64,000 nucleotides of DNA, taken from positions 434,001 to 498,000 of the forward strand of contig NZ_CP085524.1 in the NCBI RefSeq assembly GCF_004353525.1, given 5' to 3'. This document shows positions 1-64,000 of this stretch, one piece after another. Both the position numbers and the translations under genes were made by a program. Source of the stretch: Zhaonella formicivorans (GTDB lineage: Bacteria; Bacillota; DUOV01; Zhaonellaceae). The number at the start of each line of letters is the position of its first letter. Positions within the stretch are counted from its first letter, which is position 1. The notes beneath the pieces were generated by a model, which had not been told where the DNA came from, did not search any database, and saw only the letters and a program-made list of their open reading frames with translations.

Positions 1-1
1 G

Positions 2-595
2 GTATCCACTAATCTCCTCAATTTTCCTATGTATGAGGAAAAGTTGGCGGAAGCAATGCAAAACAGCAAGTTAAATGAAGCTGTTGTAACCGGCGAGGGT
101 TGTATTTATGGCAAGAAGGTTATAATCTGTGTCATGGACAGCAATTTTATGATGGGCAGTATGGGCACAGTGGTGGGAGAAAAAATTTCACAAGCTGTCG
201 AGCGTGCCATAGAACTGCGCATACCTTTGATCATTTTTACCGCCTCCGGTGGAGCCAGGATGCAGGAAGGAATTTTGTCTTTGATGCAGATGGCTAAAAC
301 CTCAGCTTTGATTAAAAAAATGGACCGGGAAAAGTTGCTGTATATCGCCGTACTTACTGACCCCACAACGGGGGGAGTTACGGCCAGTTTTGCTTCCCTG
401 GGTGATATTATTATTGCTGAGCCCAATGCTTTGATCGGTTTTACGGGTCCCCGGGTAATTGAACAGACTATTGGGCAAAAGCTGCCGGAAGGGTTTCAAA
501 AGTCTGAATTCCTTTTGGAAAAGGGATTTATTGATCTGATTGTACACAGAAAAGAGTTGAAATCCAAATTGGCAGAACTTATAGCGATGCATTAA
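2..595 (+). CDS. accD: Acetyl-CoA carboxylase carboxyltransferase subunit beta, 5'-truncated by window edge
   Basis: This is the beta half of the carboxyltransferase that moves the carboxyl group from biotin to acetyl-CoA in the first step of fatty acid synthesis. The reading frame is open to the window edge, so the ATG at 29 is internal; the bases before it encode an N-F-P stretch typical of the region just before Y-x-E-K in AccD. About 197 codons are present against roughly 285 normally, so the N-terminal zinc ribbon lies outside the window. Visible core motifs are the crotonase-fold oxyanion segment (SGGARMQEG), PTTGGVTAS and the [11 protein letters not shown] segment. It ends 15 bases before accA, whose ribosome site follows directly, so the two are one transcription unit. 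Confidence 0.95.
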
Positions 596-610
596 GGAAG
601 GCGGCGAAAG

Positions 611-1549
611 ATGTTACCTTTTGAACAGGAACTGGAAGCGTTACTGGCTAAAATAAAAGACCTGGAGGATTTTTCTGCCAAATATAACATCGACTTGGAA
701 CAGGAAATCAGTGCTTTAAAAGCCAAGGAGCAGGAAATTCGCAGGAAAATATACAGTGATCTCAGTCCTTATGAGCGGGTCCAGCTGGCACGGATGAGCG
801 AACGTCCTAATGCAATGGATTATATTAAACATATCTTTACAAACTTTATTGAGCTTCATGGAGACAGGGCTTTCCGGGATGACCTCAGCATAGTGGGAGG
901 CTTAGCCCGTTTGGAAGGTCTGCCTGTGACCGTGATTGGACATCGCAAAGGCAGAGATACCAAGGACAATTTGAAATTTAATTTCGGAATGCCCCATCCG
1001 GAAGGTTACCGCAAAGCATTGCGCCTGATGAAGCAGGCGGAGAAATTTAAACGTCCCATAATTACTTTCATTGATACTCCGGGCGCTTATCCCGGCATAG
1101 GCGCTGAAGAGCGGGGTCAAGGAGAAGCTATAGCTCGCAATCTGGCAGAGATTTCCGCTTTAGAGGTGCCCATAATCGCTGTGCTAATTGGAGAGGGTGG
1201 CAGCGGTGGAGCCTTGGCATTGCAGGTTTCTGACAGGTTTATCATGCTTGAGAACGCAGTGTTCAGCGTAATTACCGCAGAGGGGTGTGCCAGTATTTTA
1301 TTTAAAGATGCCGGAAGGGCTAAAGAGGCTGCTGAAGCATTGAAGCTTACAGCCAAAGACCTGGTTGGTTTTGGTATAGCTGATGAAGTTGTACCAGAGC
1401 CTCCGGGCGGAGCCCATTACGACCCGGAAACCACTATACAAAGGGTTAAAGCTACTATCCTCAAACACCTGGGAGAGATAGTCAATTTACCAACGGAGCA
1501 GCTTTTACAGGAAAGGTTTAATAGATATCGCAGGATTGGTGCTATATAA
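611..1549 (+). CDS. accA: Acetyl-CoA carboxylase carboxyltransferase subunit alpha
   Basis: Partner of AccD in the A2B2 carboxyltransferase that makes malonyl-CoA in the cytosol. The 312-residue length is normal for AccA. The N-terminal helical part (about 1-90) contains the SPYERVQLARMSERP segment; the crotonase-like domain carries the biotin-carboxyl site GEGGSGGALAL and the conserved AEGCASILFKD stretch near residue 230. The ATG at 611 has the ribosome site AAGGAAGGCGG just upstream. A strong terminator follows within 10 bases, closing the accDA unit. Confidence 0.97.
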   Translation: MLPFEQELEALLAKIKDLEDFSAKYNIDLEQEISALKAKEQEIRRKIYSDLSPYERVQLARMSERPNAMDYIKHIFTNFIELHGDRAFRDDLSIVGGLARLEGLPVTVIGHRKGRDTKDNLKFNFGMPHPEGYRKALRLMKQAEKFKRPIITFIDTPGAYPGIGAEERGQGEAIARNLAEISALEVPIIAVLIGEGGSGGALALQVSDRFIMLENAVFSVITAEGCASILFKDAGRAKEAAEALKLTAKDLVGFGIADEVVPEPPGGAHYDPETTIQRVKATILKHLGEIVNLPTEQLLQERFNRYRRIGAI

Positions 1550-1557
1550 ACTATATA

Positions 1558-1605
1558 AAAAAGCAAATTACCGGCTGGATTGGACAGCCGGTAATTTGCT
1601 TTTTA
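1558..1605 (+). terminator. Rho-independent terminator of accDA
   Basis: A 20-bp perfect stem (1558-1577 with 1585-1604) and 7-base loop ends in a T-run, directly after the accA stop. Confidence 0.93.
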
Positions 1606-1687
1606 GTGCAATTAAAGCGCTGAAAAGAATAGCAAAAAAACAATGGTGAGAAGCTAAGCAATAACTTTATGCAATTGAGGTGGTTTC

Positions 1688-2587
1688 GTGCCATACGTCA
1701 TAAAAATTCTGCTTGTTTTGCTTATTACCATTGCTGCAATGCGCTTGATGGGCAAGTCGACAATTGTGCAATTGACACCATATGATCTGGTATCCATCAT
1801 TATTGTCGGAACCATAGTGGCTGAACCACTGGTTACTACCGATTTTATTAAAGCGGTCTACGGTACGGCAGTGGTTGTGGGCCTCCACATCTTGTTTTCG
1901 AAATTAACCTTAAATCAGGCAGCTAACAAGTTTTTTCTGGGAGAGCCGACTATTCTGATCAAGCATGGCAAGATAGACGCCAAGAAGCTGGAAAAGTCTC
2001 ACATTTCATTGATGCAGCTTCTGGCATCTATCCGCAGTGCAGGGTATCCTGATCTGGCAGATGTAGATTACGCTATCTTGGAGCCTATAGGTGCTATTAG
2101 CGTTATACCTAAGCAGGAAGCTAGTCCCGTAACAATTAAAGATCTACAAATCCCTGTAACTTACGAAGGTTTGCCTATAGCCCTTGTGATTGATACAAAG
2201 ATACAAAGAAATAACTTGCAACTGGTGCATAAGGATGAGCAATGGCTTAAGACCATATTATCTGACCACGGTATTACTGACCTGCAGAAAGTGATGTATG
2301 CTTCCATCCGTAAAGATGGTCGTGAGCTTTTCATAGCTGGCAGGGACGGGTGGAATAAATTAATTCCTTTAAGCAAAGATGAGGAAAAGGAAGCGGAAAA
2401 GAAAAAGGAACAGCAGTTGCAAATCTCCTTGATCACCAAGGGTCGCTTCCAATCTGAAGGCCTAAGCTTAAGCGGTTTATCGCAGGAAAAGATCTTGGCG
2501 TTTTTGAAAGAACAAGGAGTTGAACGCACAAGCCAAGTTGAAGAATTAAAGTTGCAGCTGAGTTGGCAGTTTCAACAGGATAAATAG
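1688..2587 (+). CDS. DUF421 (YetF/YrbG-type) membrane protein
   Basis: A membrane protein of the DUF421 family; its biochemical role is not established. The N-terminal 90 residues hold about three membrane segments with the family hallmark RLMGKSTIVQLTPYDLV (close to the usual R-x-M-G-K-R-Q-I-G-Q-L-T-P). They are followed by a soluble domain (about 95-220) with duplicated YetF-like strands. The last 70 residues are a charged helical tail rich in Glu, Lys and Gln that extends past the usual domain end. The start is GTG at 1688 behind GAGGTGG at 1678. It stands alone between the acc terminator and the pst operon. Confidence 0.85.
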   Translation: MPYVIKILLVLLITIAAMRLMGKSTIVQLTPYDLVSIIIVGTIVAEPLVTTDFIKAVYGTAVVVGLHILFSKLTLNQAANKFFLGEPTILIKHGKIDAKKLEKSHISLMQLLASIRSAGYPDLADVDYAILEPIGAISVIPKQEASPVTIKDLQIPVTYEGLPIALVIDTKIQRNNLQLVHKDEQWLKTILSDHGITDLQKVMYASIRKDGRELFIAGRDGWNKLIPLSKDEEKEAEKKKEQQLQISLITKGRFQSEGLSLSGLSQEKILAFLKEQGVERTSQVEELKLQLSWQFQQDK

Positions 2588-2690
2588 CTGGCAAAACTAA
2601 TTTCCCCATAAGGGCGGCTGGAAGTCGGCATAAACTGTTATTTAAAGGCAAATCTTAAATTTGAAAAATAATTAAAGCAAGATTCAAAAA

Positions 2691-2744
2691 TTAATACAAT
2701 CTTAACACAACAACAATCTGGGCTTAACAACAGCAAAATATAAT
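2691..2744 (+). promoter_or_regulatory. Candidate Pho box array and -10 of the pst operon
   Basis: Hexamers resembling the PhoP recognition unit TTAACA lie at 11-bp spacing: TTAATA at 2691, TTAACA at 2702, a degenerate ACAATC at 2713 and TTAACA at 2724. A perfect TATAAT lies at 2739-2744. In Bacillus, PhoP dimers bind such 11-bp repeats upstream of the -10 of pst. PhoP control here is inferred from this spacing and from the downstream genes. Confidence 0.65.
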
Positions 2745-2776
2745 TAAAGCGAAAGATAATTTGAGGAGGTTTTACT

Positions 2777-3622
2777 GTGTCAAGACGTACAACTTTTAAA
2801 GCAATAGTTTTCCTAACAGCTCTGGTACTTATGCTTGGTTTATTGGTTGGATGCGGCAAAGCCAAGTCAGACTCACAAGGGGATGGTCTTAGCGGTTCCA
2901 TTAACATTGCCGGATCCACTTCCGTACAGCCTCTTTCCGATGAGCTGGCGCAGGCTTTTATGGATGAAAATCCTGATGTAAAAATTAACGTTGTGGGCGG
3001 CGGTTCCAGCGCCGGGATTAAAGCAGCTCAGGAAGGAACAGCAGACATAGGCGCTTCATCCCGTGAACTTGAAGAAGGGGAAAAAAATGTTAAAATATTT
3101 GAAATAGCTAAAGACGGGATTGCGGTGGTTGTAAACCCTGCAAATGAATTGGATAACTTAACTTTGGATCAGGTAGCCAAGATCTTTTTAGGTGAAATCA
3201 ACAATTGGAGTCAAGTAGGAGGGAAGGATGCCCCGATTACTGTGGTGACCCGGGAAGATGGTTCCGGTACCAGGGGCGCATTTGAGGAAATTGTTTTAGG
3301 AAAAGATAAACAAATCTTTTCCGGGGCGGCAATCCAGAATTCAACAGGAGCTGTCAGAACCGCAGTAGCCAGCGATCCAAATTCCATAGGCTATGTTTCT
3401 ATTGGGGCATTGAGTGAGGATGTTAAGCCAATTATGATTGACGGGGTAGAGGCTACTGAAGAAAACGTATTGGCCGGAAAATATAAAATAAGCCGCCCGT
3501 TCCTTTACCTGACGAAAGAAGAGCCTACCGGGGTGGTTAAAGCTTTTATCGACTGGGTATTAAGTGACGAAGGACAAGCGATCGTCGGTGAAGAATATAT
3601 TCCTGTAAAACATGTAAAATAA
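2777..3622 (+). CDS. pstS: Phosphate ABC transporter substrate-binding lipoprotein
   Basis: Extracellular phosphate-binding component of the high-affinity Pst importer. The N-terminus has a basic start, a hydrophobic core and the lipobox LLVGC (Cys about residue 26), so it should be a membrane-anchored lipoprotein. The mature part shows the phosphate-site segments AGSTSVQPL, GGGSSAGIKA, IGASSREL and REDGSGTRGAF typical of PstS. The GTG start at 2777 has GAGGAGGT at the right distance. It is the first gene of pstSCAB-phoU, separated from pstC by a stem-loop that could keep its message level above that of the permease genes. Confidence 0.96.
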   Translation: MSRRTTFKAIVFLTALVLMLGLLVGCGKAKSDSQGDGLSGSINIAGSTSVQPLSDELAQAFMDENPDVKINVVGGGSSAGIKAAQEGTADIGASSRELEEGEKNVKIFEIAKDGIAVVVNPANELDNLTLDQVAKIFLGEINNWSQVGGKDAPITVVTREDGSGTRGAFEEIVLGKDKQIFSGAAIQNSTGAVRTAVASDPNSIGYVSIGALSEDVKPIMIDGVEATEENVLAGKYKISRPFLYLTKEEPTGVVKAFIDWVLSDEGQAIVGEEYIPVKHVK

Positions 3623-3631
3623 GTCTTTAAG

Positions 3632-3658
3632 GAAAGAGGGTGGAGTCCGCCCTCTTTC
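3632..3658 (+). other. Intercistronic stem-loop between pstS and pstC
   Basis: A perfect 9-bp stem (3632-3640 with 3650-3658) with a 9-base loop, lacking a T-run. It probably stabilises the upstream pstS message or partly attenuates transcription rather than terminating it. Confidence 0.6.
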
Positions 3659-3697
3659 ACCCTGTTCTGTTTAGGCTTTTTTAGAGGAGGACACCGG

Positions 3698-4594
3698 ATG
3701 CATTATAAAGCAAAAGAGAAGGCTTACGAACAAATTTTATTTCTCAATGCCATAATTGCGGTCATTGTTATCCTGTTGATCGGTGTTTTTGTTTTTAAAG
3801 AAGGTTTTCCTGTATTGCAAAAGGTAGGTTTTTGGCAGTTTATTACCGGCAGGGAGTGGTTGGGAACCCAAGGGGTGTTTGGAGTTTTACCCATGATTGT
3901 CGGTACTGTAGTGGTAACTGTCGGCTCTTTGATTTTAGGGGTACCCACTGGGTTAGCCACAGCTCTTTTCCTGGCAGAAGTAGCTCCTCCCAAAGTTGCG
4001 AAAATGATTAGACCTGCCATCGAACTTTTGGCTGGCATACCTTCCGTAATTTATGGTTTATTCGGCCTGACTATTGTAGTCCCTTTTATCCGGAAGTTGG
4101 CCGCTCTTTACTACCGAGGCAATCTTAACCCTGATGTGCAATCGGGCTTTAGCGTCTTGGCAGCTTCTATTATTCTGGCAATCATGATTTTGCCTACTAT
4201 AATCAATATAGCCGAAGACGCTATTCGGGCTGTGCCAAGAGAGTACAAGGAAGGAAGTTTGGCCTTGGGGGCAACTCACTGGCAGACTATCAGCCGGGTC
4301 ATTGTACCTGCTGCCCGCTCCGGTATAGTTGCCGGAATTGTGCTGGGTATGGGACGGGCTGTGGGCGAAACCATGGCAGTAATCATGGTTGCAGGCAACA
4401 GCGCCGTTATTCCCGCTACCATCTTTTCCAAAGTGCGCACCCTGACCGGCAACATCGCTATAGAAATGAGTTATTCACAAGGGCTGCATACTAACGCCTT
4501 GTTCGCCACCGGCATCATTTTGTTCATTTTTATTATGATAATCAATTTAATGGCCAGTTTTATTGTCCGCAGAGGGGTGAATGCCAATGATTAG
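3698..4594 (+). CDS. pstC: Phosphate ABC transporter permease PstC
   Basis: One of two membrane subunits of the Pst phosphate importer. The 298 residues form about six membrane helices, with an N-terminal helix at about 15-38. The cytoplasmic EAA-type loop reads REYKEGSLALGATHWQTI, where the ATPase PstB docks, and the conserved GIPSVIYGLFGL segment lies near residue 115. The ATG at 3698 sits behind GAGGAGG. Its last 14 bases overlap the start of pstA, consistent with translational coupling. Confidence 0.96.
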   Translation: MHYKAKEKAYEQILFLNAIIAVIVILLIGVFVFKEGFPVLQKVGFWQFITGREWLGTQGVFGVLPMIVGTVVVTVGSLILGVPTGLATALFLAEVAPPKVAKMIRPAIELLAGIPSVIYGLFGLTIVVPFIRKLAALYYRGNLNPDVQSGFSVLAASIILAIMILPTIINIAEDAIRAVPREYKEGSLALGATHWQTISRVIVPAARSGIVAGIVLGMGRAVGETMAVIMVAGNSAVIPATIFSKVRTLTGNIAIEMSYSQGLHTNALFATGIILFIFIMIINLMASFIVRRGVNAND

Positions 4595-5429
4595 CCCTAA
4601 ACTTGCCGAAAAAATTGCCAAAACACTGCTGTGGGTTGCCGCTATTTTTACCGTGCTGGCTTTAATTCTGATCATTGGCTATGTTTTTTACAAAGGAGTA
4701 GGTAAGCTAAATTTAGAATTCTTGCTGGATTCACCTAAAAGGATGGGCCGCAAGGGTGGAATCTTTCCTACAATTGTGGGCACTATTTATTTTATTGTGG
4801 TTACGCTGGCTATAGCAACTCCAATTGGTGTGGGAGCCGCTATTTACTTGAATGAATATACCCGTGATAATGCTGTGACCAGGTTGATTAGGTTCGGTAC
4901 TGAGGCTTTGGCCGGAGTTCCCTCCATAGTGTTCGGTTTATTTGGCTACGCTTTTTTTGCTGTTTTATTGAAGCCTTTTACCGGTGGGTGGTCTATTTTA
5001 TCGGGTTCGCTGACTGCTGCCACCATGATCCTACCAACTTTAATCAGGACGTCGGAAGAAGCTTTAAAAACTGTACCAAGGTCTTACCGCGAAGGCAGTT
5101 TGGCTTTGGGGGCAACTAAGTGGCAGACTATCACCAGGGTTATTTTGCCCAGCGCCATTCCGGGTATTATTACCGGTGTGATTTTAGGGGTGGGCAGGGC
5201 CATCGGTGAAACCGCTGCGTTGTTATTAACTTTGGGGGGGTCACTGCGTTTGCCTACAACTATTTTCGATCCGGCCCGGACATTATCCATGCATTTATAT
5301 TTAGTTGCCATGGAGGTTGGAGCCTTTGACATGGCTTTTGGCACCGCAGCTATTTTAATTATGATAATTTTAGGCATAAATTTTACAGCAACTTGGCTGA
5401 TGAACCGTTTCATTGCCAAACTCTCATAG
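4581..5429 (+). CDS. pstA: Phosphate ABC transporter permease PstA
   Basis: Second membrane subunit of the Pst importer, pairing with PstC. The 282-residue protein shows six hydrophobic helices, the GVPSIVFGLFGYAFF segment and an EAA loop REGSLALGATKWQTI nearly identical to that of PstC. The ATG at 4581 lies inside the pstC 3' end behind AGAGGGGTG. An in-frame ATG two codons later could also serve. Confidence 0.96.
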   Translation: MPMISPKLAEKIAKTLLWVAAIFTVLALILIIGYVFYKGVGKLNLEFLLDSPKRMGRKGGIFPTIVGTIYFIVVTLAIATPIGVGAAIYLNEYTRDNAVTRLIRFGTEALAGVPSIVFGLFGYAFFAVLLKPFTGGWSILSGSLTAATMILPTLIRTSEEALKTVPRSYREGSLALGATKWQTITRVILPSAIPGIITGVILGVGRAIGETAALLLTLGGSLRLPTTIFDPARTLSMHLYLVAMEVGAFDMAFGTAAILIMIILGINFTATWLMNRFIAKLS

Positions 5430-5441
5430 GGGGAAGAAAAA

Positions 5442-6203
5442 ATGCCTGGCGATAGTAAAGTTACTACGGAAAATTTAAATTTATACTACGGGGAGTTTCA
5501 AGCTCTTAAGAATATATCTGTAGATATCAAAAAGAATGCCATTACGGCTTTAATCGGGCCTTCGGGCTGTGGTAAATCTACATTTTTAAGGACCTTAAAC
5601 CGGATGAACGATTTAATTCCAAACGTTCAGATCACCGGTAAGATCCTGTTGGATGGCGAAGACATTTACAGCGATGCCATGGACGTAGTAAGCTTAAGGA
5701 AAAAAGTGGGCATGGTGTTTCAAAGGCCAAACCCTTTTCCTATGTCAGTGTACGATAATGTTGCCTATGGTCCCAGGGTGCATGGGATCAAAGCCAAGTG
5801 GCAATTAGATGAGATTGTGGAAAAAAGCCTTAAAAACGCCGCCTTATGGGAAGAAGTGCGGGACAGGCTGCATAAGTCGGCTTTGGGCTTATCGGGAGGG
5901 CAGCAGCAGCGTCTCTGCATTGCCAGGCTGCTGGCTGTGGAACCGGAAGTTCTTTTGATGGATGAACCTACTTCCGCCCTGGATCCCATTTCCACCTTGA
6001 AGGTTGAAGAATTGATCCAGATGCTCAAGGAAAAATACACGATAATTATTGTAACCCATAACATGCAACAAGCGGCCAGGGTATCTGACGCTACTGCCTT
6101 CTTTTTAAACGGTGAAGTGGTGGAGTACGACGATACGGAGCTGATTTTCACCAAACCACGAGACCAGAGGACAGAGGATTATGTTACCGGAAGATTTGGT
6201 TAA
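5442..6203 (+). CDS. pstB: Phosphate ABC transporter ATP-binding protein
   Basis: ATPase that drives phosphate import through PstCA. Walker A reads GPSGCGKST (about residue 38), the Q-loop lies in [18 protein letters not shown], the signature is LSGGQQQR, Walker B is [13 protein letters not shown] and the switch histidine is in VTHNMQQ. The 253-residue length is normal. It starts 12 bases after pstA with the ribosome site AGGGGGAAG. Confidence 0.98.
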
Positions 6204-6230
6204 GAAGAATTTGCTAGGGGGGCAAATAAA

Positions 6231-6893
6231 TTGCATTCCAACAGAACTTCTTTTGAAAACGCGCTTGCTGAGCTGCAGCAAGACATTTTACGTATGGGCA
6301 GCCTGGTGGAAGAAGCCATTAAAAATGCTATACTTGCCTTAACAAAACAGGATGTGACTTTAGCTGAACAGGTTAAGGCCAAGGACGATTTAATCGATCA
6401 ACTGGAACTGGAAATTGAAGCTAAATGCATGCGCCTAATTGCCACCCAGCAGCCCATGGCCAAGGATCTGCGGCGTATCGGTGTAGGATTTAAAATTATT
6501 GTGGATTTGGAAAGAATGGCTGATTACGCCTCTGATATAGCTGATATCACTACCGTTATTGCCGGGGAACCCTTGATCAAGCCACTGGTCGACATACCCA
6601 AGATGGCTGAGTTAACCCAGCTCATGGTGAAAGATGCGTTGGATGCCTATGTAAAAGAAGATGTGGAACTGGCTGCCAAGATGTGTGCAGATGACGATGA
6701 GGTGGACCGTCTGCATAAAAGGGTGTTCGATGACGTGCTGGCTTTAATGACTAAAGATGCAAAAAACATTAAGCAGGGAACTTATTTATTGTTTATCAGC
6801 CGCTATTTGGAGCGAATTGCAGACCATGCCACTAATCTTGGCGAAGGCGTAATATATTTGGTAACAGGGGAAAGAAAATCTTTAAATAATTAA
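6231..6893 (+). CDS. phoU: Phosphate transport regulator PhoU
   Basis: Cytoplasmic regulator that links Pst transport activity to the PhoR/PhoP two-component system and limits phosphate uptake. The 220 residues consist of two similar three-helix units. Each carries the acidic metal-binding motif: E-x-x-x-D around DLERMADYASDIAD in the first repeat and YLERIADHATNLGEG in the second. The start is TTG at 6231 behind AGGGGGGC. It lies in the normal last position of a pst operon, followed here by one extra gene. Confidence 0.95.
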   Translation: MHSNRTSFENALAELQQDILRMGSLVEEAIKNAILALTKQDVTLAEQVKAKDDLIDQLELEIEAKCMRLIATQQPMAKDLRRIGVGFKIIVDLERMADYASDIADITTVIAGEPLIKPLVDIPKMAELTQLMVKDALDAYVKEDVELAAKMCADDDEVDRLHKRVFDDVLALMTKDAKNIKQGTYLLFISRYLERIADHATNLGEGVIYLVTGERKSLNN

Positions 6894-6907
6894 GTGGTGG
6901 TGTTGAG

Positions 6908-7303
6908 ATGTATCTTTTTAGCGCCGGTTCCGGGAAATATGCTGTTACAGCTAAAGTGCATGTACTGGATGAAGGTGTCAGTGTGACACTTTACGGAGGT
7001 GAGCGCAGCCACATCGGTTCGGTGGCTATTGCCGTTCCACGCCTAAGTTTAGCCGATCCGGAAGTTTTAAGCGCCACTACTTCTGTTTACAATCTAGTAG
7101 GGCATAAGGATGATGAGGTAGCCAGACCTGCAGCGGAAAAGATTGCGAAAAACATCAACCAAGTGGTGGTTGTAACTGCCGGGATACATGTTGAGGACGC
7201 AACCAAAGAAGACATTGTGATACTTTTAAAGAATACAGAGGAATTGGTTGACGCAATAGTAGTGAAGCTGAAAAAAACTTTCCAAAGGGCAAAGAAGCTT
7301 TGA
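6908..7303 (+). CDS. Small conserved protein, LpdD-like fold suspected, in pst operon
   Basis: A 131-residue soluble protein starting 14 bases after phoU and before the operon terminator, so probably co-transcribed with pst. It lacks signal or membrane segments. The pattern resembles the LpdD-like domain (proposed prenylated-flavin chaperone family): a glycine-rich strand near residue 25-40 (LYGGERSHIGSVAIAVPR), an SLADPEVLSATTS segment, GHKDDEVARPAAE and VVVTAGIHVEDAT. The family assignment is from memory of sequence pattern and should be taken as tentative. No UbiD-type decarboxylase is present nearby. A phosphate-linked role is only suggested by position. Confidence 0.6.
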   Translation: MYLFSAGSGKYAVTAKVHVLDEGVSVTLYGGERSHIGSVAIAVPRLSLADPEVLSATTSVYNLVGHKDDEVARPAAEKIAKNINQVVVVTAGIHVEDATKEDIVILLKNTEELVDAIVVKLKKTFQRAKKL

Positions 7304-7360
7304 GGATCGTTTAAACGTGTAACAATCGTCTGGATATAACTAGTCTCAACCTGTAATTAT

Positions 7361-7385
7361 GAGCAGCTATGTGCTGCTCTTTTTA
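7361..7385 (+). terminator. Terminator of the pst operon
   Basis: GAGCAGC at 7361-7367 pairs with GCTGCTC at 7373-7379 around a 5-base loop, followed by TTTTTT. Confidence 0.9.
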
Positions 7386-7495
7386 AATAGCTTGTTTCGC
7401 CATAACTTCCGGTCTACTAACAGTTGAAACAGTTTGGTACAATATGCGTAAATGGTAAATTGATAAAGTCAAAAAACCGGAAATGGGTGAAGATC

Positions 7496-8188
7496 TTGGA
7501 GCTATTCTGGCAAGGTATAACACAAGCTTTACATTCCGAAGTATGGCAGGTAACGTCCCTTAGCCTGCAAATCAGCGGGGTTGCTACGTTGCTAAGTTTA
7601 CTATTAGGTCTGCCTTTAGGGATTACTTTGGCCCTTAAAAATTTTCCCGGACGGAAAATCATCATTAGCATTGTCAATACTGGCATGGGAATGCCGCCTG
7701 TGCTGATCGGGCTGGTAATAAGCCTGCTGCTTTGGAGATCAGGTCCTTTAGGTTATTTGCATCTGATGTATACCCCTTGGGCTATCATCATTGCACAGGC
7801 AGTCATTGCTTTTCCCCTCATCACAGCTTTGACGGTCACAGCCCTTCAACAGGTAAATCCCAAATTGCGGCTGCAGCTTCTTGCATTGGGGGCCTCCCCA
7901 TGGCAATTGGTGATGACACTGCTGCGGGAAGCCCGCCTGTCTCTTTTGGCTGCTGTGATCGCCGGTTTTGGTGCAGCCATTTCCGAAGTGGGGGCTGCCA
8001 TGATGGTTGGCGGCAATATCAAAGGACAGACCAGAGTTTTAACAACCACCATTGCCCTGGCAGTTTCCAGGGGTGATTTCAATTTGGCCCTGGTTTTGGG
8101 TTTTGTTCTTTTGGGGCTGGCGTTTGCTGTGACTTTCTTTTTGACTTCAGTGCAACAAAGGGGACACTCAGATGAATACCATTCTTAG
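7496..8188 (+). CDS. tupB: Tungstate/molybdate-type ABC transporter permease
   Basis: Membrane subunit of an oxyanion importer of the TupB type. It shows five to six hydrophobic segments, a GMGMPPVLIGLVISLLLWRSGPLG stretch region (near residues 60-85) characteristic of TupB/WtpB-like permeases, and an EAA loop around ALGASPWQLVMTLLREAR. The open frame reaches back to 7424, but nothing resembling a ribosome site lies there. The TTG at 7496 has GGGTGA six bases upstream and gives the usual L-E-L-F-W-Q-G beginning; GTG at 7487 is an alternative. Its 3' end overlaps the ATPase gene by 17 bases. Unusually, no substrate-binding (TupA) gene precedes it; only a terminator and 110 bases separate it from the pst operon. 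Confidence 0.8.
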   Translation: MELFWQGITQALHSEVWQVTSLSLQISGVATLLSLLLGLPLGITLALKNFPGRKIIISIVNTGMGMPPVLIGLVISLLLWRSGPLGYLHLMYTPWAIIIAQAVIAFPLITALTVTALQQVNPKLRLQLLALGASPWQLVMTLLREARLSLLAAVIAGFGAAISEVGAAMMVGGNIKGQTRVLTTTIALAVSRGDFNLALVLGFVLLGLAFAVTFFLTSVQQRGHSDEYHS

Positions 8189-9251
8189 TTGTTCAAATAT
8201 CTGTTGGCAAAAAGGTGACAAAAGGATTTTAGCAGGGGCCTCTCTGGATATTCAGGCCGGACAAACCCTGGCTTTAATTGGCCCGAATGGTGCAGGTAAA
8301 AGCAGCCTGTTACAAGTGATGAGCTTTTTGCTTAAGCCGGACTCGGGAACCATCAGGTTTAGAGGTAGCCTGGTTGTAAGCAGTAAAGATCAGCTCCTGG
8401 CCCGGAGAAGAATGGCTGTTGTTTTTCAGCAACCTTTGCTTGTAAATGCTACTGTAGAATACAACCTGGCGTTAGGTTTAAAATACCGGAGTACGAAAGG
8501 AACGGAAATAAAGAGGAAGGTGGAGGAATGGTCGGGTATACTTGGGATCAACCACTTGCGCAAACAAAACGCCAGAACTCTTTCCGGGGGTGAAGCCCAG
8601 CGCGTAAACCTGGCCCGGGCTTTAATTACTGAACCGGAAATCTTATTTATGGATGAGCCCTTTACCGCTTTGGACACACCGGGTAAAGCAATTTTAATGG
8701 AAGACCTGCGTAAAATCATCAGGCAAAAAAGGTTATCAGTGGTATTTGTAACCCATGATTATAATGAGGTCCCTTTTTTGGCAGATCACGTGGCAGTTAT
8801 GTTGCAGGGCAAGGTGGTTCAGACGGGGGGGATTAAGGAAGTTTTTGACCGCCCGAGGCGAACGGAGATTGCTGCCCTGCTAGGTTATGAAAATTTGCTC
8901 ACAGGCATCATCCAGGAAATTGATTCCGGTGACCTGGTGGTAAACTTGGGGAAAAGCTTGCTGAAAGTTGCGGGCAGGGGAGCAGTGGGACAAAAGGTTA
9001 ACGTCTGCCTGCGAGGTAGGGAAGTCCACCTGGCTAAAGACAAATCGGAATTTAAAGAACCGGATAATATCTTCCGGGGCCGGGTCCTGCGCATCCTGCC
9101 ATATGGTGAGCATTTAAAGGTGGAGGTGGACTGCGGTCTAAAGCTAGTTGCTTCCCTGCCCCAAAGTAAATTATTTAACATAAATTTGCAAACCGGGGAT
9201 CTTGTTTATTTGCGTATCCCGCCAAGGGCACCCCATATAATTTTAGGTTAA
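8172..9251 (+). CDS. tupC: Tungstate/molybdate-type ABC transporter ATP-binding protein with TOBE domain
   Basis: ATPase partner of the overlapping permease. Walker A is GPNGAGKSS (about residue 37), signature LSGGEAQRVNLARAL, Walker B ILFMDEPFTALD and the switch region VTHDYNEVPFLADHV. Residues from about 235 to the end form beta-rich TOBE/Mo-binding-like repeats, so the 359-residue length is that of the longer TupC/ModC type that senses oxyanion. The import of W or Mo would fit the Mo hydroxylase at 61 kb, but the exact ion cannot be told from sequence. Confidence 0.82.
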   Translation: MNTILSCSNICWQKGDKRILAGASLDIQAGQTLALIGPNGAGKSSLLQVMSFLLKPDSGTIRFRGSLVVSSKDQLLARRRMAVVFQQPLLVNATVEYNLALGLKYRSTKGTEIKRKVEEWSGILGINHLRKQNARTLSGGEAQRVNLARALITEPEILFMDEPFTALDTPGKAILMEDLRKIIRQKRLSVVFVTHDYNEVPFLADHVAVMLQGKVVQTGGIKEVFDRPRRTEIAALLGYENLLTGIIQEIDSGDLVVNLGKSLLKVAGRGAVGQKVNVCLRGREVHLAKDKSEFKEPDNIFRGRVLRILPYGEHLKVEVDCGLKLVASLPQSKLFNINLQTGDLVYLRIPPRAPHIILG

Positions 9252-9317
9252 CTTTCCTTTTACAAGAAAATTATTGTATAATGAGAAACGTTGAATCTTA
9301 AACCAGAGGTGAAGGAA

Positions 9318-10412
9318 ATGGCTTTATCCTGTGGAATTATCGGTCTGCCTGTAGTAGGCAAGACAACTTTTTTTAATTTATTGACAAATGCACAAGTAGA
9401 GACCAGCCAGTTTTTCAGCGGCAAAACCAGTACCAATTTTCACCTGGCGACTATCCCTGATGATCGAATTGATTTTTTAGCTGGCATGTACAAGCCAAAG
9501 AAAACTACTTATGCTACTTTGGAAGTTACAGATGTTCCGGGTCTGGTCAGAGGCTCCAGTCAGGGGCAGGGGGCAGGCAATGAATTTTTAACTGCCATCA
9601 GAGAGGTTGATGCCCTTATTCACATTGTACGGGCATTCAGAAATGAAAATGTGCTCCATGTGGATGGGTCTATCGATCTCCTGCGGGATTTGGAAACAGT
9701 TAATTTGGAACTTTTGTTTGCGGACCTGCAGCTCATTGAAAAGAGAATTGAAAGAATCAACACTGCCAAAAAGAAGACCAAGGAGCATGAACTGGAATTG
9801 GCAGCCATGTTGAAATGCAAGGATACCTTGGAAAGCGAAAAACATATCTATCAGGTAGATTTATCAGAAGATGAACGGCAAGTGCTTCGCCATATTACAT
9901 TTTTGACGGAAAAGCCCATGATCATTGTAGTAAATTTGGATGAAGAGCAACTGGCAGAGCGAGAGTTTCCCCAGCAGAGAGAGGTAGAAGCCTATGCGCG
10001 GGAACGGGAAATACCAATGCTTGCTATCTGTGCTAAAGTGGAAGCTGAGTTAAATGAATTGGGCCCGGAGGATCAGGCTGTCTTCATGGAAGAACTGGGA
10101 ATTACCGAGCCAGGCATTAAACGTTTGGCCCAAGTGGTGTATGACCGGCTGGGTTTAATCTCCTTCCTCACCGCCGGAGAAGATGAGGTCAGGGCCTGGA
10201 CTATTAAAAAGGGTCTCAACGCTAAGCAAGCCGCCGGGAAAATTCATTCCGACATCGAAAGGGGATTTATCCGGGCAGAGGTAGTTGCCTTTAATGATCT
10301 GAAAGAACTGGGCTCCATGGCAAAGGTTAAAGAGAAAGGATTAGCCCGGTTGGAAGGGAAGGATTATATCGTCCAGGACGGGGACATAATTAACTTCCGG
10401 TTTAATATTTAG
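9318..10412 (+). CDS. ychF: YchF/Obg-family P-loop ATPase, Clostridial variant
   Basis: A ribosome-associated P-loop protein of the YchF branch of Obg-like NTPases. Walker A reads GLPVVGKTT instead of the usual GLPNVGKST, and the specificity motif is N-x-x-E (VVNLDEE), the YchF form that favours ATP over GTP. A coiled-coil insertion spans about 130-190, and a C-terminal TGS-like domain (about 280-364) ends in VQDGDIINFRFNI. The frame opens at 9291, but the ATG at 9318 has GAGGTGAAGG just ahead and gives the normal 364-residue length. The altered P-loop and the FFSGKTSTNF segment suggest a clade-specific paralogue; whether a canonical ychF exists elsewhere cannot be judged here. Confidence 0.88.
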   Translation: MALSCGIIGLPVVGKTTFFNLLTNAQVETSQFFSGKTSTNFHLATIPDDRIDFLAGMYKPKKTTYATLEVTDVPGLVRGSSQGQGAGNEFLTAIREVDALIHIVRAFRNENVLHVDGSIDLLRDLETVNLELLFADLQLIEKRIERINTAKKKTKEHELELAAMLKCKDTLESEKHIYQVDLSEDERQVLRHITFLTEKPMIIVVNLDEEQLAEREFPQQREVEAYAREREIPMLAICAKVEAELNELGPEDQAVFMEELGITEPGIKRLAQVVYDRLGLISFLTAGEDEVRAWTIKKGLNAKQAAGKIHSDIERGFIRAEVVAFNDLKELGSMAKVKEKGLARLEGKDYIVQDGDIINFRFNI

Positions 10413-10734
10413 CTTAATTACTAATATTATTTTTAATCAGTGCACAAATTTGAAGCAATTCAATACGAAAAGAATGGCTTTATCAATTTCTACCCCCAGG
10501 AATATGTAGATATAACTTCCTTAAATCAAGGCGCATCCGAAAGTCTTGGTGTTTTTGGATCAAGTTGCTGCGAAAATTGCCGGAAGAGAAAAAAGCTACT
10601 CAGATGTTGTTTGAGTAGCTTTTTGCATTATGGCCAGGAATTGTAAGCAACTGCGTAATTTCTTTTTCTCCCAAAATAAATTAGTGTTATAATCATGTTA
10701 TGGTATTTTGCGGCAGGGTGAAGGGGAGACGATA
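10413..10734 (+). other. Intergenic region with terminator and promoter
   Basis: No convincing gene. It holds the ychF-side terminator at 10591-10624 and a TATAAT at 10688-10693 that could serve the efflux gene. A 68-codon open frame at 10440 runs through the terminator hairpin and is not credible. Confidence 0.6.
10591..10624 (+). terminator. Rho-independent terminator
   Basis: A 12-bp stem, 10591-10602 with 10612-10623, whose 3' arm ends in TTTT. Confidence 0.9.
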
Positions 10735-12156
10735 ATGACTGCGAAACATGTATCCCACTGGCTGGTGCTTGCCAATGTTGCAGTAGGAACTTTTATGTCC
10801 ACTTTAGACGGAAGTATTGTCAATGTAGCTCTCCCTGCAATGGCTAAAAGCTTCGAAGTAAATATTGATGTGCTCCAGTGGGTTGTCACAGCTTATCTTT
10901 TGACGATTTCCAGTTTGCTGCCGGTCTTTGGCCGTTTGGCGGATATTTTGGGAAGAAGCAGGGTTTATGCTGCCGGCTTTCTGGTTTTTGTGGCAGGGTC
11001 GGTGTTCTGCGGTTTCAGTACAGCTATTTGGGCACTGGTGGTCTCCAGAGTGCTGCAAGCCATAGGGGCAGCAATGCTGATGGCCAATGGTATGGCAATT
11101 ATAACTTCGGTTTTTCCGCCTGAGGAACGGGGACAGGCTTTGGGTATTTCGGGAACGGTAGTGGCTGCCGGAAGCCTTACCGGCCCAAGCATCGGAGGTT
11201 TCCTTGTCGCTGCTTTTGGCTGGCCGTCAATATTTCTGGTTAACCTGCCTATAGGGTTGGCTGGTTTTTTGTTGTCCAGGTCAGTACTGCCGCGGGATTA
11301 TGCCGGCCAGGAGCGCGAGCCCTTTGACTATTTGGGCGCAGTATTTTTCACTTTGGGGATGTTTCTCACTTTGTTCGGGCTCTCCAGTGGGGAAAGATTT
11401 GGTTGGTCATCCCCGGTAATCTGGCTTTCCCTGATTTGCGGCGGTGTGGGTTTGAGCGTTTTCTTTTATCACGAAAAAAAGGCGGTATACCCTATGCTGG
11501 ACCTCAAGTTGTTTCAGAATAAAATTTTTCTTTTTGGCAATTTGGCAGGCTTGATTTCTTTTGTTTCTATGTTTGCCACTACTTTACTGATGCCCTTTTA
11601 CATGGATAAGATTTTGCACTTTGAACCCCGGGAAATCGGTTTGATGATGACTCCATTTCCCTTGGCCATGGCCGTTATAGCCCCATTAAGCGGGCGCTTG
11701 TCAGACCGCATTGGTCCGGTTATATTGACAACTTTGGGGATGGGCATTAATAGTTTAGGTTTAGTATTATTATCATTTTTAACTCCTAACGCCAGCTATT
11801 TTACGATCTTTTGGCGTATGTTCCTTCTAGGCGTGGGTATGGGGTTGTTTCAATCCCCCAATAACAGCAGTGTCATGGGAGCAGTCCCAAGAACAAAGCT
11901 GGGCGTAGCAGGAGGAGTCAATTCCCTGGTCAGGAATGTGGGGATGGTAACCGGTATAGCTTTTTCGGTATCACTGTTTGTAGCGCTTTTGGGATTTTAC
12001 CAGCGCAACGGGTTACCTTACCAGGCAGCTTTTATGAGCAGCCAGGCAACTGTTTTCAGGGCTGCGGCAGTATTTGCGCTGGCAGGATTGTTTTTCAGCA
12101 CGGTAAGAGGTAAATACTACCGGGAACAGGAATTTCCAGATGCAAGAAATGAGTAA
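10735..12156 (+). CDS. DHA2-family MFS drug/solute exporter
   Basis: A 14-helix proton-driven efflux transporter of the EmrB/QacA (DHA2) subfamily. The first helix carries the hallmark TFMSTLDGSIVNVALPAM; the cytoplasmic loop motif A reads GRLADILGRSRVY, and motif C lies in GTVVAAGSLTGPSIGGFL. The ATG at 10735 follows GGGGAGACG and gives 473 residues; the longer open frame from 10708 lacks a ribosome site. Substrate unknown. The next gene begins 17 bases later, so the two may be co-transcribed. Confidence 0.92.
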   Translation: MTAKHVSHWLVLANVAVGTFMSTLDGSIVNVALPAMAKSFEVNIDVLQWVVTAYLLTISSLLPVFGRLADILGRSRVYAAGFLVFVAGSVFCGFSTAIWALVVSRVLQAIGAAMLMANGMAIITSVFPPEERGQALGISGTVVAAGSLTGPSIGGFLVAAFGWPSIFLVNLPIGLAGFLLSRSVLPRDYAGQEREPFDYLGAVFFTLGMFLTLFGLSSGERFGWSSPVIWLSLICGGVGLSVFFYHEKKAVYPMLDLKLFQNKIFLFGNLAGLISFVSMFATTLLMPFYMDKILHFEPREIGLMMTPFPLAMAVIAPLSGRLSDRIGPVILTTLGMGINSLGLVLLSFLTPNASYFTIFWRMFLLGVGMGLFQSPNNSSVMGAVPRTKLGVAGGVNSLVRNVGMVTGIAFSVSLFVALLGFYQRNGLPYQAAFMSSQATVFRAAAVFALAGLFFSTVRGKYYREQEFPDARNE

Positions 12157-12173
12157 AGACAGGAGTTGAAAAC

Positions 12174-12887
12174 ATGAATAATACTGAAGGCTGTTTGATT
12201 TGCGGCGAAGAACTGGTCTATGGCTCAGCATGGCGCCTAAATACCTGTTTGTATTGTGGACGAACGCAGCATTCCACAATTTACTGCCCTAACGGGCATT
12301 TTATTTGTGATAATTGCCACCGCCAGGAGGCAATAGAAGTTTTGAAGCGGGTCTGCTTGGACTCAAACAGCAAGGACCCTGTTGCCCTCGCCAACAAATT
12401 AATGGCCCATCCCTCTTTTAAAATGCACGGACCAGAACATCATGCCTTAGTTCCCGCTGTTTTGGTAACTGCTTATGGAAATATCACGGGCGAAACAGGC
12501 GAGTCCCACATTTTAGAAGCTATTGCGCGGGGAGCAACTATACCCGGAGGCATGTGCGGCAATTTTGGGGCCTGCGGTGCCGGAATAGGTGCGGGGGTGG
12601 CAATGAGTGTTATTGCCGGTGCGACTCCTCTGTCCACAGGCAGTTGGGGTGAAGCAAACTTGATGACAGCCCACGTCCTTAAGAGCATTGGGGAAAAGGG
12701 CGGCCCCCGTTGTTGTAAACGCTGTACCTGGACGGCGCTGACAGCGGCTATGAATTTTTTGGAAGAAAAGCGGGGCGTGCATTTTGATAAAACAGCAACC
12801 GAAGGGAATTGTACCCATTTTCAGCGCAATAAACAATGCCAGCGCTCCAAGTGCGTCTTTTTCCCTCCGGCCCGTCAAAAGAGCTGA
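12174..12887 (+). CDS. DUF5714 family cysteine-rich protein
   Basis: A 237-residue protein of unknown function that I recognise as DUF5714. The N-terminus (1-50) is a double zinc-ribbon-like region with CLICGEELVY, CLYCGRTQ and FICDNCH. The centre (about 75-170) is a glycine-rich GGMCGNFGACGAGIGAGVAMS segment region followed by a helical part. The C-terminal 50 residues carry another Cys cluster (CCKRC and CQRSKC). The pattern suggests bound zinc or an Fe-S cluster, which is inference. Co-directional with the efflux gene and separated from it by 17 bases. Confidence 0.75.
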   Translation: MNNTEGCLICGEELVYGSAWRLNTCLYCGRTQHSTIYCPNGHFICDNCHRQEAIEVLKRVCLDSNSKDPVALANKLMAHPSFKMHGPEHHALVPAVLVTAYGNITGETGESHILEAIARGATIPGGMCGNFGACGAGIGAGVAMSVIAGATPLSTGSWGEANLMTAHVLKSIGEKGGPRCCKRCTWTALTAAMNFLEEKRGVHFDKTATEGNCTHFQRNKQCQRSKCVFFPPARQKS

Positions 12888-12893
12888 ACAATT

Positions 12894-12914
12894 AAAAACC
12901 CCCTTTGAGGGGGG
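12894..12914 (-). terminator. Terminator of uraA
   Basis: Read on the minus strand, a G/C stem (12909-12914 with 12899-12903) runs into a T-run (12898-12894) just after the uraA stop. Confidence 0.8.
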
Positions 12915-12935
12915 CAACTGAAAATTCTCTTTTTG

Positions 12936-14180
12936 TTATTCGTTAGGCAAAATTAAGTTAAGCAGGATTCCCGCCAAAGTAGCGTAGCCTACTTTACCGC
13001 TCCCTATACCTATAATCAGGATGATGGCTACAATAATCAGGTTTTTGGTTTTTGACAAATCAGTCTTGGCTTCGATCATGGTACGCATTCCTGCAGCAGC
13101 GATCATCCCGAAGAGCAGGATGGAGATGCCTCCCATCACTGCCACTGGTATGGAAAGCAGCAGTGCATTCAATACGCCGCTGAAGCTCAAAAGAATGGCA
13201 ATGACTGCAGCAATTCTGATGACCCACGAGCTATACACTTTGGTAATAGCCAGTACGCCGATATTTTCACCGTAAGTGGTGCTGGGAGGACCGCCGAACA
13301 AAGCGGCTGCGGCTGTTGCCAAGCCGTTGCCCAGAAGCACCCTGTCAAAACCGGGATCCTTGATCATATCCTGCTCAGTTACATTTCCAATTACAAAAAT
13401 ATGTCCCAGATCTTCAATAATGGTAACGAAAGCTATAGGTGCAATTGTTAAAATGGCAGCTACGGAGAAAATCGGCACCGGCAGGTTAAACCCAAAGATA
13501 GACCAAACCTGACCGGCGAAGTCTTTTGCATATACGGCAGTAGGGTTTTGCAATAGCGAGGCAGATGCAATTGCGTTCAAGTCGATGAGGTTTTCAACAT
13601 AGCCAAGCAATTGCAAGACGATAGCAAAAACGTAACCGGCAATAATGCCCAATAAAATTGGGATGACTTTAATCAACCCGCGTCCAAAAATTGTGAAGAT
13701 AATTGCGGCAATCAATGTAAAAATGGCGATTGGCCAGTTTTTGGAAGCCATGTCATTGACCGCCACACCTGCCAAGCTAAGTCCGATAATCATTACAACC
13801 GGGCCAACCACTATGTTGGGAACATATTTATGGATAAAATCAGTTCCAAAGGCTTTGATAATGAAATAAACTAGCACATAAACCAAGCCGGCAATGATAG
13901 CTCCCCCCATAGCGGCGGAAAAGTTGTGCTGTTCTTTGACGAACAAGGCCAAGGGAGCAATAAAGGCGAACGAGGAGCCTAGGTAAGCAGGTACTTTATT
14001 TTTGGTGAAAAAATGGAAAAGTAGGGTGCCGATACCTGAAGTCAAAAGAGCGACGGAAGGACTTAGTCCGGTCAAAAAAGGAACTAACACTGTTGCGCCG
14101 AACATGGCAAAAACGTGTTGAACAGCTAATGGCAAAGCCCTGCTAAAAGATGGTTTTTCAGTAATCCCGATGTGACTCAT
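12936..14180 (-). CDS. uraA: Uracil permease (NCS2 family)
   Basis: A 14-helix nucleobase:proton symporter importing uracil. Recognisable NCS2 segments are the first helix (QHVFAMFGATVLVPFLTG), the motif with catalytic Glu in FVTIIEDLGHIFVIGN, and the NCS2 signature region GLATAAAALFGGPPSTTYGENIG. The open frame extends upstream to 14246, but the ATG at 14180 has GGAGGAAATCACA directly before it and gives the standard 414 residues. The leader has a PyrR-type attenuator, so pyrimidine repression is expected. Confidence 0.95.
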   Translation of the reverse strand: MSHIGITEKPSFSRALPLAVQHVFAMFGATVLVPFLTGLSPSVALLTSGIGTLLFHFFTKNKVPAYLGSSFAFIAPLALFVKEQHNFSAAMGGAIIAGLVYVLVYFIIKAFGTDFIHKYVPNIVVGPVVMIIGLSLAGVAVNDMASKNWPIAIFTLIAAIIFTIFGRGLIKVIPILLGIIAGYVFAIVLQLLGYVENLIDLNAIASASLLQNPTAVYAKDFAGQVWSIFGFNLPVPIFSVAAILTIAPIAFVTIIEDLGHIFVIGNVTEQDMIKDPGFDRVLLGNGLATAAAALFGGPPSTTYGENIGVLAITKVYSSWVIRIAAVIAILLSFSGVLNALLLSIPVAVMGGISILLFGMIAAAGMRTMIEAKTDLSKTKNLIIVAIILIIGIGSGKVGYATLAGILLNLILPNE

Positions 14181-14214
14181 TGTGATTTCCTCCTTATAAT
14201 AGTGTACCCCGGAG

Positions 14215-14301
14215 AAAAAATAAAACTCCTTGCGGAAGACTAACAAGGAGTAAATAACGGTAAAAATCTGTATTTCTCCCTTATTAGTTTCTCCGAACTA
14301 A
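14215..14301 (-). promoter_or_regulatory. PyrR-type transcription attenuator upstream of uraA
   Basis: On the minus strand a stem-loop at 14301-14284 has a hexaloop CGGAGA matching the PyrR binding-loop core CNGNGA. It sits on a short stem whose pairs covary relative to the Bacillus consensus. It is followed by a terminator (14251-14244 with 14232-14225) and a T-rich run to 14215. The 3' arm of the binding loop plus the next bases (CTAATAAGGGAG) can pair with CTCCTTGTTAG of the terminator arm, giving the expected antiterminator. PyrR with UMP would stabilise the binding loop and allow termination. Confidence 0.8.
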
Positions 14302-14335
14302 TTTAAAGGGTACATTTTTATTAGATTCCTTTGAG

Positions 14336-14365
14336 AGAATAGCAAAAATGCCCGGAGTTTGTCAA
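14336..14365 (-). promoter_or_regulatory. Promoter of uraA
   Basis: On the minus strand TTGACA (14365-14360) and TATTCT (14341-14336) are separated by 18 bases, about 35 bases before the PyrR loop. Confidence 0.75.
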
Positions 14366-14409
14366 TAATATTTTTTCAAAAGCCAACAGAAATTTCCACG
14401 GAACCCTAG

Positions 14410-14438
14410 TTGACAACTTCAATTGCAGGCTTTATAAT
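14410..14438 (+). promoter_or_regulatory. Promoter of rnpB
   Basis: Consensus TTGACA (14410-14415) and TATAAT (14433-14438) at exactly 17 bp spacing, with RNase P RNA beginning about 34 bases after the -10. Confidence 0.88.
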
Positions 14439-14471
14439 TCTAATTCCGGAAGCAATTTTAATACAATAGGG

Positions 14472-14833
14472 CTTTGGAATCACAAGATGATCGCGCAAAG
14501 CTAACGCTTTGTGAGGAAAGTCCTGGCTGGCGCAAGCTGCGATGCGATTTACGCAAGGTGTGGAGCCTGCTTGCAGGGAAGGTGCTTGACGCAAGTCAAG
14601 GTAGGGCAACCTAACGGCGGGGAAAATATCTCTTTGAGGTATGACTACCCATAAAGTGCTATAGTGACGATGCTACCTGGCGACAGGTAGAGTGAGACGA
14701 CGTAAACCCCGCCTTGCCAGAAACCCTCTGAGAGGGGAACTTTCCAATGGGAATTGAACCGGAGGAAAGCGCGGCAAAAGCCGTGAGAAAGATGATCATC
14801 CACGACAGAACCAGGCTTATCGTGATTCCAGAG
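14472..14833 (+). ncRNA. rnpB: RNase P RNA
   Basis: Catalytic RNA that removes tRNA 5' leaders. The conserved 5' core GAGGAAAGTCC lies at about 14512 and the 3' core ACAGAACCAGGCTTAT at about 14805-14821. The ends pair as P1 (GGAATCAC near 14476 with GTGATTCC near 14822). The universally conserved GAGAAAGAT segment and the P4 partner region are in place. A consensus promoter precedes it, and tRNA-Met follows after 10 bases, possibly on the same transcript. End positions are approximate. Confidence 0.92.
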
Positions 14834-14843
14834 TGAAAAATAT

Positions 14844-14920
14844 GGCGGTGTAGCTCAGCTGGTCAGAGCATACGGTTCATACCCGTAGTGTCGTTGGTTC
14901 AAATCCAACCACCGCTACCA
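14844..14920 (+). tRNA. tRNA-Met (CAT), elongator type
   Basis: A 77-nt cloverleaf with encoded CCA and anticodon loop TTCATAC. It lacks the three G:C pairs of an initiator anticodon stem, and its sequence matches elongator tRNA-Met rather than tRNA-Ile2. Confidence 0.95.
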
Positions 14921-14929
14921 TTTAAGTTG

Positions 14930-14955
14930 CCGGCAGCAAAGCCGGTATTTTATTT
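14930..14955 (+). terminator. Terminator after rnpB/tRNA-Met
   Basis: CCGGC (14930-14934) pairs with GCCGG (14941-14945), then a T-rich tract. Short stem, so moderate strength. Confidence 0.6.
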
Positions 14956-15100
14956 TGTTCAGTTTTAGAGGAATAAAAAATTAAAACTAAAAAATTAAAG
15001 GAAACTAAGAAAACAAATTTTATTGGGAATTTGCTGAATATCTGTTATAATTAGGTTGCAAATTTAAGTACGGTTAAGTTTCGAAAAAAGGGTGGATTGC

Positions 15101-15667
15101 ATGGCAAAGGTTGTGTTAATTTCAGGAAGCCCTCGCAAAAATGGAAACACAATGCAGGTACTTGGCGTTTGCAAGGAGGAAGTGGAAAAAGCGGGGCTGG
15201 AAGTGGATCTGATTTCACTACATGATAAGAGCATTCGATCCTGTATAGCATGTTATAAGTGTGTAGGAAGCGGTAAATGCTCTTTGGATGACGGCCTTAA
15301 TGAAATTATTGCCAAAGTAAGGCCGGCGGAGGGGCTCATTGTGGCAGCCCCTGTATATTTCGGTACAGCCAGGGGAGATTTGATGTCTGCTCTGCAGCGC
15401 ATAGGGATGGTCTCATATAACAATGATAAATTTCTCTCCTGGAAAGTGGGCGGACCTGTTGCAGTGGCAAGAAGAGGCGGGGTATCAAGTTCCTATCAGG
15501 AAATGTTAATGTTTTTCTTTATCAATGAAATGATTGTACCTGGTTCAACCTACTGGAACATCATTTTTGGCAAGCAGCCCGGAGAGGCGCTAAATGATGC
15601 AGAAGGTATAAATACGGTGAGAAGGTTTGCACAGAATGTGGCTGTGTTAATTAAGAAATTAAATTGA
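15101..15667 (+). CDS. Iron-sulfur flavoprotein / flavodoxin-fold NAD(P)H:FMN reductase family
   Basis: A 188-residue flavodoxin-fold protein. The FMN phosphate loop is SGSPRKNGNT (about residue 8). A Cys cluster C-x2-C-x2-C-x5-C around CIACYKCVGSGKC (about 47-60) is of the kind that binds a 4Fe-4S cluster in iron-sulfur flavoproteins, and VAAPVYFGTARGDLM contacts the isoalloxazine ring. It is probably a cytosolic electron carrier. The ATG at 15101 has AAGGGTGG six bases upstream; the in-frame GTG at 15092 lies inside that ribosome site. Confidence 0.85.
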   Translation: MAKVVLISGSPRKNGNTMQVLGVCKEEVEKAGLEVDLISLHDKSIRSCIACYKCVGSGKCSLDDGLNEIIAKVRPAEGLIVAAPVYFGTARGDLMSALQRIGMVSYNNDKFLSWKVGGPVAVARRGGVSSSYQEMLMFFFINEMIVPGSTYWNIIFGKQPGEALNDAEGINTVRRFAQNVAVLIKKLN

Positions 15668-15813
15668 TTATAGGGTCCGGTGTAGCCAGCTTATGCCTCT
15701 TTGCCTGTTGCTTTGCAAAACGTTTTGAGTAACGGTTTATTCATCGGGACTGTGTTGACATTAGTGCTGGAACATCTAATTTTTCGTAGGAACAATTAGC
15801 ATATTGGCTTTGT

Positions 15814-15841
15814 ACCCTTGCTCTTGTGGCAAGGGTTTTTT
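15814..15841 (+). terminator. Rho-independent terminator
   Basis: ACCCTTGC (15814-15821) pairs with GCAAGGGT (15829-15836), followed by a run of Ts. Confidence 0.9.
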
Positions 15842-15937
15842 ATATCCAAACTTACCTCGAAAAGTGACATTTGTCCCGGACATTTTTAGTACTTTAATCT
15901 CCTGACCCAGTCAGGAAAATATTGCAAAATAGAGATG

Positions 15938-15961
15938 TAGTGCTTGTGACAACAAGTACTA
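15938..15961 (+). promoter_or_regulatory. Dyad upstream of the cytochrome gene, candidate operator
   Basis: TAGTGCTTGT and ACAAGTACTA form a 10-bp inverted repeat with one G-T mismatch around a 4-base centre, 18 bases before the first ribosome site. It could be an operator for the neighbouring NarL-type HTH protein or an mRNA hairpin. Confidence 0.4.
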
Positions 15962-16040
15962 TTTGCTGAATTTAAAATAAGGAGGTGAGACGGTGCAGTT
16001 AAACAGCAAACTGAATATGGTGAAAAAGGAGGAGAACTGT

Positions 16041-18206
16041 GTGGTCAAAAAAATATTTTCAGCGCTAATAGTGCTTGCTTTTTTGGCTGGCGTATTTTTC
16101 CTGGTCATCCCTCAAGAAGCCAATGCTTTTGAAAACCTGAGTAAAGATGGGAATTGTACTCCTTGCCACACGGACGGCAGAAAAGCTAAAGCTGCTGCTA
16201 CCGCTAAACCGGCGCCGGCACCTGCTAAAGCAAGCGCAGTTAAGCCAGCTCCTGCTAAAACAGCCCCTGCACCTGTCAAGGTATCCGGCATTAAAGCAGG
16301 CGAATTTGCGGAGATGCTGAAAAAAGCTGGTTTTACCGTTTCCGTTGTTAATGGTGAAGCGGTCTTAACCAGGGAGGCTGCCGCGGAGTTTATGGTCAAG
16401 ACTCTAGGCTTAAAACCCGCAGCAGATACTTCTGTCTTAAAAGCTTTCAAGGATAGCAGTAAAATCGGCTCAACTTACAAAGGTTATGTTGCTGCTGCAG
16501 TAAATGAAAAGTTGCTCTTCGGCTATGGCAACAAGACCTTTGTCCCGCAAGGCGGTGTGGACAAAAAGACAGCTGAGGCGCTGGTTTGGAGAATGATGTC
16601 CAAACAAAAACAAGCAGCCGCGCCTGCTAAACCTGTTGTCAAAGGTTTAAACGTTAAATTAGGTGTAGAAGGCTACGTTGGCTCCGATACATGCGGCAAG
16701 TGTCACGGCGATGCTTATAAATCCTGGAAGGATACTGCCCACAGTAAAATGGGGCAGAAAATCGCTGATGGCTCAGTACTCCAAGAAATTAAATGGGACG
16801 CCCAGTTGAGTACCATCCCTCAGTTTGATTTGAATGGAGTTAAGGTTTCGGGTTTGGGTTATGCTCAGAATACAAAACCCATCTTTACAATAGGAAGTGT
16901 CCATAAGCAGCGTTTTGTTTTTGACACCAATGCCGATGGTGACGCCAGTGTAATCGATGTCAACGACTTGAAGATTATGCCCCAGGAATGGATTCGCCCT
17001 GCCAACGGCCAAGGAGACAAATGGCAAGACTATAGTTCTAAGAAATGGAAAAACTGGAAGGAATGCGCCGGCTGCCATTTCACTGGGGTTAAAGCCGATG
17101 TGAAAGCCAACAAGGTACAAGTAGCCGAATTTAACATCGGCTGTGAAGCTTGTCACGGCCCCGGCAAACAGCACGTAGCTTCCGGCGGGGATAAGACCAA
17201 GATCTATTCCGGAGCCCAGGCTTACTCCTGCGGTGCCTGCCATACCAGAGGTTATAACGATTACACAACCAAGGAGTTTGAGTTTATTCCCAACCTTATG
17301 CCTTGGGATGACCCGGCAAAGGTAGCCGATAAGTATACCCATGCCGGCGAAAATGGCAACGAATTGGATGCTTTCTGGGGTAATGAGCCGGTCAACGGTC
17401 CCTCCAAGAAACACCACCAGCAGTATCTGGATTGGAGACGTTCGGGACATGCTACTATCTTTGAGCGGAACATCCAGCTGCCTAATTTCGGCGATTCCTG
17501 CCTGAAGTGCCACTCTGCAACAGCTTATATAGCTGCAGAGAAGGCTGAAAAGGTCACTCTGGCCGACTTCAAAGCCGGCGGTAAGTTTGAAAATGACCGG
17601 GCCGGCGTCACTTGCGTGGTTTGCCACACTTCCCACGCTACCAAGACTGCCAAGCCAATCGGTTCTGCTAACCTGCGCAAGTCCAGGGAGGAAACCTGTA
17701 CTCAGTGCCACGTTGAGTCTGGCCTGATGTTCAAGGGCGATGTAGCTGCCAAGATGAAAGGCAAGTCAGTGGTGGCTACCAGCATCCCCAGCGACACTAC
17801 CCTTACTTGTGTAGACTGCCATATGCCTAAGGTGGCAAAGAGCGGTGTAGACGGTGACTTAAGCAGTCATATGTTCAGGCCGATCACTAAGGAAGAAGCT
17901 GCTAAGCTAGGTATGCCTGCTACAGCAGTCTATGTTGAACAAGCCGGAGTTGAGAAAAATAGGGAACTTCAGGTTAAAGTTCATGAGTTAGAAGCTAAGC
18001 TTAAAGAAGCTGAAGGAAAATTTGCTGCTTTAGACAAGAATAGTGAGCACTATGCTAAAGCAAAAGAGCTTCTTGACGGCGCCGGTGCAAACTATTGGTA
18101 CCTGCACAAAGATCCGGGAGCCGGTTACCATAACCCGGCCTTTGCCCAAGAGCTGCTGGATAGAGCAAACAGTAACCTGGCTGAGTTTGAAAAGCATATC
18201 CAATAA
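16041..18206 (+). CDS. S-layer-homology, nine-heme c-type cytochrome
   Basis: An exported multiheme cytochrome likely acting in electron transfer at or across the cell wall. A signal peptide (core ALIVLAFLAGVFFLV, cleavage near A-N-A) is followed by one CxxCH, a Pro/Ala/Lys-rich linker and a domain resembling an SLH repeat: LTREAAAEFMVKTLGL, then FKDSSKIGSTYKGYVAAAV, then GYGNKTFVPQG. That repeat would attach it to the cell envelope. Eight further CxxCH motifs follow (CGKCH, CAGCH, CEACH, CGACH, CLKCH, CVVCH, CTQCH, CVDCH). A D-x-N-x-D-G-D segment resembles a calcium loop. The C-terminus is a coiled coil and an NrfA-like helical tail. GTG 16041 has AAAGGAGGAG; GTG 15993, in frame, also has AAGGAGGTGA, giving 16 extra residues. 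Confidence 0.9.
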   Translation: MVKKIFSALIVLAFLAGVFFLVIPQEANAFENLSKDGNCTPCHTDGRKAKAAATAKPAPAPAKASAVKPAPAKTAPAPVKVSGIKAGEFAEMLKKAGFTVSVVNGEAVLTREAAAEFMVKTLGLKPAADTSVLKAFKDSSKIGSTYKGYVAAAVNEKLLFGYGNKTFVPQGGVDKKTAEALVWRMMSKQKQAAAPAKPVVKGLNVKLGVEGYVGSDTCGKCHGDAYKSWKDTAHSKMGQKIADGSVLQEIKWDAQLSTIPQFDLNGVKVSGLGYAQNTKPIFTIGSVHKQRFVFDTNADGDASVIDVNDLKIMPQEWIRPANGQGDKWQDYSSKKWKNWKECAGCHFTGVKADVKANKVQVAEFNIGCEACHGPGKQHVASGGDKTKIYSGAQAYSCGACHTRGYNDYTTKEFEFIPNLMPWDDPAKVADKYTHAGENGNELDAFWGNEPVNGPSKKHHQQYLDWRRSGHATIFERNIQLPNFGDSCLKCHSATAYIAAEKAEKVTLADFKAGGKFENDRAGVTCVVCHTSHATKTAKPIGSANLRKSREETCTQCHVESGLMFKGDVAAKMKGKSVVATSIPSDTTLTCVDCHMPKVAKSGVDGDLSSHMFRPITKEEAAKLGMPATAVYVEQAGVEKNRELQVKVHELEAKLKEAEGKFAALDKNSEHYAKAKELLDGAGANYWYLHKDPGAGYHNPAFAQELLDRANSNLAEFEKHIQ

Positions 18207-18240
18207 AAGGAAAAGCCGACATTGTTCGGCTTTTCCTTTT
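18205..18240 (+). terminator. Terminator of the cytochrome gene
   Basis: A perfect 15-bp stem (18205-18219 with 18226-18240) overlapping the stop codon and ending in TTTT. Confidence 0.92.
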
Positions 18241-18309
18241 ATCACGCTTGAACAAATTGCAGGGATAATGTAATGTAAAATTGTAATACCATAATCTAAG
18301 GATGGTAGC

Positions 18310-19737
18310 ATGTCAGCCTTATATGAATTTTTCAGTACAAATCTGTCCGTTGTTTATTTTATATATGGATTGGTTTTTTTTCTGATGGGTTTTGCAATTT
18401 TTCTGCAAAACAGAAGAATGAGCAAGATACCTTTGGCCAAACACCTTTGGCTTTTGGCATGGTTCGGGATTATACATGGTTTATCAGAATGGGGTTTTGT
18501 CTTTATACCTATTCAGGATGAAAAGTTATACGAAAGCTCGGTTATTCTACTACGTTTTATCATTGCCCTTTCTTTCTTTTTTCTTCTGCAATTTGGTATG
18601 AATCTTGTGATAAAGGATTCACTAAAACGGCTAAAATTGCTACCTGCGCTGCTATTTACAGCCTGGTTCGGCGTGTTTTTATTTTATGTCCTGTCTAGCC
18701 ATAATTCAAACAACGAGCATCTACTCTTTTGCGAAACTCTAGCCCGATACTTTTTGGCTTTGCCGGGAGCAATTCTTACCGGTATTGGTTTAATAAAGCA
18801 AAAAGAGCAAGTACAGTTTATGAACGGTCGGTTAGTTAATAACCTGCTGGGGGCGGCTCTGGCGTTTTATATTTATTCTATAGTTGGTGGATTTTTTGTG
18901 CCGGGATACAACTTTTTTCCCGCTAATAAGTTCAATTCAGAGTTTTTTTTTCAGGTAACAGGTATACCAATTGCTGTGTTGCGTACGGCATGCGGTTTGG
19001 TAGGAGCTTATTTTATTATTCGGGTATTAGAAATTTTTGATCAAGAATACAGCATCCGTTTGGAAGCAGCGGAAAAAAACCAAGCTGTTCTGCTTGACCG
19101 GGAAAGAATAGCCCGAGATTTGCATGACGGAATAATTCAGTCCATTTATGCCGTTGGTTTAAATTTAGAGAACACCCGCTACCTTTTGCAGGAAAATCCT
19201 GTTCAGGCAGAACAGGAAATAACGTCTATTATGGAGAAATTGAATAATATTATTGTTGATTTACGCCAATGTATTTTAAATTTGCGCCCTGTACAACTTA
19301 CTGACAGCGAGTTTCAAAAATCGATAATCAGTTTAATTACGGAATTTAAACGAAACACGGGGATTTCTACCGATTTCAGCGTGATTCGTCAAACGGACGC
19401 GCGCCTGCCGCAGGGAAGTTTGAGCCATATTTATTTTATCGTCAACGAGGCCCTGAATAATATTGCCAAGCATGCCAATGCAAATCAAGTTAAAGTACAG
19501 TTTATTTTTAGGCCAGAGTACCTGGAACTCAGTATCAGTGATAATGGCAAAGGGTTTTCCTCTCCCGACAAATTCAAATACGGCAGCCTTGGACAGGGCC
19601 TAACCAATAAGCAGATCGCCCAGCAGATATTTTTAAGTGAAAAAACGGTACGTAATTACGTTAGCAATATCTTGAGCAAGATGGGGTTTAGCAACAGAGC
19701 GCAGGCAGCTGCATATGCAGCCAAAAAAGGAATTTAA
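18310..19737 (+). CDS. Membrane histidine kinase fused to a NarL/LuxR-type HTH, probable collapsed two-component pair
   Basis: Residues 1-250 form about seven membrane helices as a sensor. A HisKA_3 dimerisation domain follows with the phospho-acceptor in [16 protein letters not shown] (His near 272). The ATPase domain shows the N-box [16 protein letters not shown] and the G1 box SDNGKGF. At the next box, GQGL (about residue 427), kinase homology stops. The last 45 residues read [23 protein letters not shown] and [14 protein letters not shown], the DNA-binding end of a NarL-type response regulator. The receiver domain and the kinase end are missing. The simplest reading is an internal deletion joining kinase and regulator at the shared word Q-G-L-T-N. 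It lies 100 bases after the cytochrome gene. Whether it can still phosphorylate is doubtful. Confidence 0.85.
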
Positions 19738-19800
19738 CTAAAAACAGATATATTACAGATAAAGTGAGCTTGAGAATTATTAATAAATGATAGCGATCGT

Positions 19801-19841
19801 AAAATGCCATAGGCAGAGTGACTTTCTGCCTATGGCATTTT
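19801..19841. terminator. Bidirectional terminator
   Basis: A perfect 17-bp inverted repeat (19801-19817 with 19825-19841) with A/T tails on both sides, between two convergent genes. Confidence 0.92.
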
Positions 19842-19847
19842 TATATT

Positions 19848-20381
19848 TTAAGCAACCCTGGCAGTGGAACCTTTTCCTTCCCAAGTCGGATTTTTTCCTT
19901 GCCGGAAATGTTTTTTAAATATAAAGTAATCAAGTCCTATTCTATAAGAGTTTATCCCTGCAGCCAAGAGCAAAATTGCTGCTGTATAAAGAATCGGGTT
20001 TGTGCTGGTTGTTCCGGCCAGCATAAAGTTTAAATTCATTAAAGCCCCGCCCAGTAAGGCCAGCGTAGTTAAGCAGCCTAAGACAAGACCAAGCCCTACG
20101 GCTAATTCCCCAAAAGGTATGATATAGCTAAATAATTTAGCGTTAGGTAGAGCAAAATTTTGGATAAAAGCAGCATACCAACCTTGAACAGCAGGGTGCT
20201 CGCCGCTGGCTAATTTAACAGCATTGCCTAGAAATCCGCTTATGGCTACGCCAGCTTTGTCTCCGGTCCAGACCGGGTTGCCGATTTTGCTCAGGGCTGC
20301 TTCGATCCACTGTGCCCCGAGCCAAATGCGCAGGATAGTCCAAACTACCGCCAGCTTAGGCTCGGAAAATAACCTTTTCAT
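19848..20381 (-). CDS. DoxX/DoxD-like membrane protein
   Basis: A 177-residue protein with four to five membrane helices, of the DoxX family. The family includes the small membrane subunit of thiosulfate:quinone oxidoreductase and proteins linked to redox homeostasis. The typical R-I-W-L-G-A-Q-W-I-E-A-A-L-S-K-I beginning, the WYAAFIQNF stretch and PFGELAVGLGLVLG are visible. The ATG at 20381 has AGGAGGTAG on the minus strand. It stands alone; substrate unknown. Confidence 0.82.
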   Translation of the reverse strand: MKRLFSEPKLAVVWTILRIWLGAQWIEAALSKIGNPVWTGDKAGVAISGFLGNAVKLASGEHPAVQGWYAAFIQNFALPNAKLFSYIIPFGELAVGLGLVLGCLTTLALLGGALMNLNFMLAGTTSTNPILYTAAILLLAAGINSYRIGLDYFIFKKHFRQGKNPTWEGKGSTARVA

Positions 20382-20734
20382 TGTTACTACCTCCTACACA
20401 AATTAGTAGATAAATCGTATCTTAATTATCCCATTTGTGAGTTATTTTGCAAATCCCTTTAGCTGAAGATTTCGCCGTATATATTGCCCTAGGCATTATA
20501 GCAGGCTTCTTGCAGGTGATAGCGGAAAAATGCTTTTAATTAAAGCTTGTCTAACCACACTGCTACGGATTGGGTTATTTAGCATTTTTGTACAGCAGGA
20601 TTTTTCAGAAATAAAGCGAATTTAATTATAGTATTAGCCTATGCTCAAGCTACTTCGTGGCTTAAATCGGCAAAGGATATGTTTTTATATGGGGTGAACT
20701 AAATTACACTGATAAGAAAGTGGTAGGAGGAACT
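20382..20734 (+). other. Intergenic region, no clear gene
   Basis: AT-rich spacer carrying upstream signals of both divergent genes. The only open frame of note is a 30-codon hydrophobic one at 20447-20539 (TTG start, poor ribosome site), which may be chance or a relic. Confidence 0.5.
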
Positions 20735-22186
20735 TTGCGGGACATTTTTTTTCTTAGTGATTTGGCAGCAGTAAAGGCTATAGCTGATCCACAACGACTC
20801 AGAATTTTGGAAATTTTTATTCGCCAAAAGGCTACGGTTCAGCAGGTGGCGACCATGCTAGAAGAGACGCCGGCAAAAATTCATTATCATGTAAGGGAAC
20901 TTTTGAAGCATGGCATGATTGAACTTGTTGAAACTGTAGAAAAGAAGGGTATTTTAGAAAAATACTACAGGGCGGTTGCACGTAATTTTTACATTGACCA
21001 GGCTTTAGGTGAATATTTTGAGGATAATGAAGCAGCGGCTTTAGAAGTTGTAACCAAGGATATTTTGTCCTGGCGAAGGCTTAAATTTTTGAAAGTTGAT
21101 ATTAACCGGGTAGCCGATACCTTAGTTAACACTTGTTTAAGGATCCAGCCAGGAGAAGTTGTTTATATTCAGGGCAGTACCGATGAAACGGATTTGGCGG
21201 AGGCGTTATGTTCGCAACTTTATCAGGCTGGTGCCTACCCTCATCTCCATTTAATTTCTCCTGAACTGAAATTACAGTTGCTGCAAAAAACCCCCTTGGA
21301 GCAACTGCCACATAGCCTGAGTTATCTGGCTAACTGGATGGACGAAGTGACAACAATGATCATGCTGGAACATATAGTAGATCCTTTGGAAGTTAAAGAG
21401 GTGGAGCCAAAGCGGGTTGAACTGTTCAGGCAAGCCTGGGCTCAAGTCAGAAATAAAAGGACTGAACGGGGCATCAAATGGGCCTTTGTAGGTTACCCCA
21501 CTGAAAAGCAGGCCCAAGCAATTGGAGTAAATTTTGTTCGCTTTCACGATATTTTTTGGCGAAGTATGGATATAAATTACGAAAAAGTAGGCCTCTTAGG
21601 TCAAAAAGTAGCCCGGTTTTTGGAAAGTGGACAGGAAGTACAGTTAAAATCAAGCAGTGGTACAAGTTTAAAGTTAAATATAGCCGGGCGTAAGAGCTTT
21701 ATAGAAGATGGAATTATAGGTGCTGAAGATATTGCCCAGGGTAAACCGTTTATAAATTTTCCCTGTGGAGAGGTTAGTATAGCTCCCATAGAGACTTCAG
21801 CCCAAGGAACAGCAGTTTGTGATTTTACATATTACAACGGGCAGAGAATTACAGGCATTCTCATGGAATTTGCCGAAGGCCGTTTAGTGAAGCTGCAGGC
21901 TGAGGAAAACGAAGAATTGCTGCGGCAAATTCTTTTGGAAGGAAACGATGACCGCGACCGGATAGGGGAATTGGGAATTGGTTTAAATCCTATAATCGAG
22001 CAGCCTCTAGGGTATCCGGTTTACGACAGTAAGGCTTTTGCCCGTGTGCATCTATCTTTTGGTGAAAACCGCATGTTCGGAGGCAGGAACAAGGCCGCTC
22101 TTAACTGGCCCATGGTTCTTGATAAAGTCGATGTTACAGTGGACGGACGACAGCTGATTCAGGCTGGGAAGTTCGTTTTTAAATGA
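20735..22186 (+). CDS. ArsR-like HTH fused to a degenerate M29 aminopeptidase domain, candidate regulator
   Basis: Two domains. Residues about 5-75 are a winged HTH of the ArsR type (AIADPQRLRILEIF, then AKIHYHVRELLKHGMIELV). From about residue 115 to the end it matches the M29 thermophilic aminopeptidase fold: RIQPGEVVYIQGSTDE, PCGEVSIAPIE, IGELGIGLNP, HLSFGENRMFGG and VDGRQLIQAGKFVFK. The usual C-terminal metal ligands (S-A-V-H-W-D) are replaced by A-A-L-N-W-P, and the Tyr seven residues after the preceding His is Arg, so peptidase activity is doubtful. TTG 20735 has TAGGAGG at the right distance; the longer GTG start at 20720 overlaps it. It sits before oppABCDF, so peptide-responsive control of opp is a fair hypothesis. 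Confidence 0.85.
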   Translation: MRDIFFLSDLAAVKAIADPQRLRILEIFIRQKATVQQVATMLEETPAKIHYHVRELLKHGMIELVETVEKKGILEKYYRAVARNFYIDQALGEYFEDNEAAALEVVTKDILSWRRLKFLKVDINRVADTLVNTCLRIQPGEVVYIQGSTDETDLAEALCSQLYQAGAYPHLHLISPELKLQLLQKTPLEQLPHSLSYLANWMDEVTTMIMLEHIVDPLEVKEVEPKRVELFRQAWAQVRNKRTERGIKWAFVGYPTEKQAQAIGVNFVRFHDIFWRSMDINYEKVGLLGQKVARFLESGQEVQLKSSSGTSLKLNIAGRKSFIEDGIIGAEDIAQGKPFINFPCGEVSIAPIETSAQGTAVCDFTYYNGQRITGILMEFAEGRLVKLQAEENEELLRQILLEGNDDRDRIGELGIGLNPIIEQPLGYPVYDSKAFARVHLSFGENRMFGGRNKAALNWPMVLDKVDVTVDGRQLIQAGKFVFK

Positions 22187-22216
22187 TTTAACGATAAAAT
22201 TTATTTTATCGTTAAA
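22187..22216 (+). promoter_or_regulatory. Perfect 13-bp palindrome between HTH-M29 gene and opp
   Basis: TTTAACGATAAAA (22187-22199) and its exact complement (22204-22216) flank a 4-base centre. There is no T-run after it, so a terminator is less likely than an operator or mRNA hairpin. It could be the binding site of the adjacent HTH protein. Confidence 0.55.
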
Positions 22217-22345
22217 CTAAAATTTATCAGAAGCGAATGACTGCAAGCTTGAACAAGTAGGCAAAGGGGGTGTCTATTGGGGGAATTAATAATTCTGATA
22301 ACAAATATTATGTAGAGAAGAAAAATTTAAGGAGGTTAAAGTTTG

Positions 22346-23974
22346 ATGTGGAGAAACCGTAAAATGTTTGTTGTCCTAGCGGTAGTCTTAATGTTCAGCT
22401 TTGTTCTTACCGCCTGCGGAGGTGGGAATAAAGCAGCCAATGAGGGAAATAAAACAGAAGAGAAAGTCATTACTTACAATCTTGGTACCGAACCTGAAAC
22501 CTTAGACGTTGCTACTGCTACCGGAAAACCGGAAGCTACCGTTCAAATGGCCATGTTTGAAGGTCTGACCCGCTTGGATGCCAATAACCAGCCTGTACCA
22601 GGCATGGCAGAAAAATGGGATATTTCTCCTGACGGATTAGTTTATACCTTTCACTTGCGGGATGCCAAATGGACAAACGGTGATCCGGTAACTGCAGAGG
22701 ATTTCGAATTTGCTTGGAAGCGTTTATTAAATCCCGATACTGCGGCTGAATATTCATACCAGGCATTTTACATTAAAAATGGCGAAAAATACAACGCCGG
22801 TGAAGTTTCCGCTGACGAGGTAGGGGTGAAAGCTTTAGACGCAAAGACATTGCAAGTAACACTGGAAACACCGACTCCTTACTTTCTGAGCTTGACTGCT
22901 TTTCCTAACCTTTATCCTGTTAATAAAAAAGTTGTAGAAGCTAATCCTGACTGGAACACTAAAGTTGAAACTTTAGTCGGGAACGGTCCTTTTAAAATCA
23001 TAAACTGGGAACACCAGCAAAAAATTGAGTTAGTTAAAAACCCGGATTATTGGGCTGCTGATGATGTGAAAATAGATAAAATCATCATGACTATGGTAGA
23101 ATCCGAAGATACGGAGTTAAGTATGTTTGAGTCGGGGCAAATTGATATAGCTGAGAACCCGCCGACCCAGGAAGTTCGCCGTCTGTTAGATGAAAAAATA
23201 GCCACTATGTATCCAGATTTAGGTATTTACTATTATATGTTTAACGTCAAACAGGAGCCTTTTGATGATCCACGGGTGAGAAAAGCTTTTGCTATGGCTA
23301 TTAACCGTCAGGCGATTATTGATAACGTGACCCAGGCTTTCCAAAAGCCGGCCTTTGCAGTAGTACCATACGGCATACCTGATGCGGTACCCGGTGAAGA
23401 CTTCCGTGAAAAAGGCGGCAATAATTATTTCACTGAAGACGTTGCCAAGGCAAAAGAGCTCTTAGCTGAAGCGGGATACCCAGATGGAAAGGGATTACCT
23501 GAAATCAAGATTCTTTATAATACCAATGAAGGTCATCAAAAGATCGCAGAAGCCATCATGGAGATGTGGAAGAAGAACTTGGGTGCCAATGTAACTTTAA
23601 CTAACCAGGAGTGGCAAGTTTACTTGAACACCCGAGCAGCCGGAGATTATCAGGTTGCCCGTGCCGGTTGGGGTGCTGACTATACTGACGCCATGACTTT
23701 CCTGGATATGTGGATGACCGGTAACGGCAACAACCAGACTAACTGGGGCAACCCGGAGTATGACAGGTTGATTAAAGAAGCTAAGTCCAACCCTGACCCG
23801 GCTGTAAGGATTAAAGCAATGCACGATGCTGAAAAAATCCTGATGGATGAAATGCCTATCATGCCGATTTATTTCTATACCAACGTCAATATGTATAAGC
23901 CCTGGGTAAAAGGTGTTATAGTTCCTATGGTTGGCGGTTATCAAGAATTTCGTTGGGCTTATATTGAAAAATAA
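22346..23974 (+). CDS. oppA: Oligopeptide ABC transporter substrate-binding lipoprotein
   Basis: Extracellular peptide-binding component (SBP family 5). A signal peptide ends in the lipobox VLTAC (Cys about residue 25), then a linker. Conserved family elements are EPETLDVATATG, MAEKWDISPDGLVYTFHLR and DPRVRKAFAMAINR. The length of 542 residues is normal. ATG 22346 lies behind AAGGAGG; the codon before it, TTG 22343, is the other option. It is followed by a stem-loop and then oppBCDF. Confidence 0.94.
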   Translation: MWRNRKMFVVLAVVLMFSFVLTACGGGNKAANEGNKTEEKVITYNLGTEPETLDVATATGKPEATVQMAMFEGLTRLDANNQPVPGMAEKWDISPDGLVYTFHLRDAKWTNGDPVTAEDFEFAWKRLLNPDTAAEYSYQAFYIKNGEKYNAGEVSADEVGVKALDAKTLQVTLETPTPYFLSLTAFPNLYPVNKKVVEANPDWNTKVETLVGNGPFKIINWEHQQKIELVKNPDYWAADDVKIDKIIMTMVESEDTELSMFESGQIDIAENPPTQEVRRLLDEKIATMYPDLGIYYYMFNVKQEPFDDPRVRKAFAMAINRQAIIDNVTQAFQKPAFAVVPYGIPDAVPGEDFREKGGNNYFTEDVAKAKELLAEAGYPDGKGLPEIKILYNTNEGHQKIAEAIMEMWKKNLGANVTLTNQEWQVYLNTRAAGDYQVARAGWGADYTDAMTFLDMWMTGNGNNQTNWGNPEYDRLIKEAKSNPDPAVRIKAMHDAEKILMDEMPIMPIYFYTNVNMYKPWVKGVIVPMVGGYQEFRWAYIEK

Positions 23975-24009
23975 GCTATATGCTTAGAAGCCTTAGTTTA
24001 TAATCTTAA

Positions 24010-24048
24010 AAGAGGTATATATGGCGAGATCGGCCATGTATACCTCTT
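24010..24048 (+). other. Intercistronic stem-loop between oppA and oppB
   Basis: A 16-bp stem (24010-24025 with 24033-24048, one G-T pair) without a T-run, placed after the binding-protein gene just as in the pst operon. Likely stabilises the upstream message or attenuates. Confidence 0.6.
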
Positions 24049-24098
24049 GCTGCTTGAAGCCTTAACATGAAATATTTTACAGAAAGGAGGCTATTAAA

Positions 24099-25028
24099 CT
24101 GGTACGATACTTGCTGCGAAGATTTGTAGCCATATTTTTAGCTTTGGTGTTTATTAGTACCTTTACTTTTTTTGGGATGAAAGCCATTCCCGGCGGCCCT
24201 TTTGCTTCAGAAAAAAAGCTACCGCCCAAAGTGGAAGAAAATTTAAATAAGAAATATCATTTAAATGATCCGCTGCTAAAACAGTATAAAGACTATATGT
24301 TTGGTTTGGCTAAAGGAGATCTGGGGCCTTCTTTCAAATATCCCGACCGTACAGTTAACGATATTATCAAAGACGGTTTTCCGGTATCGGCTATTCTGGG
24401 AGCCATATCAGTTTTATTGGCTTTGTCAGTTGGTCTTTCGGCAGGAATAATTTCCGCTTTGAAACAAAATCACTGGCAGGACCACGTAGCTATGATTCTC
24501 GCTACAATTGGTTTTTCGGTCCCAAGTTTTGTGTTGGCTGCTTTATTGCAATTTGTTTTTTCTTACAAACTTAATTGGGTTGTTCCTGCCATGTGGGGCA
24601 CATGGCAGCAAACTATTTTGCCGTCTATTTCCTTGGCAGCACTTCCTTCGGCAACTATTGCCCGTTTAATGCGGTCCAGCATGTTGGAGGTATTGCAGCA
24701 GGACTATATCCGTACTGCCAAAGCCAAAGGATTAAAAGATAGGGTAATTATCTATCGTCATGCTGTCAGAAATGCTGTAATGCCGATTATTACTTATCTC
24801 GGTCCTTTAATTGCAGCGACCTTTACCGGCAGTTTTGTAGTTGAATTTATTTTTGCTATACCAGGGTTAGGCAGGTACTTTGTTACCAGTGTATTCAACC
24901 GCGACTATACTTTAATAATGGGCTTAACGATATTTTATAGTGTTTTTCTGATGGCCATGAACTTGATTGTTGACCTTAGCTACGCCATAATCGACCCAAG
25001 GGTGAAATTAACGGGTGGAAAGGAGTGA
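24099..25028 (+). CDS. oppB: Oligopeptide ABC transporter permease OppB
   Basis: Membrane subunit of the peptide importer with six helices and the EAA loop YIRTAKAKGLKDRVIIYRHA. The only well-placed ribosome site (AAAGGAGG at 24083-24090) points to CTG at 24099, giving the family-typical beginning V-R-Y-L-L-R-R. The next canonical start, TTG 24111, is 20 bases from that site. A rare CTG start is therefore suggested, though not proven. Length 309 residues. Confidence 0.9.
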   Translation: MVRYLLRRFVAIFLALVFISTFTFFGMKAIPGGPFASEKKLPPKVEENLNKKYHLNDPLLKQYKDYMFGLAKGDLGPSFKYPDRTVNDIIKDGFPVSAILGAISVLLALSVGLSAGIISALKQNHWQDHVAMILATIGFSVPSFVLAALLQFVFSYKLNWVVPAMWGTWQQTILPSISLAALPSATIARLMRSSMLEVLQQDYIRTAKAKGLKDRVIIYRHAVRNAVMPIITYLGPLIAATFTGSFVVEFIFAIPGLGRYFVTSVFNRDYTLIMGLTIFYSVFLMAMNLIVDLSYAIIDPRVKLTGGKE

Positions 25029-25035
25029 GCGATGA

Positions 25036-25965
25036 ATGAGTATAAATTTGAATTTATCCTCTGAAATGTTTAAGCCAGTTGATCAAGACAGAAGAGATGC
25101 GGAAATAATTGCTCGCCCCAGCACTACCTACTGGCAGGATGTGTGGAGACGTTTAAAAGCAAACAAAGTAGCTATGGGCAGTTTGTGTTTGATTGGCTTT
25201 TTGGTGATTATGGCTCTTGTTGGACCATACTTAAACGGCTTTTCTTATTCAGACCAAGCTCTGGAACTTAAGAATTTGCCCCCTAATAGTCAATATTGGT
25301 TTGGCAGTGACTCCCTTGGCAGGGACCTTTTTACACGGGTTTGGTTTGGTGCCCGTATGTCTTTAGCCGTAGGTTTTACCATCGCTTTTGTGGTGTTGAT
25401 TATCGGTGTGATCTACGGGGGGATTTCCGGACTGGCAGGCGGTTGGGTTGACGAGATTATGATGCGGATTGTAGAAATCCTCTCAGGTATCCCCTTTGTG
25501 CTGTATGTAATTTTGATTATGGTAATTCTAAATGATAATAATTTTTTTACTATCCTTTTTGCTTTGAGTATTATTTATTGGATTCCTATGGCCAGGCTGG
25601 TACGGGGACAGATTTTATGGTTGAAAGAGCAGGAGTATGTACTGGCGGCTCGCACTTTAGGTGCCAGTCCTTTAAGAATTCTCCTGAAACACCTTATCCC
25701 AAACACGATGGGGCCAATTCTCGTCTATATGACTATGGCTATTCCGGAGGCTATTTTTACGGAAGCTTGGTTAAGCTTTTTAGGGCTGGGTGTTTCAGCT
25801 CCTTTTGCCAGCTGGGGAACTTTGGCCAGTGACGGCGTAAAGGGCTTGCGCTCTTATCCTTGGCAGCTCCTTTTTCCAGCAGTTTTTATTAGTTTGACGA
25901 TTCTAGCATTTAACTTATTTGGTGATGGTCTAAGAGATGCTCTGGACCCGCGCACCCGGAAATAG
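25036..25965 (+). CDS. oppC: Oligopeptide ABC transporter permease OppC
   Basis: Second membrane subunit. It shows the N-terminal cytoplasmic stretch and first helix (ANKVAMGSLCLIGFLVI), the FGSDSLGRDLFTRVWFGARMSL motif characteristic of OppC/DppC, and the EAA loop YVLAARTLGASPLRILLKHL. ATG 25036 lies behind GGAGTGA, seven bases after the oppB stop. Confidence 0.94.
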   Translation: MSINLNLSSEMFKPVDQDRRDAEIIARPSTTYWQDVWRRLKANKVAMGSLCLIGFLVIMALVGPYLNGFSYSDQALELKNLPPNSQYWFGSDSLGRDLFTRVWFGARMSLAVGFTIAFVVLIIGVIYGGISGLAGGWVDEIMMRIVEILSGIPFVLYVILIMVILNDNNFFTILFALSIIYWIPMARLVRGQILWLKEQEYVLAARTLGASPLRILLKHLIPNTMGPILVYMTMAIPEAIFTEAWLSFLGLGVSAPFASWGTLASDGVKGLRSYPWQLLFPAVFISLTILAFNLFGDGLRDALDPRTRK

Positions 25966-25976
25966 GAGGTGTGACG

Positions 25977-26981
25977 GTGAATACGCTATTGGAAGTAAGA
26001 AATTTGGAAGTATCATTTTTTACCCACGCTGGGGAAGTGAAGGCTGTCCGAGGTGCCACTTTTGCTGTGGAAGAAGGGGAAGCAGTAGCCCTAGTGGGAG
26101 AATCGGGTTGCGGCAAAAGTGTGACGGCACAAGCTATTATGGGATTGATTCCCAACCCTCCCGGAAAAGTGGTCAGCGGTTCTATTATCTTTAACAACGA
26201 GAATTTGGTATTGAAAAGTCAACGGGATATGGAAAATATTCGTGGTAAGCAGATTGGCATGATTTTTCAGGACCCCATGACTTCGCTGAACCCTACCATG
26301 ACCGTAGGACGCCAACTGATTGAAGGCATCATTAAACACCAGCGTTTATCAGCTACCGAAGCCATGCTGAAAGCTGTTGAAATGCTAAGGCTCGTAGGGA
26401 TACCGCAACCTGACCGCAGGGTTAAACAATATCCTCATGAGTTCAGCGGCGGGATGCGGCAAAGGGTAATGATTGCCATGGCGTTAGCCTGTGAGCCGCG
26501 CCTTTTAATTGCCGATGAGCCTACAACGGCCCTTGACGTTACTATTCAGGCCCAAATTATAGAGTTAATGAAGAGCTTGAAAGAAAAGATCAGAACTTCC
26601 ATTATATTGATTACTCATGATTTAGGTGTTGTTGCGGGCTTGTGCACCCGGATTTTGGTCATGTATGCGGGCCAGATAGTTGAAGCAGGAGATGTAAGGG
26701 ATATTTTCTACCAGCCTCAACACCCCTATACGTGGAGTTTGCTTAAAGCGGTGCCCCGCCTTGATGCGAAAGAAAAAACCAGACTTGTTTCTATCCCGGG
26801 ACAACCTCCGGACTTAATTCAACCACCCAAGGGCTGTAGCTTTGCTCCCCGGTGCGAGTATGCTATGCAGATTTGCCTGGAGCAGCCTCCCCAGGAAGTG
26901 ATTACCGGCGATAAGCGTCGTGTATCCTGCTGGTTGATTCATACTCACGCTCCCAAAGTTTTGCTGAGAGGGGTGAGGTAA
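25977..26981 (+). CDS. oppD: Oligopeptide ABC transporter ATPase OppD
   Basis: First of two ATPases of the peptide importer. Walker A GESGCGKS, signature [15 protein letters not shown], Walker [15 protein letters not shown] and the C-terminal oligopeptide/dipeptide extension with its cysteines ([14 protein letters not shown]) are all present. GTG 25977 has AGGAGG seven bases upstream; GTG 25971 would touch the ribosome site. Length 334. Confidence 0.95.
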
Positions 26982-26982
26982 G

Positions 26983-27957
26983 ATGTCAGTAATTGAGCCG
27001 CTGGTAGAGGTAACAAATTTAAAAAAATACTTTCCCGTCCGGACAGGCTTCTGGGGCGGAAAAACATTTTTAAAGGCGGTAGACGGGGTTAGCTTCAGCA
27101 TTGGGCGGGGTGAAACTCTAGGGTTAGTTGGTGAAAGCGGCTGCGGCAAAACTACTGTGGGCCGAACCCTAATAGGTCTTTATCAAGCCACAGCAGGGGA
27201 GTTCAAATTTCAGGGCGAAAATGTTTTAAAATACCGCGGGAATAAGCTGCAGGCTTTCCGGCGGCGGGTACAAATGATTTTCCAGGACCCATACGCTTCC
27301 TTAAACCCACGCATGACTGTGGGAGATATAATCGCTGAACCACTGGAAATTCATGGCATTGCCCAAGGTACGGACAAAAATAAAAGAGTGCAGGAACTTT
27401 TAAATATGGTTGGGCTTTTGCCGGAGCATGCTAACCGTTTCCCCCATGAATTCAGCGGCGGCCAAAGACAGCGAGTGGGGATAGCCCGGGCCTTGGCGGT
27501 GGAACCGGAGTTCATCATTTGCGATGAACCGATCTCAGCCCTTGATGTTTCTATTCAAGCCCAGGTAGTTAATATGCTGGAGGATTTACAGGACCAGCTG
27601 GGCTTAACATATCTGTTTATTGCCCATGACCTGTCCATGGTGCGGCACATCAGCGACAGGGTTGCGGTGATGTATCTGGGCAAGATGGTAGAAATCGCAG
27701 CTAGCAGTGATATTTACGAAGAACCCAGGCATCCTTACACTAAAGCTTTGCTTTCAGCTGTACCTATTCCTGATCCTGATTTGGAAGCAGCAAAACAGCG
27801 GATTATCCTGGAAGGGGATGTCCCCAGCCCTTTGAATCCGCCAAGCGGCTGCCGTTTCCGCACACGCTGTTCTTGCGCCAAGGAGATATGTGCCGAAGTT
27901 GAACCTGAGATGAAACAAGTTGGCAATGGCCACCTGGTTGCTTGCCACTTGGCTTGA
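26983..27957 (+). CDS. oppF: Oligopeptide ABC transporter ATPase OppF
   Basis: Second ATPase, partner of OppD. Walker [10 protein letters not shown], signature [15 protein letters not shown], Walker [15 protein letters not shown] and the C-terminal Cys motif ([14 protein letters not shown]). It starts one base after the oppD stop behind GAGGTAAG and ends before a strong bidirectional terminator. Confidence 0.95.
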
Positions 27958-27962
27958 CGACC

Positions 27963-28003
27963 AAAAAGAGAACTGCTCTTCGTTTAAGAGCAGTTCTCTT
28001 TTT
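27963..28003. terminator. Bidirectional terminator between oppF and the minus-strand repeat protein
   Basis: A perfect 18-bp stem (27963-27980 with 27986-28003) with A- and T-runs, overlapping the stop of the convergent gene. Confidence 0.92.
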
Positions 28004-29660
28004 AAGGATTGCTAATTAAACCGTAAGCTATGAGTGCCTGAATTGCTTTCTCGCGATAGTTCCCTTCCGGATACTTATTTAAATAATTTTGGAAAGCCTC
28101 AGCTACAAGCCTCAGCTGTTCTTCCTCGGTCCAGAGCACATTGATTTCTTGCCCGTAATATTCCAGGTGAGCATAGGCTAAAGCAATCGAGAAATCCACT
28201 TTTTCCGCCAAATCAGGGGAGAGGGTGGTCGCAGCCAATTCCTGAAACATTTCTAAAGCCTGGTAATAGTTATTATGCTCTTTCAGGTAGTTTTGCAGTT
28301 CTGCTTTAACCTTTGGCTGTTCCCTAATTTCATTGATATGTCCCAACCAATTGTAATAAATCCTGTTGCCTTGCCACAAATGGTTATAAAAGATGTAGGT
28401 ATCATGGTAAATAAGGGACGCAAGCTGATAGCGCAAGGGAGCCGATTCTTGCGCGTTTTCGATTTCGGCAATTTGTTGGGCATAAGCTGACAGCTCAGTT
28501 ATTTTCGCCTGCTGCTCCTTAACTTTAGACCAAAAGTCCCAGCTGTTTTGGGTCTCGGAAAGCCCGGTAGGTTCAGCAACTTTGTTCAGCACAAAAATAT
28601 CCTGGTTGTCATATTGCTTGATAAATGCCTGGAACTGTCGCACCGCATTCTGGTATTGACCGGCACGGGCCAGTTTTACAGCCAGGGAGTATTCCAGCAC
28701 TGGCTTTAATTCCGCTTTGAGTTTAGTGGAGGCCAGGGCTGCTTTTAAAGCTTCAACGTCCATTTTTACATCTATTACGTACAACAAACGCCCCTGGGCA
28801 TCGTAAGCAATAGCCCCGTTAGGGGAATTAATGGCTGTAAAAAACCAGTTAAGAGCTTGGATATAATCACCTGTGATTTCATAGGAACGTCCCAGCCGGT
28901 AAGCCGCACTGTCTGTAGCTAAATGACCGGGGTATTTTTGCAGCCAATCAAGCCACCCGGGTATTTCTTTGCCGGGGTTATACTGCCCGTCGCCGTAATT
29001 CCGTGCAAATCTCTTGGCATCGATGTCGAAAAAGGGCTGGCCGCTGATTTTTTCATAAGCCCTGATTCCTTTTGCGGTAATACTTTGCGGATATTCCTTG
29101 TAAATTTGTCTGGAAATTTCCCAAGGCAGGGCCACGTATTTGCCGTCAGGGTAAGCAGCTAACGTAAATTGTTCCAGATGTCCGGCTAAAGCTTTTAGAG
29201 CCTCTTTTTCTCCTGCCTGGACCAAAGCAATCAAAGCGTCTTGGGCTAAAGGAAGATTGCTGCTTTTTGACAATTCCCTAAAAAAGCTTGCAAGCTCTGT
29301 TTTGTTATGCTGCCCGAAAAAGAGTTTGTTCTTTAGTTGGTATAAAACGGCTCTTTTAAGCTTCCACTGGTCAACCTGCTTAAAAATTTCGATTAACAAA
29401 GAACCATCATCATTTATTAATTCAGGGCTGAATAAAAGCTCATTAATTTCCTGTTCTGTGGTAGCAGCTTGGAGTCCCTTTACGAGTTCATCAAGTGCGA
29501 TATACTCCGGGTTAGCAGATGTCTTATGTCCAACCTTACTGGCAGCTCCTGCCGTTAAGGGATGGAGGGCTAACAAGTTGAAAGAAACAATAACAAGAAA
29601 AGCTGCAGTTACAAAAACAGCGAGGGGCCAATATTTTTTAGTCCTTTTAGGTTGTTCCAA
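28002..29660 (-). CDS. Exported or membrane-anchored TPR-like repeat protein, function unknown
   Basis: 552 residues with an N-terminal basic segment and one hydrophobic helix (about 12-32), then an almost wholly helical body. Several stretches resemble TPR units (AAYRLGRSYEITGDYIQALNW near 250; LAVKLARAGQYQNAVRQFQAF near 330; a final NYLNKYPEGNYREKAIQALI), suggesting protein binding outside the membrane. I recognise no specific family. The TTG start has GAGGTGAT upstream on the minus strand. It stands alone, convergent with opp. Confidence 0.75.
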   Translation of the reverse strand: MEQPKRTKKYWPLAVFVTAAFLVIVSFNLLALHPLTAGAASKVGHKTSANPEYIALDELVKGLQAATTEQEINELLFSPELINDDGSLLIEIFKQVDQWKLKRAVLYQLKNKLFFGQHNKTELASFFRELSKSSNLPLAQDALIALVQAGEKEALKALAGHLEQFTLAAYPDGKYVALPWEISRQIYKEYPQSITAKGIRAYEKISGQPFFDIDAKRFARNYGDGQYNPGKEIPGWLDWLQKYPGHLATDSAAYRLGRSYEITGDYIQALNWFFTAINSPNGAIAYDAQGRLLYVIDVKMDVEALKAALASTKLKAELKPVLEYSLAVKLARAGQYQNAVRQFQAFIKQYDNQDIFVLNKVAEPTGLSETQNSWDFWSKVKEQQAKITELSAYAQQIAEIENAQESAPLRYQLASLIYHDTYIFYNHLWQGNRIYYNWLGHINEIREQPKVKAELQNYLKEHNNYYQALEMFQELAATTLSPDLAEKVDFSIALAYAHLEYYGQEINVLWTEEEQLRLVAEAFQNYLNKYPEGNYREKAIQALIAYGLISNP

Positions 29661-29930
29661 TGATCATCACCTCAATACACATGCAACTAATATATATAGA
29701 TATATAGACGCAAGGAGCAGTAAAAAAGTTCATTTTTAATATTCACTAAAATTGTAGTTAGCTAGATTTCGTTTAATTCCTGCTTAATAGCAGCTTGTGT
29801 ACAATTATATACTTTTTTGCACAACTTGTCTGTAGCAACAACTTTTAGCAAATATAAATCTTTTTTCGGGAGCATGAGGTTTAACGGTGCGGGGAAAATA
29901 TTTCTACCAAAACAATTGGGGGTGAATGAT

Positions 29931-30953
29931 GTGGAACGATTTCAACCGCACCGAGTCTTAATTGAGGAACGGGCGCTGGATTATGAACTAGGGCATAACC
30001 TTTACAATTATTTTAGTCAAAAAAGAGTAGAACTTAAAGTAATTTGTTCCCATAACAGGGTGACAGGAATACCGGGGAAAAATCCCCGGCAAAGTTATCT
30101 AGAAGCAAAAAGAACTTTGGTTATAGGTGTTAGACAAAGCAAAGATTTTCAGACATGCAAGCCTTCCGCCCATTACCAGTTGCCTCTTGTGACGAGTTGC
30201 CCGGGTAAATGCGAATATTGTTACCTGCAGACAACCTTGGGGAAAAAGCCGTATATTCGGATTTATGTTAATTTAGACGAGATACTGGAACGGGCAAAAA
30301 GCTATATCGCAGCAAAAAGGCCGGAAGTTACAATTTTTGAAGGGGCTGCTACTTCTGATCCTCTGCCGGTTGAATACCTCACAGGGGCGCTGGCTAAAGC
30401 CATCGATTTTTTCGGCAGGGAGCAATTTGGACGTTTTCGGTTTGTGACCAAATTTACTGATGTGGAAACTCTGCTTAAGGTCAATCATCAAGGACATACT
30501 ACTGTCCGCTTCAGTATTAACAGCCCCTATGTTATAAATAATTTTGAGCATGCTACACCTCCTTTGGCAGAACGGATCGCGGCAGCAGGTAAAGTAGCTT
30601 CTAAAGCCTATCCGCTGGGGTTTATTATTGGCCCGATTTTGCATTATTCTGGGTGGCAGGAGGATTACGACAAAATGCTAGCAAACCTGAGAATAAAATT
30701 GCCTGTCTCAACTGATACAATAGCTTTTGAACTAATTACCCATAGGTTTACGACCAGTGCTAAAAAAAATATTCTTGAGCTTTACCCCCAGACTAAGCTG
30801 CCGCTTAATGAAGAGGAACGCCAGCTGAAGTATGGTCAATTTGGTTATACCAAGTATGTTTACCCTCAGGAGATTATGAGTGAACTGCGGGAATTTTTCT
30901 TTGCCAGGATAAAAAAATATTTTCCCCAAGCGGAGATATCATATTTTGTTTAA
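29931..30953 (+). CDS. splB: Spore photoproduct lyase-like radical SAM protein lacking the donor cysteine
   Basis: Closely resembles spore photoproduct lyase, which repairs the UV thymine dimer of spores. The radical SAM cluster motif is CPGKCEYC, followed by YLQTTLGKKPYIRIYVN; FRFVTKF, VRFSINSPYVI and YPLGFIIGPI are also conserved. Where the Bacillus enzyme has S-C-T-S-D with the hydrogen-donor cysteine, this protein has A-A-T-S-D (about residue 142), so the usual radical-quenching residue is missing. GTG 29931 lies behind GGGGGTGA and gives 340 residues, the family length; the frame extends to 29817 without a ribosome site. Confidence 0.85.
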   Translation: MERFQPHRVLIEERALDYELGHNLYNYFSQKRVELKVICSHNRVTGIPGKNPRQSYLEAKRTLVIGVRQSKDFQTCKPSAHYQLPLVTSCPGKCEYCYLQTTLGKKPYIRIYVNLDEILERAKSYIAAKRPEVTIFEGAATSDPLPVEYLTGALAKAIDFFGREQFGRFRFVTKFTDVETLLKVNHQGHTTVRFSINSPYVINNFEHATPPLAERIAAAGKVASKAYPLGFIIGPILHYSGWQEDYDKMLANLRIKLPVSTDTIAFELITHRFTTSAKKNILELYPQTKLPLNEEERQLKYGQFGYTKYVYPQEIMSELREFFFARIKKYFPQAEISYFV

Positions 30954-31070
30954 AGCTTGATACAAAACTTTGCCCTGGCTGCAGGATAACAAAAAACTTT
31001 AACTAATATTATGTAAGTTGAAAGAATAGAGGAAGTTTAAACAGTTTGCTCTGGTGAAGAGGTGTTGGTG

Positions 31071-32006
31071 GTGAATTATTTGTTTTTGGCGCTTACTTCA
31101 GGTTTGTTGATAGGTTACAAGGTAGACCTAAAGAAACGATGGGAGCATATGGTTGCTCAGTTGTTTAATCTGGGATTTGTGGCTTTACTGGCTGCATTGG
31201 GAGCTAAAATGGCTGCCAGCCCAGAGGTTGTTTTAAACCTGGGCAGTATTGGTTTAAGCGCTGTATTTTTGTCTTTGATGACGAGTATTGGAGCGGCCCT
31301 TTTTACTTACTTAGTGCTGCAGCTCAAGAAAATGGAGCAGAATGAAAACCCGGGGGCGGAGGAAGTTGGCCTTGCCACGGAAAGGGATAAGGTTGCCCAG
31401 AGCAGCTTCAAAATGGCAGCAATTCCGGTTATGGCACTTGCTGCCGGTGGAATTTTCGGGTACTTTACAAAGAACTCTTTTCGACCGGATTACGATTTTT
31501 GGGTAATGTTTTTTTTAAATATTTTAATTTTAGGCATCGGTATTGACCTTGGAAAAAGCAGACAAGGTTTGAGCCATTTCAAAGAGATGGGTTGGATGTC
31601 TTTGTTAGTACCATTGAGTTCCCTGGCTGGCAGTGTTTGCGGGGGGATCGCGGGGGGGCTGTTTTTGGGATTGCCGCTCCCGGTTTTTCTGGCAATCGGC
31701 GCAGGGTCAGGTTTTTATACTGTTACCGGTCCGCTGGTTACAGAAGTAGCCGGCGCGAAGTTTGGGGCACTTGCTTTATTGGCCAATTTTTTCAGAGAAA
31801 TTTTAACTATTGTGCTCGTACCCCTTGTGGCACTCCGTTTTAAAAACTTTTCACTAATTGCCTCCGGAGGGGCAACGACTATGGATACCACCTTGCCGGT
31901 TTATGCCCAAGCCTTAGGGCCTAAAGCCGCCGTGCTGGCTTTAATTCATGGCATCCTCTTAACCTTTACGGTGCCGGTTTTGATTCCGTTGCTGCTTAAA
32001 TTATGA
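31071..32006 (+). CDS. lysO: LysO-family (DUF340) lysine exporter
   Basis: A 311-residue membrane protein with about eight to nine helices. It matches LysO/YbjE, which exports lysine in E. coli: the GLLIGYKVDLKKRWE start, ILILGIGIDLGKSRQG and the second-half GAGSGFYTVTGPLVTEVAGAKFGALALLANFFRE region are family features. Several in-frame starts are close together; GTG 31071 is preferred because GAGGTG lies six bases upstream. Stands alone. Confidence 0.85.
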   Translation: MNYLFLALTSGLLIGYKVDLKKRWEHMVAQLFNLGFVALLAALGAKMAASPEVVLNLGSIGLSAVFLSLMTSIGAALFTYLVLQLKKMEQNENPGAEEVGLATERDKVAQSSFKMAAIPVMALAAGGIFGYFTKNSFRPDYDFWVMFFLNILILGIGIDLGKSRQGLSHFKEMGWMSLLVPLSSLAGSVCGGIAGGLFLGLPLPVFLAIGAGSGFYTVTGPLVTEVAGAKFGALALLANFFREILTIVLVPLVALRFKNFSLIASGGATTMDTTLPVYAQALGPKAAVLALIHGILLTFTVPVLIPLLLKL

Positions 32007-32095
32007 TGTTGAAACGACTTGAAAGAGTGGAGGAAGCACTTTGAATGCTAGAAAAGTCAAACCGGAATATATATTATTAGTGGTGAGGTGAAACT

Positions 32096-32512
32096 ATGAA
32101 AAAAATTATTAAATTGCTTAACCCATCTATAGTGGAAATGCGCAATGACCCTGCTTTGACTGATTACATCCGGGCCCAAGTGGAGGAGATCTGTGAAAGA
32201 GATCAAATTGAACGTTTTGTGGAGCCGGTGGAAAATAAATCAGTTTCCTATGAACGGCAGGCAAAAGTGCTGGAAACTTACAAAATAATTAAAGATATTG
32301 ATTACATTAAAATTCAGTCCAAAACAGGCTCGGGCAGTGTCCCGGTTTATTTAATAGGATGTGTGGAATTTTTTGTAGAGTTGCTGGAAGGTGATCATAT
32401 CCTGACTTTTCTTAACCGTCAAGGGGACGTTTTGGCCTTTATTCCAGAGCTTGCCGGTTGTGAAGTATCTGCTCACAAAAACCAGCTGATTTTCACCATC
32501 ATAAGTGAATAA
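32096..32512 (+). CDS. Hypothetical cytoplasmic protein
   Basis: 138 residues, no signal, membrane segment or motif I recognise. The first half is charged and helical with repeated E and K, the second half beta-rich. The ATG at 32096 has a good site (GGTGAGGTG) and a terminator follows directly, so it is probably a real single gene. Confidence 0.7.
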   Translation: MKKIIKLLNPSIVEMRNDPALTDYIRAQVEEICERDQIERFVEPVENKSVSYERQAKVLETYKIIKDIDYIKIQSKTGSGSVPVYLIGCVEFFVELLEGDHILTFLNRQGDVLAFIPELAGCEVSAHKNQLIFTIISE

Positions 32513-32527
32513 CAGAAACAAGGAGCT

Positions 32528-32551
32528 AAACCCGGTTAATACCGGGTTTTT
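32528..32551 (+). terminator. Rho-independent terminator
   Basis: AAACCCGGT (32528-32536) pairs with ACCGGGTTT (32541-32549) and runs into Ts. Confidence 0.9.
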
Positions 32552-32706
32552 ATTTTTTATGCACTTTTCGACAAATTGGCACACAATATATTGTATTCGA
32601 CAAAACTTTTAACCCTAAATGTGGTATCTTTTGGGGATTTTCAGCAGGTATTAAAAAGCCGCTGCTAGAATAGATTATGTAAAAATATGGGAGAGGGGTG
32701 AGCGCA

Positions 32707-33447
32707 TTGCGGTTCAAGGTCGTATTTTTGGTTGCGGTACTATGTTTATTGTTATTGTTACCCGAGGCGGTGGCAGAGGGGGATGTAATTGGCCTGGTTT
32801 TCCAGGGCAGACTGACGGAACTATCTGGTAGGGTCGAAAAAGGCGTGGCAATGGTTGATCTGGAAGAGCTGGTTAGATTCCTTCAAGCGAAAATAATTAC
32901 CAGGGATCAGCATCAAATTACTCTTTTATCTGGAAAAAGCCAAGTTAGGCTGTCGATTATTCCAAAAGGCCGGGAAAAGCAATTGGTTCTTTTGCGAAGT
33001 TTGGGAGAACAATTGGCGGAGAAAATAATTTGGGAAGGCAAGACTAAAACAGTGCTTTTTGCTGAACGAGAAGAGGCGAGCCTTTCTGAAAAAGATTATG
33101 ACCTCTTGAACAGACTGCTGGCTGATGACTGGATGCGGGCCGAAAATAAGGTTGAGCTATATAAGTATTTTGCGCCGCTTTTGGCTGGAGAGTTACTGGA
33201 ACAAGTTACGGAGAATAGCTGGGAATTTGTTTCCCAGCCGACAGATTGGGATGCCAGGTATTTTTTGGGAGGTGTAAAACCCGTGGCTGCGGGTGAAAGC
33301 TGGCGGGCGGTACTGGCAGAAATCATTGAACAGAGCGAGGGAAGCAGGGAGAGGGTAGGACGAGGCTTATTCATTTTCACCAGACAGTCCGACGGAGAGT
33401 GGCGGATTACTGCTATGCGGTACAACTGGCCTCAGGACAAGCCTTGA
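32707..33447 (+). CDS. Secreted protein with copper-amine-oxidase-like N-terminal (stalk) domain
   Basis: 246 residues. The signal peptide (core VVFLVAVLCLLLLLP, cleavage near A-V-A) is followed by a region (about 25-115) with the pattern of copper amine oxidase N-terminal stalk domains common in Clostridia: short strands, MVDLEELVRFLQAKI and KSQVRLSI. The C-terminal part (about 120-246) could be an NTF2/SnoaL-like fold, but that is a guess. TTG 32707 has GAGGGGTGA five bases upstream; GTG 32698 overlaps it. Confidence 0.7.
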   Translation: MRFKVVFLVAVLCLLLLLPEAVAEGDVIGLVFQGRLTELSGRVEKGVAMVDLEELVRFLQAKIITRDQHQITLLSGKSQVRLSIIPKGREKQLVLLRSLGEQLAEKIIWEGKTKTVLFAEREEASLSEKDYDLLNRLLADDWMRAENKVELYKYFAPLLAGELLEQVTENSWEFVSQPTDWDARYFLGGVKPVAAGESWRAVLAEIIEQSEGSRERVGRGLFIFTRQSDGEWRITAMRYNWPQDKP

Positions 33448-33492
33448 CAAAAAAATTGTTTTGCCTTATAAACTAAGTTGGAGGTGACACGT

Positions 33493-33741
33493 GTGCCAAC
33501 TTATGAATATAAGTGCGAAAAATGCGGGGTTTTCGATTATTTCCAAAGCATCAAGGAAGATGCTTTAACGGTTTGTCCGCAATGCGGCAGTGCAGTAAAA
33601 AGGCTCTTGAGCAGGAATGTTAATGTAATCTATAAAGGCTCAGGTTTTTATACTACCGAATATCGCAGCAGCGAGTACAAAAGTAAAGCCGGTGAGGAAA
33701 AAAGCAGCGGGACAACAGCAGCAGCTGCCGCAGCTGAATAA
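33493..33741 (+). CDS. FmdB-type zinc ribbon regulatory protein
   Basis: An 82-residue protein with the FmdB N-terminus PTYEYKCEKCG, C-P-Q-C-G about 20 residues later (one zinc ribbon), the GSGFYTTEYR segment and a low-complexity Ala/Ser tail. Family members are named after a formamidase regulator, but the true function is unclear. GTG 33493 has TTGGAGGTGA upstream. Closely followed by midA. Confidence 0.88.
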   Translation: MPTYEYKCEKCGVFDYFQSIKEDALTVCPQCGSAVKRLLSRNVNVIYKGSGFYTTEYRSSEYKSKAGEEKSSGTTAAAAAAE

Positions 33742-33753
33742 CGGGGTGAAAAC

Positions 33754-34875
33754 ATGTGTGAAAGAAGCGGCTTGGGCGCAATTATCAGGCAGGAAATTGA
33801 GCAAAGGGGTAAGATCAGTTTCGCTGAATATATGGCCCAGGCCTTGTATCACCCTGAACTGGGATACTATACGCGCCCTGGGGTTAAAATAGGACCCGAG
33901 GGCGATTTTTATACCAGTCCTATGGTACACCCTGTTTTTGGGGCCTGCCTTGCCAAGCAATTTAAAGAAATGTGGGACGCTTTAGGAACTCCCGAAACTT
34001 TTCTACTGGTGGAGTATGGTGCCGGAAACGGGCTTTTAGCCCGAGACATCCTTGAATATGCCAAAGTGGCCCTGCCTGACTTTTACAGTACAGTTCAGTA
34101 CTTTATAGTTGAAATTAGTCCTTTCCATCGCAGTTTGCAACGGGCTGCCCTGCAGGGTAATTACCCTGTTTATTGGACTGAAGATTTACAGGGTATCAGT
34201 CAGGAAGTGGTTGGATGCGTTTTTTCCAATGAATTTCTTGATGCTTTGCCTGTACACCGGGTTGCGTTGCAGCATGGGGAATTAAAAGAGCTGTATGTTA
34301 GCACAGCGGGCGAAAGGCTGGTAGAGGTGATGGGTGCTCCATCAACCCAGGAGCTGGCGGTTTACCTCAAGGAGCTCAATCTTACCCTTCAAGAGCAGCA
34401 GGAAGTGGAGATTAACCTGGAGGCTTTAAAGTGGCTGCAGCAGGTAGCAGGCAAATTAAAAAAAGGCTTTGTGCTTACTATTGATTATGGTTATAAAGCC
34501 CGGGAACTGTCCATGCCTCAACGTTTCCAGGGGACTTTGCTGTGCTACCGCCAGCATCAGGCAGTTAAAAATCCTTACCTCAATATAGGGGAACAGGATA
34601 TTACCGCCCATGTGAATTTCACTGCGTTGGAGCAGTATGGCGAAAGATATGGACTTAAAATTGCGGGCTTCACCACTCAAATGAAGTTTCTCATTGGTTT
34701 GGGCATTATGGAATTTGTGGAGAGCCGGGAGCTTACAGCGGTGGAACGGCAAAAAATGCTCTTAGCAGTTAAACGCCTGATTATGCCTCAGGGAATGGGT
34801 GAATCCTTCCGAGTTATGATACAGTATAAAGGTTTAGAAGGCCCAATCAATTTAAGCGGTCTGAGGAGTCTTTAA
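33754..34875 (+). CDS. MidA/NDUFAF7-family SAM-dependent methyltransferase
   Basis: 373 residues of the family that includes mitochondrial NDUFAF7, a protein arginine methyltransferase. Recognisable are the entry segment ISFAEYMAQALYHPELGYYTR, DFYTSPMVHPVFG, the SAM loop LVEYGAGNGLLARDIL (about 88), SNEFLDALPVHRV and TIDYGY. The bacterial substrate is unknown. ATG 33754 has CGGGGTGA and lies 12 bases after the FmdB gene. Confidence 0.9.
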   Translation: MCERSGLGAIIRQEIEQRGKISFAEYMAQALYHPELGYYTRPGVKIGPEGDFYTSPMVHPVFGACLAKQFKEMWDALGTPETFLLVEYGAGNGLLARDILEYAKVALPDFYSTVQYFIVEISPFHRSLQRAALQGNYPVYWTEDLQGISQEVVGCVFSNEFLDALPVHRVALQHGELKELYVSTAGERLVEVMGAPSTQELAVYLKELNLTLQEQQEVEINLEALKWLQQVAGKLKKGFVLTIDYGYKARELSMPQRFQGTLLCYRQHQAVKNPYLNIGEQDITAHVNFTALEQYGERYGLKIAGFTTQMKFLIGLGIMEFVESRELTAVERQKMLLAVKRLIMPQGMGESFRVMIQYKGLEGPINLSGLRSL

Positions 34876-34940
34876 ATATTTTCTTGTTTAAGGGTTGTTA
34901 GTGTTATATAATTATAATTAAGTAAGTAAGATAGGAATCT

Positions 34941-35027
34941 CAGAAGAGGAGTGATGGAGAGCAGCTGAGCTGAGGTAATTTTGATTTATGATTTAAAAAT
35001 ATTAATTATGAGGTGAGCTGAGATGAG
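34941..35027 (+). promoter_or_regulatory. TRAP-like GAG-repeat array over the trpP start
   Basis: GAG triplets recur at exact 5-base spacing at 35010, 35015, 35020 and 35025, covering the ribosome site and start codon. A second cluster of NAG triplets (CAG 34941, GAG 34946, GAG 34957, CAG 34962, GAG 34967, GAG 34972) lies just upstream. Such (G/U)AG-N2 arrays are the RNA target of the 11-subunit tryptophan-binding protein TRAP, which blocks trpP translation in Bacillus. Presence of TRAP in this genome is not shown. Confidence 0.65.
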
Positions 35028-35547
35028 TTTAAGGGATTCTATTCAAGTGGCCTTATTGTTGGCTATCGGAACTATTTTACATCTGGTTGTTCCCGGGTAT
35101 GGGAGCGGTATGAAACCTGACTTATTGTTGGGGATGTTTTTTATTGTACTGTTGCTGAAAAGGGATTTTCGTTCAACTTTGTTGGCCAGCTTGCTGGCTG
35201 GGCTGTTAAGTGCTTTTGCGACAACTTTTCCTGGTGGACAGCTGCCTAATATTATTGATAAGTTGATTACAGGGCTGGTTGTTTTTGCCATGGTGAAGCT
35301 TCTTTATGGCAGGATCAATAATTACGTACTTACCGGGATAATAGGCGTTTTAGGAACTTTGGTCAGCGGTGCAGCCTTTTTAGGCAGTGCACTGGCGATT
35401 GTGGGCCTACCGGCGCCGTTTATGGCTTTATTTACGACGGTAGTTTTGCCGGCAGCAGTGTTGAATACGATTGCTGTAATTATTTTATACCCGGTGGTAT
35501 TATTCAGTAAAAACACAATCGAACGGTCTTCAAACCGAACTGTATAA
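35023..35547 (+). CDS. trpP: Tryptophan transporter, TrpP family
   Basis: A 174-residue membrane protein with five to six helices resembling TrpP, the tryptophan uptake protein of Bacillus. Visible family pattern: N-terminal VALLLAIGTILHLVVPGYG, MKPDLLLGMFFIVLLL, and AFATTFPGGQLPNIIDK. ATG 35023 follows GAGGTGAG. Translation is probably regulated by tryptophan through the overlapping GAG repeats. Confidence 0.85.
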   Translation: MSLRDSIQVALLLAIGTILHLVVPGYGSGMKPDLLLGMFFIVLLLKRDFRSTLLASLLAGLLSAFATTFPGGQLPNIIDKLITGLVVFAMVKLLYGRINNYVLTGIIGVLGTLVSGAAFLGSALAIVGLPAPFMALFTTVVLPAAVLNTIAVIILYPVVLFSKNTIERSSNRTV

Positions 35548-35565
35548 GGGATTGTATAACAAAAT

Positions 35566-35597
35566 GAGTCAGACCGCGGTCTGACTCTATGTTTTTT
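35566..35597 (+). terminator. Terminator of trpP
   Basis: A perfect 22-bp palindrome (35566-35587) followed by a T-run that overlaps the stop of a convergent small gene. Confidence 0.85.
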
Positions 35598-35757
35598 ACG
35601 CTTCTTCAATAAGCCGTTTTTTTAGTTCAACTGTTTCAGGGGTATCAGGCTCCAAGGCTATAGCCATTTTAAAACGTTCGATGGCAAGGGTGGCTGACGA
35701 ATTAGCGTTGATGTTAATGTTAGCTGCTCTTTTTTTGTATTGTTCCAGATTTGACAG
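35596..35757 (-). CDS. Small helical protein, 53 residues, CTG start suspected
   Basis: A short minus-strand frame encoding S-N-L-E-Q-Y-K-K-R-A-A-N-I-N-I-N-A, then a TPR-like helix pair (SSATLAIERFKMAIALEPD) and a charged end. The ribosome site GAGGTG (35769-35764) is six bases before CTG 35757; the in-frame GTG inside that site is less likely. The TPR-like A-I-E-R-F-x-x-A-I-A-L-E-P-D pattern and clean stop argue for a real gene. Function unknown. Confidence 0.6.
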   Translation of the reverse strand: MSNLEQYKKRAANININANSSATLAIERFKMAIALEPDTPETVELKKRLIEEA

Positions 35758-35938
35758 AAAAATCACCTCTGCAGTTATAGTTTGTGCCTTTAAATTAAAA
35801 ACTATTTTTAGTATGTTACCATAGCCTTGCTAAATATGAATCCGGACAGTAACAAAAATTTCCTTGATTTTCAAAATCGTATGTAGGTATAATATCTATT
35901 GGTTTGTGTACAAGGTCAAAAATTTTGGAGGTGTTAGC

Positions 35939-36775
35939 ATGGAAGGTGTCTGGTTTCAAGAACTGCAAACCAAAAACCTGTCTATTGGCTGTTCTGTCAA
36001 GGAAGTATTACTAAAACAACAAACTGATTTCCAAAAGCTGCAAGTTCTAGATACGGATATTTGGGGCAGGATGCTGGTACTGGACGGGGCCATTCAAACT
36101 ACTATTGAAGATGAATTTGTATATCATGAAATGATCACCCATGTAGCCTTAAATACCCATCCTAACCCGAAAAGAACGCTGATTATTGGTGGCGGGGACG
36201 GTGGAGCTATCAGGGAAATGATCAAGCATGACACCGTTGAAAAGGCTACCCTGGTGGAGATTGATAAGGCTGTCATCGAGGCTGCCAAAAAATATTTGCC
36301 GGAAATCTCGGTAGCTATAGCCGGCAACAATCCAAGGGTAGAGGTACTGGTAGAGGATGGAATAAAGCATATTAAAGAAAAAGAAAATTATTATGACATC
36401 GTAATAGTAGACTCCACCGACCCAGTTGGTCCTGCAGTAGGTCTCTTTGCCAAGGACTTCTACGCTGCTATTCACAGGGCGCTGAAAGACGATGGTATTT
36501 TCGTAGCGCAAACTGAGTCGCCATTTTATAATAAAGACCTGATTCGCAGGGTGTTTAAAGATATCAGTAGCCTTTTCCCCATTACCAAGCTGTTCACTGC
36601 CAATGTACCTACTTACCCTGGCGGCTTATGGTCCTTTACCATGGGCAGCAAGGTTTATGACCCTGAAAAGCTTGATATGTCTAAATTAAGAAAATTAGAC
36701 ACCAAATATTACACTCCTGAAGTACATAAAGCTTCATTTGTTTTACCTAAGTTTGTGGGCGATTTATTGAAATAG
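35939..36775 (+). CDS. speE: Spermidine synthase (polyamine aminopropyltransferase)
   Basis: Transfers aminopropyl from decarboxylated SAM to putrescine. The 278 residues show the N-terminal beta-rich domain, the cofactor loop GGGDGGAIREM (about 85) and the catalytic region VDSTDPVGPA with its Asp. ATG 35939 has GGAGGTG; the frame extends upstream without a site. It starts an operon with speB 11 bases downstream. Confidence 0.96.
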   Translation: MEGVWFQELQTKNLSIGCSVKEVLLKQQTDFQKLQVLDTDIWGRMLVLDGAIQTTIEDEFVYHEMITHVALNTHPNPKRTLIIGGGDGGAIREMIKHDTVEKATLVEIDKAVIEAAKKYLPEISVAIAGNNPRVEVLVEDGIKHIKEKENYYDIVIVDSTDPVGPAVGLFAKDFYAAIHRALKDDGIFVAQTESPFYNKDLIRRVFKDISSLFPITKLFTANVPTYPGGLWSFTMGSKVYDPEKLDMSKLRKLDTKYYTPEVHKASFVLPKFVGDLLK

Positions 36776-36786
36776 GGGGGATACGA

Positions 36787-37638
36787 ATGCCTCTAACGGA
36801 GCGTACCGGAGTTTTTATGGGGAGTTCCGATGACTACGACACATCCAGATTTGTACTTATAGGAGCCCCCATGGATTTTACTGTAAGCTTTCGCCCCGGC
36901 TCCCGTAACGGCCCCCAGTTTATCCGCATGGTCTCCTCAGGGTTGGAGGAGTACAGTGTCTATCAGGATAAAGAACTGGCGGATTATAACTATTATGATT
37001 ACGGTGACCTGATTTTGCCATTTGGCAACGTGAAAGAAAGCTTAAACAGGATAGAATTGGCGGCGGGTGAAATTGTGGAACACGGGAAGTTTCCTATTTT
37101 CCTGGGCGGAGAACATCTAATCTCATTGGCTGTTATTAAGGCTATGGTGAAAAAGTATCCTGATTTGGCAGTTTTACATTTTGATGCCCACGCTGATTTG
37201 CGCTGTGATTATATTGGTGAAGTGGAATCTCATGCTACTGTAATGAGGTATGCTTCGGAGCTGCTTGGCAAAAAGCAGCTTTACCAGTTTGGTATTCGTT
37301 CGGGAACCAGGGAAGAGTTTGAGTATGCGCGGGAGCACACCAACATGTTTATAGATGAACTGCTTGGTCCGCTGGAGCAGGTTGTGGAGAATTGGAAAGG
37401 CAGTCCAGTCTATATTTCCATCGATATTGACGTAGTTGATCCTGCATTTGCGCCGGGTACAGGCACTCCTGAGCCGGGAGGATGTACTGCCAAGGAAATT
37501 ATTAAGGCTATTAATATTATGAGCAAGTTGCCGGTAGTGGGAATGGATATTGTAGAGGTTTTGCCTATGGTCGATCAGTCTCAGCGCACAGCCTTGCTTG
37601 CGGCAAAACTGGTACGGGAAGCTATCTTAGCGTTTTAA
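36787..37638 (+). CDS. speB: Agmatinase
   Basis: Manganese enzyme splitting agmatine into putrescine and urea, so it supplies the substrate of the upstream SpeE. Metal ligands are in GGEHLISL, DAHADLRCDY and SIDIDVVDPAFAPGTGTPEPG. The 283-residue length is normal. Together speE-speB indicate the arginine-agmatine-putrescine route; arginine decarboxylase and SAM decarboxylase are not in the window. Confidence 0.95.
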   Translation: MPLTERTGVFMGSSDDYDTSRFVLIGAPMDFTVSFRPGSRNGPQFIRMVSSGLEEYSVYQDKELADYNYYDYGDLILPFGNVKESLNRIELAAGEIVEHGKFPIFLGGEHLISLAVIKAMVKKYPDLAVLHFDAHADLRCDYIGEVESHATVMRYASELLGKKQLYQFGIRSGTREEFEYAREHTNMFIDELLGPLEQVVENWKGSPVYISIDIDVVDPAFAPGTGTPEPGGCTAKEIIKAINIMSKLPVVGMDIVEVLPMVDQSQRTALLAAKLVREAILAF

Positions 37639-37660
37639 GGTCCCAGTTAAGGGTTAGTGT

Positions 37661-37690
37661 TTGACTTTTGTTTTTAGCCCATGCTATAAT
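37661..37690 (+). promoter_or_regulatory. Upstream promoter of the tRNA cluster
   Basis: TTGACT (37661-37666) and TATAAT (37685-37690), 18 bp apart. Confidence 0.65.
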
Positions 37691-37750
37691 AGGAACTGTT
37701 CTGAACGGCAAAGTGCGTAGAATTACCGTAGAATTACGAATAAAAAATTA

Positions 37751-37779
37751 TTGACAAGTTAGCCGGAATGAGATAAAAT
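37751..37779 (+). promoter_or_regulatory. Proximal promoter of the tRNA cluster
   Basis: TTGACA (37751-37756) and TAAAAT (37774-37779) at 17 bp, about 22 bases before tRNA-Val. Confidence 0.75.
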
Positions 37780-37800
37780 AAGTTCTGTTCCGGTAAACAA

Positions 37801-37876
<76 letters not shown>

Positions 37877-37879
37877 TGA

Positions 37880-37955
37880 GGAGCCGTAGTGTAGCGGTTA
37901 ACATGTCGGCCTGTCACGCCGAAGATCGCGGGTTCAATTCCCGTCGGCTCCGCCA
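37880..37955 (+). tRNA. tRNA-Asp (GTC)
   Basis: 76-nt cloverleaf, CCA encoded, anticodon loop CTGTCAC. Confidence 0.97.
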
Positions 37956-37962
37956 TAGTTTT

Positions 37963-38038
<76 letters not shown>

Positions 38039-38079
38039 TTTAAAATACCAGGCAGGGATTTGGCCTTGCCTTTGCTGAT

Positions 38080-38154
38080 GCGGGAATAGCTCAGTGGTAG
38101 AGCATCGCCTTGCCAAGGCGAGGGTCGCGAGTTCGAATCTCGTTTCCCGCTCCA
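38080..38154 (+). tRNA. tRNA-Gly (GCC)
   Basis: 75-nt cloverleaf, CCA encoded, anticodon loop TTGCCAA. Confidence 0.97.
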
Positions 38155-38162
38155 TTTTATGT

Positions 38163-38238
38163 GGCGACGTAGCCAAGTGGCTAAGGCGGAGGACTGCAAA
38201 TCCTTTATTCCCCGGTTCAAATCCGGGCGTCGCCTCCA
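38163..38238 (+). tRNA. tRNA-Cys (GCA)
   Basis: 76-nt cloverleaf, CCA encoded, anticodon loop CTGCAAA. Confidence 0.97.
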
Positions 38239-38248
38239 AATAAATATT

Positions 38249-38338
38249 GCCCGGGTGGCGGAACTGGCAGACGCACAGGACTTAAAATCCTGCGGGACCT
38301 CAAATCCCGTACCGGTTCGATTCCGGTCCCGGGCACCA
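38249..38338 (+). tRNA. tRNA-Leu (TAA)
   Basis: 90-nt tRNA with long variable arm, CCA encoded, anticodon loop CTTAAAA. Confidence 0.97.
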
Positions 38339-38348
38339 GATATGTAAG

Positions 38349-38386
38349 GGATTCGTCGATTTACGAAATTGCACGAGTCCTTTTTT
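38349..38386 (+). terminator. Terminator of the tRNA cluster
   Basis: GGATTCGT pairs with ACGAGTCC (one G-T pair) across a 16-base loop, followed by TTTTTT. Confidence 0.75.
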
Positions 38387-38767
38387 ATATGGTTAATCCT
38401 GTCAGTGTAATACACAGGCAACACGAGCAGCCTCCAGCACCTGCAGTAACTTTTTTCCAAAGTTTTATCTTCATAGCTGCGCATAGATTGCCTCTTTTTT
38501 GCAACTTATAAAAAGACATGATCATACATCCATTGGTTATTTATTGAGGATTTTCTTCTAATTTTATATTAAGATTAACTTTTTATGACAGGAATTTTGG
38601 AAGAAATAGGAGAGGGTTCCGGATTTTATCACAGTTTTTGGAGTATTCGTCTTACTGCTGATGTTTGCAAAGCCAGGAGGTAAAGATGAGGATTACGCCT
38701 ATGGAAAAATATTGAAGATTAAGTAGAGTTATGCTAGAATAATTTTAAAGAAAATTAAATATCTTTT
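38387..38767 (+). other. Spacer between tRNA cluster and TPP riboswitch
   Basis: No well-supported gene. A frame ending at 38726 could encode a short membrane peptide (core ITVFGVFVLLLMFAK), but there is no credible start codon with a ribosome site. Confidence 0.45.
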
Positions 38768-38868
38768 AGCGCTAGGGGAGCTGGGTGAGGCCGGCTGAGA
38801 TAAAGATCCGATGATATCTTAAACCCTTATACCTGATCTGGATAATGCCAGCGGAGGAAAGTCAGCTA
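38768..38868 (+). promoter_or_regulatory. TPP riboswitch (THI element)
   Basis: Conserved aptamer pieces are all visible: AGGGGAGCTGGG, GGCTGAGA, ACCCTTATACCTGATCTGG and ATAATGCCAGCGGAGGAAA. It lies upstream of thiamin salvage genes with a terminator immediately after, so thiamin pyrophosphate should switch transcription off. Confidence 0.96.
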
Positions 38869-38892
38869 GTGTATCTCATTTACGCATCTTCA

Positions 38893-38927
38893 GCACGAAT
38901 CCTGAATCAGGGTTCGTGCTTTTGTTT
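38893..38927 (+). terminator. Riboswitch-controlled terminator
   Basis: A 12-bp stem (38893-38904 with 38908-38919, one G-T pair), 3-base loop and T-rich tail, between the TPP aptamer and thiW. Confidence 0.88.
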
Positions 38928-39092
38928 CCCGTTCTAAACTCCACAAGCCTCCTGCTTATCTAAGTGGAAGACAACGGAAGTTTTGAACCCGATTGGTTTA
39001 ACCAGCATAAGTGGGGGGAAAATACTTCCACTGATGAAGTTCACTGGCACCCCCTGCCTGCAGCGCTAAAGGTAAAGAGGAGGAGAAGTTGC

Positions 39093-39593
39093 ATGAAAAC
39101 CAAAAGCCTTACTTTATCTGCCATGCTTGTGGCTATCGGCACCTTGTCTGCCCACCTTATCTACATTCCTGTGGGAGCAGCTAAAGTTTTTCCCGTGCAG
39201 CATGCCATCAATGTCCTGTCAGCGGTACTCTTAGGGCCCTGGTATGCTGTTGCCAACGCTTTTGCCATTTCTCTTTTGAGGAATATACTGGGTACCGGCT
39301 CTTTGCTAGCTTTTCCAGGCAGCATGTTGGGGGCATTCTTGGCAGGGCTGCTCTTTCGAGGTACCCACAGCAATTTATGGGCCGCTCTGGGCGAAATATT
39401 TGGTACGGGTATTTTAGGAGCCCTTGCTGCGTACCCCATTGCTAAACTCTTACTGGGTAAGGATGTAGCCGCCTTCTTCTATGTAGCTCCCTTTTTAATG
39501 AGTACGGTAGGGGGAAGCATAATCGGCTACTTGGTCTTAAGTCTTTTTGAAAGAAACAAAGCATTAAAGGAGCTCACGAAGGGAGAGGTATAA
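39093..39593 (+). CDS. thiW: ECF-type thiazole transporter S component ThiW
   Basis: Substrate-binding membrane protein of an ECF transporter predicted to import the thiazole moiety of thiamin. 166 residues with about five helices; the conserved stretch IPVGAAKVFPVQHAINVLSAVLLGP region and FPGSMLGAFLAGL are typical of ThiW. ATG 39093 has GAGGAGGAGA upstream; the open frame back to 38964 would begin before any ribosome site. The energising EcfAT genes are not in the window. First gene of thiW-thiD-cytX-thiM under the TPP riboswitch. Confidence 0.92.
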   Translation: MKTKSLTLSAMLVAIGTLSAHLIYIPVGAAKVFPVQHAINVLSAVLLGPWYAVANAFAISLLRNILGTGSLLAFPGSMLGAFLAGLLFRGTHSNLWAALGEIFGTGILGALAAYPIAKLLLGKDVAAFFYVAPFLMSTVGGSIIGYLVLSLFERNKALKELTKGEV

Positions 39594-39594
39594 G

Positions 39595-40395
39595 TTGAAA
39601 AAAGTGTTAACTATTGCGGGTTCTGATTCCAGCGGCGGTGCGGGGATTCAGGCTGATTTGAAAACTTTCTCCGCCCATGGTGTTTTTGGCATGAGCGTAA
39701 TTACTGCAGTAACGGCGCAAAACACCCAAGGGGTGTGGGCTGTCCAGGATATAGAACCGGAGATCATTGGAAAGCAGATAACTGCGGTATTTGAGGATAT
39801 TCAGGTAGATGCGGTTAAAATCGGCATGGTTTCACAAGAAAATGCCATTAAGACAATTGCCCATGGGCTGGTGAAGTTCGGGGCTAAGAACGTGGTGCTG
39901 GATCCGGTGATGATCTCTAAAAGCGGCTTTAATCTCTTGCAGCCGGAAGCTAAAGAAGCTTTAATTGCGGAACTGTTGCCATTAGCAGTCATTGCTACCC
40001 CTAATATTCACGAAGCCCAGGCTATTACAGGGATGGAGATTAGAAATATACAAGAAATGGAAGAAGCTGCTGAAGTGATTTTTCAAATGGGCCCTCGTAA
40101 CGTATTGGTCAAGGGGGGGCATCTGGATGAAGAGGCCGTTGATGTGCTTTTTGACGGTAAAGAGATGCATCATTACAAATCCCATCGGATCCATACTAAA
40201 AATACCCATGGCACCGGTTGCACTTTATCCTCTGCTATTGCCTCTAACTTGGCACTGGGGTATTCCGTACCGGAGGCAGTAGAGAAGGCTAAACAATACA
40301 TCACGATTGCTATTGAGCATTCTTTGGCTATTGGAAAAGGAGTTGGGCCCACGAATCATTTTTATATTTTATATAAGAAAGCAGGTGTGTTGTAA
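39595..40395 (+). CDS. thiD: Hydroxymethylpyrimidine (phosphate) kinase
   Basis: Phosphorylates HMP and HMP-P for thiamin synthesis. Ribokinase-fold motifs: GSDSSGGAGIQADLKTF at the N-terminus, VLDPVMISKSG, LVKGGH and the catalytic anion hole HGTGCTLSSA. 266 residues. TTG start at 39595 behind GAGAGGTATAA. It overlaps cytX at a shared A (TAATG). Confidence 0.96.
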   Translation: MKKVLTIAGSDSSGGAGIQADLKTFSAHGVFGMSVITAVTAQNTQGVWAVQDIEPEIIGKQITAVFEDIQVDAVKIGMVSQENAIKTIAHGLVKFGAKNVVLDPVMISKSGFNLLQPEAKEALIAELLPLAVIATPNIHEAQAITGMEIRNIQEMEEAAEVIFQMGPRNVLVKGGHLDEEAVDVLFDGKEMHHYKSHRIHTKNTHGTGCTLSSAIASNLALGYSVPEAVEKAKQYITIAIEHSLAIGKGVGPTNHFYILYKKAGVL

Positions 40396-41633
40396 TGAAT
40401 ATAGAGGGACAAGGCAGTTTGTCGGTGTTTAATTTCTTTTTGCTGTGGTTTGGTGCAGCCATCTCCATTGCGGAAATCATGACTGGGGGACTTTTAGCCC
40501 CTTTGGGGTTGAGCACTGGACTTTTGGTTATTCTCTTAGGACACGCAATCGGCGTTGGCATTTTGGCTCTGGGAGGGATAATTGGTGCCAATACAAAGGC
40601 CCCGGCTATCATGTCAACCAGGATATCCTTTGGGATATACGGCTCTTATCTCTTTTCCATTTTTAATATGTTACAGCTTATCGGCTGGACGGCGGTGATG
40701 ATTATTTCCGGAGGTCGTTCCGTGAACATCATCGGCAAAATGCTGTGGTCTCTTGACAATGTTACTTTGTGGAGCATTGTCATCGGGATGCTAATTATTC
40801 TTTGGATCATGCTCGGCCAGACAGGTTTTAAAAAGCTGAATGCGGCTGCAGTGATATTGCTCTTTCTGCTGACAATTGTACTAAGTTACGTGGTCTTCAA
40901 AAAGGGAGAGCTTTTTACTGCTCAAGTAGAGGGAGAAATCAGTTTCGGAACTGCTTTAGAGCTTAATGTCATTATGCCCCTGTCGTGGTTACCGCTGATT
41001 GCAGATTATACCAGGTTCGCTAAAAATACCAAGGGAGCTGTGCTGGGCAGTTTCTTGGGATATTTCCTGGGCAGTTCCTGGATGTACCTCATCGGCATGG
41101 TGTCTGGGATCGTCTTTGCCAATCCCGAACCGGGGGCCATTATGATAGCAGCTAACTTAGGATTTACAGCGCTGGGCATTATTATTTTATCCACAGTGAC
41201 CACTACTTTTCTGGATGTTTACTCTGCTGGGGTAACGTTTTTAAATATTTTCCCTAAACTTAATGAGAAAAATGTAGCTATTGTCATGGGGATTATAGGT
41301 ACTATTATTGCTGTGATTGTACCCATAGAGCAGTATGAAAATTTCCTTTATGCAATAGGGTCAGTTTTTGCTCCGCTCTTTGCAATACTATTTACTGATT
41401 ATTTTATCACCAGAAAAAAACGGGAAATCAGTGAAGAGCTGCTGATCAACTGGGGCTCTATGCTAGTTTGGCTAATAGGAATTGGGTTGTATTATATGCT
41501 GATCAGATTTGACTTTATTTTGGGGACTACTGTTCCCGTGATGGTTCTGACCTCAATAATCTACGTTGCTCTCTTGGGGTGGGTTGGAAATTGGAAATAT
41601 ATGAAAAAATCGCAGCAATCTTATCAAGCGTAA
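40395..41633 (+). CDS. cytX: Hydroxymethylpyrimidine transporter CytX (NCS1 family)
   Basis: Predicted HMP importer of the NCS1 cytosine-permease family, named by its constant link to TPP riboswitches. 412 residues in about 12 helices: WFGAAISIAEIMTGGLLAPLG at the N-terminus, STRISFGIYGSYLF and the PLSWLPLIADYTRFAKN segment near residue 195. Its position between thiD and thiM supports HMP over cytosine as substrate. The 3' end overlaps thiM. Confidence 0.92.
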   Translation: MNIEGQGSLSVFNFFLLWFGAAISIAEIMTGGLLAPLGLSTGLLVILLGHAIGVGILALGGIIGANTKAPAIMSTRISFGIYGSYLFSIFNMLQLIGWTAVMIISGGRSVNIIGKMLWSLDNVTLWSIVIGMLIILWIMLGQTGFKKLNAAAVILLFLLTIVLSYVVFKKGELFTAQVEGEISFGTALELNVIMPLSWLPLIADYTRFAKNTKGAVLGSFLGYFLGSSWMYLIGMVSGIVFANPEPGAIMIAANLGFTALGIIILSTVTTTFLDVYSAGVTFLNIFPKLNEKNVAIVMGIIGTIIAVIVPIEQYENFLYAIGSVFAPLFAILFTDYFITRKKREISEELLINWGSMLVWLIGIGLYYMLIRFDFILGTTVPVMVLTSIIYVALLGWVGNWKYMKKSQQSYQA

Positions 41634-42409
41634 GAAAGGAAAGGCCCCTAATACACCACCTTACTAACTATGTTACGGCTAACGATTGCGCTAATATAGT
41701 GCTGGCTCTGGGCGGCTCCCCCGTTATGGCTGATGACGTAGGGGAAGTGGAGGAGATGGTAACTCACGCCGCAAGTTTGGTCCTAAACATTGGTACTTTA
41801 AATAAGGGCAAAATGGAAGCCATGCTTTTAGCGGGGAAAGAGGCAAATAAGCGGAGAATTCCTGTGATCCTGGACCCCGTGGGGGTAGGGGCCACAGCTT
41901 ATAGGACAGAAGCTGTGGAAAAGTTGTTACAGGAAGTAAAACCAGCGGTGATCAGGGGCAATCGGGCAGAGATCAAAAGGCTTTTGGGCTTAAACTCAAG
42001 GCTTCGAGGGGTTGACTCCCTGGAAGAAGCCGAAAACAGCCCGGAGCTTGTCTTAAACTTAGCCCAGCGTTTAGGCTGCGTAGTGGCTATGACCGGGGAG
42101 CGGGATGTTATTTCCGATGGCAAAAGGTTGTGCTTCATTGAAAATGGGCATCCCATGCTGACCCGCATTACAGGCAGCGGATGCATGAGCACTTCCCTCA
42201 TCGGTACCTGTTGCGGTGTTGCTAATGATTATTACTTGGGTGCAGTAGCAGGAGTTGCAATCATGGGGCTGGCCGGGGAGATGGCCTACATGAGCTTAAG
42301 CGGTACAGAAGGCGTAGGAACATTTAGGGTCAGATTGCTGGACAGTATTTATAACCTTACGGAAAAACGTATTATAGAAGGTGTCAGAATATCACCCTTA
42401 GCCCCTTAA
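41591..42409 (+). CDS. thiM: Hydroxyethylthiazole kinase
   Basis: Phosphorylates thiazole alcohol in thiamin salvage, completing the set ThiW (thiazole in), CytX (HMP in), ThiD and ThiM. Motifs: PLIHHLTNYVTANDCANI, ILDPVGVGAT and TGSGCMSTSLI. The frame overlaps the cytX 3' end. TTG 41591 gives the typical E-I-Y-E-K-I start with GGGGTGGG upstream; GTG 41579 is the alternative. thiE, needed to join the two phosphates, is not nearby. Confidence 0.94.
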   Translation: MEIYEKIAAILSSVRKERPLIHHLTNYVTANDCANIVLALGGSPVMADDVGEVEEMVTHAASLVLNIGTLNKGKMEAMLLAGKEANKRRIPVILDPVGVGATAYRTEAVEKLLQEVKPAVIRGNRAEIKRLLGLNSRLRGVDSLEEAENSPELVLNLAQRLGCVVAMTGERDVISDGKRLCFIENGHPMLTRITGSGCMSTSLIGTCCGVANDYYLGAVAGVAIMGLAGEMAYMSLSGTEGVGTFRVRLLDSIYNLTEKRIIEGVRISPLAP

Positions 42410-42438
42410 AACCCGTTAGCTTAGCTAGCGGGTTCATT
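42410..42438 (+). terminator. Terminator of the thiamin salvage operon
   Basis: A 10-bp stem (42410-42419 with 42425-42434, one G-T pair) beginning right after the thiM stop; short T-rich tail. Confidence 0.75.
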
Positions 42439-42778
42439 TAATTCTGTAATTCTTTTGGATTGCAAAAGGAAAACCGTGTTATTCATTAGTCATCGTTAAA
42501 TTGAGAAATTCCTTATGAGTAGATAAAAGGCTAGTATTTATGCTGAGTCGTACGGGGGCAGCGGGATTAATTTGATTTGTAATTGCAGGATTTCTCAAGG
42601 AAGTGAGGAATTAAATGATTATTCCCGGCTGAGTTTTTCATATCTTTGTTTTAAAGGAAAAGAAAAATGCAAATTAGAAAAGCTGCATATTTTTTTGCAT
42701 TAGGATGAACAAAAAGCCATTGGGGCTTATTTTACCATTGGATTAGAGCATTACACGCAGAATGGAGTCTTATAACTG
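42439..42778 (+). other. Intergenic region before rarD
   Basis: No gene seen. AT-rich, with stop codons in all frames and only a weak GGAG 11 bases before the rarD start. Confidence 0.5.
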
Positions 42779-43693
42779 ATGAGCAGAAAAACTCAAGGCT
42801 TAAGCAGCATAGTAATTGGAATCTGGTATAGTATTCTTGCATATCTGCTTTGGGGTATTCTCCCTTTATATTGGAAAGCCTTGCAACAGGTACCGCCAAG
42901 AGAAATTTTGGCCCATCGTATCTTATGGTCTTTAATATTTGTTTGCATAATACTCATTTTTAATGGGCGTTGGCATATTGTCAAAAAAGTACTTTCAAAT
43001 GGTTCCAATAGAATTGGTATCTGTCTCGGGGGACTTTTGATCAGCGCCAATTGGTATACTTATATTTGGGCTGTAAATAGCAACAGGGTTGTGGAAGCTA
43101 GTTTGGGCTACTACATTAACCCTTTATTTACTGTTGCCTTAGGTCTTTTAGTTCTTAAAGAGCAGTCTGACTTTTGGCAAATTGTCTCTTTTTTGCTGGC
43201 ATCTTTTGGCGTAGCAGTACTTGCAATCGAGTATGGCAAAATACCATGGGTTGCCCTTTTGCTTGCTGTAACTTTTGGTCTATACGGTTTAGTAAAAAAA
43301 CTGGTGAATGTCGATTCTATTATAGGACTTGCTTTAGAAACCTTTTTTGTTGCCCCAATAGCGATGATGTACCTCGCATTTGTACATGTTAAAGGAATAA
43401 GCTCCTTTGGATCAATTTCTAACCAAATTACATTTATGCTTATGGGCGCGGGTGTCGCAACTGCTCTGCCCTTACTATGGTTCGCAGAGGGAGCTAAACG
43501 TGTACCATTTTCAATTTTGGGATTTATCCAATACCTTTCCCCCAGCATTAGTTTATTTTTGGGTGTTTTTTTATTTAAAGAACCATTTACAAAGGCTCAT
43601 ATTTTAAGCTTCGGATTAATCTGGTTAGCAATAGCCCTTTACTCTTTTTCACGACCCGGAATGGTTCTAACTAAAGTTTTTCAGAAACAATGA
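42779..43693 (+). CDS. rarD: RarD-type EamA/DMT-superfamily transporter
   Basis: A 304-residue protein of about ten helices, two EamA repeats. The N-terminal AYLLWGILPLYWKALQQVPPREILAHRILWS is the RarD hallmark, and the ATALPLLWFAEGAKRVPFS segment of the second repeat is conserved. Substrate unknown. A near copy of part of that segment occurs 4.9 kb further on, beyond the ger operon. Confidence 0.9.
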   Translation: MSRKTQGLSSIVIGIWYSILAYLLWGILPLYWKALQQVPPREILAHRILWSLIFVCIILIFNGRWHIVKKVLSNGSNRIGICLGGLLISANWYTYIWAVNSNRVVEASLGYYINPLFTVALGLLVLKEQSDFWQIVSFLLASFGVAVLAIEYGKIPWVALLLAVTFGLYGLVKKLVNVDSIIGLALETFFVAPIAMMYLAFVHVKGISSFGSISNQITFMLMGAGVATALPLLWFAEGAKRVPFSILGFIQYLSPSISLFLGVFLFKEPFTKAHILSFGLIWLAIALYSFSRPGMVLTKVFQKQ

Positions 43694-43732
43694 GTTAATC
43701 ATCTGTTGGAAAGCCAGGTGTGACTGCACAAT

Positions 43733-44835
43733 TCAACTTTGTCTGGTGCCGGAAGTACTAACCCCTTTGCCTCGGATAACAGCTAGTATTAACAGCAAGA
43801 AAGGGATACCGAAAAAACCGATTATGGCTAAATCTCTAACCTTGGAAATGGCTAAAATAGTATCATGCAAAGAAGCCGGGATAAAAGCCAGGGCAAATAT
43901 GATAATAGCCCCTGGTAAAATAAGTGGTCGGTAGTCAGGCAGCTTGAAGAAGTCGGCTAAGAACCGGCAGAAACCGTATAAGCCAAAAGAGATCCAAATG
44001 TAAGCCGAGACAACCCAAAAAATCACAAAAATGGCTTCTATTCTTTGCAAAAGCGACCCAGGTAAACACTGCGGGCCATCACGTAAAGGGGTATAAAGGG
44101 TTCTTGGCCTACCACGGCGGGGAAACTAAGGGTATAAGATAATACTGTTATAAAAAATATAAAGGTTACCAGCCCAATACTTTTATAACCTATTCTTTTT
44201 ATTTGTTGGGAATAGAATAGAAACGGCAATAGGTATATAACGGTTATCTCAAATAAAAATGAGCTTTGGAATATTCCCTGTTTTAATGTTTGTATAACCC
44301 CATTTCCCAAAAGGGGAAATAGCCAGTCCGTTCTCCACAGGCTGTACGTCAAAGTAATCATTAAAACAACAGAGCCTAATAAATAAGGAAAAGCAAGAAA
44401 TGATGCCCTTGCAATAGTCTGAATGCCTAAATAGCTGATTATGATTGTGGTTATTACAAAAATAATCATAATGAGGCTTATGGGAGTTTCTGGCAATGCT
44501 ACAACGATTACTAGTTCAGCAAAACCCCTAAGGTTTAAAGCAATCATATATAACCAAAGTGTCAGCACAAGCAAGACTACAAAGCTACCGAAGAATGGCC
44601 CTGTAATTTGTTCCACAATTTCGGTAAAAGTCAAACCTGGGAATCTCTGCAACAACTTCTGGATAAACCAAAACATTAAAGAAGTAAAGAGGCATGAAAT
44701 TAGCACTACCAGCCAGGTGGCACTGCCTCCGGAGCTTACAGCCAGGGAGGGATAAGATAGAAATACTTTTACCGAAATAACTGTGACAATTAGGGCAATG
44801 GCTTCACTTTCACCAATTTTTCCTTCTCTAATCAA
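43733..44835 (-). pseudogene. gerAB: Spore germination receptor B subunit, single-base frameshift
   Basis: Two minus-strand frames together make one GerAB-like permease (APC fold, about ten helices). The first, 44835-44038, runs from IREGKIGESEAIAL to the family-typical F-I-P-L-Y-V-M-A-R-S-V-Y-L-G-R-F, then goes out of frame. The second, 44050-43733, continues with LQRIEAIFVIFWVVSAYIW. The break is in a run of four T on the minus strand (44052-44049 on the plus strand as AAAA); a fifth T restores a full-length protein of about 365 residues. This is either a true inactivating mutation or a homopolymer sequencing error. Last gene of the gerAA-gerAC-small-gerAB operon. Confidence 0.88.
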
Positions 44836-44850
44836 CGTACCATCCTGCCT

Positions 44851-45027
44851 TTACCTCAATATATTTAATATATAGATACCTAGCGGAATAACCACCGTTA
44901 GCAGTGCCAGCAAATAAAGCCCGAAAGCACCCCGTTTATTACCCTGTTTTCTTGCCCAACGGCCATAGTTAATAGTTTTGATAGCGGTAGGTGTGGTTAA
45001 AACCAAAATTAATACTTCAAAGATCAC
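44851..45027 (-). CDS. Small two-helix membrane protein in ger operon, D-subunit-like
   Basis: A 58-residue protein, MIFEVLILVLTTPTAIKTIN at the start, then a short basic loop and a second membrane helix (LYLLALLTVVIPLGIYIL). The GTG start overlaps the gerAC stop by four bases (GTGA), and gerAB starts 16 bases after its stop. Small two-helix proteins encoded inside germinant receptor operons of Bacillus are described as D subunits that modulate germination. The match here is by size, topology and position. Confidence 0.75.
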   Translation of the reverse strand: MIFEVLILVLTTPTAIKTINYGRWARKQGNKRGAFGLYLLALLTVVIPLGIYILNILR

Positions 45028-46340
45028 TGCGAGTTCTCTCCTTCATGAACACCTTGAGCAGGATTAGCAACAGGCATAGTGCGCAGCAGTGTGCCTGTCC
45101 TTCTAATTAAGTAATTGACCTCGATGTTTACGGTGGCATTTTCAAATAAACTGTCCCAATTTAAGCCTTGCCATTCCTTTTGCGTTAATGCCAACCTACG
45201 GGCTTTGATTCCAAAGCCTAAGATATCGGAGTTAAATTCCTGCTGTGCCCTTTTTACCAGTGCGTCAGCTTGTTTTTTAATAAACTGAGCAAAAGCCTTT
45301 TCCAATATGGCCCTGTTTTCAGGCAGCCCGTAATCAATTAGACTTGTGTTCCCCAGCACATTCCCCTCCAGATTCAGTTTGGCATCGACAACCGCCCCTT
45401 GTCCCGTCAGTTGAATTTTAATCTGAGGGTGTTTGGCCTGGGAGACTTCCATGGCAATAATATTACCTTTTTCGATGGGGTCACGAAAAGAAAAAATACC
45501 CCTTTGAAATTTTCCCCGTAACATAACTTGGATCGTAGTCTCATCGCCATTCAGCTTTCCAACCATCCTGCCTTCGCGAAAAGCTGCTGCTCCCATTGCT
45601 TCAATGGGGACCCCTCCTTTCTTCAGTAATTCACCGGCTACGTAGCTGCCTTCTGTGTGATACTGTCCTTCACCTTTATCTGGAGGTAATTTTTCATCAG
45701 ATGCAGCTACCAAGATAGAGGCAGGATCAACACCTTCAACTTTTAACTCGTTATAGAATTCCTGCAGCTGGACATTGGGAATAAATCCTGTAAAATTTTG
45801 GGTGGATGCCAAAAGTTCAATATATTTAGCCGGGTTCGGTTCAATCACCGGTTTCATTTTCTCCAGGATCTCCTCAGGTTTTTCCTTGCTGATGGCAAGG
45901 AACATGGTGTTTCGTACTTCTCTAAACTGGGTAATAGCGGGAATAAATTTTGCCATAAAACCATCTTTGGCCATAGTTTCGGAAAAAATGAGACCCTTGG
46001 CGTGCATCAAAGAAATTTTCCTGCCAACGTAGGTATTGACCATGTTCATAGAAGCATAGATGCTGGGGGCTTCTATGGTTGTAACAAGGGAACCTTTTCC
46101 GTTTCCCCCGCCACCGCCTCCACCTGCGTCTTGGCCCCCACCGGCTATATCTTTAGGGATAGCGATCAGGTAGGTCACCCGCAGCAGGTTCTGGGCGCCG
46201 TGATCGATCCCCAGCAGCAAAACGTAGGCCAGTTCATCGGGCTCATAATTACTGCCGCACCCTGCTGTAAACAGAGGGAGGAGTAAAGAAAGAACTACAA
46301 TTAAAAATAGAAACCTATTACCTTTCAGCAACGCAGACAT
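45024..46340 (-). CDS. gerAC: Spore germination receptor C subunit lipoprotein
   Basis: Ger(x)C-family lipoprotein of the germinant receptor in the spore inner membrane. A signal peptide ends in lipobox F-T-A-G-C (Cys about 28), followed by YEPDELAYVLLLGIDHG. The body carries GRKISLMHAKGLIFSE and the C-terminal domain (DALVKRAQQEFNSDILGFGI). An odd Gly-rich insertion (about residues 68-82, seven consecutive Gly) lies near the N-terminus. 438 residues, slightly longer than typical. ATG 46340. Confidence 0.93.
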   Translation of the reverse strand: MSALLKGNRFLFLIVVLSLLLPLFTAGCGSNYEPDELAYVLLLGIDHGAQNLLRVTYLIAIPKDIAGGGQDAGGGGGGGNGKGSLVTTIEAPSIYASMNMVNTYVGRKISLMHAKGLIFSETMAKDGFMAKFIPAITQFREVRNTMFLAISKEKPEEILEKMKPVIEPNPAKYIELLASTQNFTGFIPNVQLQEFYNELKVEGVDPASILVAASDEKLPPDKGEGQYHTEGSYVAGELLKKGGVPIEAMGAAAFREGRMVGKLNGDETTIQVMLRGKFQRGIFSFRDPIEKGNIIAMEVSQAKHPQIKIQLTGQGAVVDAKLNLEGNVLGNTSLIDYGLPENRAILEKAFAQFIKKQADALVKRAQQEFNSDILGFGIKARRLALTQKEWQGLNWDSLFENATVNIEVNYLIRRTGTLLRTMPVANPAQGVHEGENSQ

Positions 46341-46369
46341 TAGATGATCCCTCTTCTTTAAAACTCTTA

Positions 46370-48133
46370 TTAATGTTTTTTTCTTTCGTTATCTGGGTTT
46401 TGGGATGACAAACCTCTGCTCCACTTCCGGCTGATATTTGGCTGGCGCCGAACGTCCAAGGTCTGCAAATAATCAGGCCTGAGTTCCTGATTCCACTCTG
46501 GGTGACGCACTATCAAGTCGTAGCTTGGTCCCGTTCTGGGAGCGATGGGGGCAAAGAAAGGTACCCCAAAAGATTTCATGCTGACTACCGTGCAAAGTAA
46601 AACAAATAAACCCGTTGAAATACCAAAAAAGCCCAAGACAGCTGCCAAGAAGATGAAAAAAAAGCGCATGAACCGAAAACCAAATGCAATGTTATAGTTA
46701 GGTATGGCATAAGAGGACAGGCCGGTTACCGCTACAATAATAATCAGTACAGGGCTTACAATGTTTGCTGCTACTGCAGCCTGTCCCAAAATCAAAGTTC
46801 CCACGATGCCCAGGGTGGGCCCGATTACACCTGGCACCCGGACTCCAGCCTCTCTGACTAGTTCAAAAGAAAATTCCATCAAAAGCATTTCGACAATGGT
46901 GGGAAAAGGCACCCTTTCTTTAGAGGCAGTAATAGCCAGCAGCAGGTCTGTGGGTATCATCTCCTGATGAAAAGTTGCAATTGCCACATAAAAAGCTGGC
47001 AGCAGTAAAGTGATAAATATAGCTGCTATACGGATAATCCTAAGCCACAAACCATAGGGAAAGCGGATATAGTGGTCTTCAGGGCTATGCAAGAAATCAA
47101 AAAAAAATGCAGGCACCAACATGACAAAAGGGTTGTTATCTACTAAAATTGCAACCTTTCCTTCTACCAACATGGATGTCACCCGGTCAGGGCGTTCGGT
47201 TTTAATTGTCTGCGGTATAAGGGAAAAAGGATGGTCTTCAATCATCTCTTCCAGTATTCCTGTTTCTGGTATGTAATCTGTTTTAATTTGGGTAATTCTT
47301 TTCTTTACTTCCTTTACAAGTTTCGGGTTGGCCAAGTCTGCCAGGTACATAATGGCTAAATTGGTTTTGTTCCGTTCTCCCACTTCTAAAAATTCTGTAA
47401 TGAGATTTTCGGAATGGATAATCTTCCTGATCAAAGAGATGTTGGACCTGATGTTCTCCACAAACCCCTCCTGGGGCCCTTGCACAACTTGTTCCGTTTT
47501 GGCAGCTTCAACACTGCGGAATGCAAAACCTTTAGTTTCTACAGCTATGGCCCACTCACAGCCATCGAAGAAGATGACAGTAGAGCCTACAGTAACTTCG
47601 GAAAGCACTTCTTTAAAGTCAGTTAGCTCTCTAACCTGGTTGCTGGGCAAGTAACTTTGTAATATTTTTCTGCAGATATTTAATTCTGGGCCCTCGTCCC
47701 GGTCCAAGTTAGAAAGGAGCATCAAGGGCTGGAGAATAAAATTGTTAATCGTCTGTTTATCAGCCATACTTTCAATAAAGACAAGAAAAGCTCGTACTGT
47801 TGGTTGTGTGGCTAGGATAAATTCTCTAACTACCACATCTTTGTTCAGGGGCAGGTGAAAGAGTTCTTCAATTCGTTTCCTATTTTTATCTAGGTCCCGT
47901 TGTATTTTCCATTGCCTTTTTTCCTCCGATAAGTTTTTAAAATGCCCTAAATCGCTTACCTTTTTAGGTTTTTTTACTACCCGCCGTGGATTTTTGCCGG
48001 TAACCACATCCCCTTGTATGTCGCCATCGGACGCCAAAAGCTGTTCATCTTCCGTTTCATCCAGGGTAAAGGTATTTAAGGCAGGGGGACCATTATAACC
48101 CAAAATTTTAGCTGTCAAATCCTTTAAATTCAT
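46370..48133 (-). CDS. gerAA: Spore germination receptor A subunit
   Basis: First gene of the ger operon, the A subunit of a germinant receptor. An N-terminal hydrophilic domain (about 1-340) includes VREFILATQPTVRAFLVFIESM and IDNNPFVMLVPAFFFDF; the C-terminal membrane part follows, with FPTIVEMLLMEFSFELVREA and PGVIGPTLGIVGTLILGQA. The frame opens at 48259, but the ATG at 48133 has AGGAGG just upstream and gives 587 residues with the start M-N-L-K-D-L. The extra N-terminal charged region K-K-P-K-K is common in Clostridial GerA. Confidence 0.94.
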   Translation of the reverse strand: MNLKDLTAKILGYNGPPALNTFTLDETEDEQLLASDGDIQGDVVTGKNPRRVVKKPKKVSDLGHFKNLSEEKRQWKIQRDLDKNRKRIEELFHLPLNKDVVVREFILATQPTVRAFLVFIESMADKQTINNFILQPLMLLSNLDRDEGPELNICRKILQSYLPSNQVRELTDFKEVLSEVTVGSTVIFFDGCEWAIAVETKGFAFRSVEAAKTEQVVQGPQEGFVENIRSNISLIRKIIHSENLITEFLEVGERNKTNLAIMYLADLANPKLVKEVKKRITQIKTDYIPETGILEEMIEDHPFSLIPQTIKTERPDRVTSMLVEGKVAILVDNNPFVMLVPAFFFDFLHSPEDHYIRFPYGLWLRIIRIAAIFITLLLPAFYVAIATFHQEMIPTDLLLAITASKERVPFPTIVEMLLMEFSFELVREAGVRVPGVIGPTLGIVGTLILGQAAVAANIVSPVLIIIVAVTGLSSYAIPNYNIAFGFRFMRFFFIFLAAVLGFFGISTGLFVLLCTVVSMKSFGVPFFAPIAPRTGPSYDLIVRHPEWNQELRPDYLQTLDVRRQPNISRKWSRGLSSQNPDNERKKH

Positions 48134-48338
48134 CGTTTCATCCTCCTGCCTTGCATTATTTGCCATCCTTGGCATATTTATTCTTAAAATAAAGCTCATT
48201 AAATCCATACTTTGTATGTAAAAAGCAAAATTTTTTTGCAAATGCGCAATATGTGTCATTCACTGTCATACAACATGCATGACGACAAGGCAAAGAAAGT
48301 TGATTATTGAAATTAACTCCCGCGATCAATGACGCTGC

Positions 48339-48389
48339 GCGGGAATAGCAACTGCGCTGCCCTTATTATGGTTTGCAAATCTAAAGTAG
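48339..48389 (+). pseudogene. Relic of a second rarD-like gene
   Basis: Sixteen codons followed by TAG read A-G-I-A-T-A-L-P-L-L-W-F-A-N-L-K, nearly identical to A-G-V-A-T-A-L-P-L-L-W-F-A-E-G-A-K of RarD at about 43450-43495. The DNA matches over about 35 bases with few changes. No further RarD sequence surrounds it, and a terminator follows. Confidence 0.6.
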
Positions 48390-48390
48390 T

Positions 48391-48430
48391 AGCCGCCTCG
48401 AGCCTTAGTAAAAAGCTGAGGCGGCTTTTT
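48391..48430 (+). terminator. Plus-strand terminator after the rarD relic
   Basis: AGCCGCCTC (48391-48399) pairs with GAGGCGGCT (48418-48426), followed by TTTT. No intact plus-strand gene precedes it, so it probably belonged to the lost rarD copy. Confidence 0.75.
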
Positions 48431-48444
48431 GTTATGACGAGAAT

Positions 48445-48792
48445 CTAAGCATTGTTGGTTTGTTGCGGCTGGTTTGTACCTACTTCTGTTTCTTTGGGTT
48501 CAGCGTGAGGCACCTCTTTTGGAGCTTCTTTGCTTTTAACTAGCTCTTCTTCTAAGCTCTTAACCTGCTCTTTTAATTCTTTACGCAGTTTAAGGCTTTT
48601 TAAGGAGTTAGTCAGTCCAAAGAGAAAGGCGGCTACTGCACCAGCCAGGGCTGCGCCTAAAATGATTACAGCAAGGGGAAATTCCGGCAACTGCCAAAAA
48701 AATAATTTGATAGCTATTAATTGGGAATTTTGGATAGCAAACACTGCTACCACGAGGGAAAATATCACGGCTAAATAGAAATAAAACTGCAT
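48445..48792 (-). CDS. LapA-family (lipopolysaccharide assembly A domain) membrane protein
   Basis: A 115-residue protein with two membrane helices (FYLAVIFSLVVAVFAIQN, with the typical F-A-x-Q-N, and FPLAVIILGAALAGAVAAFL). A coiled-coil cytoplasmic tail rich in Glu, Lys and Pro follows. In Gram-positives the role of this domain is unknown. ATG 48792 has GGGAGGATTGAGA on the minus strand. Stands alone. Confidence 0.82.
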   Translation of the reverse strand: MQFYFYLAVIFSLVVAVFAIQNSQLIAIKLFFWQLPEFPLAVIILGAALAGAVAAFLFGLTNSLKSLKLRKELKEQVKSLEEELVKSKEAPKEVPHAEPKETEVGTNQPQQTNNA

Positions 48793-49329
48793 TCTCAATC
48801 CTCCCGTTTTCGGCATTTTATGTAGCTTCTTTCTATGCAGGTTTTTTATTTCCCTGCTTATCGACTAAAAATTACCTAAGCCATTGTCTTGATTTAAAGT
48901 GCGATTAGATAAGCACTTTGTAGTCTTGGATATCCTCCGGGCAACGCTTCATTGTTTTCTGCAAGTTACTATTGACTGAATTAAGTCTCGAAAGACTTAT
49001 AATTTGGCATAACAAAACTCGCTCATGCTGGCTTGAATTCGTTGTGTATCCCCTTTTTAGCAAAAGCAGAAAAGGTTTTTTCTTTTTTAAACGGAAGCGC
49101 CTTTTTCAGGCACGGAAATTGCTTATTTATGCTTACGATAAATAAGATTGCAGTAGTAATTAAGGAGCGATTGAAAAAACAGCCATGTACTGTAAATTTA
49201 AAAACAGTGTTGGTTAGAAGTTTTATCAAAAAACTAGGGAGGGAAGGGAATTGAAACAATTGGAGTCATATTTCTTGTGAGCCGACGTCAATTAAATAAA
49301 ATACCAATAATAAAAAGGAGAGGATTAGC
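48793..49329 (+). other. Gene-free stretch
   Basis: About 540 bases in which I see no supported gene. Overlapping open frames on both strands near 49023-49259 lack family resemblance and have poor ribosome sites. Confidence 0.55.
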
Positions 49330-50313
49330 ATGGATGAGCAAGTTCTAATAGATTCTTCAATTAAGTTAGAGCATATTGGTAAAATCTATAAAATGATTAG
49401 TGAGATACCATGTTTCAGTGATAAAAATGCCAGGATCAATCGGATTGAAGTATTGCCAGGAGGTCTGACCAATTTTAACTTCAAAGTTACTATTGACGGG
49501 GTTACGTATGCTTTGAGGATTGCCGGCGATGGAACTATGGAGTATTTGGATCGTCCGGGGGAAAAGCACAACGCCCAGATTATGTCCGATCTCGGCATTA
49601 ATGCGCCTATAATCTATTATGATGAGACCACGGGTAACCAAGTTTGTAAGTATATAGATGACAGCATAACATTGCACATCCCGGATATGCAGCAGGAGAA
49701 GTATTTGAGTAAAGCTGCCAAAGTCTTTAAAAAATACCACGATTGCGGCAAGCAGTTTAAAGCTCATTTTGACCCGCTCAAAGAAGCAGATGTTTATAGA
49801 AAGCTACTGATTGAAAAAAATTTTGATTTTTATGAGGGCGCAGAAAAAATGGAGGAATACCTGGAGCGAATTAAAAAGGCATATGCCAAACACCCCCCAA
49901 AACTTGCGCCGTGTCATAACGATCCCCTTTGTGAAAATTGGCTAGATGACAACAAAAACTTTTATTTAATCGACTGGGAATATGCCGGTATGAATGATCC
50001 CATGTTTGATCTGGGAGCCTTATCTCTGGAAGCCAGCCTAACCCCCGAACAGGAAAGGTTTCTGCTAACTGAGTACTATGGGCGGGATATTACTGAACAA
50101 GAATATGGTTCGCTGGTAATCAACAAATTCCTCTGCGATGCTTTATGGTCTTATTGGGCAGTATTGCAAATAGCAACAGGAAAGTCCAGGGAAGAATATT
50201 GGCCATATGGACTAAACCGTTTTAACAGGGCTTATCAACTAATCCATGACGGCAGTTTGGAAAAAGCCCTCATAACTCTTGAGGATGCTGAGTGCGGAGC
50301 TGAAATTGCCTAA
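49330..50313 (+). CDS. Choline/ethanolamine kinase-like phosphotransferase
   Basis: A 327-residue member of the aminoglycoside-phosphotransferase/choline kinase fold. Visible motifs: LPGGLTNFNFKV (nucleotide loop), YALRIAG with the ATP-contacting Arg, the catalytic Brenner motif CHNDPLCENWL (about 195) and the metal site LIDWEYAGMNDPMFDLG. It resembles LicA-type choline kinases, but the substrate is uncertain. ATG 49330 has AAGGAGAGG. Confidence 0.85.
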   Translation: MDEQVLIDSSIKLEHIGKIYKMISEIPCFSDKNARINRIEVLPGGLTNFNFKVTIDGVTYALRIAGDGTMEYLDRPGEKHNAQIMSDLGINAPIIYYDETTGNQVCKYIDDSITLHIPDMQQEKYLSKAAKVFKKYHDCGKQFKAHFDPLKEADVYRKLLIEKNFDFYEGAEKMEEYLERIKKAYAKHPPKLAPCHNDPLCENWLDDNKNFYLIDWEYAGMNDPMFDLGALSLEASLTPEQERFLLTEYYGRDITEQEYGSLVINKFLCDALWSYWAVLQIATGKSREEYWPYGLNRFNRAYQLIHDGSLEKALITLEDAECGAEIA

Positions 50314-50336
50314 AAACAATCTGCTTATTACATGAA

Positions 50337-50535
50337 GAATGTCCGGTCGATACCGGACATTTCAGACCGTCGACAAACTGCTATCAGCCCACATGTATTA
50401 TGGAGCGGGACTGGTTTCCACAGCCGTCGGCAGCGGTGCTGCAGGTCAAAGGCGTAGGAGCTTGTCCAGAGCGAAATAATACATGTGGGCTTTGTCTACA
50501 AGCTGGAATGTCCGGTTGATACCGGACATTTTTTA
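50337..50535 (+). repeat. Structured intergenic element: large inverted repeat between two near-identical hairpins
   Basis: Two 26-base copies (50337-50362 and 50506-50531) differ at one loop base. Each folds into a 10-bp hairpin; the second runs into TTTTTT and is a terminator. Between them a perfect 16-bp inverted repeat (50386-50401 with 50476-50491) encloses about 74 bases containing smaller hairpins (GCAGC/GCTGC, GGAC/GTCC). The outer bases GACAAA (50372) and TTTGTC (50491) can also pair. It could be a small RNA with its own terminator or a miniature mobile element. I do not recognise the family. Confidence 0.7.
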
Positions 50536-50591
50536 TTACACATTAATTAACTAAAAAGAGGAAATTGTAACGCATTTAATGAATAAATATG

Positions 50592-50621
50592 TTGACACTT
50601 TTCGACAGCTGATTTTATAAT
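50592..50621 (+). promoter_or_regulatory. Promoter of gdhA
   Basis: TTGACA (50592-50597) and TATAAT (50616-50621) separated by 18 bp. Confidence 0.78.
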
Positions 50622-50691
50622 TAGCTTATCGGGTAAAGTGTAACTTTATTTAATCTAAACTTATTAATTTTTACTTAACTGAGGTGCTAGC

Positions 50692-51954
50692 ATGAAGAGT
50701 GAGTACAATCCTTATGACCAAATGCTTTCCACGCTGGAAGAAGCAGCAGGAATGCTAGGCTTGGAAGAAAGCGCTTACAGTTTTTTACGCTATCCGGAGA
50801 GGGAGTTGATTGTTTCTATTCCGGTGGAAATGGATGATGGCCGGGTAGAAATTTTTAGAGGTTATCGCGTCCAGCACAGCAGTTTGCGCGGGCCTTGCAA
50901 AGGCGGTATACGCTATCATCAGGATGTTGACCTTGATGAAGTAAAAGCGTTGGCTGCTTGGATGTCTTTAAAATGCGCTGTCGCTAATATCCCTTACGGC
51001 GGGGGAAAAGGCGGCGTCAAAGTAGACCCGAGAAAATTATCCCATAGGGAACTTTTGAAATTAACCCGAAGATATACTGCAGCGATTTTGCCTTTAATAG
51101 GTCCTGAAAAGGACATTCCAGCCCCTGATGTCAATACGAATTCGGAAATTATGGGTTGGATCATGGATACTTACAGCATGTTTAAAGGCTATAGCGTTCC
51201 TGGAGTTGTAACCGGAAAGCCTCTTGACGTGGGAGGCTCCTTAGGTCGAAAAGAAGCAACTGGCAGAGGGGTAATGTTCGTAACACTGGAGATTTTAAAA
51301 AGGTTAGGCAAACCAGTAGAAGGTACCAAAGTAGCTGTCCAGGGCTATGGGAACGTTGGACAGACTGCAGCCACTTTGCTACATCAAAAAGGTTGCAAAA
51401 TTATAGCCGTTAGCGATGTCTCAGGTGGTTTGTATAACGAGGCAGGCTTGGATATCGAAGACATTAACCGGTACTTGCATGGGAACCACAAGAAACTCTT
51501 GGCGGGCTATGAAGGTGCAGGTGTCCAAAAGATTTCCAATAAAGAGTTACTAACCTGTCCTTGTGATGTTTTAGTACCCGCTGCGTTAGAAAATCAGATT
51601 ACGGAAGAAATAGCAGAGCAAATTAAAGCCAGGATAATTGTCGAAGGAGCTAACGGTCCTACTACTGTGGAAGCCGACAAGGTCTTGAGTTCCAAGGATG
51701 TTATAGTTGTACCCGACATTCTTGCTAACTCCGGGGGTGTTATTGTATCTTATTTTGAATGGGTGCAAAACATTCAATCACTAATGTGGGATGAGGATGA
51801 AATTAACAGGGCTTTAGAGAAGATTATTATCAGGAGTTTTAATGATGTCTGGGACAAAGCGGAAGAGAAAAAGGCTACCCTGCGCATGGGTGCATACATG
51901 GTAGCCATTGAGAGGCTGGTAACGGCCAAAAAAATTAGAGGGATTTTCCCCTAA
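50692..51954 (+). CDS. gdhA: Glutamate dehydrogenase (Glu/Leu/Phe/Val dehydrogenase family)
   Basis: Interconverts glutamate and 2-oxoglutarate plus ammonia. The 420 residues show the catalytic lysine region GPCKGGIRYH and IPYGGGKGGVKVDP, the substrate segment APDVNTNSEIMGWIMDTY, the dinucleotide fold VQGYGNVGQTAA and ANSGGVIVSYFEWVQN. ATG 50692 behind GAGGTG. Own promoter and terminator. Cofactor specificity is not decided here. With the glutamine synthetase-like gene at 58.7 kb it indicates ammonia assimilation or amino acid fermentation. Confidence 0.95.
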   Translation: MKSEYNPYDQMLSTLEEAAGMLGLEESAYSFLRYPERELIVSIPVEMDDGRVEIFRGYRVQHSSLRGPCKGGIRYHQDVDLDEVKALAAWMSLKCAVANIPYGGGKGGVKVDPRKLSHRELLKLTRRYTAAILPLIGPEKDIPAPDVNTNSEIMGWIMDTYSMFKGYSVPGVVTGKPLDVGGSLGRKEATGRGVMFVTLEILKRLGKPVEGTKVAVQGYGNVGQTAATLLHQKGCKIIAVSDVSGGLYNEAGLDIEDINRYLHGNHKKLLAGYEGAGVQKISNKELLTCPCDVLVPAALENQITEEIAEQIKARIIVEGANGPTTVEADKVLSSKDVIVVPDILANSGGVIVSYFEWVQNIQSLMWDEDEINRALEKIIIRSFNDVWDKAEEKKATLRMGAYMVAIERLVTAKKIRGIFP

Positions 51955-51993
51955 AATCAAATCTCACAAAAATCTTTTTAAATGCGCAAACTT

Positions 51994-52030
51994 AAGCGGT
52001 TTTCTACAGCAGATGACCGCTTTTTCTTTT
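51994..52030 (+). terminator. Terminator of gdhA
   Basis: AAGCGGT (51994-52000) pairs with ACCGCTT (52016-52022), then TTTCTTTTT. Confidence 0.82.
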
Positions 52031-52223
52031 TCCCCAGGGGTAAAAATAAGTTTTACTTTTTTATTGCAGGAAAACGGCGGCACATGTTGTATATTCTAGA
52101 ATAAAAATCATCTAGCTTTTACGTTAATCCCGATTCAAGTAAGAACTATTGGAGGCTCATAACCAGTGTTTGAATAGAAAGAAAGCAAGAGATGTCTTAC
52201 GATTCAACTAAAGGAGTGGGAGT

Positions 52224-53750
52224 ATGATCCGGAGGAGTATGCTAGTAACTAACCTTTTAATCGCAGCAACTTTGGCTGCAATTTTTTTCAGTAAATTAGC
52301 AGGCATTATGATGGCGTTGCTACTTTTAGGGTATTGCAATCTTGCCTTGACTAAAAAAGCTGAAAAGCAGTGTTCTGAGCTGGAACAAGTAATGGAAATT
52401 GTGAAAGGGGATACAGCTACGGCTCCAAATTTCAAGTCGCCGGTATTACGAGAACTGGCTGCTTTTGTCGGTGATTCTAACAAACAGATGTTGAAAGCCT
52501 CCTGTGAGGTGTTAAAGACCAATTATCAGTTAAAAACTGCCTTTACGGAACTGGTTTCCGCTTCAGAGGAGATCAGCAGCACGATTACTAATATTGCCAA
52601 CGACATGCGCGAACAACAAAATAAAGTGGAAACAATTTCTCATGCTTTAAATGGTATGTCTGACGCCATTACGCGGCAGAATGCCACAGTGGACCAAGCT
52701 GAACAAGTTACTTCTGAAGCGGTTCAAGAGGTTATACAGTGCGAGAAATCCTCGCTGGAAATGAACGGGCAAATGCAGTCCATTAACAGGTCGGTAAATG
52801 AACTCTTGACAATCTCCATGGCGCTAAAGTCCAAGGCCGCCGGCATTGCCAGCATTGTTGAAACAATTACCACTATCGCAGAGCAAACTAACCTCCTGGC
52901 TTTGAATGCCGCCATCGAGGCTGCCCGTGCCGGCGAGCATGGGCGGGGATTTGCCGTGGTAGCCGATGAGGTGCGTAAATTGGCAGAACAGGCCAGGGTT
53001 TCGGGCAGCGATATTATTGGCATTATTAGCGAGATTCAAGAGGATATTAGCAACTCGGTGGAAAAAATGCAGGAGGTACATAAAGGAACTGAACTTGGCA
53101 ACCAAGTGGCTGCGCAAACCGGTCACGCACTAACCGGAATCAAAGCCACCATGGAAAAAATTTCCGAAGCTTTCGCGGCTGTCCATCACACCAGTAACCA
53201 GTTGAATGCCAGCAGCCAGGAAGTAATGCGGCTTGTGGAACCGCTGGCTGCTATTGCAGCGCAGACTGCCGCTGCCAGCCAACAGATTGCTGCTTCCACG
53301 GAAGAAACCGTTTCGACACTGGAGTCAGTTGACGGTTTAATCGGAACTCTGCATGAAGAAAACCTTAAACTTCAGCAGATTATTGGCGACCGGGCTGTGG
53401 AAAGACTAATGATAAACACTGGCAAAAGGCTGCAGCAATTGGATTGGGAACGGGAAATTAACCAAAGTAATATCGGAGAAATTGCCAAAGAGTTAGGCGT
53501 TGATCTGGTAGGCATTACTGACGAAGCAGGTACTTTAATCTATTGTACGCTGGAAAAAGAGATTGGACTTAATATACCTTCCCTGGGAGATCATTATCAA
53601 GGTCTGTTGGACCGTACAAAAGATTATGCGATTTCGCCGATTAAAAAAGCCGAAAAGGACGACAGCTTTATGAAGTTTGCCCTCTTTCCCAGGTTAAAAA
53701 AGAAAGGTATAGTACAAATAGCCCTTAACATAGACAAATTGCTTAACTAA
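52224..53750 (+). CDS. Methyl-accepting chemotaxis protein with C-terminal extra domain
   Basis: 508 residues. Two N-terminal membrane helices (about 5-20 and 26-42) are separated by only a few residues, so there is no outside sensor. Long coiled coils follow, then the signalling hairpin [40 protein letters not shown] (about residues 220-260), which binds CheA/CheW. After a second methylation helix, residues about 395-508 form a globular domain ([19 protein letters not shown] and [18 protein letters not shown]) that is probably an intracellular sensor. ATG 52224 with GGAGTGGGAG. Confidence 0.9.
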
Positions 53751-53865
53751 CATATCTACAGGCTGGAACGGTCCGGCCTTTCCCGGAATATTTTTCCTGC
53801 AAGTTGGAAAGGGAGTTTGAAGTATTTTGTGATGACAATACCAAAATTACCATGAGGTGGACAGC

Positions 53866-54762
53866 GTGCGAAAAACTACCTTCCAGCCGGGTATAAGACT
53901 GGCGTCCATACTGTTGTTTATTGTTTTTTTATTTACTCCTTTGCAGGCTAATGCGCAAAACCAGATTTACTACCAGGACCAGGCTGTGGTACTAATGTAC
54001 CACCATTTGGATCCGGAAAAAAAGAGTTCCGCAACAATTACTCCTGAGCTTTTTAAAAGCCAGCTGGAGATGCTGAAAAAGGAAGGTTTTAATGTAATAC
54101 CCATTGAGGAGCTGGCTGCGTTTTATAAAGAAGGGAAGAAACTTCCGCCTAATGCGGTGGTGCTAACCTTTGATGACGGTTACGAAAGTTTTTATACATA
54201 TGCATACCCCGAGTTAAAGTCTCAAGGATTTGTTGCTACAAATTTTGTTATAGTCAGTCAGGTTGGCAAAAAAAATGAAGGAATCCCAAAATTGGACTGG
54301 GGTCAGATGCGGGAAATGCAATTGGAGGGAATGAGTTTTTACAGTCATACCTACGATTCACATTATTATACCCAAATTGATGCTGCGGGTAGACAAGCCC
54401 CGGTACTGGCTGCGCAACGTTACCTGCCGGAGCTAAACAGGGTGGAGACCCCGGTGGAATATAGAAAGAGAATTATAGAAGATATGAGAAAATCAAGGTT
54501 GATTCTGGAACAGGAACTGGACAAGCCCGCCATATTTTTAGCTGTTCCTTTCGGTCGTTACGGGTCTTCATTGTCTTACTGGGCCAAATATGCGGGTTTT
54601 GAGTTTGTTTTATCTACCAACCCAGGGATAAATGATGCCAGTACAGACTCTACCAGGATTTATAGGGTTAATGCCGGTAGTCCCGAGATAACCCCTGAAC
54701 TTTTAAAGCAAAAAATTTTACAAACGATAAAACCAAAAATTAGTAGAGGGAGCAAGAAATAG
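53866..54762 (+). CDS. Secreted polysaccharide deacetylase (NodB domain)
   Basis: 298 residues with a signal peptide (core LASILLFIVFLF, cleavage near A-N-A). The carbohydrate esterase 4 domain has V-V-L-M-Y-H-H, the catalytic/metal motif TFDDGY, SHTYDSH with the metal histidines and AVPFGRY. It likely removes acetyl groups from a cell-wall or surface glycan. GTG 53866 has GAGGTGG five bases upstream; GTG 53857 lies inside that site. Confidence 0.9.
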   Translation: MRKTTFQPGIRLASILLFIVFLFTPLQANAQNQIYYQDQAVVLMYHHLDPEKKSSATITPELFKSQLEMLKKEGFNVIPIEELAAFYKEGKKLPPNAVVLTFDDGYESFYTYAYPELKSQGFVATNFVIVSQVGKKNEGIPKLDWGQMREMQLEGMSFYSHTYDSHYYTQIDAAGRQAPVLAAQRYLPELNRVETPVEYRKRIIEDMRKSRLILEQELDKPAIFLAVPFGRYGSSLSYWAKYAGFEFVLSTNPGINDASTDSTRIYRVNAGSPEITPELLKQKILQTIKPKISRGSKK

Positions 54763-54788
54763 GGCACTGCATTGGCAGTGCCTTACAT
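54763..54788 (+). terminator. Hairpin after the deacetylase gene
   Basis: GGCACTGC (54763-54770) pairs with GCAGTGCC (54775-54782); the following TTACATTT is a weak T-tract. Confidence 0.65.
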
Positions 54789-54799
54789 TTGGAGGAAGC

Positions 54800-54967
54800 T
54801 TAATCGTTGACACTAGGGCGAAACATGTCCAATACTCCTAAGACTACATGGGCGAGGCCAAAACCAACCACACCTGCTCCTATACTCCCTTTGAGCAACG
54901 TTGCCCCTACGCCCGTTACCGCAGCGCCAAGCCCGGTCACTACCAAGCTTGTTGTGTTAGCATTCAT
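54800..54967 (-). CDS. Small conserved-looking hydrophobic protein, 55 residues
   Basis: A minus-strand frame giving M-N-A-N-T-T-S-L-V-V-T-G-L-G-A-A-V-T-G-V and, after a glycine-rich hydrophobic middle, GFGLAHVVLGVLDMFRPSVND. ATG 54967 has a strong ribosome site AGGAGGTGC eight bases upstream. The pattern of Gly-rich hydrophobic helices ending in D-M-F-R-P is one I have seen in short unnamed Clostridial proteins. Function unknown; probably membrane-associated. Confidence 0.7.
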   Translation of the reverse strand: MNANTTSLVVTGLGAAVTGVGATLLKGSIGAGVVGFGLAHVVLGVLDMFRPSVND

Positions 54968-55117
54968 ATTTTTAAGCACCTCCTGTATTAATTTTTCCCG
55001 CGTTAGCTGTAATTAATCAATTTTAAAATTAATTTCTAAAATTAATTTAGAAGGAAATTGCTCTACACTACTGGTAAGTAGAAAAAAATGAGTTATAATA
55101 AAAATATGGTTTAATAT

Positions 55118-55275
55118 AAAAGGTCCGTTAGGTGAGGTTACTGCACAAACAGATGCTACTGCCCTGAAACATCGAGAGATGCCAAAGGGTTAGCAGGTAA
55201 TATCGGCTTAAGGTGTTACCTAATGTAGCTGGTTTAACCTACGTTGTGCAAAGCCAAAGCTGTCACGAGTGGGGA
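55118..55275 (+). promoter_or_regulatory. M-box (ykoK) magnesium riboswitch
   Basis: The M-box core is present in order: CGTTAGGTGAGG, GCTACTGCCC, CATCGAGAGATGCCAAAGGG, AAGGTGTTACC, GTAGCTGG and GCAAAGCCAAAGCTGTCACG. Mg2+ binding compacts the aptamer and favours the following terminator. A TATAAT at 55094-55099 is a plausible promoter element. Downstream is corA. Confidence 0.93.
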
Positions 55276-55296
55276 GTATGCTCCGGTTTTTGCTCT

Positions 55297-55319
55297 TCTC
55301 CACCCAGTGGGGATTTTTT
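55297..55319 (+). terminator. M-box-controlled terminator
   Basis: TCTCCAC (55297-55303) pairs with GTGGGGA (55307-55313), then TTTTTT. Bases 55269-55276 (GTGGGGAG) can pair instead with the 5' arm as antiterminator. Confidence 0.85.
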
Positions 55320-55355
55320 ATTTTCGAATTCTGTCAAAAATGGAGGTGGCCAAGC

Positions 55356-55442
55356 ATGGACGACCCTGACGCGGACTTAAAAATTATTTTTAGGGAACAA
55401 TTGAATAGCGGAGGGCCGTCTTTGTCAACTTGGTTGCTGTAA
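55356..55442 (+). CDS. Acidic/proline leader peptide upstream of corA, MgtL-like
   Basis: A 28-codon frame with a strong ribosome site (GGAGGTGG) encodes M-D-D-P-D-A-D-L-K-I-I-F and ends S-L-S-T-W-L-L. It lies between the M-box terminator and corA. Alternating acidic residues and Pro at the start resemble the E. coli MgtL leader (M-E-P-D-P), where such a stretch destabilises the ribosome in low Mg2+ and controls mgtA. Its 3' end is part of a hairpin that affects the corA ribosome site. That it is translated is inferred. Confidence 0.6.
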   Translation: MDDPDADLKIIFREQLNSGGPSLSTWLL

Positions 55443-55464
55443 GATGGCCCTCCTGATGGGAGGG
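55410..55464 (+). promoter_or_regulatory. Mutually exclusive hairpins over the corA ribosome-binding site
   Basis: Hairpin 1 pairs 55410-55422 (inside the leader ORF) with 55441-55453 over 13 bp. Hairpin 2 pairs CCCTCC (55448-55453) with GGAGGG (55459-55464), the corA ribosome site. The shared 55448-55453 segment means only one can form; a ribosome on the leader would decide which. Confidence 0.6.
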
Positions 55465-55470
55465 AATATA

Positions 55471-56403
55471 ATGATTGAAGTATTTTACACAGTTGGAGAT
55501 GAAACAATAACCACCACCAGCTTGCAAGAGAAAGGCAGCTGGATTAGATTAACTGAACCAACGAAAGAAGAACTGCTCCGGGTAAGCGCCGAAACAGGTG
55601 TATTGCTGGAATTTTTGGAAGCTCCCTTAGATGACGAGGAACGGCCCAGAATAGAAGTTGAAGATGGACAGGTCCTGATGATTGTCAATATACCTATCGT
55701 GGTGCAAAACGGGACTGTAAAATATGATACGTTGCCTTTAGGCATAATAGTCACAGAAAATCATATTATCACCGTTTGCCTGGAAGAGAATGCGGTTATC
55801 AATGACTTGGTAGCCGGAAGGTTAAAATCCTTTTACACTTATAAAAAAACTAGACTTACACTGCAGATCCTCTATAAAACTGCGACTTACTTCCTCAAGT
55901 ATTTAAAGGAAATAGACCGTAAATCCAATGAGATTGAACAAGCGCTGCACGGTTCCATGCAAAATGAGGAACTGATTAGGTTGCTAAACCTTGAAAAGAG
56001 CCTGGTATATTTTACTACTTCCCTGCGTTCTAACGAGATTGTCATGAAAAAGCTTTTGCGCACTAAAGTTTTGAAAATGTATGCGGAAGATGAAGATCTT
56101 TTGGAAGATGTAATTACGGAAAACGCCCAGGCTTTGGAAATGAGCGAGGTCTATAGCAACATAACGAGCGGGATGATGGATGCTTTTGCTTCAATCATTT
56201 CCAACAATTTAAATATTGTAATGAAATTTTTAACCTCTATAACGATAATTTTGGCAGTACCAACCATGGTTGCCAGCTTTTTTGGAATGAACGTGCCACT
56301 GCCTTTTCAGAATTCTCCCCATGGCTTCCTAATTACTATAGTTATTTCCCTGTTTTTAGCCATGGTAGCTGTTTTGGCTATGGCTCGGAAAGAAATGTTT
56401 TAA
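55471..56403 (+). CDS. corA: CorA-family magnesium transporter
   Basis: Pentameric Mg2+ channel of the inner membrane. About 310 residues: an N-terminal cytoplasmic alpha/beta domain, a long stalk helix region (about 150-240) and two C-terminal helices. The ion-selectivity motif F-G-M-N lies at the end of the first helix, followed by the acidic-free loop VPLPFQNSPHG. ATG 55471 is chosen because GGGAGGG is six bases upstream; the frame is open from 55444. Regulated by the upstream M-box and probably by the leader. Confidence 0.93.
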   Translation: MIEVFYTVGDETITTTSLQEKGSWIRLTEPTKEELLRVSAETGVLLEFLEAPLDDEERPRIEVEDGQVLMIVNIPIVVQNGTVKYDTLPLGIIVTENHIITVCLEENAVINDLVAGRLKSFYTYKKTRLTLQILYKTATYFLKYLKEIDRKSNEIEQALHGSMQNEELIRLLNLEKSLVYFTTSLRSNEIVMKKLLRTKVLKMYAEDEDLLEDVITENAQALEMSEVYSNITSGMMDAFASIISNNLNIVMKFLTSITIILAVPTMVASFFGMNVPLPFQNSPHGFLITIVISLFLAMVAVLAMARKEMF

Positions 56404-56428
56404 GCTCGCTGTTGCGAGCTTATTTTTT
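56403..56428 (+). terminator. Terminator of corA
   Basis: AGCTCGC pairs with GCGAGCT around TGTT, followed by TATTTTTTT. Confidence 0.9.
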
Positions 56429-56543
56429 TACGTCAACCCTTTTTCAGAAGGTAAAGGAATGAGCCAAGCACCTGCCGCATATCTATTTTTTAGTATTGGA
56501 AAATCCAAGTGGAGAAGACTTTCGGGAGTTGCGGGGTGTTCAA

Positions 56544-57248
56544 ATGTCTCCAACGAACATTATAGTTATTACCAGAAGGCAATTGCTCTCCTTTTGTCTG
56601 CTGATGACTCTGATTTTTAGTTTGGTCATCTGGAGCAGTTCTAGAAAAGTATGGCCAACTGTCGGGGGAGCCCAAACAGGAAAAGCGCCGGTAATTCTTG
56701 ATGCAGGACACGGAGGGGTGGATTCGGGGGCAAACTCTAGAGAGGTGAAAGAAAAAGAGATAACGCTGGATGTGGTGCTGCGTATAAGGAAGTATTTGGA
56801 AAAGAAAGGTTTGCCGGTGGAATTAACCCGTGACAGTGATGTGGACCTAGGCGGAGAACTGACCAGGGGCAGACACCGCAGGGATTTGGAGGCGCGTCTT
56901 AAGATAATTAACAAAGGACAAATTGCAGTCAGCATCCATGTAAATACTGCAAACGCTGCTTCTGAGCAGGGGGCTCTGATTTTATATGCCTGTAATTCGG
57001 AAAAAGGTAAGAAATTGGCTGAAACCATATTGCAGGAACTGCAGAAAGTGCAAAAACTAAATCATCCGAAGCCCATTCCCAGGAGTAACATTTTTTTGCT
57101 GCGGGTGTCTGAGGTCCCAACGGTTTTAGTGGAGCTTGGCTTTATATCCAACCCCGAGGAAAAAGCCAAGTTGATGCAACCCGAATTCAGACAAAAATGT
57201 GCCGAAGCAATAGGCAAGGGAATACTCAACTATTTTAATATAACTTAA
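56544..57248 (+). CDS. cwlD: N-acetylmuramoyl-L-alanine amidase CwlD
   Basis: Sporulation amidase that removes side peptides so that muramic delta-lactam can form in the spore cortex. An N-terminal membrane anchor (about 13-30) precedes the Amidase_3 domain with zinc ligands in LDAGHGGVDSG, K-E-I-T, SIHVNT and the catalytic Glu in VLVELGFISN. ATG 56544 gives 234 residues, matching CwlD; the GGGGTG upstream is a weak ribosome site. The frame extends to 56496. Confidence 0.9.
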   Translation: MSPTNIIVITRRQLLSFCLLMTLIFSLVIWSSSRKVWPTVGGAQTGKAPVILDAGHGGVDSGANSREVKEKEITLDVVLRIRKYLEKKGLPVELTRDSDVDLGGELTRGRHRRDLEARLKIINKGQIAVSIHVNTANAASEQGALILYACNSEKGKKLAETILQELQKVQKLNHPKPIPRSNIFLLRVSEVPTVLVELGFISNPEEKAKLMQPEFRQKCAEAIGKGILNYFNIT

Positions 57249-57444
57249 TTGTCTTTAAGTGGCTTATTTGGGCAAATTTAAGCGCATGCTGTTCAAATGC
57301 AGAATCAGCTAACCGCCAGCTCACTTTGCTTGAAGTAAATAGCCCGTGCTTCGTTAAGTGCAACTTGCTCACAAGGCTGCAAACAGGTAAACTTTAGTTA
57401 AGTTCAGGGGAGGTGGAGACGCTTTCAGTACTTTAACAGGTCTT

Positions 57445-57573
57445 GTGAGAGTACAGAAGGGCAGATTTAAGGGATTTACCGGAAAGGTAATAGGTGAGAA
57501 GAAAGGGAAAATAATTATTCAAACTCTAGACAGAATAATTTACGTGCCAAGTGGCTATATTACTTTTGTGTAA
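57445..57573 (+). CDS. Possible small KOW-like protein, start uncertain
   Basis: A frame reading R-V-Q-K-G-R-F-K-G-F-T-G-K-V-I-G, then KIIIQTLDRIIYVPSGYIT, ends in TAA just before a terminator. The pattern (basic, K-G-x-x-G-x-V) is like a KOW RNA-binding motif. The frame is open for eight or more codons upstream of the GTG at 57445. A strong ribosome site, AGGGGAGGTGG at 57406-57416, lies 30 bases too early for that GTG, with no canonical in-frame start at the right place. Real start or even frame use is unclear. Confidence 0.4.
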   Translation: MRVQKGRFKGFTGKVIGEKKGKIIIQTLDRIIYVPSGYITFV

Positions 57574-57587
57574 CAATGATCAGGCCA

Positions 57588-57623
57588 AAGCCTGATTGGC
57601 TTACAGCTAATCAGGCTTTTTTT
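57588..57623 (+). terminator. Rho-independent terminator
   Basis: AAGCCTGATT (57588-57597) pairs with AATCAGGCTT (57609-57618), then TTTTT. Confidence 0.88.
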
Positions 57624-57653
57624 ACATTGTGGGTTAAAAGTGGGTGAAACCGG

Positions 57654-58541
57654 TTAAACTAGCGTTCCTTTAGCAACCGGAATAACGTGGCCGCCAACTT
57701 CAATTATTATACTTTCCTGATGTTTTTCGCCTTTCAAATAAAGCAACGATTTTCTGCCAATTTCGAAGCCTTGCTCTACTTTAATATTAAAAGTTGGGGA
57801 GTTAAAATAATTGTATTTTACCAGATAGCCCGTCAGACAGCCATTGGCGCTGCCTGTGGCCGGATCCTCCGGAATCCCTAAAGAATCAACAAAGACTCTC
57901 ACGTTTAAATCGTTCCCGGAATAGTATGTTTCCGGGCAAAAGACCAAAATATCTTTAGCCGGTAGATGGGCAATCAGTTGCCGATATAATGGCATATTTA
58001 GCTGAATAGACCTGACAGCCGCCAAACTTTTTAGAGGAACAATAATGAAAGGCAAACCGGTGGACACTATTTGTACGGGAAAACGCCCATCCAGATCGCT
58101 AGGTGTCAAACCCAATGCTTGTGCCACCTCTTCCCCGGGCAGTATTTTTCCAAACTCCGGTTGGTTCTGACGCATTGTGAGTAGCTTAATCTTTCCTAGC
58201 TCGTACTCTACATTCACCGGAATTTTTCCCACCGGTAAGTCGAGGTATAAGGTGGGTAAGGGTTTCTGCAGCCATTCTTGCAAGAGCACGTATGCCGTGC
58301 CAAGAGTTGGATGTCCGGCAAAAGGGATCTCTTCTTTAGGAGTGAAGATTCGTACTTTACAGCTATCGTCATTGCTCTCCTCGGGAAAATAGAAAGTTAC
58401 TTCGGAGTAGTTCATTTCTTTAGCAATTTGCTGCATTTCAGCATCGGAATAAAGATGACCGTTCATAAATACTGCCAGCTGGTTACCGGCGTATTTCTCC
58501 TCGGCAAAGACATCAACTATAAAAAAAGTCTTCTCAGACAT
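57654..58541 (-). CDS. PhzF-family isomerase/epimerase
   Basis: 295 residues of the PhzF fold, two diaminopimelate-epimerase-like halves. Conserved: FFIVDVFAEEKYAGNQLAVF, the catalytic Glu in NYSEVTFYF, RIFTPKEEIPFAGHPTLGTA and the second-half EDPATGSANGCL. The true substrate is unknown; the family includes phenazine biosynthesis PhzF and uncharacterised enzymes. Start ATG 58541. Stands alone on the minus strand. Confidence 0.9.
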   Translation of the reverse strand: MSEKTFFIVDVFAEEKYAGNQLAVFMNGHLYSDAEMQQIAKEMNYSEVTFYFPEESNDDSCKVRIFTPKEEIPFAGHPTLGTAYVLLQEWLQKPLPTLYLDLPVGKIPVNVEYELGKIKLLTMRQNQPEFGKILPGEEVAQALGLTPSDLDGRFPVQIVSTGLPFIIVPLKSLAAVRSIQLNMPLYRQLIAHLPAKDILVFCPETYYSGNDLNVRVFVDSLGIPEDPATGSANGCLTGYLVKYNYFNSPTFNIKVEQGFEIGRKSLLYLKGEKHQESIIIEVGGHVIPVAKGTLV

Positions 58542-58693
58542 TTTAGCACTGGCCCCCCATTAACTAAAATGAATTCCGCTTCTCCAATATATTCATTATT
58601 CTCTTTTAACCTATTTTTTCCTTTCATGAAAAGAAGTATCAATATAAATAAAGCTACAGCAGATTATGAAATTTATGCATTCTAGGATAACAA

Positions 58694-58718
58694 ACTAAAA
58701 CCCCGGCCACTGCCGGGG
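58694..58718 (-). terminator. Terminator of the glutamine synthetase-like gene
   Basis: On the minus strand GCCCCGGC/GCCGGGG (58718-58712 with 58707-58701) runs into TTTT. Confidence 0.82.
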
Positions 58719-58735
58719 CTAAAAGAAAAACTGCC

Positions 58736-60664
58736 TTAAAAATCGATAATATTCCTGCTGTAAAGCGTGTATAGTTTTTTGAGCTCAGCCATTTTTTCTG
58801 CCATTTCCAGCTGTAAGCATGATACAGTATCAAAATCGCTTTGCTCAATGGCATCCTTAATCCTGGTAAAGAGTGATTTGCTGGTTAAAGTATCTTTTGC
58901 TAGATAATGTCTTAATTCGTCGATTCGCGACCATCTTACCTGATCAAGGTCAGCGGCAGTTTCAGGCTGGTGCAGTTGTTTAAAGCTTTTGATCAAATCC
59001 AGATTTTCAGGTATAATCCGGTTGCAGAGTTCAGTAATCCAACGAATCCGGGCAGCTAACGAATAGGAGGCGATAATCCTATCGTCAAAAACACCCCCGG
59101 CCAGGAGTACTTGTTTCTTCTCCGGATATTTTTCGAAACTTGCAAGGTTATCCCACACCGTGGCAGGTGGATTGCCAAATAGCTCGTTCCGTTCCTGCTC
59201 GTTATAATGTTCGAAAACATCCTTTTCGCTGCGGTAAGCCCGGCTTTTCTCCAGGTAAAAACTCTCTTGCCCGGCAGGTTTAGAAAAATCGGCTTCCAGT
59301 TCCTTAGAACTCTTGCCGGAAGTAACGGCTGCTTTAATGCCGTCAAGCATAGCCTGGTACAAGGCGGCTAAAGCCAGGTAAGTGTTGGTATGGGGGTTGG
59401 GGGACCTTACCTCAAACCTGGTAGCAAAAGGATTGTTTAAATCCCTGATCAAACCTGCCAGCACAGTCCTGTTACGGGACGGGGTGGCTACATTATGCCC
59501 AACGGAAGCTACAATACAGACCGGAGCTTCAAAACCCGGTTTTAACCGGTTTAAAGCATCGTTAGTAGAACTGATAAAAGGATTAATAACCTCGTAATTT
59601 TTCAGAATACCCATCAAGGCACCCCAGCCAATAGGGCTTAGGAAGTCTGCAGTTAAATCCTGGGGTGCAAAAAGATTGCGCGCTGAACCATTTTTAAATT
59701 TGGCTATTGCTCCTACATGGGTATGTTTACCGTTGCCGGCTACTCCCTCTATGGGTTTGGCCATAAATGTCACTTCCAGGCCATGGCTTTGAAAAGTTTC
59801 TTTAATAATTGTCCGGGCTAATAATTCATTATCGGCAGCTTGCAATGCCTGGGCATATTTCCAGTCGATTTCCAGCTGCTCCATAATGTGATTGAGCTTG
59901 CCTTCAGCGTTAATTTTAGCTTTGACGCCGCCTACTTCTTTATGCCCCATTTCTGGCACCAGGCCATATTTATCCAGCAGGAGCAGCGATTTTTCCAAAG
60001 CGGTACGAACTAAACCTTTGGTCCGCTTCCAATATTGTTCCTGCATGACCTGAGATGCCGAGAGCTCTTCAATGTCGGCTTTATCATCGGGTGTTTTTAC
60101 CCAAAATTCCAGCTCGGTGGCAGAGGTTAATTGTATTTCGGCTATATTTTCAGGGTCGATCTGCAAGCTCTCGGCAAGAGCGGGGTGATCTTTCAGCAGT
60201 TTAATAATTTCCGTCTGAAAGCGTTCAGTTGCTTTCTGCAAAATAGATCTGGAATCAACCCGCACCCCGTTGTGATTCAAAAAAGATGGAATGCGCAAGG
60301 TGCCAATAGGGCGTCCTGTGGCCGGATCCGGATGTTCGAAATTATAATCAATAAACCAATTAACGGTAGAATCGGCAATAAGATCCACTTTACCGTCGTT
60401 CAAGGTAGCAATGCCTGGCAAAACCACGCTGGAACCGTCAGTTTGTACTCCACCGCTTAAAAATTCCTCAATATCTTCAAGGAAAATTTCAATGGGGATT
60501 CGTTCATCGGTATCGTTGCCCCCCAAGTCCACACCGACCAGGGAAACGAATTTTATTTCCGGATGCTTTTTGAGCAAGTCGATCAATTCACCGGTAGTAA
60601 ACTGTCCGCTGGGGATAAAGAAAAGCAAGTCGTTGCAATGTTCGCTGTTAAGAATACCGGTCAT
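58736..60664 (-). CDS. Large glutamine synthetase family protein
   Basis: 642 residues, much longer than GlnA (about 450). GS features are the N-terminal beta-grasp with TDGSSVVLPG, the metal-ligand strand TSATELEFWV (E-x-E), GGVKAKI, the ATP/glutamate segment GVAGNGKHTHVGA, NRLKPGFEAPVC, SRNRTVLAG and the F-E-V-R-S-P-N-P-H-T-N-T-Y-L-A-L-A-A-L region. The last 150 residues form a helical extension not present in GlnA. It may be a clade-specific GS or act on another amine; the key catalytic pattern looks intact. ATG 60664 has a ribosome site GGAGGGCTC on the minus strand. Confidence 0.85.
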   Translation of the reverse strand: MTGILNSEHCNDLLFFIPSGQFTTGELIDLLKKHPEIKFVSLVGVDLGGNDTDERIPIEIFLEDIEEFLSGGVQTDGSSVVLPGIATLNDGKVDLIADSTVNWFIDYNFEHPDPATGRPIGTLRIPSFLNHNGVRVDSRSILQKATERFQTEIIKLLKDHPALAESLQIDPENIAEIQLTSATELEFWVKTPDDKADIEELSASQVMQEQYWKRTKGLVRTALEKSLLLLDKYGLVPEMGHKEVGGVKAKINAEGKLNHIMEQLEIDWKYAQALQAADNELLARTIIKETFQSHGLEVTFMAKPIEGVAGNGKHTHVGAIAKFKNGSARNLFAPQDLTADFLSPIGWGALMGILKNYEVINPFISSTNDALNRLKPGFEAPVCIVASVGHNVATPSRNRTVLAGLIRDLNNPFATRFEVRSPNPHTNTYLALAALYQAMLDGIKAAVTSGKSSKELEADFSKPAGQESFYLEKSRAYRSEKDVFEHYNEQERNELFGNPPATVWDNLASFEKYPEKKQVLLAGGVFDDRIIASYSLAARIRWITELCNRIIPENLDLIKSFKQLHQPETAADLDQVRWSRIDELRHYLAKDTLTSKSLFTRIKDAIEQSDFDTVSCLQLEMAEKMAELKKLYTLYSRNIIDF

Positions 60665-60776
60665 TCATGAGCCCTCCTGATAAAATAATTACCTTAATAC
60701 TATACCATATTATCAAATATTTAGGAGAAAAATGTTCAGGTGGCCAAAGTTTGTTTTTCTTCGGCCTAGGAGGTGA

Positions 60777-60881
60777 TTGCCAATATTTTTATTTGATCCG
60801 ATCAAAAAAATGATTCAAAATGTAGATGAGGTTGAAGTTTTAAAATATTTAGCAGGAATCCGGAAAAGAATGGCGAATTAA
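60777..60881 (+). CDS. Possible 34-residue helical peptide
   Basis: TTG 60777 is preceded by AGGAGGTGA and encodes MPIFLFDPIKKMIQ, then DEVEVLKYLAGIRKRM, ending A-N. The strong ribosome site and helical composition support translation; no family recognised. Lies between glnA-like (minus) and the Mo hydroxylase gene. Confidence 0.4.
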   Translation: MPIFLFDPIKKMIQNVDEVEVLKYLAGIRKRMAN

Positions 60882-60949
60882 AATAGCTAATGATGTCAAA
60901 CATCCAGACAACTGGATAGCCAGGGTCAAATCATACTTAGTCCTACTCG

Positions 60950-60987
60950 AACCCAAAGTTATATGCAGATATAGCTTTGGGTTTTTA
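60950..60987 (+). terminator. Rho-independent terminator
   Basis: AACCCAAAG (60950-60958) pairs with CTTTGGGTT (60975-60983) with extra inner pairs, then TTTT. Confidence 0.88.
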
Positions 60988-61029
60988 TTTAGGTTAAGTT
61001 AATTTATTATTTGCCAGGAGGGGTTAGTA

Positions 61030-63585
61030 ATGGTTAAATTTACACTTAACGGACAGGTGGTGGCTGCGCCCGGCGATACTAACCTAATGGAATACCTGCG
61101 GGATGAAGCCAGGCTCACCTCGGTTAAAAACGGCTGTGCAGAGGGAGTGTGCGGCGCCTGTACCATTTTGGTAGACGGAAAAGCTACCCGCGCTTGTACC
61201 CTGACTGTTGCGAAAATCGAGGGTAAAGAGATTTTAACAGTTGAAGGCCTGAGCGAAAGGGAGAAAGAGATCTATTCTTGGGCTTTTGCCGAAGCAGGGG
61301 CTGTGCAGTGCGGTTTTTGTATCCCCGGTATGGTAATGAGCTCCAAGGCTCTTTTGGACAAAAATCCTGCTCCCAGTCCGGAAGAAGTAAAAAAAGCACT
61401 GCGCAATAATATCTGCCGCTGTACCGGTTATGTAAAAATTGAAAAGGCTGTAATGCTGGCTGCTCAAGCGTTCAGAGGAGAAGTTACCCCGGGCGAAAGC
61501 GTTGCGGCTAGTGTCGGCGCCCGTTTCCAACGGGTGGATGCCCGGGTAAAAACATTAGGCACCGCTGAATATGTGGATGACTTGCTTGTTGAAGGCATGC
61601 TTTATGGGGCAGTGCTCAGAACAAAATACCCAAGGGCATTGATTAAGGGTATTGACACCAGCAAAGCAAAAAAACACTCTGGTGTTAAAGCTGTGCTGAC
61701 TGCCGAGGATATACCAGGCAACAGGATGCAGGGTTACCTTATCAAAGACTGGCCGACACTGGTTGCTGTAGGAGAAGAAACCAGGTATGTTGGCGATGCT
61801 CTTGTACTTGTTGCAGCTGAAACGAAAAAAGCGGCACGGGAGGCCCTGGAACTCATCGAAGTTGAATATGAAGAGCTTCCCCCTGTTACTTCTCCCGCTG
61901 AAGCTCTCAAGGAAGATGCACCTAAACTTCATCCCAAGGGTAACCTGTTAAGTAAAACCTATGTCAAGAGAGGTAACCCGGAAGAGGCTTTGGCCAATGC
62001 AAAATATATAGTTACTAAGACATACAAAACCCCGCCAACTGAACATGCCTTTCTGGAGCCAGAAAGTGCTTTGGCTGTGCCGGATACTGACGGTGGCTTA
62101 ACGGTTTACGTGGGTACACAAAGCGTATATCATGATAGGCATGGTATTGCGGATATTTTGGGGTTACCTGAAGAGAAAGTCAGGGTAATCAGCAAATATG
62201 TCGGAGGCGGCTTTGGCGGAAAAGAAGACTTAAGCGTGCAGCATCATGCGGCACTGCTGGCTTGGTTCACCAAAAAACCTGTAAAATTAACCTTGTCCCG
62301 TAAAGAAAGTTTGTTAGTTCATCCCAAGCGCCATGCCATGGAGATAGAATTAACGACCGGTTGTGATGCGGAAGGAAATCTCACCGTAATGATAGCTAAA
62401 ATTGTTTCCGATACCGGGGCTTATGCTTCCCTTGGAGCGCCGGTACTGGAAAGGGCATGTACTCATGTGTCCGGCCCCTATCGCATACCAAATATAGAAT
62501 TAACAGGGCTGGGGGTTTACACCAATAACCCGCCGGCGGGGGCGTTCAGAGGCTTCGGTGTGGCTCAATCCGCCTTTGCTTGCGAATCGAACATGGATCT
62601 TCTGGCCGAACAAGTTGGTATCTCTGCTTGGGAAATCAGGTATAAAAATGCCTTAAGTCCCGGAGATACCATGGCCAACGGGCAGATTGCCGATGAAAGT
62701 ACAGCCATTAAAGAAACACTTTTGGCGGTGCGCGATGTGTACAATAGCTATCCCTATGCCGGGATTGCCTGCGCACTGAAAAATGCAGGCTTGGGGGTTG
62801 GGGTTCCTGACTTTGGTCGGGCCAAGCTAAAAATTTCAAATGGCAAAGTACTGGTTTTGACTGCCGCTCAGTGTATTGGACAGGGGCTAGGAACGGTAGT
62901 GACCCAGATCGTTTGCGAAACTACCGGATTGCCCGAGGAACTGGTAGAAGTTGGCGCCCCTGATACCGCGCTGACGCCAGATTCCGGTCCGACCACAGCT
63001 TCCAGACAAACACTGTTTACAGGCGAAGCGGCCCGTCGGGCAGCTTTGAAACTGGCGGAAAGCCTGCGCTCATCATCCCTGGCTGAACTGGAAGGACAGG
63101 AGTTCTACGGGGAGTATGAAGGGGTAACGGATCCCATTGGTTCAACAAAAGCCAATCCTGTTAGCCATGTAGCCTACAGTTATGCCACCCATGTTGTAAT
63201 ATTAAACAACGAGGGCAAGGTGGAAAAAGTTGTCGCGGCCCACGATGTTGGCACTGCCATCAATCCCACTACCGTAGAGGGACAAATTGAAGGCGGCGTG
63301 GTGATGAGCCTCGGGTACGCACTAAAAGAGGACTTCCCGCTCAAGAACTCTGTGCCAACGGCTAAATTCGGTACCTTAGGTTTATTCAGGTCTACCGATG
63401 TACCGGAAATTGAAGTGATTTTAGTGAACAACAAGCCGTCAGAATTGGCTTACGGAGCTAAAGGGATCGGCGAAATATCCTCAATTCCTACCGCCCCGGC
63501 AGTAGCTTCTGCCTATTACAAATTTGACGGAGTGAGGCGCTACAGTTTGCCTTTAGAAAATACAGCATATAAACCCAAGAAATAA
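61030..63585 (+). CDS. Selenium-dependent-type xanthine dehydrogenase, 2Fe-2S and Mo domains fused
   Basis: 851 residues. Residues 1-75 carry a plant-type 2Fe-2S cluster (NGCAEGVCGACTILVDG then A-C-T-L), 76-150 the second cluster (CGFCIPG and NNICRCTGY). From about 165 to the end is the molybdopterin-cytosine hydroxylase domain with YVGGGFGGKEDL, PPAGAFRGFG and the catalytic Glu in AYGAKGIGEISSIP. Lacking an FAD domain and followed by ssnA, it matches the Se-dependent xanthine dehydrogenase/hydroxylase group in which labile Se is a Mo ligand; no Sec codon is expected. ATG 61030 has GGAGGGG. Purine catabolism is the likely role. Confidence 0.88.
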   Translation: MVKFTLNGQVVAAPGDTNLMEYLRDEARLTSVKNGCAEGVCGACTILVDGKATRACTLTVAKIEGKEILTVEGLSEREKEIYSWAFAEAGAVQCGFCIPGMVMSSKALLDKNPAPSPEEVKKALRNNICRCTGYVKIEKAVMLAAQAFRGEVTPGESVAASVGARFQRVDARVKTLGTAEYVDDLLVEGMLYGAVLRTKYPRALIKGIDTSKAKKHSGVKAVLTAEDIPGNRMQGYLIKDWPTLVAVGEETRYVGDALVLVAAETKKAAREALELIEVEYEELPPVTSPAEALKEDAPKLHPKGNLLSKTYVKRGNPEEALANAKYIVTKTYKTPPTEHAFLEPESALAVPDTDGGLTVYVGTQSVYHDRHGIADILGLPEEKVRVISKYVGGGFGGKEDLSVQHHAALLAWFTKKPVKLTLSRKESLLVHPKRHAMEIELTTGCDAEGNLTVMIAKIVSDTGAYASLGAPVLERACTHVSGPYRIPNIELTGLGVYTNNPPAGAFRGFGVAQSAFACESNMDLLAEQVGISAWEIRYKNALSPGDTMANGQIADESTAIKETLLAVRDVYNSYPYAGIACALKNAGLGVGVPDFGRAKLKISNGKVLVLTAAQCIGQGLGTVVTQIVCETTGLPEELVEVGAPDTALTPDSGPTTASRQTLFTGEAARRAALKLAESLRSSSLAELEGQEFYGEYEGVTDPIGSTKANPVSHVAYSYATHVVILNNEGKVEKVVAAHDVGTAINPTTVEGQIEGGVVMSLGYALKEDFPLKNSVPTAKFGTLGLFRSTDVPEIEVILVNNKPSELAYGAKGIGEISSIPTAPAVASAYYKFDGVRRYSLPLENTAYKPKK

Positions 63586-63620
63586 TTCGTCATGGAGAAC
63601 TAATGTTAGTTGCGTGTTTT

Positions 63621-63680
63621 TAGTTGTTGGTTGCTAGTAATGAACGATTCATAATCAGTTTAACTGGCAACCAACAACTA
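63621..63680 (+). repeat. 14-bp perfect inverted repeat in the xdh-ssnA spacer
   Basis: TAGTTGTTGGTTGC (63621-63634) and its exact complement (63667-63680) flank 32 bases. TTAGTTG-like words recur at 63605-63611 and, on the other strand, at 63681-63692. No T-run follows, so it is more an intercistronic repeat element than a terminator. Confidence 0.75.
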
Positions 63681-63726
63681 TCAACTAACAACCATGTCAA
63701 GTCACAACTATTAGTGAGGAGGTAAC

Positions 63727-64000
63727 ATGATGTTATTAGTTGGAAACGGAATCTTAATTACCCGGGATCCGGCCCAGCCTTTTTTCCAAGACGGCTGCGT
63801 GGCAATCCAAGATAATTTGGTGCTGGAGGTAGGCAGCACTGCTGAATTAAAAACAAAATATCCGCAAGCAAGGTTTATTGACGCCAAAGGCAGAGTGATC
63901 ATGCCTGGTTTGATCAATACCCACATGCATTTCTACAGCACTTTCGCCCGCGGTATGGCTTTAAAGGATGCCCCGCCGACAAACTTTAAAGAAATTCTGG
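63727..64000 (+). CDS. ssnA: Putative aminohydrolase SsnA, 3'-truncated by window edge
   Basis: The first 91 codons of an amidohydrolase-superfamily protein. L-V-G-N-G-I-L-I-T-R-D is followed by a beta-rich composite domain and VIMPGLINTHMHFYSTFARGM, whose H-x-H is the metal pair. The sequence and its location after the Se-type Mo hydroxylase match SsnA, a marker of selenium-dependent Mo enzymes. ATG 63727 or 63730, with GAGGAGGT upstream. The rest lies outside the window. Confidence 0.88.
   Translation, partial: MMLLVGNGILITRDPAQPFFQDGCVAIQDNLVLEVGSTAELKTKYPQARFIDAKGRVIMPGLINTHMHFYSTFARGMALKDAPPTNFKEIL

Follow-up and report, generated by a model that had tools for sequence, protein, structure and literature searches.

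A winged helix-turn-helix protein with a degenerate M29 aminopeptidase domain, a candidate regulator of the adjacent oppABCDF genes in Zhaonella formicivorans

Six residues of LmAmpII are each individually essential by mutation, and their equivalents in the aminopeptidase AmpS are E253, E319, H348, Y355, H381 and D383 (PMC7023490). The M29 fold has also been re-used: CgnE is an M29-derived, metal-free protein of a peptide-binding family, and the paper on the crocagin proteins CgnE and CgnB mentions no extra domains in their homologues (PMC10070186). The route from enzyme domain to effector domain of a transcription factor is represented by BzdR, in which a helix-turn-helix (HTH) is joined to a shikimate-kinase-like effector domain whose ligand is benzoyl-CoA (PMC3602430). 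Enzyme-derived effectors are already known, and we found no description of an HTH-M29 or other M29-derived regulator, or of an M29-derived effector domain on a transcription factor, in the open-access literature. Here, we describe a gene in a stretch of 64,000 nucleotides of the Z. formicivorans genome (the window) whose product combines the two kinds of domain and which lies directly upstream of an oligopeptide importer operon.

Architecture and metal site of the fusion protein

The gene and the parts of its product are located in the window as follows.

20725..20730, + strand: ribosome-binding site AGGAGG of the fusion gene, read from the sequence, ten bases 5′ of the TTG
20735..22186, + strand: HTH-M29 fusion regulator gene, 483 aa, with TTG start at 20735 and stop at 22184-22186
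20756..20995, + strand: winged HTH domain, PH1932/ArsR-like, residues 8-87, with residues 46-58 as recognition helix
21017..21088, + strand: linker helix, residues 95-118, from the secondary structure of the AlphaFold model
21095..22183, + strand: M29 aminopeptidase-fold domain with incomplete metal site, residues 121-483, from Pfam, the model and structure matches

An ArsR-like HTH joined to an M29 domain had been proposed in the first-pass annotation, and Pfam, structure prediction and structural matches all bear this out. Pfam places HTH_20 at residues 16-65 (E 2.5e-8) and likewise HTH_5, both above cut-off, followed by Peptidase_M29 (PF02073) at residues 122-444 (E 1.9e-33, 116.4 bits versus a cut-off of 27). 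The AlphaFold model, based on eight sequences (mean pLDDT 86.9, pTM 0.75), contains two domains with a helix between them and a low-confidence stretch at residues 89-96. By Foldseek and VIA-align, residues 110-483 of the model match AmpT, PepS and AmpS (VIA Z 30-33) and then NicX (Z 27), and the N-terminal part matches PH1932 (VIA Z 11.6) and ArsR proteins (Z about 11); the kinship of the HTH with PH1932 is also found by sequence (phmmer E 1.7e-10). Compared with its relative in genome G048 (68%), the window gene differs at 0.60 of third codon positions versus 0.14 of second positions in the M29 half (approximately fourfold) and at 0.60 versus 0.09 in the HTH half (approximately sevenfold). 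This excess at third positions shows that both halves have been maintained, and since the M29 half is under purifying selection much like the HTH half, it must have a use.

The window domain and stand-alone M29s were combined into a profile, whose alignment to Staphylococcus aureus AmpS (1zjc) served to map the ligand positions. The profile alignment to AmpS, AmpT and PepS covers the first four positions, that to AmpS ending before H381/D383, and the last two positions (His and Asp) were mapped via stand-alone M29s and NicX.

21770..21772, + strand: E346, equivalent to AmpS E253, kept (profile alignment)
21968..21970, + strand: E412, equivalent to AmpS E319, the bridging ligand, kept; Val in G123 (profile alignment)
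22049..22051, + strand: H439, equivalent to AmpS H348, kept; Asn in G123 (profile alignment)
22070..22072, + strand: R446, at or beside the AmpS Y355 column, Tyr lost; Arg in G048 and Lys in G123
22103..22105, + strand: N457, equivalent to AmpS H381, lost (alignment with stand-alone M29s and NicX)
22109..22111, + strand: P459, equivalent to AmpS D383, lost (alignment with stand-alone M29s and NicX)

The six-position mapping that had been suggested thus leaves E346, E412 and H439 in place, whose equivalents coordinate metal 1 in AmpS (PMC7023490), and three positions lost. The signature of the window protein is EEHRNP versus EEHYHD of M29 aminopeptidases: three of the five metal ligands are kept, neither of those specific to metal 2 among them, and the catalytic Tyr is gone. 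The original reading of the H-x-D pair as N-x-P and of the Tyr as Arg is confirmed at N457, P459 and R446, the Tyr column being approximate owing to a one-residue gap in the alignment. There is no shifted H-x-D in the window protein, and intact ligands at shifted positions were rejected, since H439 is the sole His after residue 425. Judged by its defining residues, the protein is not an M29 aminopeptidase; that its M29 domain is catalytically dead, as had been supposed, is well supported, with all sequence criteria agreeing and the whole fusion family lacking the site. Because three of the five ligands are kept, residual metal binding is possible.

Distribution and origin of the fusion family

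A genome-wide search for HTH-M29 fusions and their neighbours, also proposed at the outset, was carried out by protein and profile searches of 398 genomes of the phylum, to which relatives and four classes were added for a total of about 465 genomes, other phyla being sampled through one DNA-pattern scan; as the sampling of genomes is partial, the family may be larger. Eight full-length fusions were identified in seven of the approximately 465 genomes: the window genome, G048, G123, G170 (two copies), G331, G053 and G310. Scans for further fusions in the classes of G000, G048, G123 and G310 gave none, and a plasmid search yielded no full-length fusion. In three genomes of different families (the window genome, G048 and G123) oppABCDF lies directly downstream of the fusion, whereas the other five fusions (both copies of G170, G331, G053 and G310) adjoin an MFS_1/MFS_3 transporter gene. 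Given this majority of MFS-linked members, the HTH-M29 fusion is not specific to opp.

Loss of the metal site extends to every member. In the order EEHYHD, the signatures are EEHRNP in the window protein and G048, EVNKMP in G123 (a relative of the window protein at 45%), EAT-SR and EAT-AR in the two G170 copies, QQGSY- in G331, VAQSWS in G053 and KSTTPF in G310. The H-x-D pair is lost in all eight, and three of them (G331, G053 and G310) retain none of the five metal ligands; the column alignment is less certain for the most diverged fusions, and still no H-x-D occurs near those columns. The model of the G310 protein, with no ligand kept, still matches AmpT and PepS. Among stand-alone M29s outside the fusion clade, E, E, H, H and D are kept in 26/26 and the Tyr varies in 4/26. 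Two stand-alone relatives are degenerate as well (G352, KEYRRE; G214, REYRSQ). No HTH was seen near the stand-alone M29-like genes with these two degenerate sites (L034 and L035, in L055 and L056); the gene diverging from them resembles, on visual inspection, one for a B12-dependent ribonucleotide reductase.

A branch supported at 100 in the M29 tree sets the eight fusions and the two degenerate stand-alone proteins apart from the other sequences, and one supported at 99 in the HTH tree does so for the fusions and an HTH-only protein of G008; both are quick trees in which the MFS-linked group has long branches. The G008 protein is a 99-aa HTH-only ORF (L057:8511-8810) and is probably a remnant that has lost the M29 half. 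The opp-linked fusions form their own branch. These topologies fit a single origin of the fusion. Four loci of Ktedonobacteraceae (L062, L066, L068 and L098) carry, in a row, genes for an HTH-only regulator, an MFS transporter and a stand-alone M29, and the M29s of the first three keep their metal ligands. As a source of the fused domain, the M29s beside the HTH-MFS pairs of L062, L066 and L068 were rejected, since they group with ordinary intact M29s.

When a collection covering 84,980 species was scanned with the HTH motif, 38 further regulators emerged that have the same HTH and no M29 domain, in hosts including Clostridium, Lutispora, Paenibacillus, Bacillus and Ktedonobacteria. The window HTH shares 34-55% identity with these HTH-only members over the HTH, and the fusions form one group beside them. 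Most of the HTH-only genes have an MFS gene directly downstream, as read from neighbouring ORFs, with Pfam applied to two neighbours.

Predicted operator and neighbouring genes

The region behind the fusion gene holds a palindrome and then, in the same orientation as the fusion gene, the opp genes at 22343-27957.

22187..22216, no strand assigned: predicted operator palindrome TTTAACGATAAAATTTATTTTATCGTTAAA, with the footprint core at 22190-22213
22343..23974, + strand: oppA, oligopeptide-binding lipoprotein (SBP_bac_5)
24111..25028, + strand: oppB permease
25036..25965, + strand: oppC permease
25971..26981, + strand: oppD ATPase
26983..27957, + strand: oppF ATPase

The palindrome, which lies between the fusion gene and oppA, consists of two perfectly inverted 14-bp arms separated by 2 nt. 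A 24-bp palindromic motif (consensus atCgATCAAATatATTTGATcGat) was trained solely on the promoters of the 38 HTH-only genes, with the window outside the training set. In 34 of the 38 HTH-only loci, the top-scoring site of the entire locus is found no more than 120 bp ahead of the regulator gene (mostly 36-65 bp before the start codon), a placement that is partly circular as the motif was trained on those promoters. Applied to the window, the motif ranks 22190-22213 first in the 64 kb with 25.2 bits, the next non-overlapping site having 10.6; in 60 first-order Markov sequences of 64 kb used as the null, the maxima averaged 10.4 and the highest was 21.0. When the motif was retrained on 20 Chloroflexota-clade loci alone, the window site scored 23.4 versus 8.2. 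The 20-bp core CGATAAAATTTATTTTATCG occurs identically upstream of the regulator genes of Clostridium tunisiense and C. punense, and it is the single exact match of its pattern in the 3.3-Mb genome of Z. formicivorans. The site lies at +4 after the fusion stop in both the window and G048 (20.5 bits there); G123 has a weaker site of 13.4 bits behind the fusion gene and one of 16.1 bits 119 bp upstream of it. HTH kinship and an operator beside opp, the two sequence tests of the family with the operator CGATmAAA-N4-TTTkATCG, were both found for the window HTH. This independent footprint test upholds the suggestion that 22187-22216 is the site of the regulator, as the predicted operator of its family.

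At the MFS-linked fusions, the HTH-only motif did not rise above background in G331 (10.2 bits) and G310 (6.5), and it gave no site upstream of the fusion genes in G170 and G053. Their palindromes are a variant with ACGTCAAA arms, and G310 and G331 each have a palindrome of the type ACGTCAAA-N6-TTTGACGT ahead of the MFS gene, its exact match being unique in both genomes. A looser pattern gave many two-mismatch matches in related genomes, in several of which they were no more numerous than in controls; the exact matches in G310 and G331 alone are informative. As read from the sequence, the G310 palindrome overlaps a promoter-like pair, TTGACG-17-TATGAT, and two sites in G331 flank a promoter-like TTGACA-16-TATAAA; beside the window operator, we could not clearly assign a promoter for oppA.

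Several other features of the neighbourhood were observed. Between oppA and oppB there is a strong hairpin (24010-24048, + strand; -27.6 kcal/mol, z -4.9), which possibly sets a higher level of oppA. Downstream of opp, a 552-aa ORF (28002-29660, - strand) matches nothing in Pfam at E 0.001. Upstream of the fusion gene, the ORF at 18310-19737 (+ strand) encodes a histidine kinase (HisKA_3, with HATPase_c partly covered) followed by a GerE LuxR-type DNA-binding domain without a receiver and looks like an in-frame kinase-regulator fusion, and the ORF at 15993-18206 (+ strand) encodes a multihaem cytochrome that carries an S-layer homology domain (SLH, residues 152-191), possibly an electron-transfer protein anchored in the cell wall.

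Proposed function and comparison with known systems

The reading that we consider best, and on balance probable, is a one-component protein that regulates the neighbouring oppABCDF and in which a dead M29 aminopeptidase, as effector domain, senses a peptide or peptide-like ligand. In the proposed mechanism, the N-terminal winged HTH would bind the palindrome at 22187-22216, a step strongly supported by the footprint, presumably as a dimer in keeping with established biology. It would thereby control opp, as its position in three genomes suggests; the earlier idea of control over the adjacent importer gains from the conserved linkage and the predicted operator, which point to a protein aimed at the opp promoter region. 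From sequence, a dedicated and local role at opp is well supported for the window protein, and loss of catalysis by the M29 half is strongly supported. This half would then serve as an effector-binding, and probably also dimerising, domain whose old substrate cleft is probably occupied by a peptide or peptide-like ligand imported by opp, and the ligand would change the geometry of the HTH dimer and alter operator occupancy. Repression rather than activation seems rather likely, because the G310 and G331 sites overlap or flank promoter-like hexamers and the HTH-only sites lie shortly before the start codon. A peptide as ligand has slightly better than even chances in our estimate, because the domain is peptidase-derived, has a precedent in CgnE and, in three genomes, is encoded next to a peptide importer. 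As five of the eight fusions lie beside an MFS gene, the ligand may, however, not be a nutrient peptide but an amphiphile or a drug-like molecule.

The latter consideration leads to the most serious alternative, which we nevertheless regard as unlikely: an opp regulator whose M29-derived domain binds a non-peptide such as an antibiotic, an amphiphile or a modified metabolite, control of opp being a secondary re-use. The MFS_1/MFS_3 genes beside those five fusions and most HTH-only relatives favour it, as does NicX, an M29 fold that takes a non-peptide substrate; on the other hand, the opp-linked members form a branch of their own, with a peptide importer alongside in each of three genomes, and the default substrate of the fold is a peptide N-terminus (AmpS, PepS and AmpT). 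Considerably less probable is a metal sensor in which E346, E412 and H439 hold one ion whose occupancy switches DNA binding as in ArsR/SmtB. The three metal-1 residues (PMC7023490) are indeed kept in the window protein and G048, but two of the three are Val and Asn in the opp-linked G123 and none remains in G331, G053 and G310; moreover, the HTH half contains no Cys and the regulated genes are not metal genes.

The palindrome could also merely terminate transcription of the fusion gene or form a hairpin in its RNA, with the HTH acting elsewhere. As RNA it does fold to -10.7 kcal/mol (z -4.7), but no T-run follows the hairpin, the site is absent from the terminator-like matches, its 20-bp core recurs upstream of regulator genes in the two Clostridium species and the site still ranks first when the motif comes from a distant clade, all of which makes this reading very improbable. 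Least credible of all is a bifunctional protein that combines DNA binding with an active hydrolase of altered chemistry: the three ligands kept and the different metal chemistry of the M29-fold protein NicX speak for it, whereas both metal-2-specific ligands and the Tyr are gone, a single change at any of the six residues abolished LmAmpII activity (PMC7023490), and the losses vary among family members, as expected if catalysis is not selected.

Beyond the single locus, the preferred reading of a peptide-sensing opp regulator may extend to a new class of sensor domain for transcription factors, in which a dead M29 reads intracellular peptides directly and controls their importer and which arose by one fusion to an MFS regulator that was later re-aimed at opp; we hold this broader view tentatively, at a little short of even chances. 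Should the ligand prove to be a peptide, the intracellular peptide level would be linked directly to opp expression in these bacteria. A series is available that comprises intact stand-alone peptidases, fusions with three, one and no metal ligands, and relatives that share the operator but lack M29, and the turning of a peptidase into a sensor should therefore be traceable by experiment.

Compared with AmpS, AmpT and PepS (PF02073), the window protein shares the fold over the whole domain and keeps three of the five metal ligands, but it lacks the H-x-D pair and the Tyr and has gained an HTH, and three fusions keep none of the five ligands. CgnE and CgnB (6zsu and 6zsv) have an M29-derived fold that matches at VIA Z 12.7-13.4 over about 260 residues, far below the aminopeptidase matches; the fold is re-used for peptide binding there, as it may be in the window protein, and CgnE has likewise lost the metal site, but these proteins are shorter, have no HTH and act in the biosynthesis of peptide natural products. 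With PH1932-type and ArsR-like regulators (1uly and 2cwe) the HTH is shared in fold and sequence, whereas PH1932 has no M29 domain. The winged HTH fold of ArsR/SmtB proteins is present, but residues 1-118 contain no Cys for a Cys-based metal site and the score against NCBIfam HTH_metalloreg is below cut-off (29.8 bits versus 55); on these grounds, membership of the ArsR metalloregulators is not established for the window protein. The HTH-only MFS-linked regulators share the HTH family and the operator motif, but they have other C-terminal parts without M29 and, by position, would regulate the MFS gene and themselves. BzdR, finally, took the same route from an enzyme domain to the effector of a transcription factor, with a different enzyme, HTH class and ligand.

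Follow-up and report, generated by a model that had tools for sequence, protein, structure and literature searches.

A putative leader-peptide attenuator behind the M-box riboswitch of corA in Zhaonella formicivorans, and related leader peptides before Mg2+ transporter genes of Firmicutes

M-box riboswitches with a terminator halt transcription when Mg2+ is high. In the stretch of Zhaonella formicivorans DNA analysed here (64,000 nucleotides, hereafter the window), such a device stands before the Mg2+ transporter gene corA, and between the two lies a 28-codon open reading frame (ORF) with a strong Shine-Dalgarno (SD) sequence of its own and the start M-D-D-P-D-A-D. Is the same ion read a second time on this message, by the ribosome that translates the leader ORF? 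Mg2+ leader peptides of the IRD type are known to act by Mg2+-dependent pausing or drop-off of ribosomes, which is countered by bL31, and a preliminary description of the locus proposed a translation-coupled checkpoint stacked after the riboswitch.

The aptamer, the terminator and the leader ORF with its ribosome site were all confirmed, in the order given by this description (Table 1). The aptamer gave 142.4 bits with the covariance model RF00380, the gathering score of which is 44, and its terminator platform lies ahead of a Mg2+ transport gene, as expected of an M-box. The product of corA shares 73% identity with that of a relative from the same family, and its nearest named relatives belong to Peptococcaceae-like Clostridia and Formimonas. 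The promoter scan found no sigma-70-like promoter inside 54950-55600 and so gave no hint that the leader ORF is transcribed separately. Just upstream of the M-box and divergent from corA, a 59-residue Gly/Ala-rich hydrophobic ORF was noticed on the minus strand (54800-54979). Two peculiarities were met in corA loci of relatives, namely a match to Group-II-intron RNA (RF02001, 55.9 bits) that precedes the M-box of corA in locus L004 (595-762) and, in the same family, a corA lying in two frames with internal stops (G001:C117:2593-3515, loci L005/L185), which is either a contig error or a pseudogene.

Table 1. Features of the corA leader and gene, in coordinates of the window
Feature	Position	Strand	Basis
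M-box (ykoK) Mg2+ riboswitch aptamer	55117..55280	+	RF00380, 142.4 bits, E 3.6e-32
Intrinsic terminator, M-box expression platform	55297..55322 (stem 55297-55313 and T run)	+	Terminator scan, fold
Shine-Dalgarno of leader ORF, GGAGGTGG	55342..55349	+	Sequence; kept in two sister genera
Leader ORF, 28 codons, MDDPDADLKIIFREQLNSGGPSLSTWLL	55356..55442	+	Translation; start kept in relatives
Codons M-D-D-P-D-A-D, candidate ribosome-destabilising/stalling N-terminus	55356..55376	+	Third codon positions free, residues kept
RNA region 1, predicted partner region 2 (55412-55425)	55354..55367	+	RNAalifold on three family members; -15.3 kcal/mol; set-level test
RNA region 2, inside leader ORF; predicted partner region 1 or region 3	55410..55426	+	Folds, complementarity, alignment
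RNA region 3, anti-SD CCCTCCT, overlaps leader stop codon; predicted partner region 2 or 4	55441..55454	+	Folds, complementarity, alignment
RNA region 4, corA Shine-Dalgarno GGGAGGG	55458..55464	+	Sequence, complementarity, folds
corA, Mg2+ transporter, 310 aa	55471..56403	+	Pfam PF01544 (CorA), 190.9 bits

The acidic, proline-containing start of the leader peptide is kept in all three genera of the family (MDDPDADL, MDDPEADL and MDDPDADL), each leader ORF retaining a strong SD and a start codon. The genus, family, order and class of the source hold at most three genomes, the class comprising just three, and the comparison was therefore carried out at the level of the phylum, for which CorA relatives with their upstream regions were fetched from genome contigs and from 398 genomes. 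A survey blind to the peptide collected SD-preceded ORFs of 8-60 codons within 320 nt before corA in 157 non-redundant leaders, with SD-preceded ORFs elsewhere in the fetched loci and in the window as the background. Starts of the form M[DE].{0,2}[DEGS]P were found in 37 of 131 such ORFs in corA leaders and in none of the 678 elsewhere, while M[DE] starts made up 73/131 and 45/678, respectively. Typical leaders begin with MDDPDADL, MDDPRLC, MDDPGTSR, MDGDPSK, MEGDPGS, MDSDP, MDSGP or MDDHPD, and M[DE]xDP-like starts occur across the phylum. About half of the fetched corA leaders contained no detectable ORF of the acidic/Pro kind.

When leaders are compared inside the MDDP group or inside the M[DE]xDP group, identity is 100% at codon positions 1 and 2, partly by the definition of the groups, and only 52% at position 3; the freedom of the third position shows that the letters of the peptide are kept rather than those of the RNA. 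From residues 2-6 to residues 7-14, the share of acidic residues falls from 39% to 6% and that of Lys/Arg rises from 1% to 21%, the first figures being inflated by the regular expression used for selection. The C-termini show no mutual resemblance, and a search with five leader peptides gave no match to a curated NCBIfam family. Like IRD-type leaders, these ORFs are short, have an SD of their own and immediately precede a Mg2+ transporter gene, and they too carry acidic residues and proline within the first few codons, conserved at the level of the peptide. After the acidic/Pro start, serine encoded by AGT is frequent at residues 6-8 of corA leader peptides (16/71 leaders at residue 6, 20/71 at residue 7) and is followed by a Lys/Arg-rich stretch.

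The link of such peptides to Mg2+ transport was also obtained from the opposite direction. A blind search of the 398 genomes for AGGTGN{3,9}RTGGANRGNGAYCC, corresponding to the M[DE][SGR]DP pattern, produced 31 matches, compared with 8 for the reversed pattern that served as control; the strict MDSDP pattern gave a single match. Short ORFs directly before corA (17), mgtE (3) or the gene of an MgtE_N/CBS/PRC protein (1) accounted for 21 of the 31, and the other 10, about the number expected from the control, lay mostly within longer reading frames. Among the 17 corA cases is a second CorA subfamily with M[DE]GDP leader ORFs (loci L191-L196); ORFs of the same form precede mgtE in loci L200, L201 and L213 and the PRC + MgtE_N + CBS protein gene in L197. 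Two further observations concern the possible range of these ORFs. An MDGDP-starting ORF of 20 codons is separated by 76 nt from a downstream ABC-F ATPase gene of the Uup/EttA-like type (locus L219, G190:C95, reverse strand 1510-1572); ABC-F factors are of the kind that rescues ribosomes on Asp-Pro and acidic motifs, and a self-regulating loop would be striking, although this is a single instance at the rate of chance matches. In addition, corA leaders from metagenome-assembled genomes of Synergistota (L056, L059, L066, L075) contain the ORFs MDSNSPSPSPEP, MDAGGPSH and MDASGPSPEQTGP, perhaps representing the same device beyond Firmicutes.

The M-box and the leader ORF were each found without the other. 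Among the 64 non-redundant leader-ORF loci of the structure tests, the Rfam scan detected an M-box in 18, including that of the window, and none in the others scanned; a few near-duplicates of scanned loci were classed by a simple motif search. The mgtE loci L200 and L201 also have M-boxes. Each of the three family genera has the M-box together with MDDP(D/E)ADL and corA, and an M-box without a detected leader ORF was also seen, for example, in locus L022. Either device can therefore stand with or without the other, and the leader ORF is one in its own right, in most cases having no M-box before it. The idea of a checkpoint stacked after the riboswitch is supported by the conserved ORF and the helices considered below, with the correction that stacking is not the usual state of this leader.

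The RNA between the leader start and corA can form three helices. Helix 2:3 joins 55410-55422 with 55441-55453 (13 bp, -24.7 kcal/mol), and helix 3:4, the hairpin that would mask the corA ribosome site by pairing with its SD, joins 55448-55454 with 55458-55464 (-12.3 kcal/mol). Both need the CCCTCC arm at 55448-55453 and are mutually exclusive for this reason. The preliminary description had recognised these two hairpins and their common arm, placing the pairing of 3:4 one base off (55448-55453 with 55459-55464) and missing a further exclusive helix, 1:2, between the leader start codons (GCATGGACGACCCT, 55354-55367) and 55412-55425 in the ORF. The latter helix (-15.3 kcal/mol) was found by RNAalifold on three family members (the window, G002/L004 and G001/L185). 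When the leader is free, its fold of lowest energy contains both 1:2 and 3:4, and the corA SD is masked. Withholding region 1, as a ribosome on codons 2-7 would do, changes the fold to 2:3 and frees the SD, and withholding both regions 1 and 2 returns it to 3:4 with the SD masked again. The predicted accessibility of the SD in the ensemble starts from 0.01 in free RNA, rises to 0.87 when a ribosome sits on region 1 (the MDDPDAD codons) and drops to 0.00 once the ribosome has moved beyond region 2, these figures referring to equilibrium folding and leaving cotranscriptional kinetics and tertiary structure out of account. The leader RNA is thus predicted to be an attenuator built of 1:2, 2:3 and 3:4; its last helix would hide the SD of corA, and the position of the ribosome would choose, as judged in silico, between the alternative folds.

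Compared with shuffled sequences, the local fold is only moderately unusual (z -2.8), and the decisive tests were the comparative ones and those with synonymous recoding. When the leader ORF was recoded synonymously 400 times with matched G+C, no recoding reached the real switch in the window or in G002 (0/400 each) and 5/400 did so in G001, the three leaders differing in sequence. Across the phylum, 15 of 58 non-redundant leaders had p<=0.05, where about 3 would be expected, the leaders being related, and the mean of the set exceeded all 60 null sets. The effect is modest (mean A-F 0.05 vs -0.02 in the null). An initial accessibility test, comparing full with truncated leaders, was null, since it took free RNA as the ON state, and free RNA is OFF owing to helix 1:2; the test re-specified with three states was positive, its phylum-wide result being only partly blind because helix 1:2 of the window had been seen beforehand. 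Taken together, the modest effect and the null outcome of the initial test suggest that in many of the more distant relatives the leader may be organised differently (Rho, terminator or coupling).

Complementarity tests, which need no partition function, agree with the recoding. The mean for the 2:3/3:4 chain was -8.4 against -2.4 in shuffles (sd 0.5, 0/100), for 1:2 -8.9 against -6.3 (sd 0.3, 0/200) and for the whole chain -4.9 against -1.4 (sd 0.5, 0/200), and because the leaders of these sets share ancestry, the figures are not strict probabilities. No 2:3/3:4 chain was found in about half of the leaders tested. In the aligned trio of family members, both sides have changed at three pairs of 2:3, and 89.7% of cells pair, whereas with a slid partner the value never exceeds 61.5%; an equally good result came from 32 of 500 column shuffles, so that with three sequences this alignment is weak taken alone. 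On the whole, the hairpin arms foreseen at the outset have been maintained while both of their sides changed, and to a far greater degree than synonymous recoding would permit. The two comparative checks proposed in the preliminary description, on the D-D-P start and on the hairpin arms, both came out in its favour.

Several known systems resemble this leader. The closest precedent is above all mgtQ of the Salmonella mgtCBR operon, in which the exposure of the mgtB ribosome-binding site is governed by early Asp/Glu codons together with the stems 1:2, 2:3 and 3:4, and a ribosome on region 1 favours 2:3 and the translation of mgtB (PMC8092293). Both are short, early-acidic ORFs before a Mg2+ transporter gene, with 3:4 masking the ribosome site and control at translation, in the case of corA by prediction, but mgtQ has 8 codons, lies between mgtC and mgtB and belongs to enterobacteria, whereas the leader of the window has 28 codons, follows an M-box in front of corA and belongs to a Firmicute; it is a likeness of logic. 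In E. coli, ribosomes decoding the Glu-Pro-Asp-Pro of MgtL drop off at low Mg2+ and mgtA is expressed (PMC11282234). MgtL of E. coli and Salmonella shares with our leader the acidic/Pro N-terminus (EPDP) and the choice between alternative RNA folds (PMC11282234, PMC11552253), differing in that its output is transcription (Rho-dependent termination in Salmonella) and not the masking of an SD, as predicted for corA here. In its features, the corA leader of the window combines a peptide like MgtL with an RNA topology like mgtQ. The short ORF corL in the corA leader of E. coli and Salmonella is also Mg2+-responsive, its translation being inversely related to corA expression (PMC11552253), but it works through Rho-dependent termination, starts with UUG, has few acidic or Pro residues and has no M-box. 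In trp-type attenuators, the position of the ribosome on region 1 likewise decides between 1:2 + 3:4 and 2:3; there, 3:4 is a terminator and the signal is tRNA charging, whereas here 3:4 would hide a ribosome site and the proposed signal is Mg2+.

The precedent for stacking is the M-box of Mycobacterium tuberculosis pe20/rv1535, followed by a conserved, translated uORF2 with SD/anti-SD/anti-anti-SD pairing; there, the M-box controls the uORF translationally, the targets are not corA, and no acidic/Pro attenuator is described in the available part of that paper (PMC12810186). The stack of M-box and leader before corA had been presented as apparently undescribed. A literature search, which covered few subscription journals, came upon no account of a leader peptide of the acidic/Pro type before corA or mgtE of Firmicutes, nor of one stacked behind an M-box with corA as its output; such leader peptides in enterobacteria (mgtL, mgtQ, corL) and an M-box/uORF stack in Mycobacterium are already known.

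Computation supports the conservation of the ORF, the constraint on its peptide, the three exclusive helices and a masking of the SD that depends on ribosome position. We consider it likely that the corA message passes two serial Mg2+ checkpoints, the M-box with its terminator and then a leader-peptide attenuator that unmasks the SD at low Mg2+. At high Mg2+, the former would stop the transcription of corA, and transcripts escaping the terminator would meet the latter, acting on translation. On free RNA, 1:2 and 3:4 would mask the SD and keep corA off. A ribosome held at M-D-D-P-D-A-D, or dropping off there, would cover region 1, allow 2:3 to form and turn corA on, and one reading smoothly past region 2 would leave region 3 to mask the SD, with corA off. 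At low Mg2+, the acidic/Pro N-terminus would be decoded slowly or abortively by intrinsic ribosome destabilisation, as in MgtL and MgtQ, so that the second step, like the M-box, would switch corA on when Mg2+ is low. The stalling of B. subtilis ribosomes at Asp-Pro in cells without EF-P (PMC11381351) speaks for such a hold at these codons. That Mg2+ is the trigger, that the switch has this direction in vivo and that the ribosome drops off or pauses we infer from these analogues, and the leader peptide itself would, on the same grounds, respond to Mg2+. Reinitiation could also contribute, the leader stop being so close to corA.

Other readings of the same leader were weighed against this one. 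The attenuator might be set off by another trigger, a shortage of charged tRNA-Asp or tRNA-Pro or a low activity of EF-P or ABC-F holding the ribosome on region 1. The conserved codons are indeed those of Asp and Pro, Asp-Pro stalls ribosomes of B. subtilis without EF-P and YfmR relieves this (PMC11381351), and Salmonella mgtP responds to charged tRNA-Pro (PMC8092293). We nevertheless regard such a trigger as unlikely, for the blind pattern search led to Mg2+ transport genes and not to amino-acid genes, and the leaders usually have one Pro only and may carry Glu or Gly in place of Asp (MEGDP, MDSGP), which misfits the sensing of a single tRNA.

It is quite improbable that the leader ORF merely feeds ribosomes to corA by translational coupling, with reinitiation after the TAA at 55440 and constitutive translation. 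The stop lies 28 nt ahead of corA, and in the window two in-frame ATGs, at 55444 and 55456, might be used for reinitiation; these codons are missing from the two sister genera, and reinitiation at them was set aside on account of this lack of conservation. Moreover, the distance from stop to start ranges from about 4 to more than 100 nt, and neither the acidic/Pro starts nor the tuning of synonymous codons to three exclusive helices would be expected of coupling. A device of RNA alone, in which the ORF start is kept for the 1:2 pairing and peptide and translation are irrelevant, seems very improbable. The GAY GAY CCN codons of MDDP leaders do pair with GGGTYGTC in region 2, and RNA accounts for part of the conservation of the start. 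Against this, the peptide motif also occurs in leaders that have no 1:2 helix and other nucleotide sequences (MDGDP, MESDP, MDSGP), Asp is coded freely by GAC or GAT and Pro by four codons, and every ORF retains a strong SD and a start codon.

Returning to the two serial checkpoints and to the leaders of the phylum, we are inclined to believe, with somewhat less assurance than for the window, that a phylum-wide family of Mg2+-responsive, ribosome-destabilising M-[D/E]-x-D-P leaders controls corA and mgtE of Firmicutes, perhaps of Synergistota too, by translational attenuation, independently of the M-box and stacked behind it in about a quarter of cases. A few enterobacterial leaders are the known instances in which intrinsic destabilisation of the ribosome serves to sense Mg2+. 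If the reading is true, one ion would be read twice per mRNA, as a ligand of RNA and through the stability of the ribosome. This suggests that such sensing is widespread in Gram-positive-type bacteria, on both corA and mgtE, and that evolution stacks it onto a classical Mg2+ riboswitch. It also provides a motif for the peptide and a grammar for the RNA, both open to testing in dozens of genomes, and a natural setting in which to ask why a cell should measure one ion twice.
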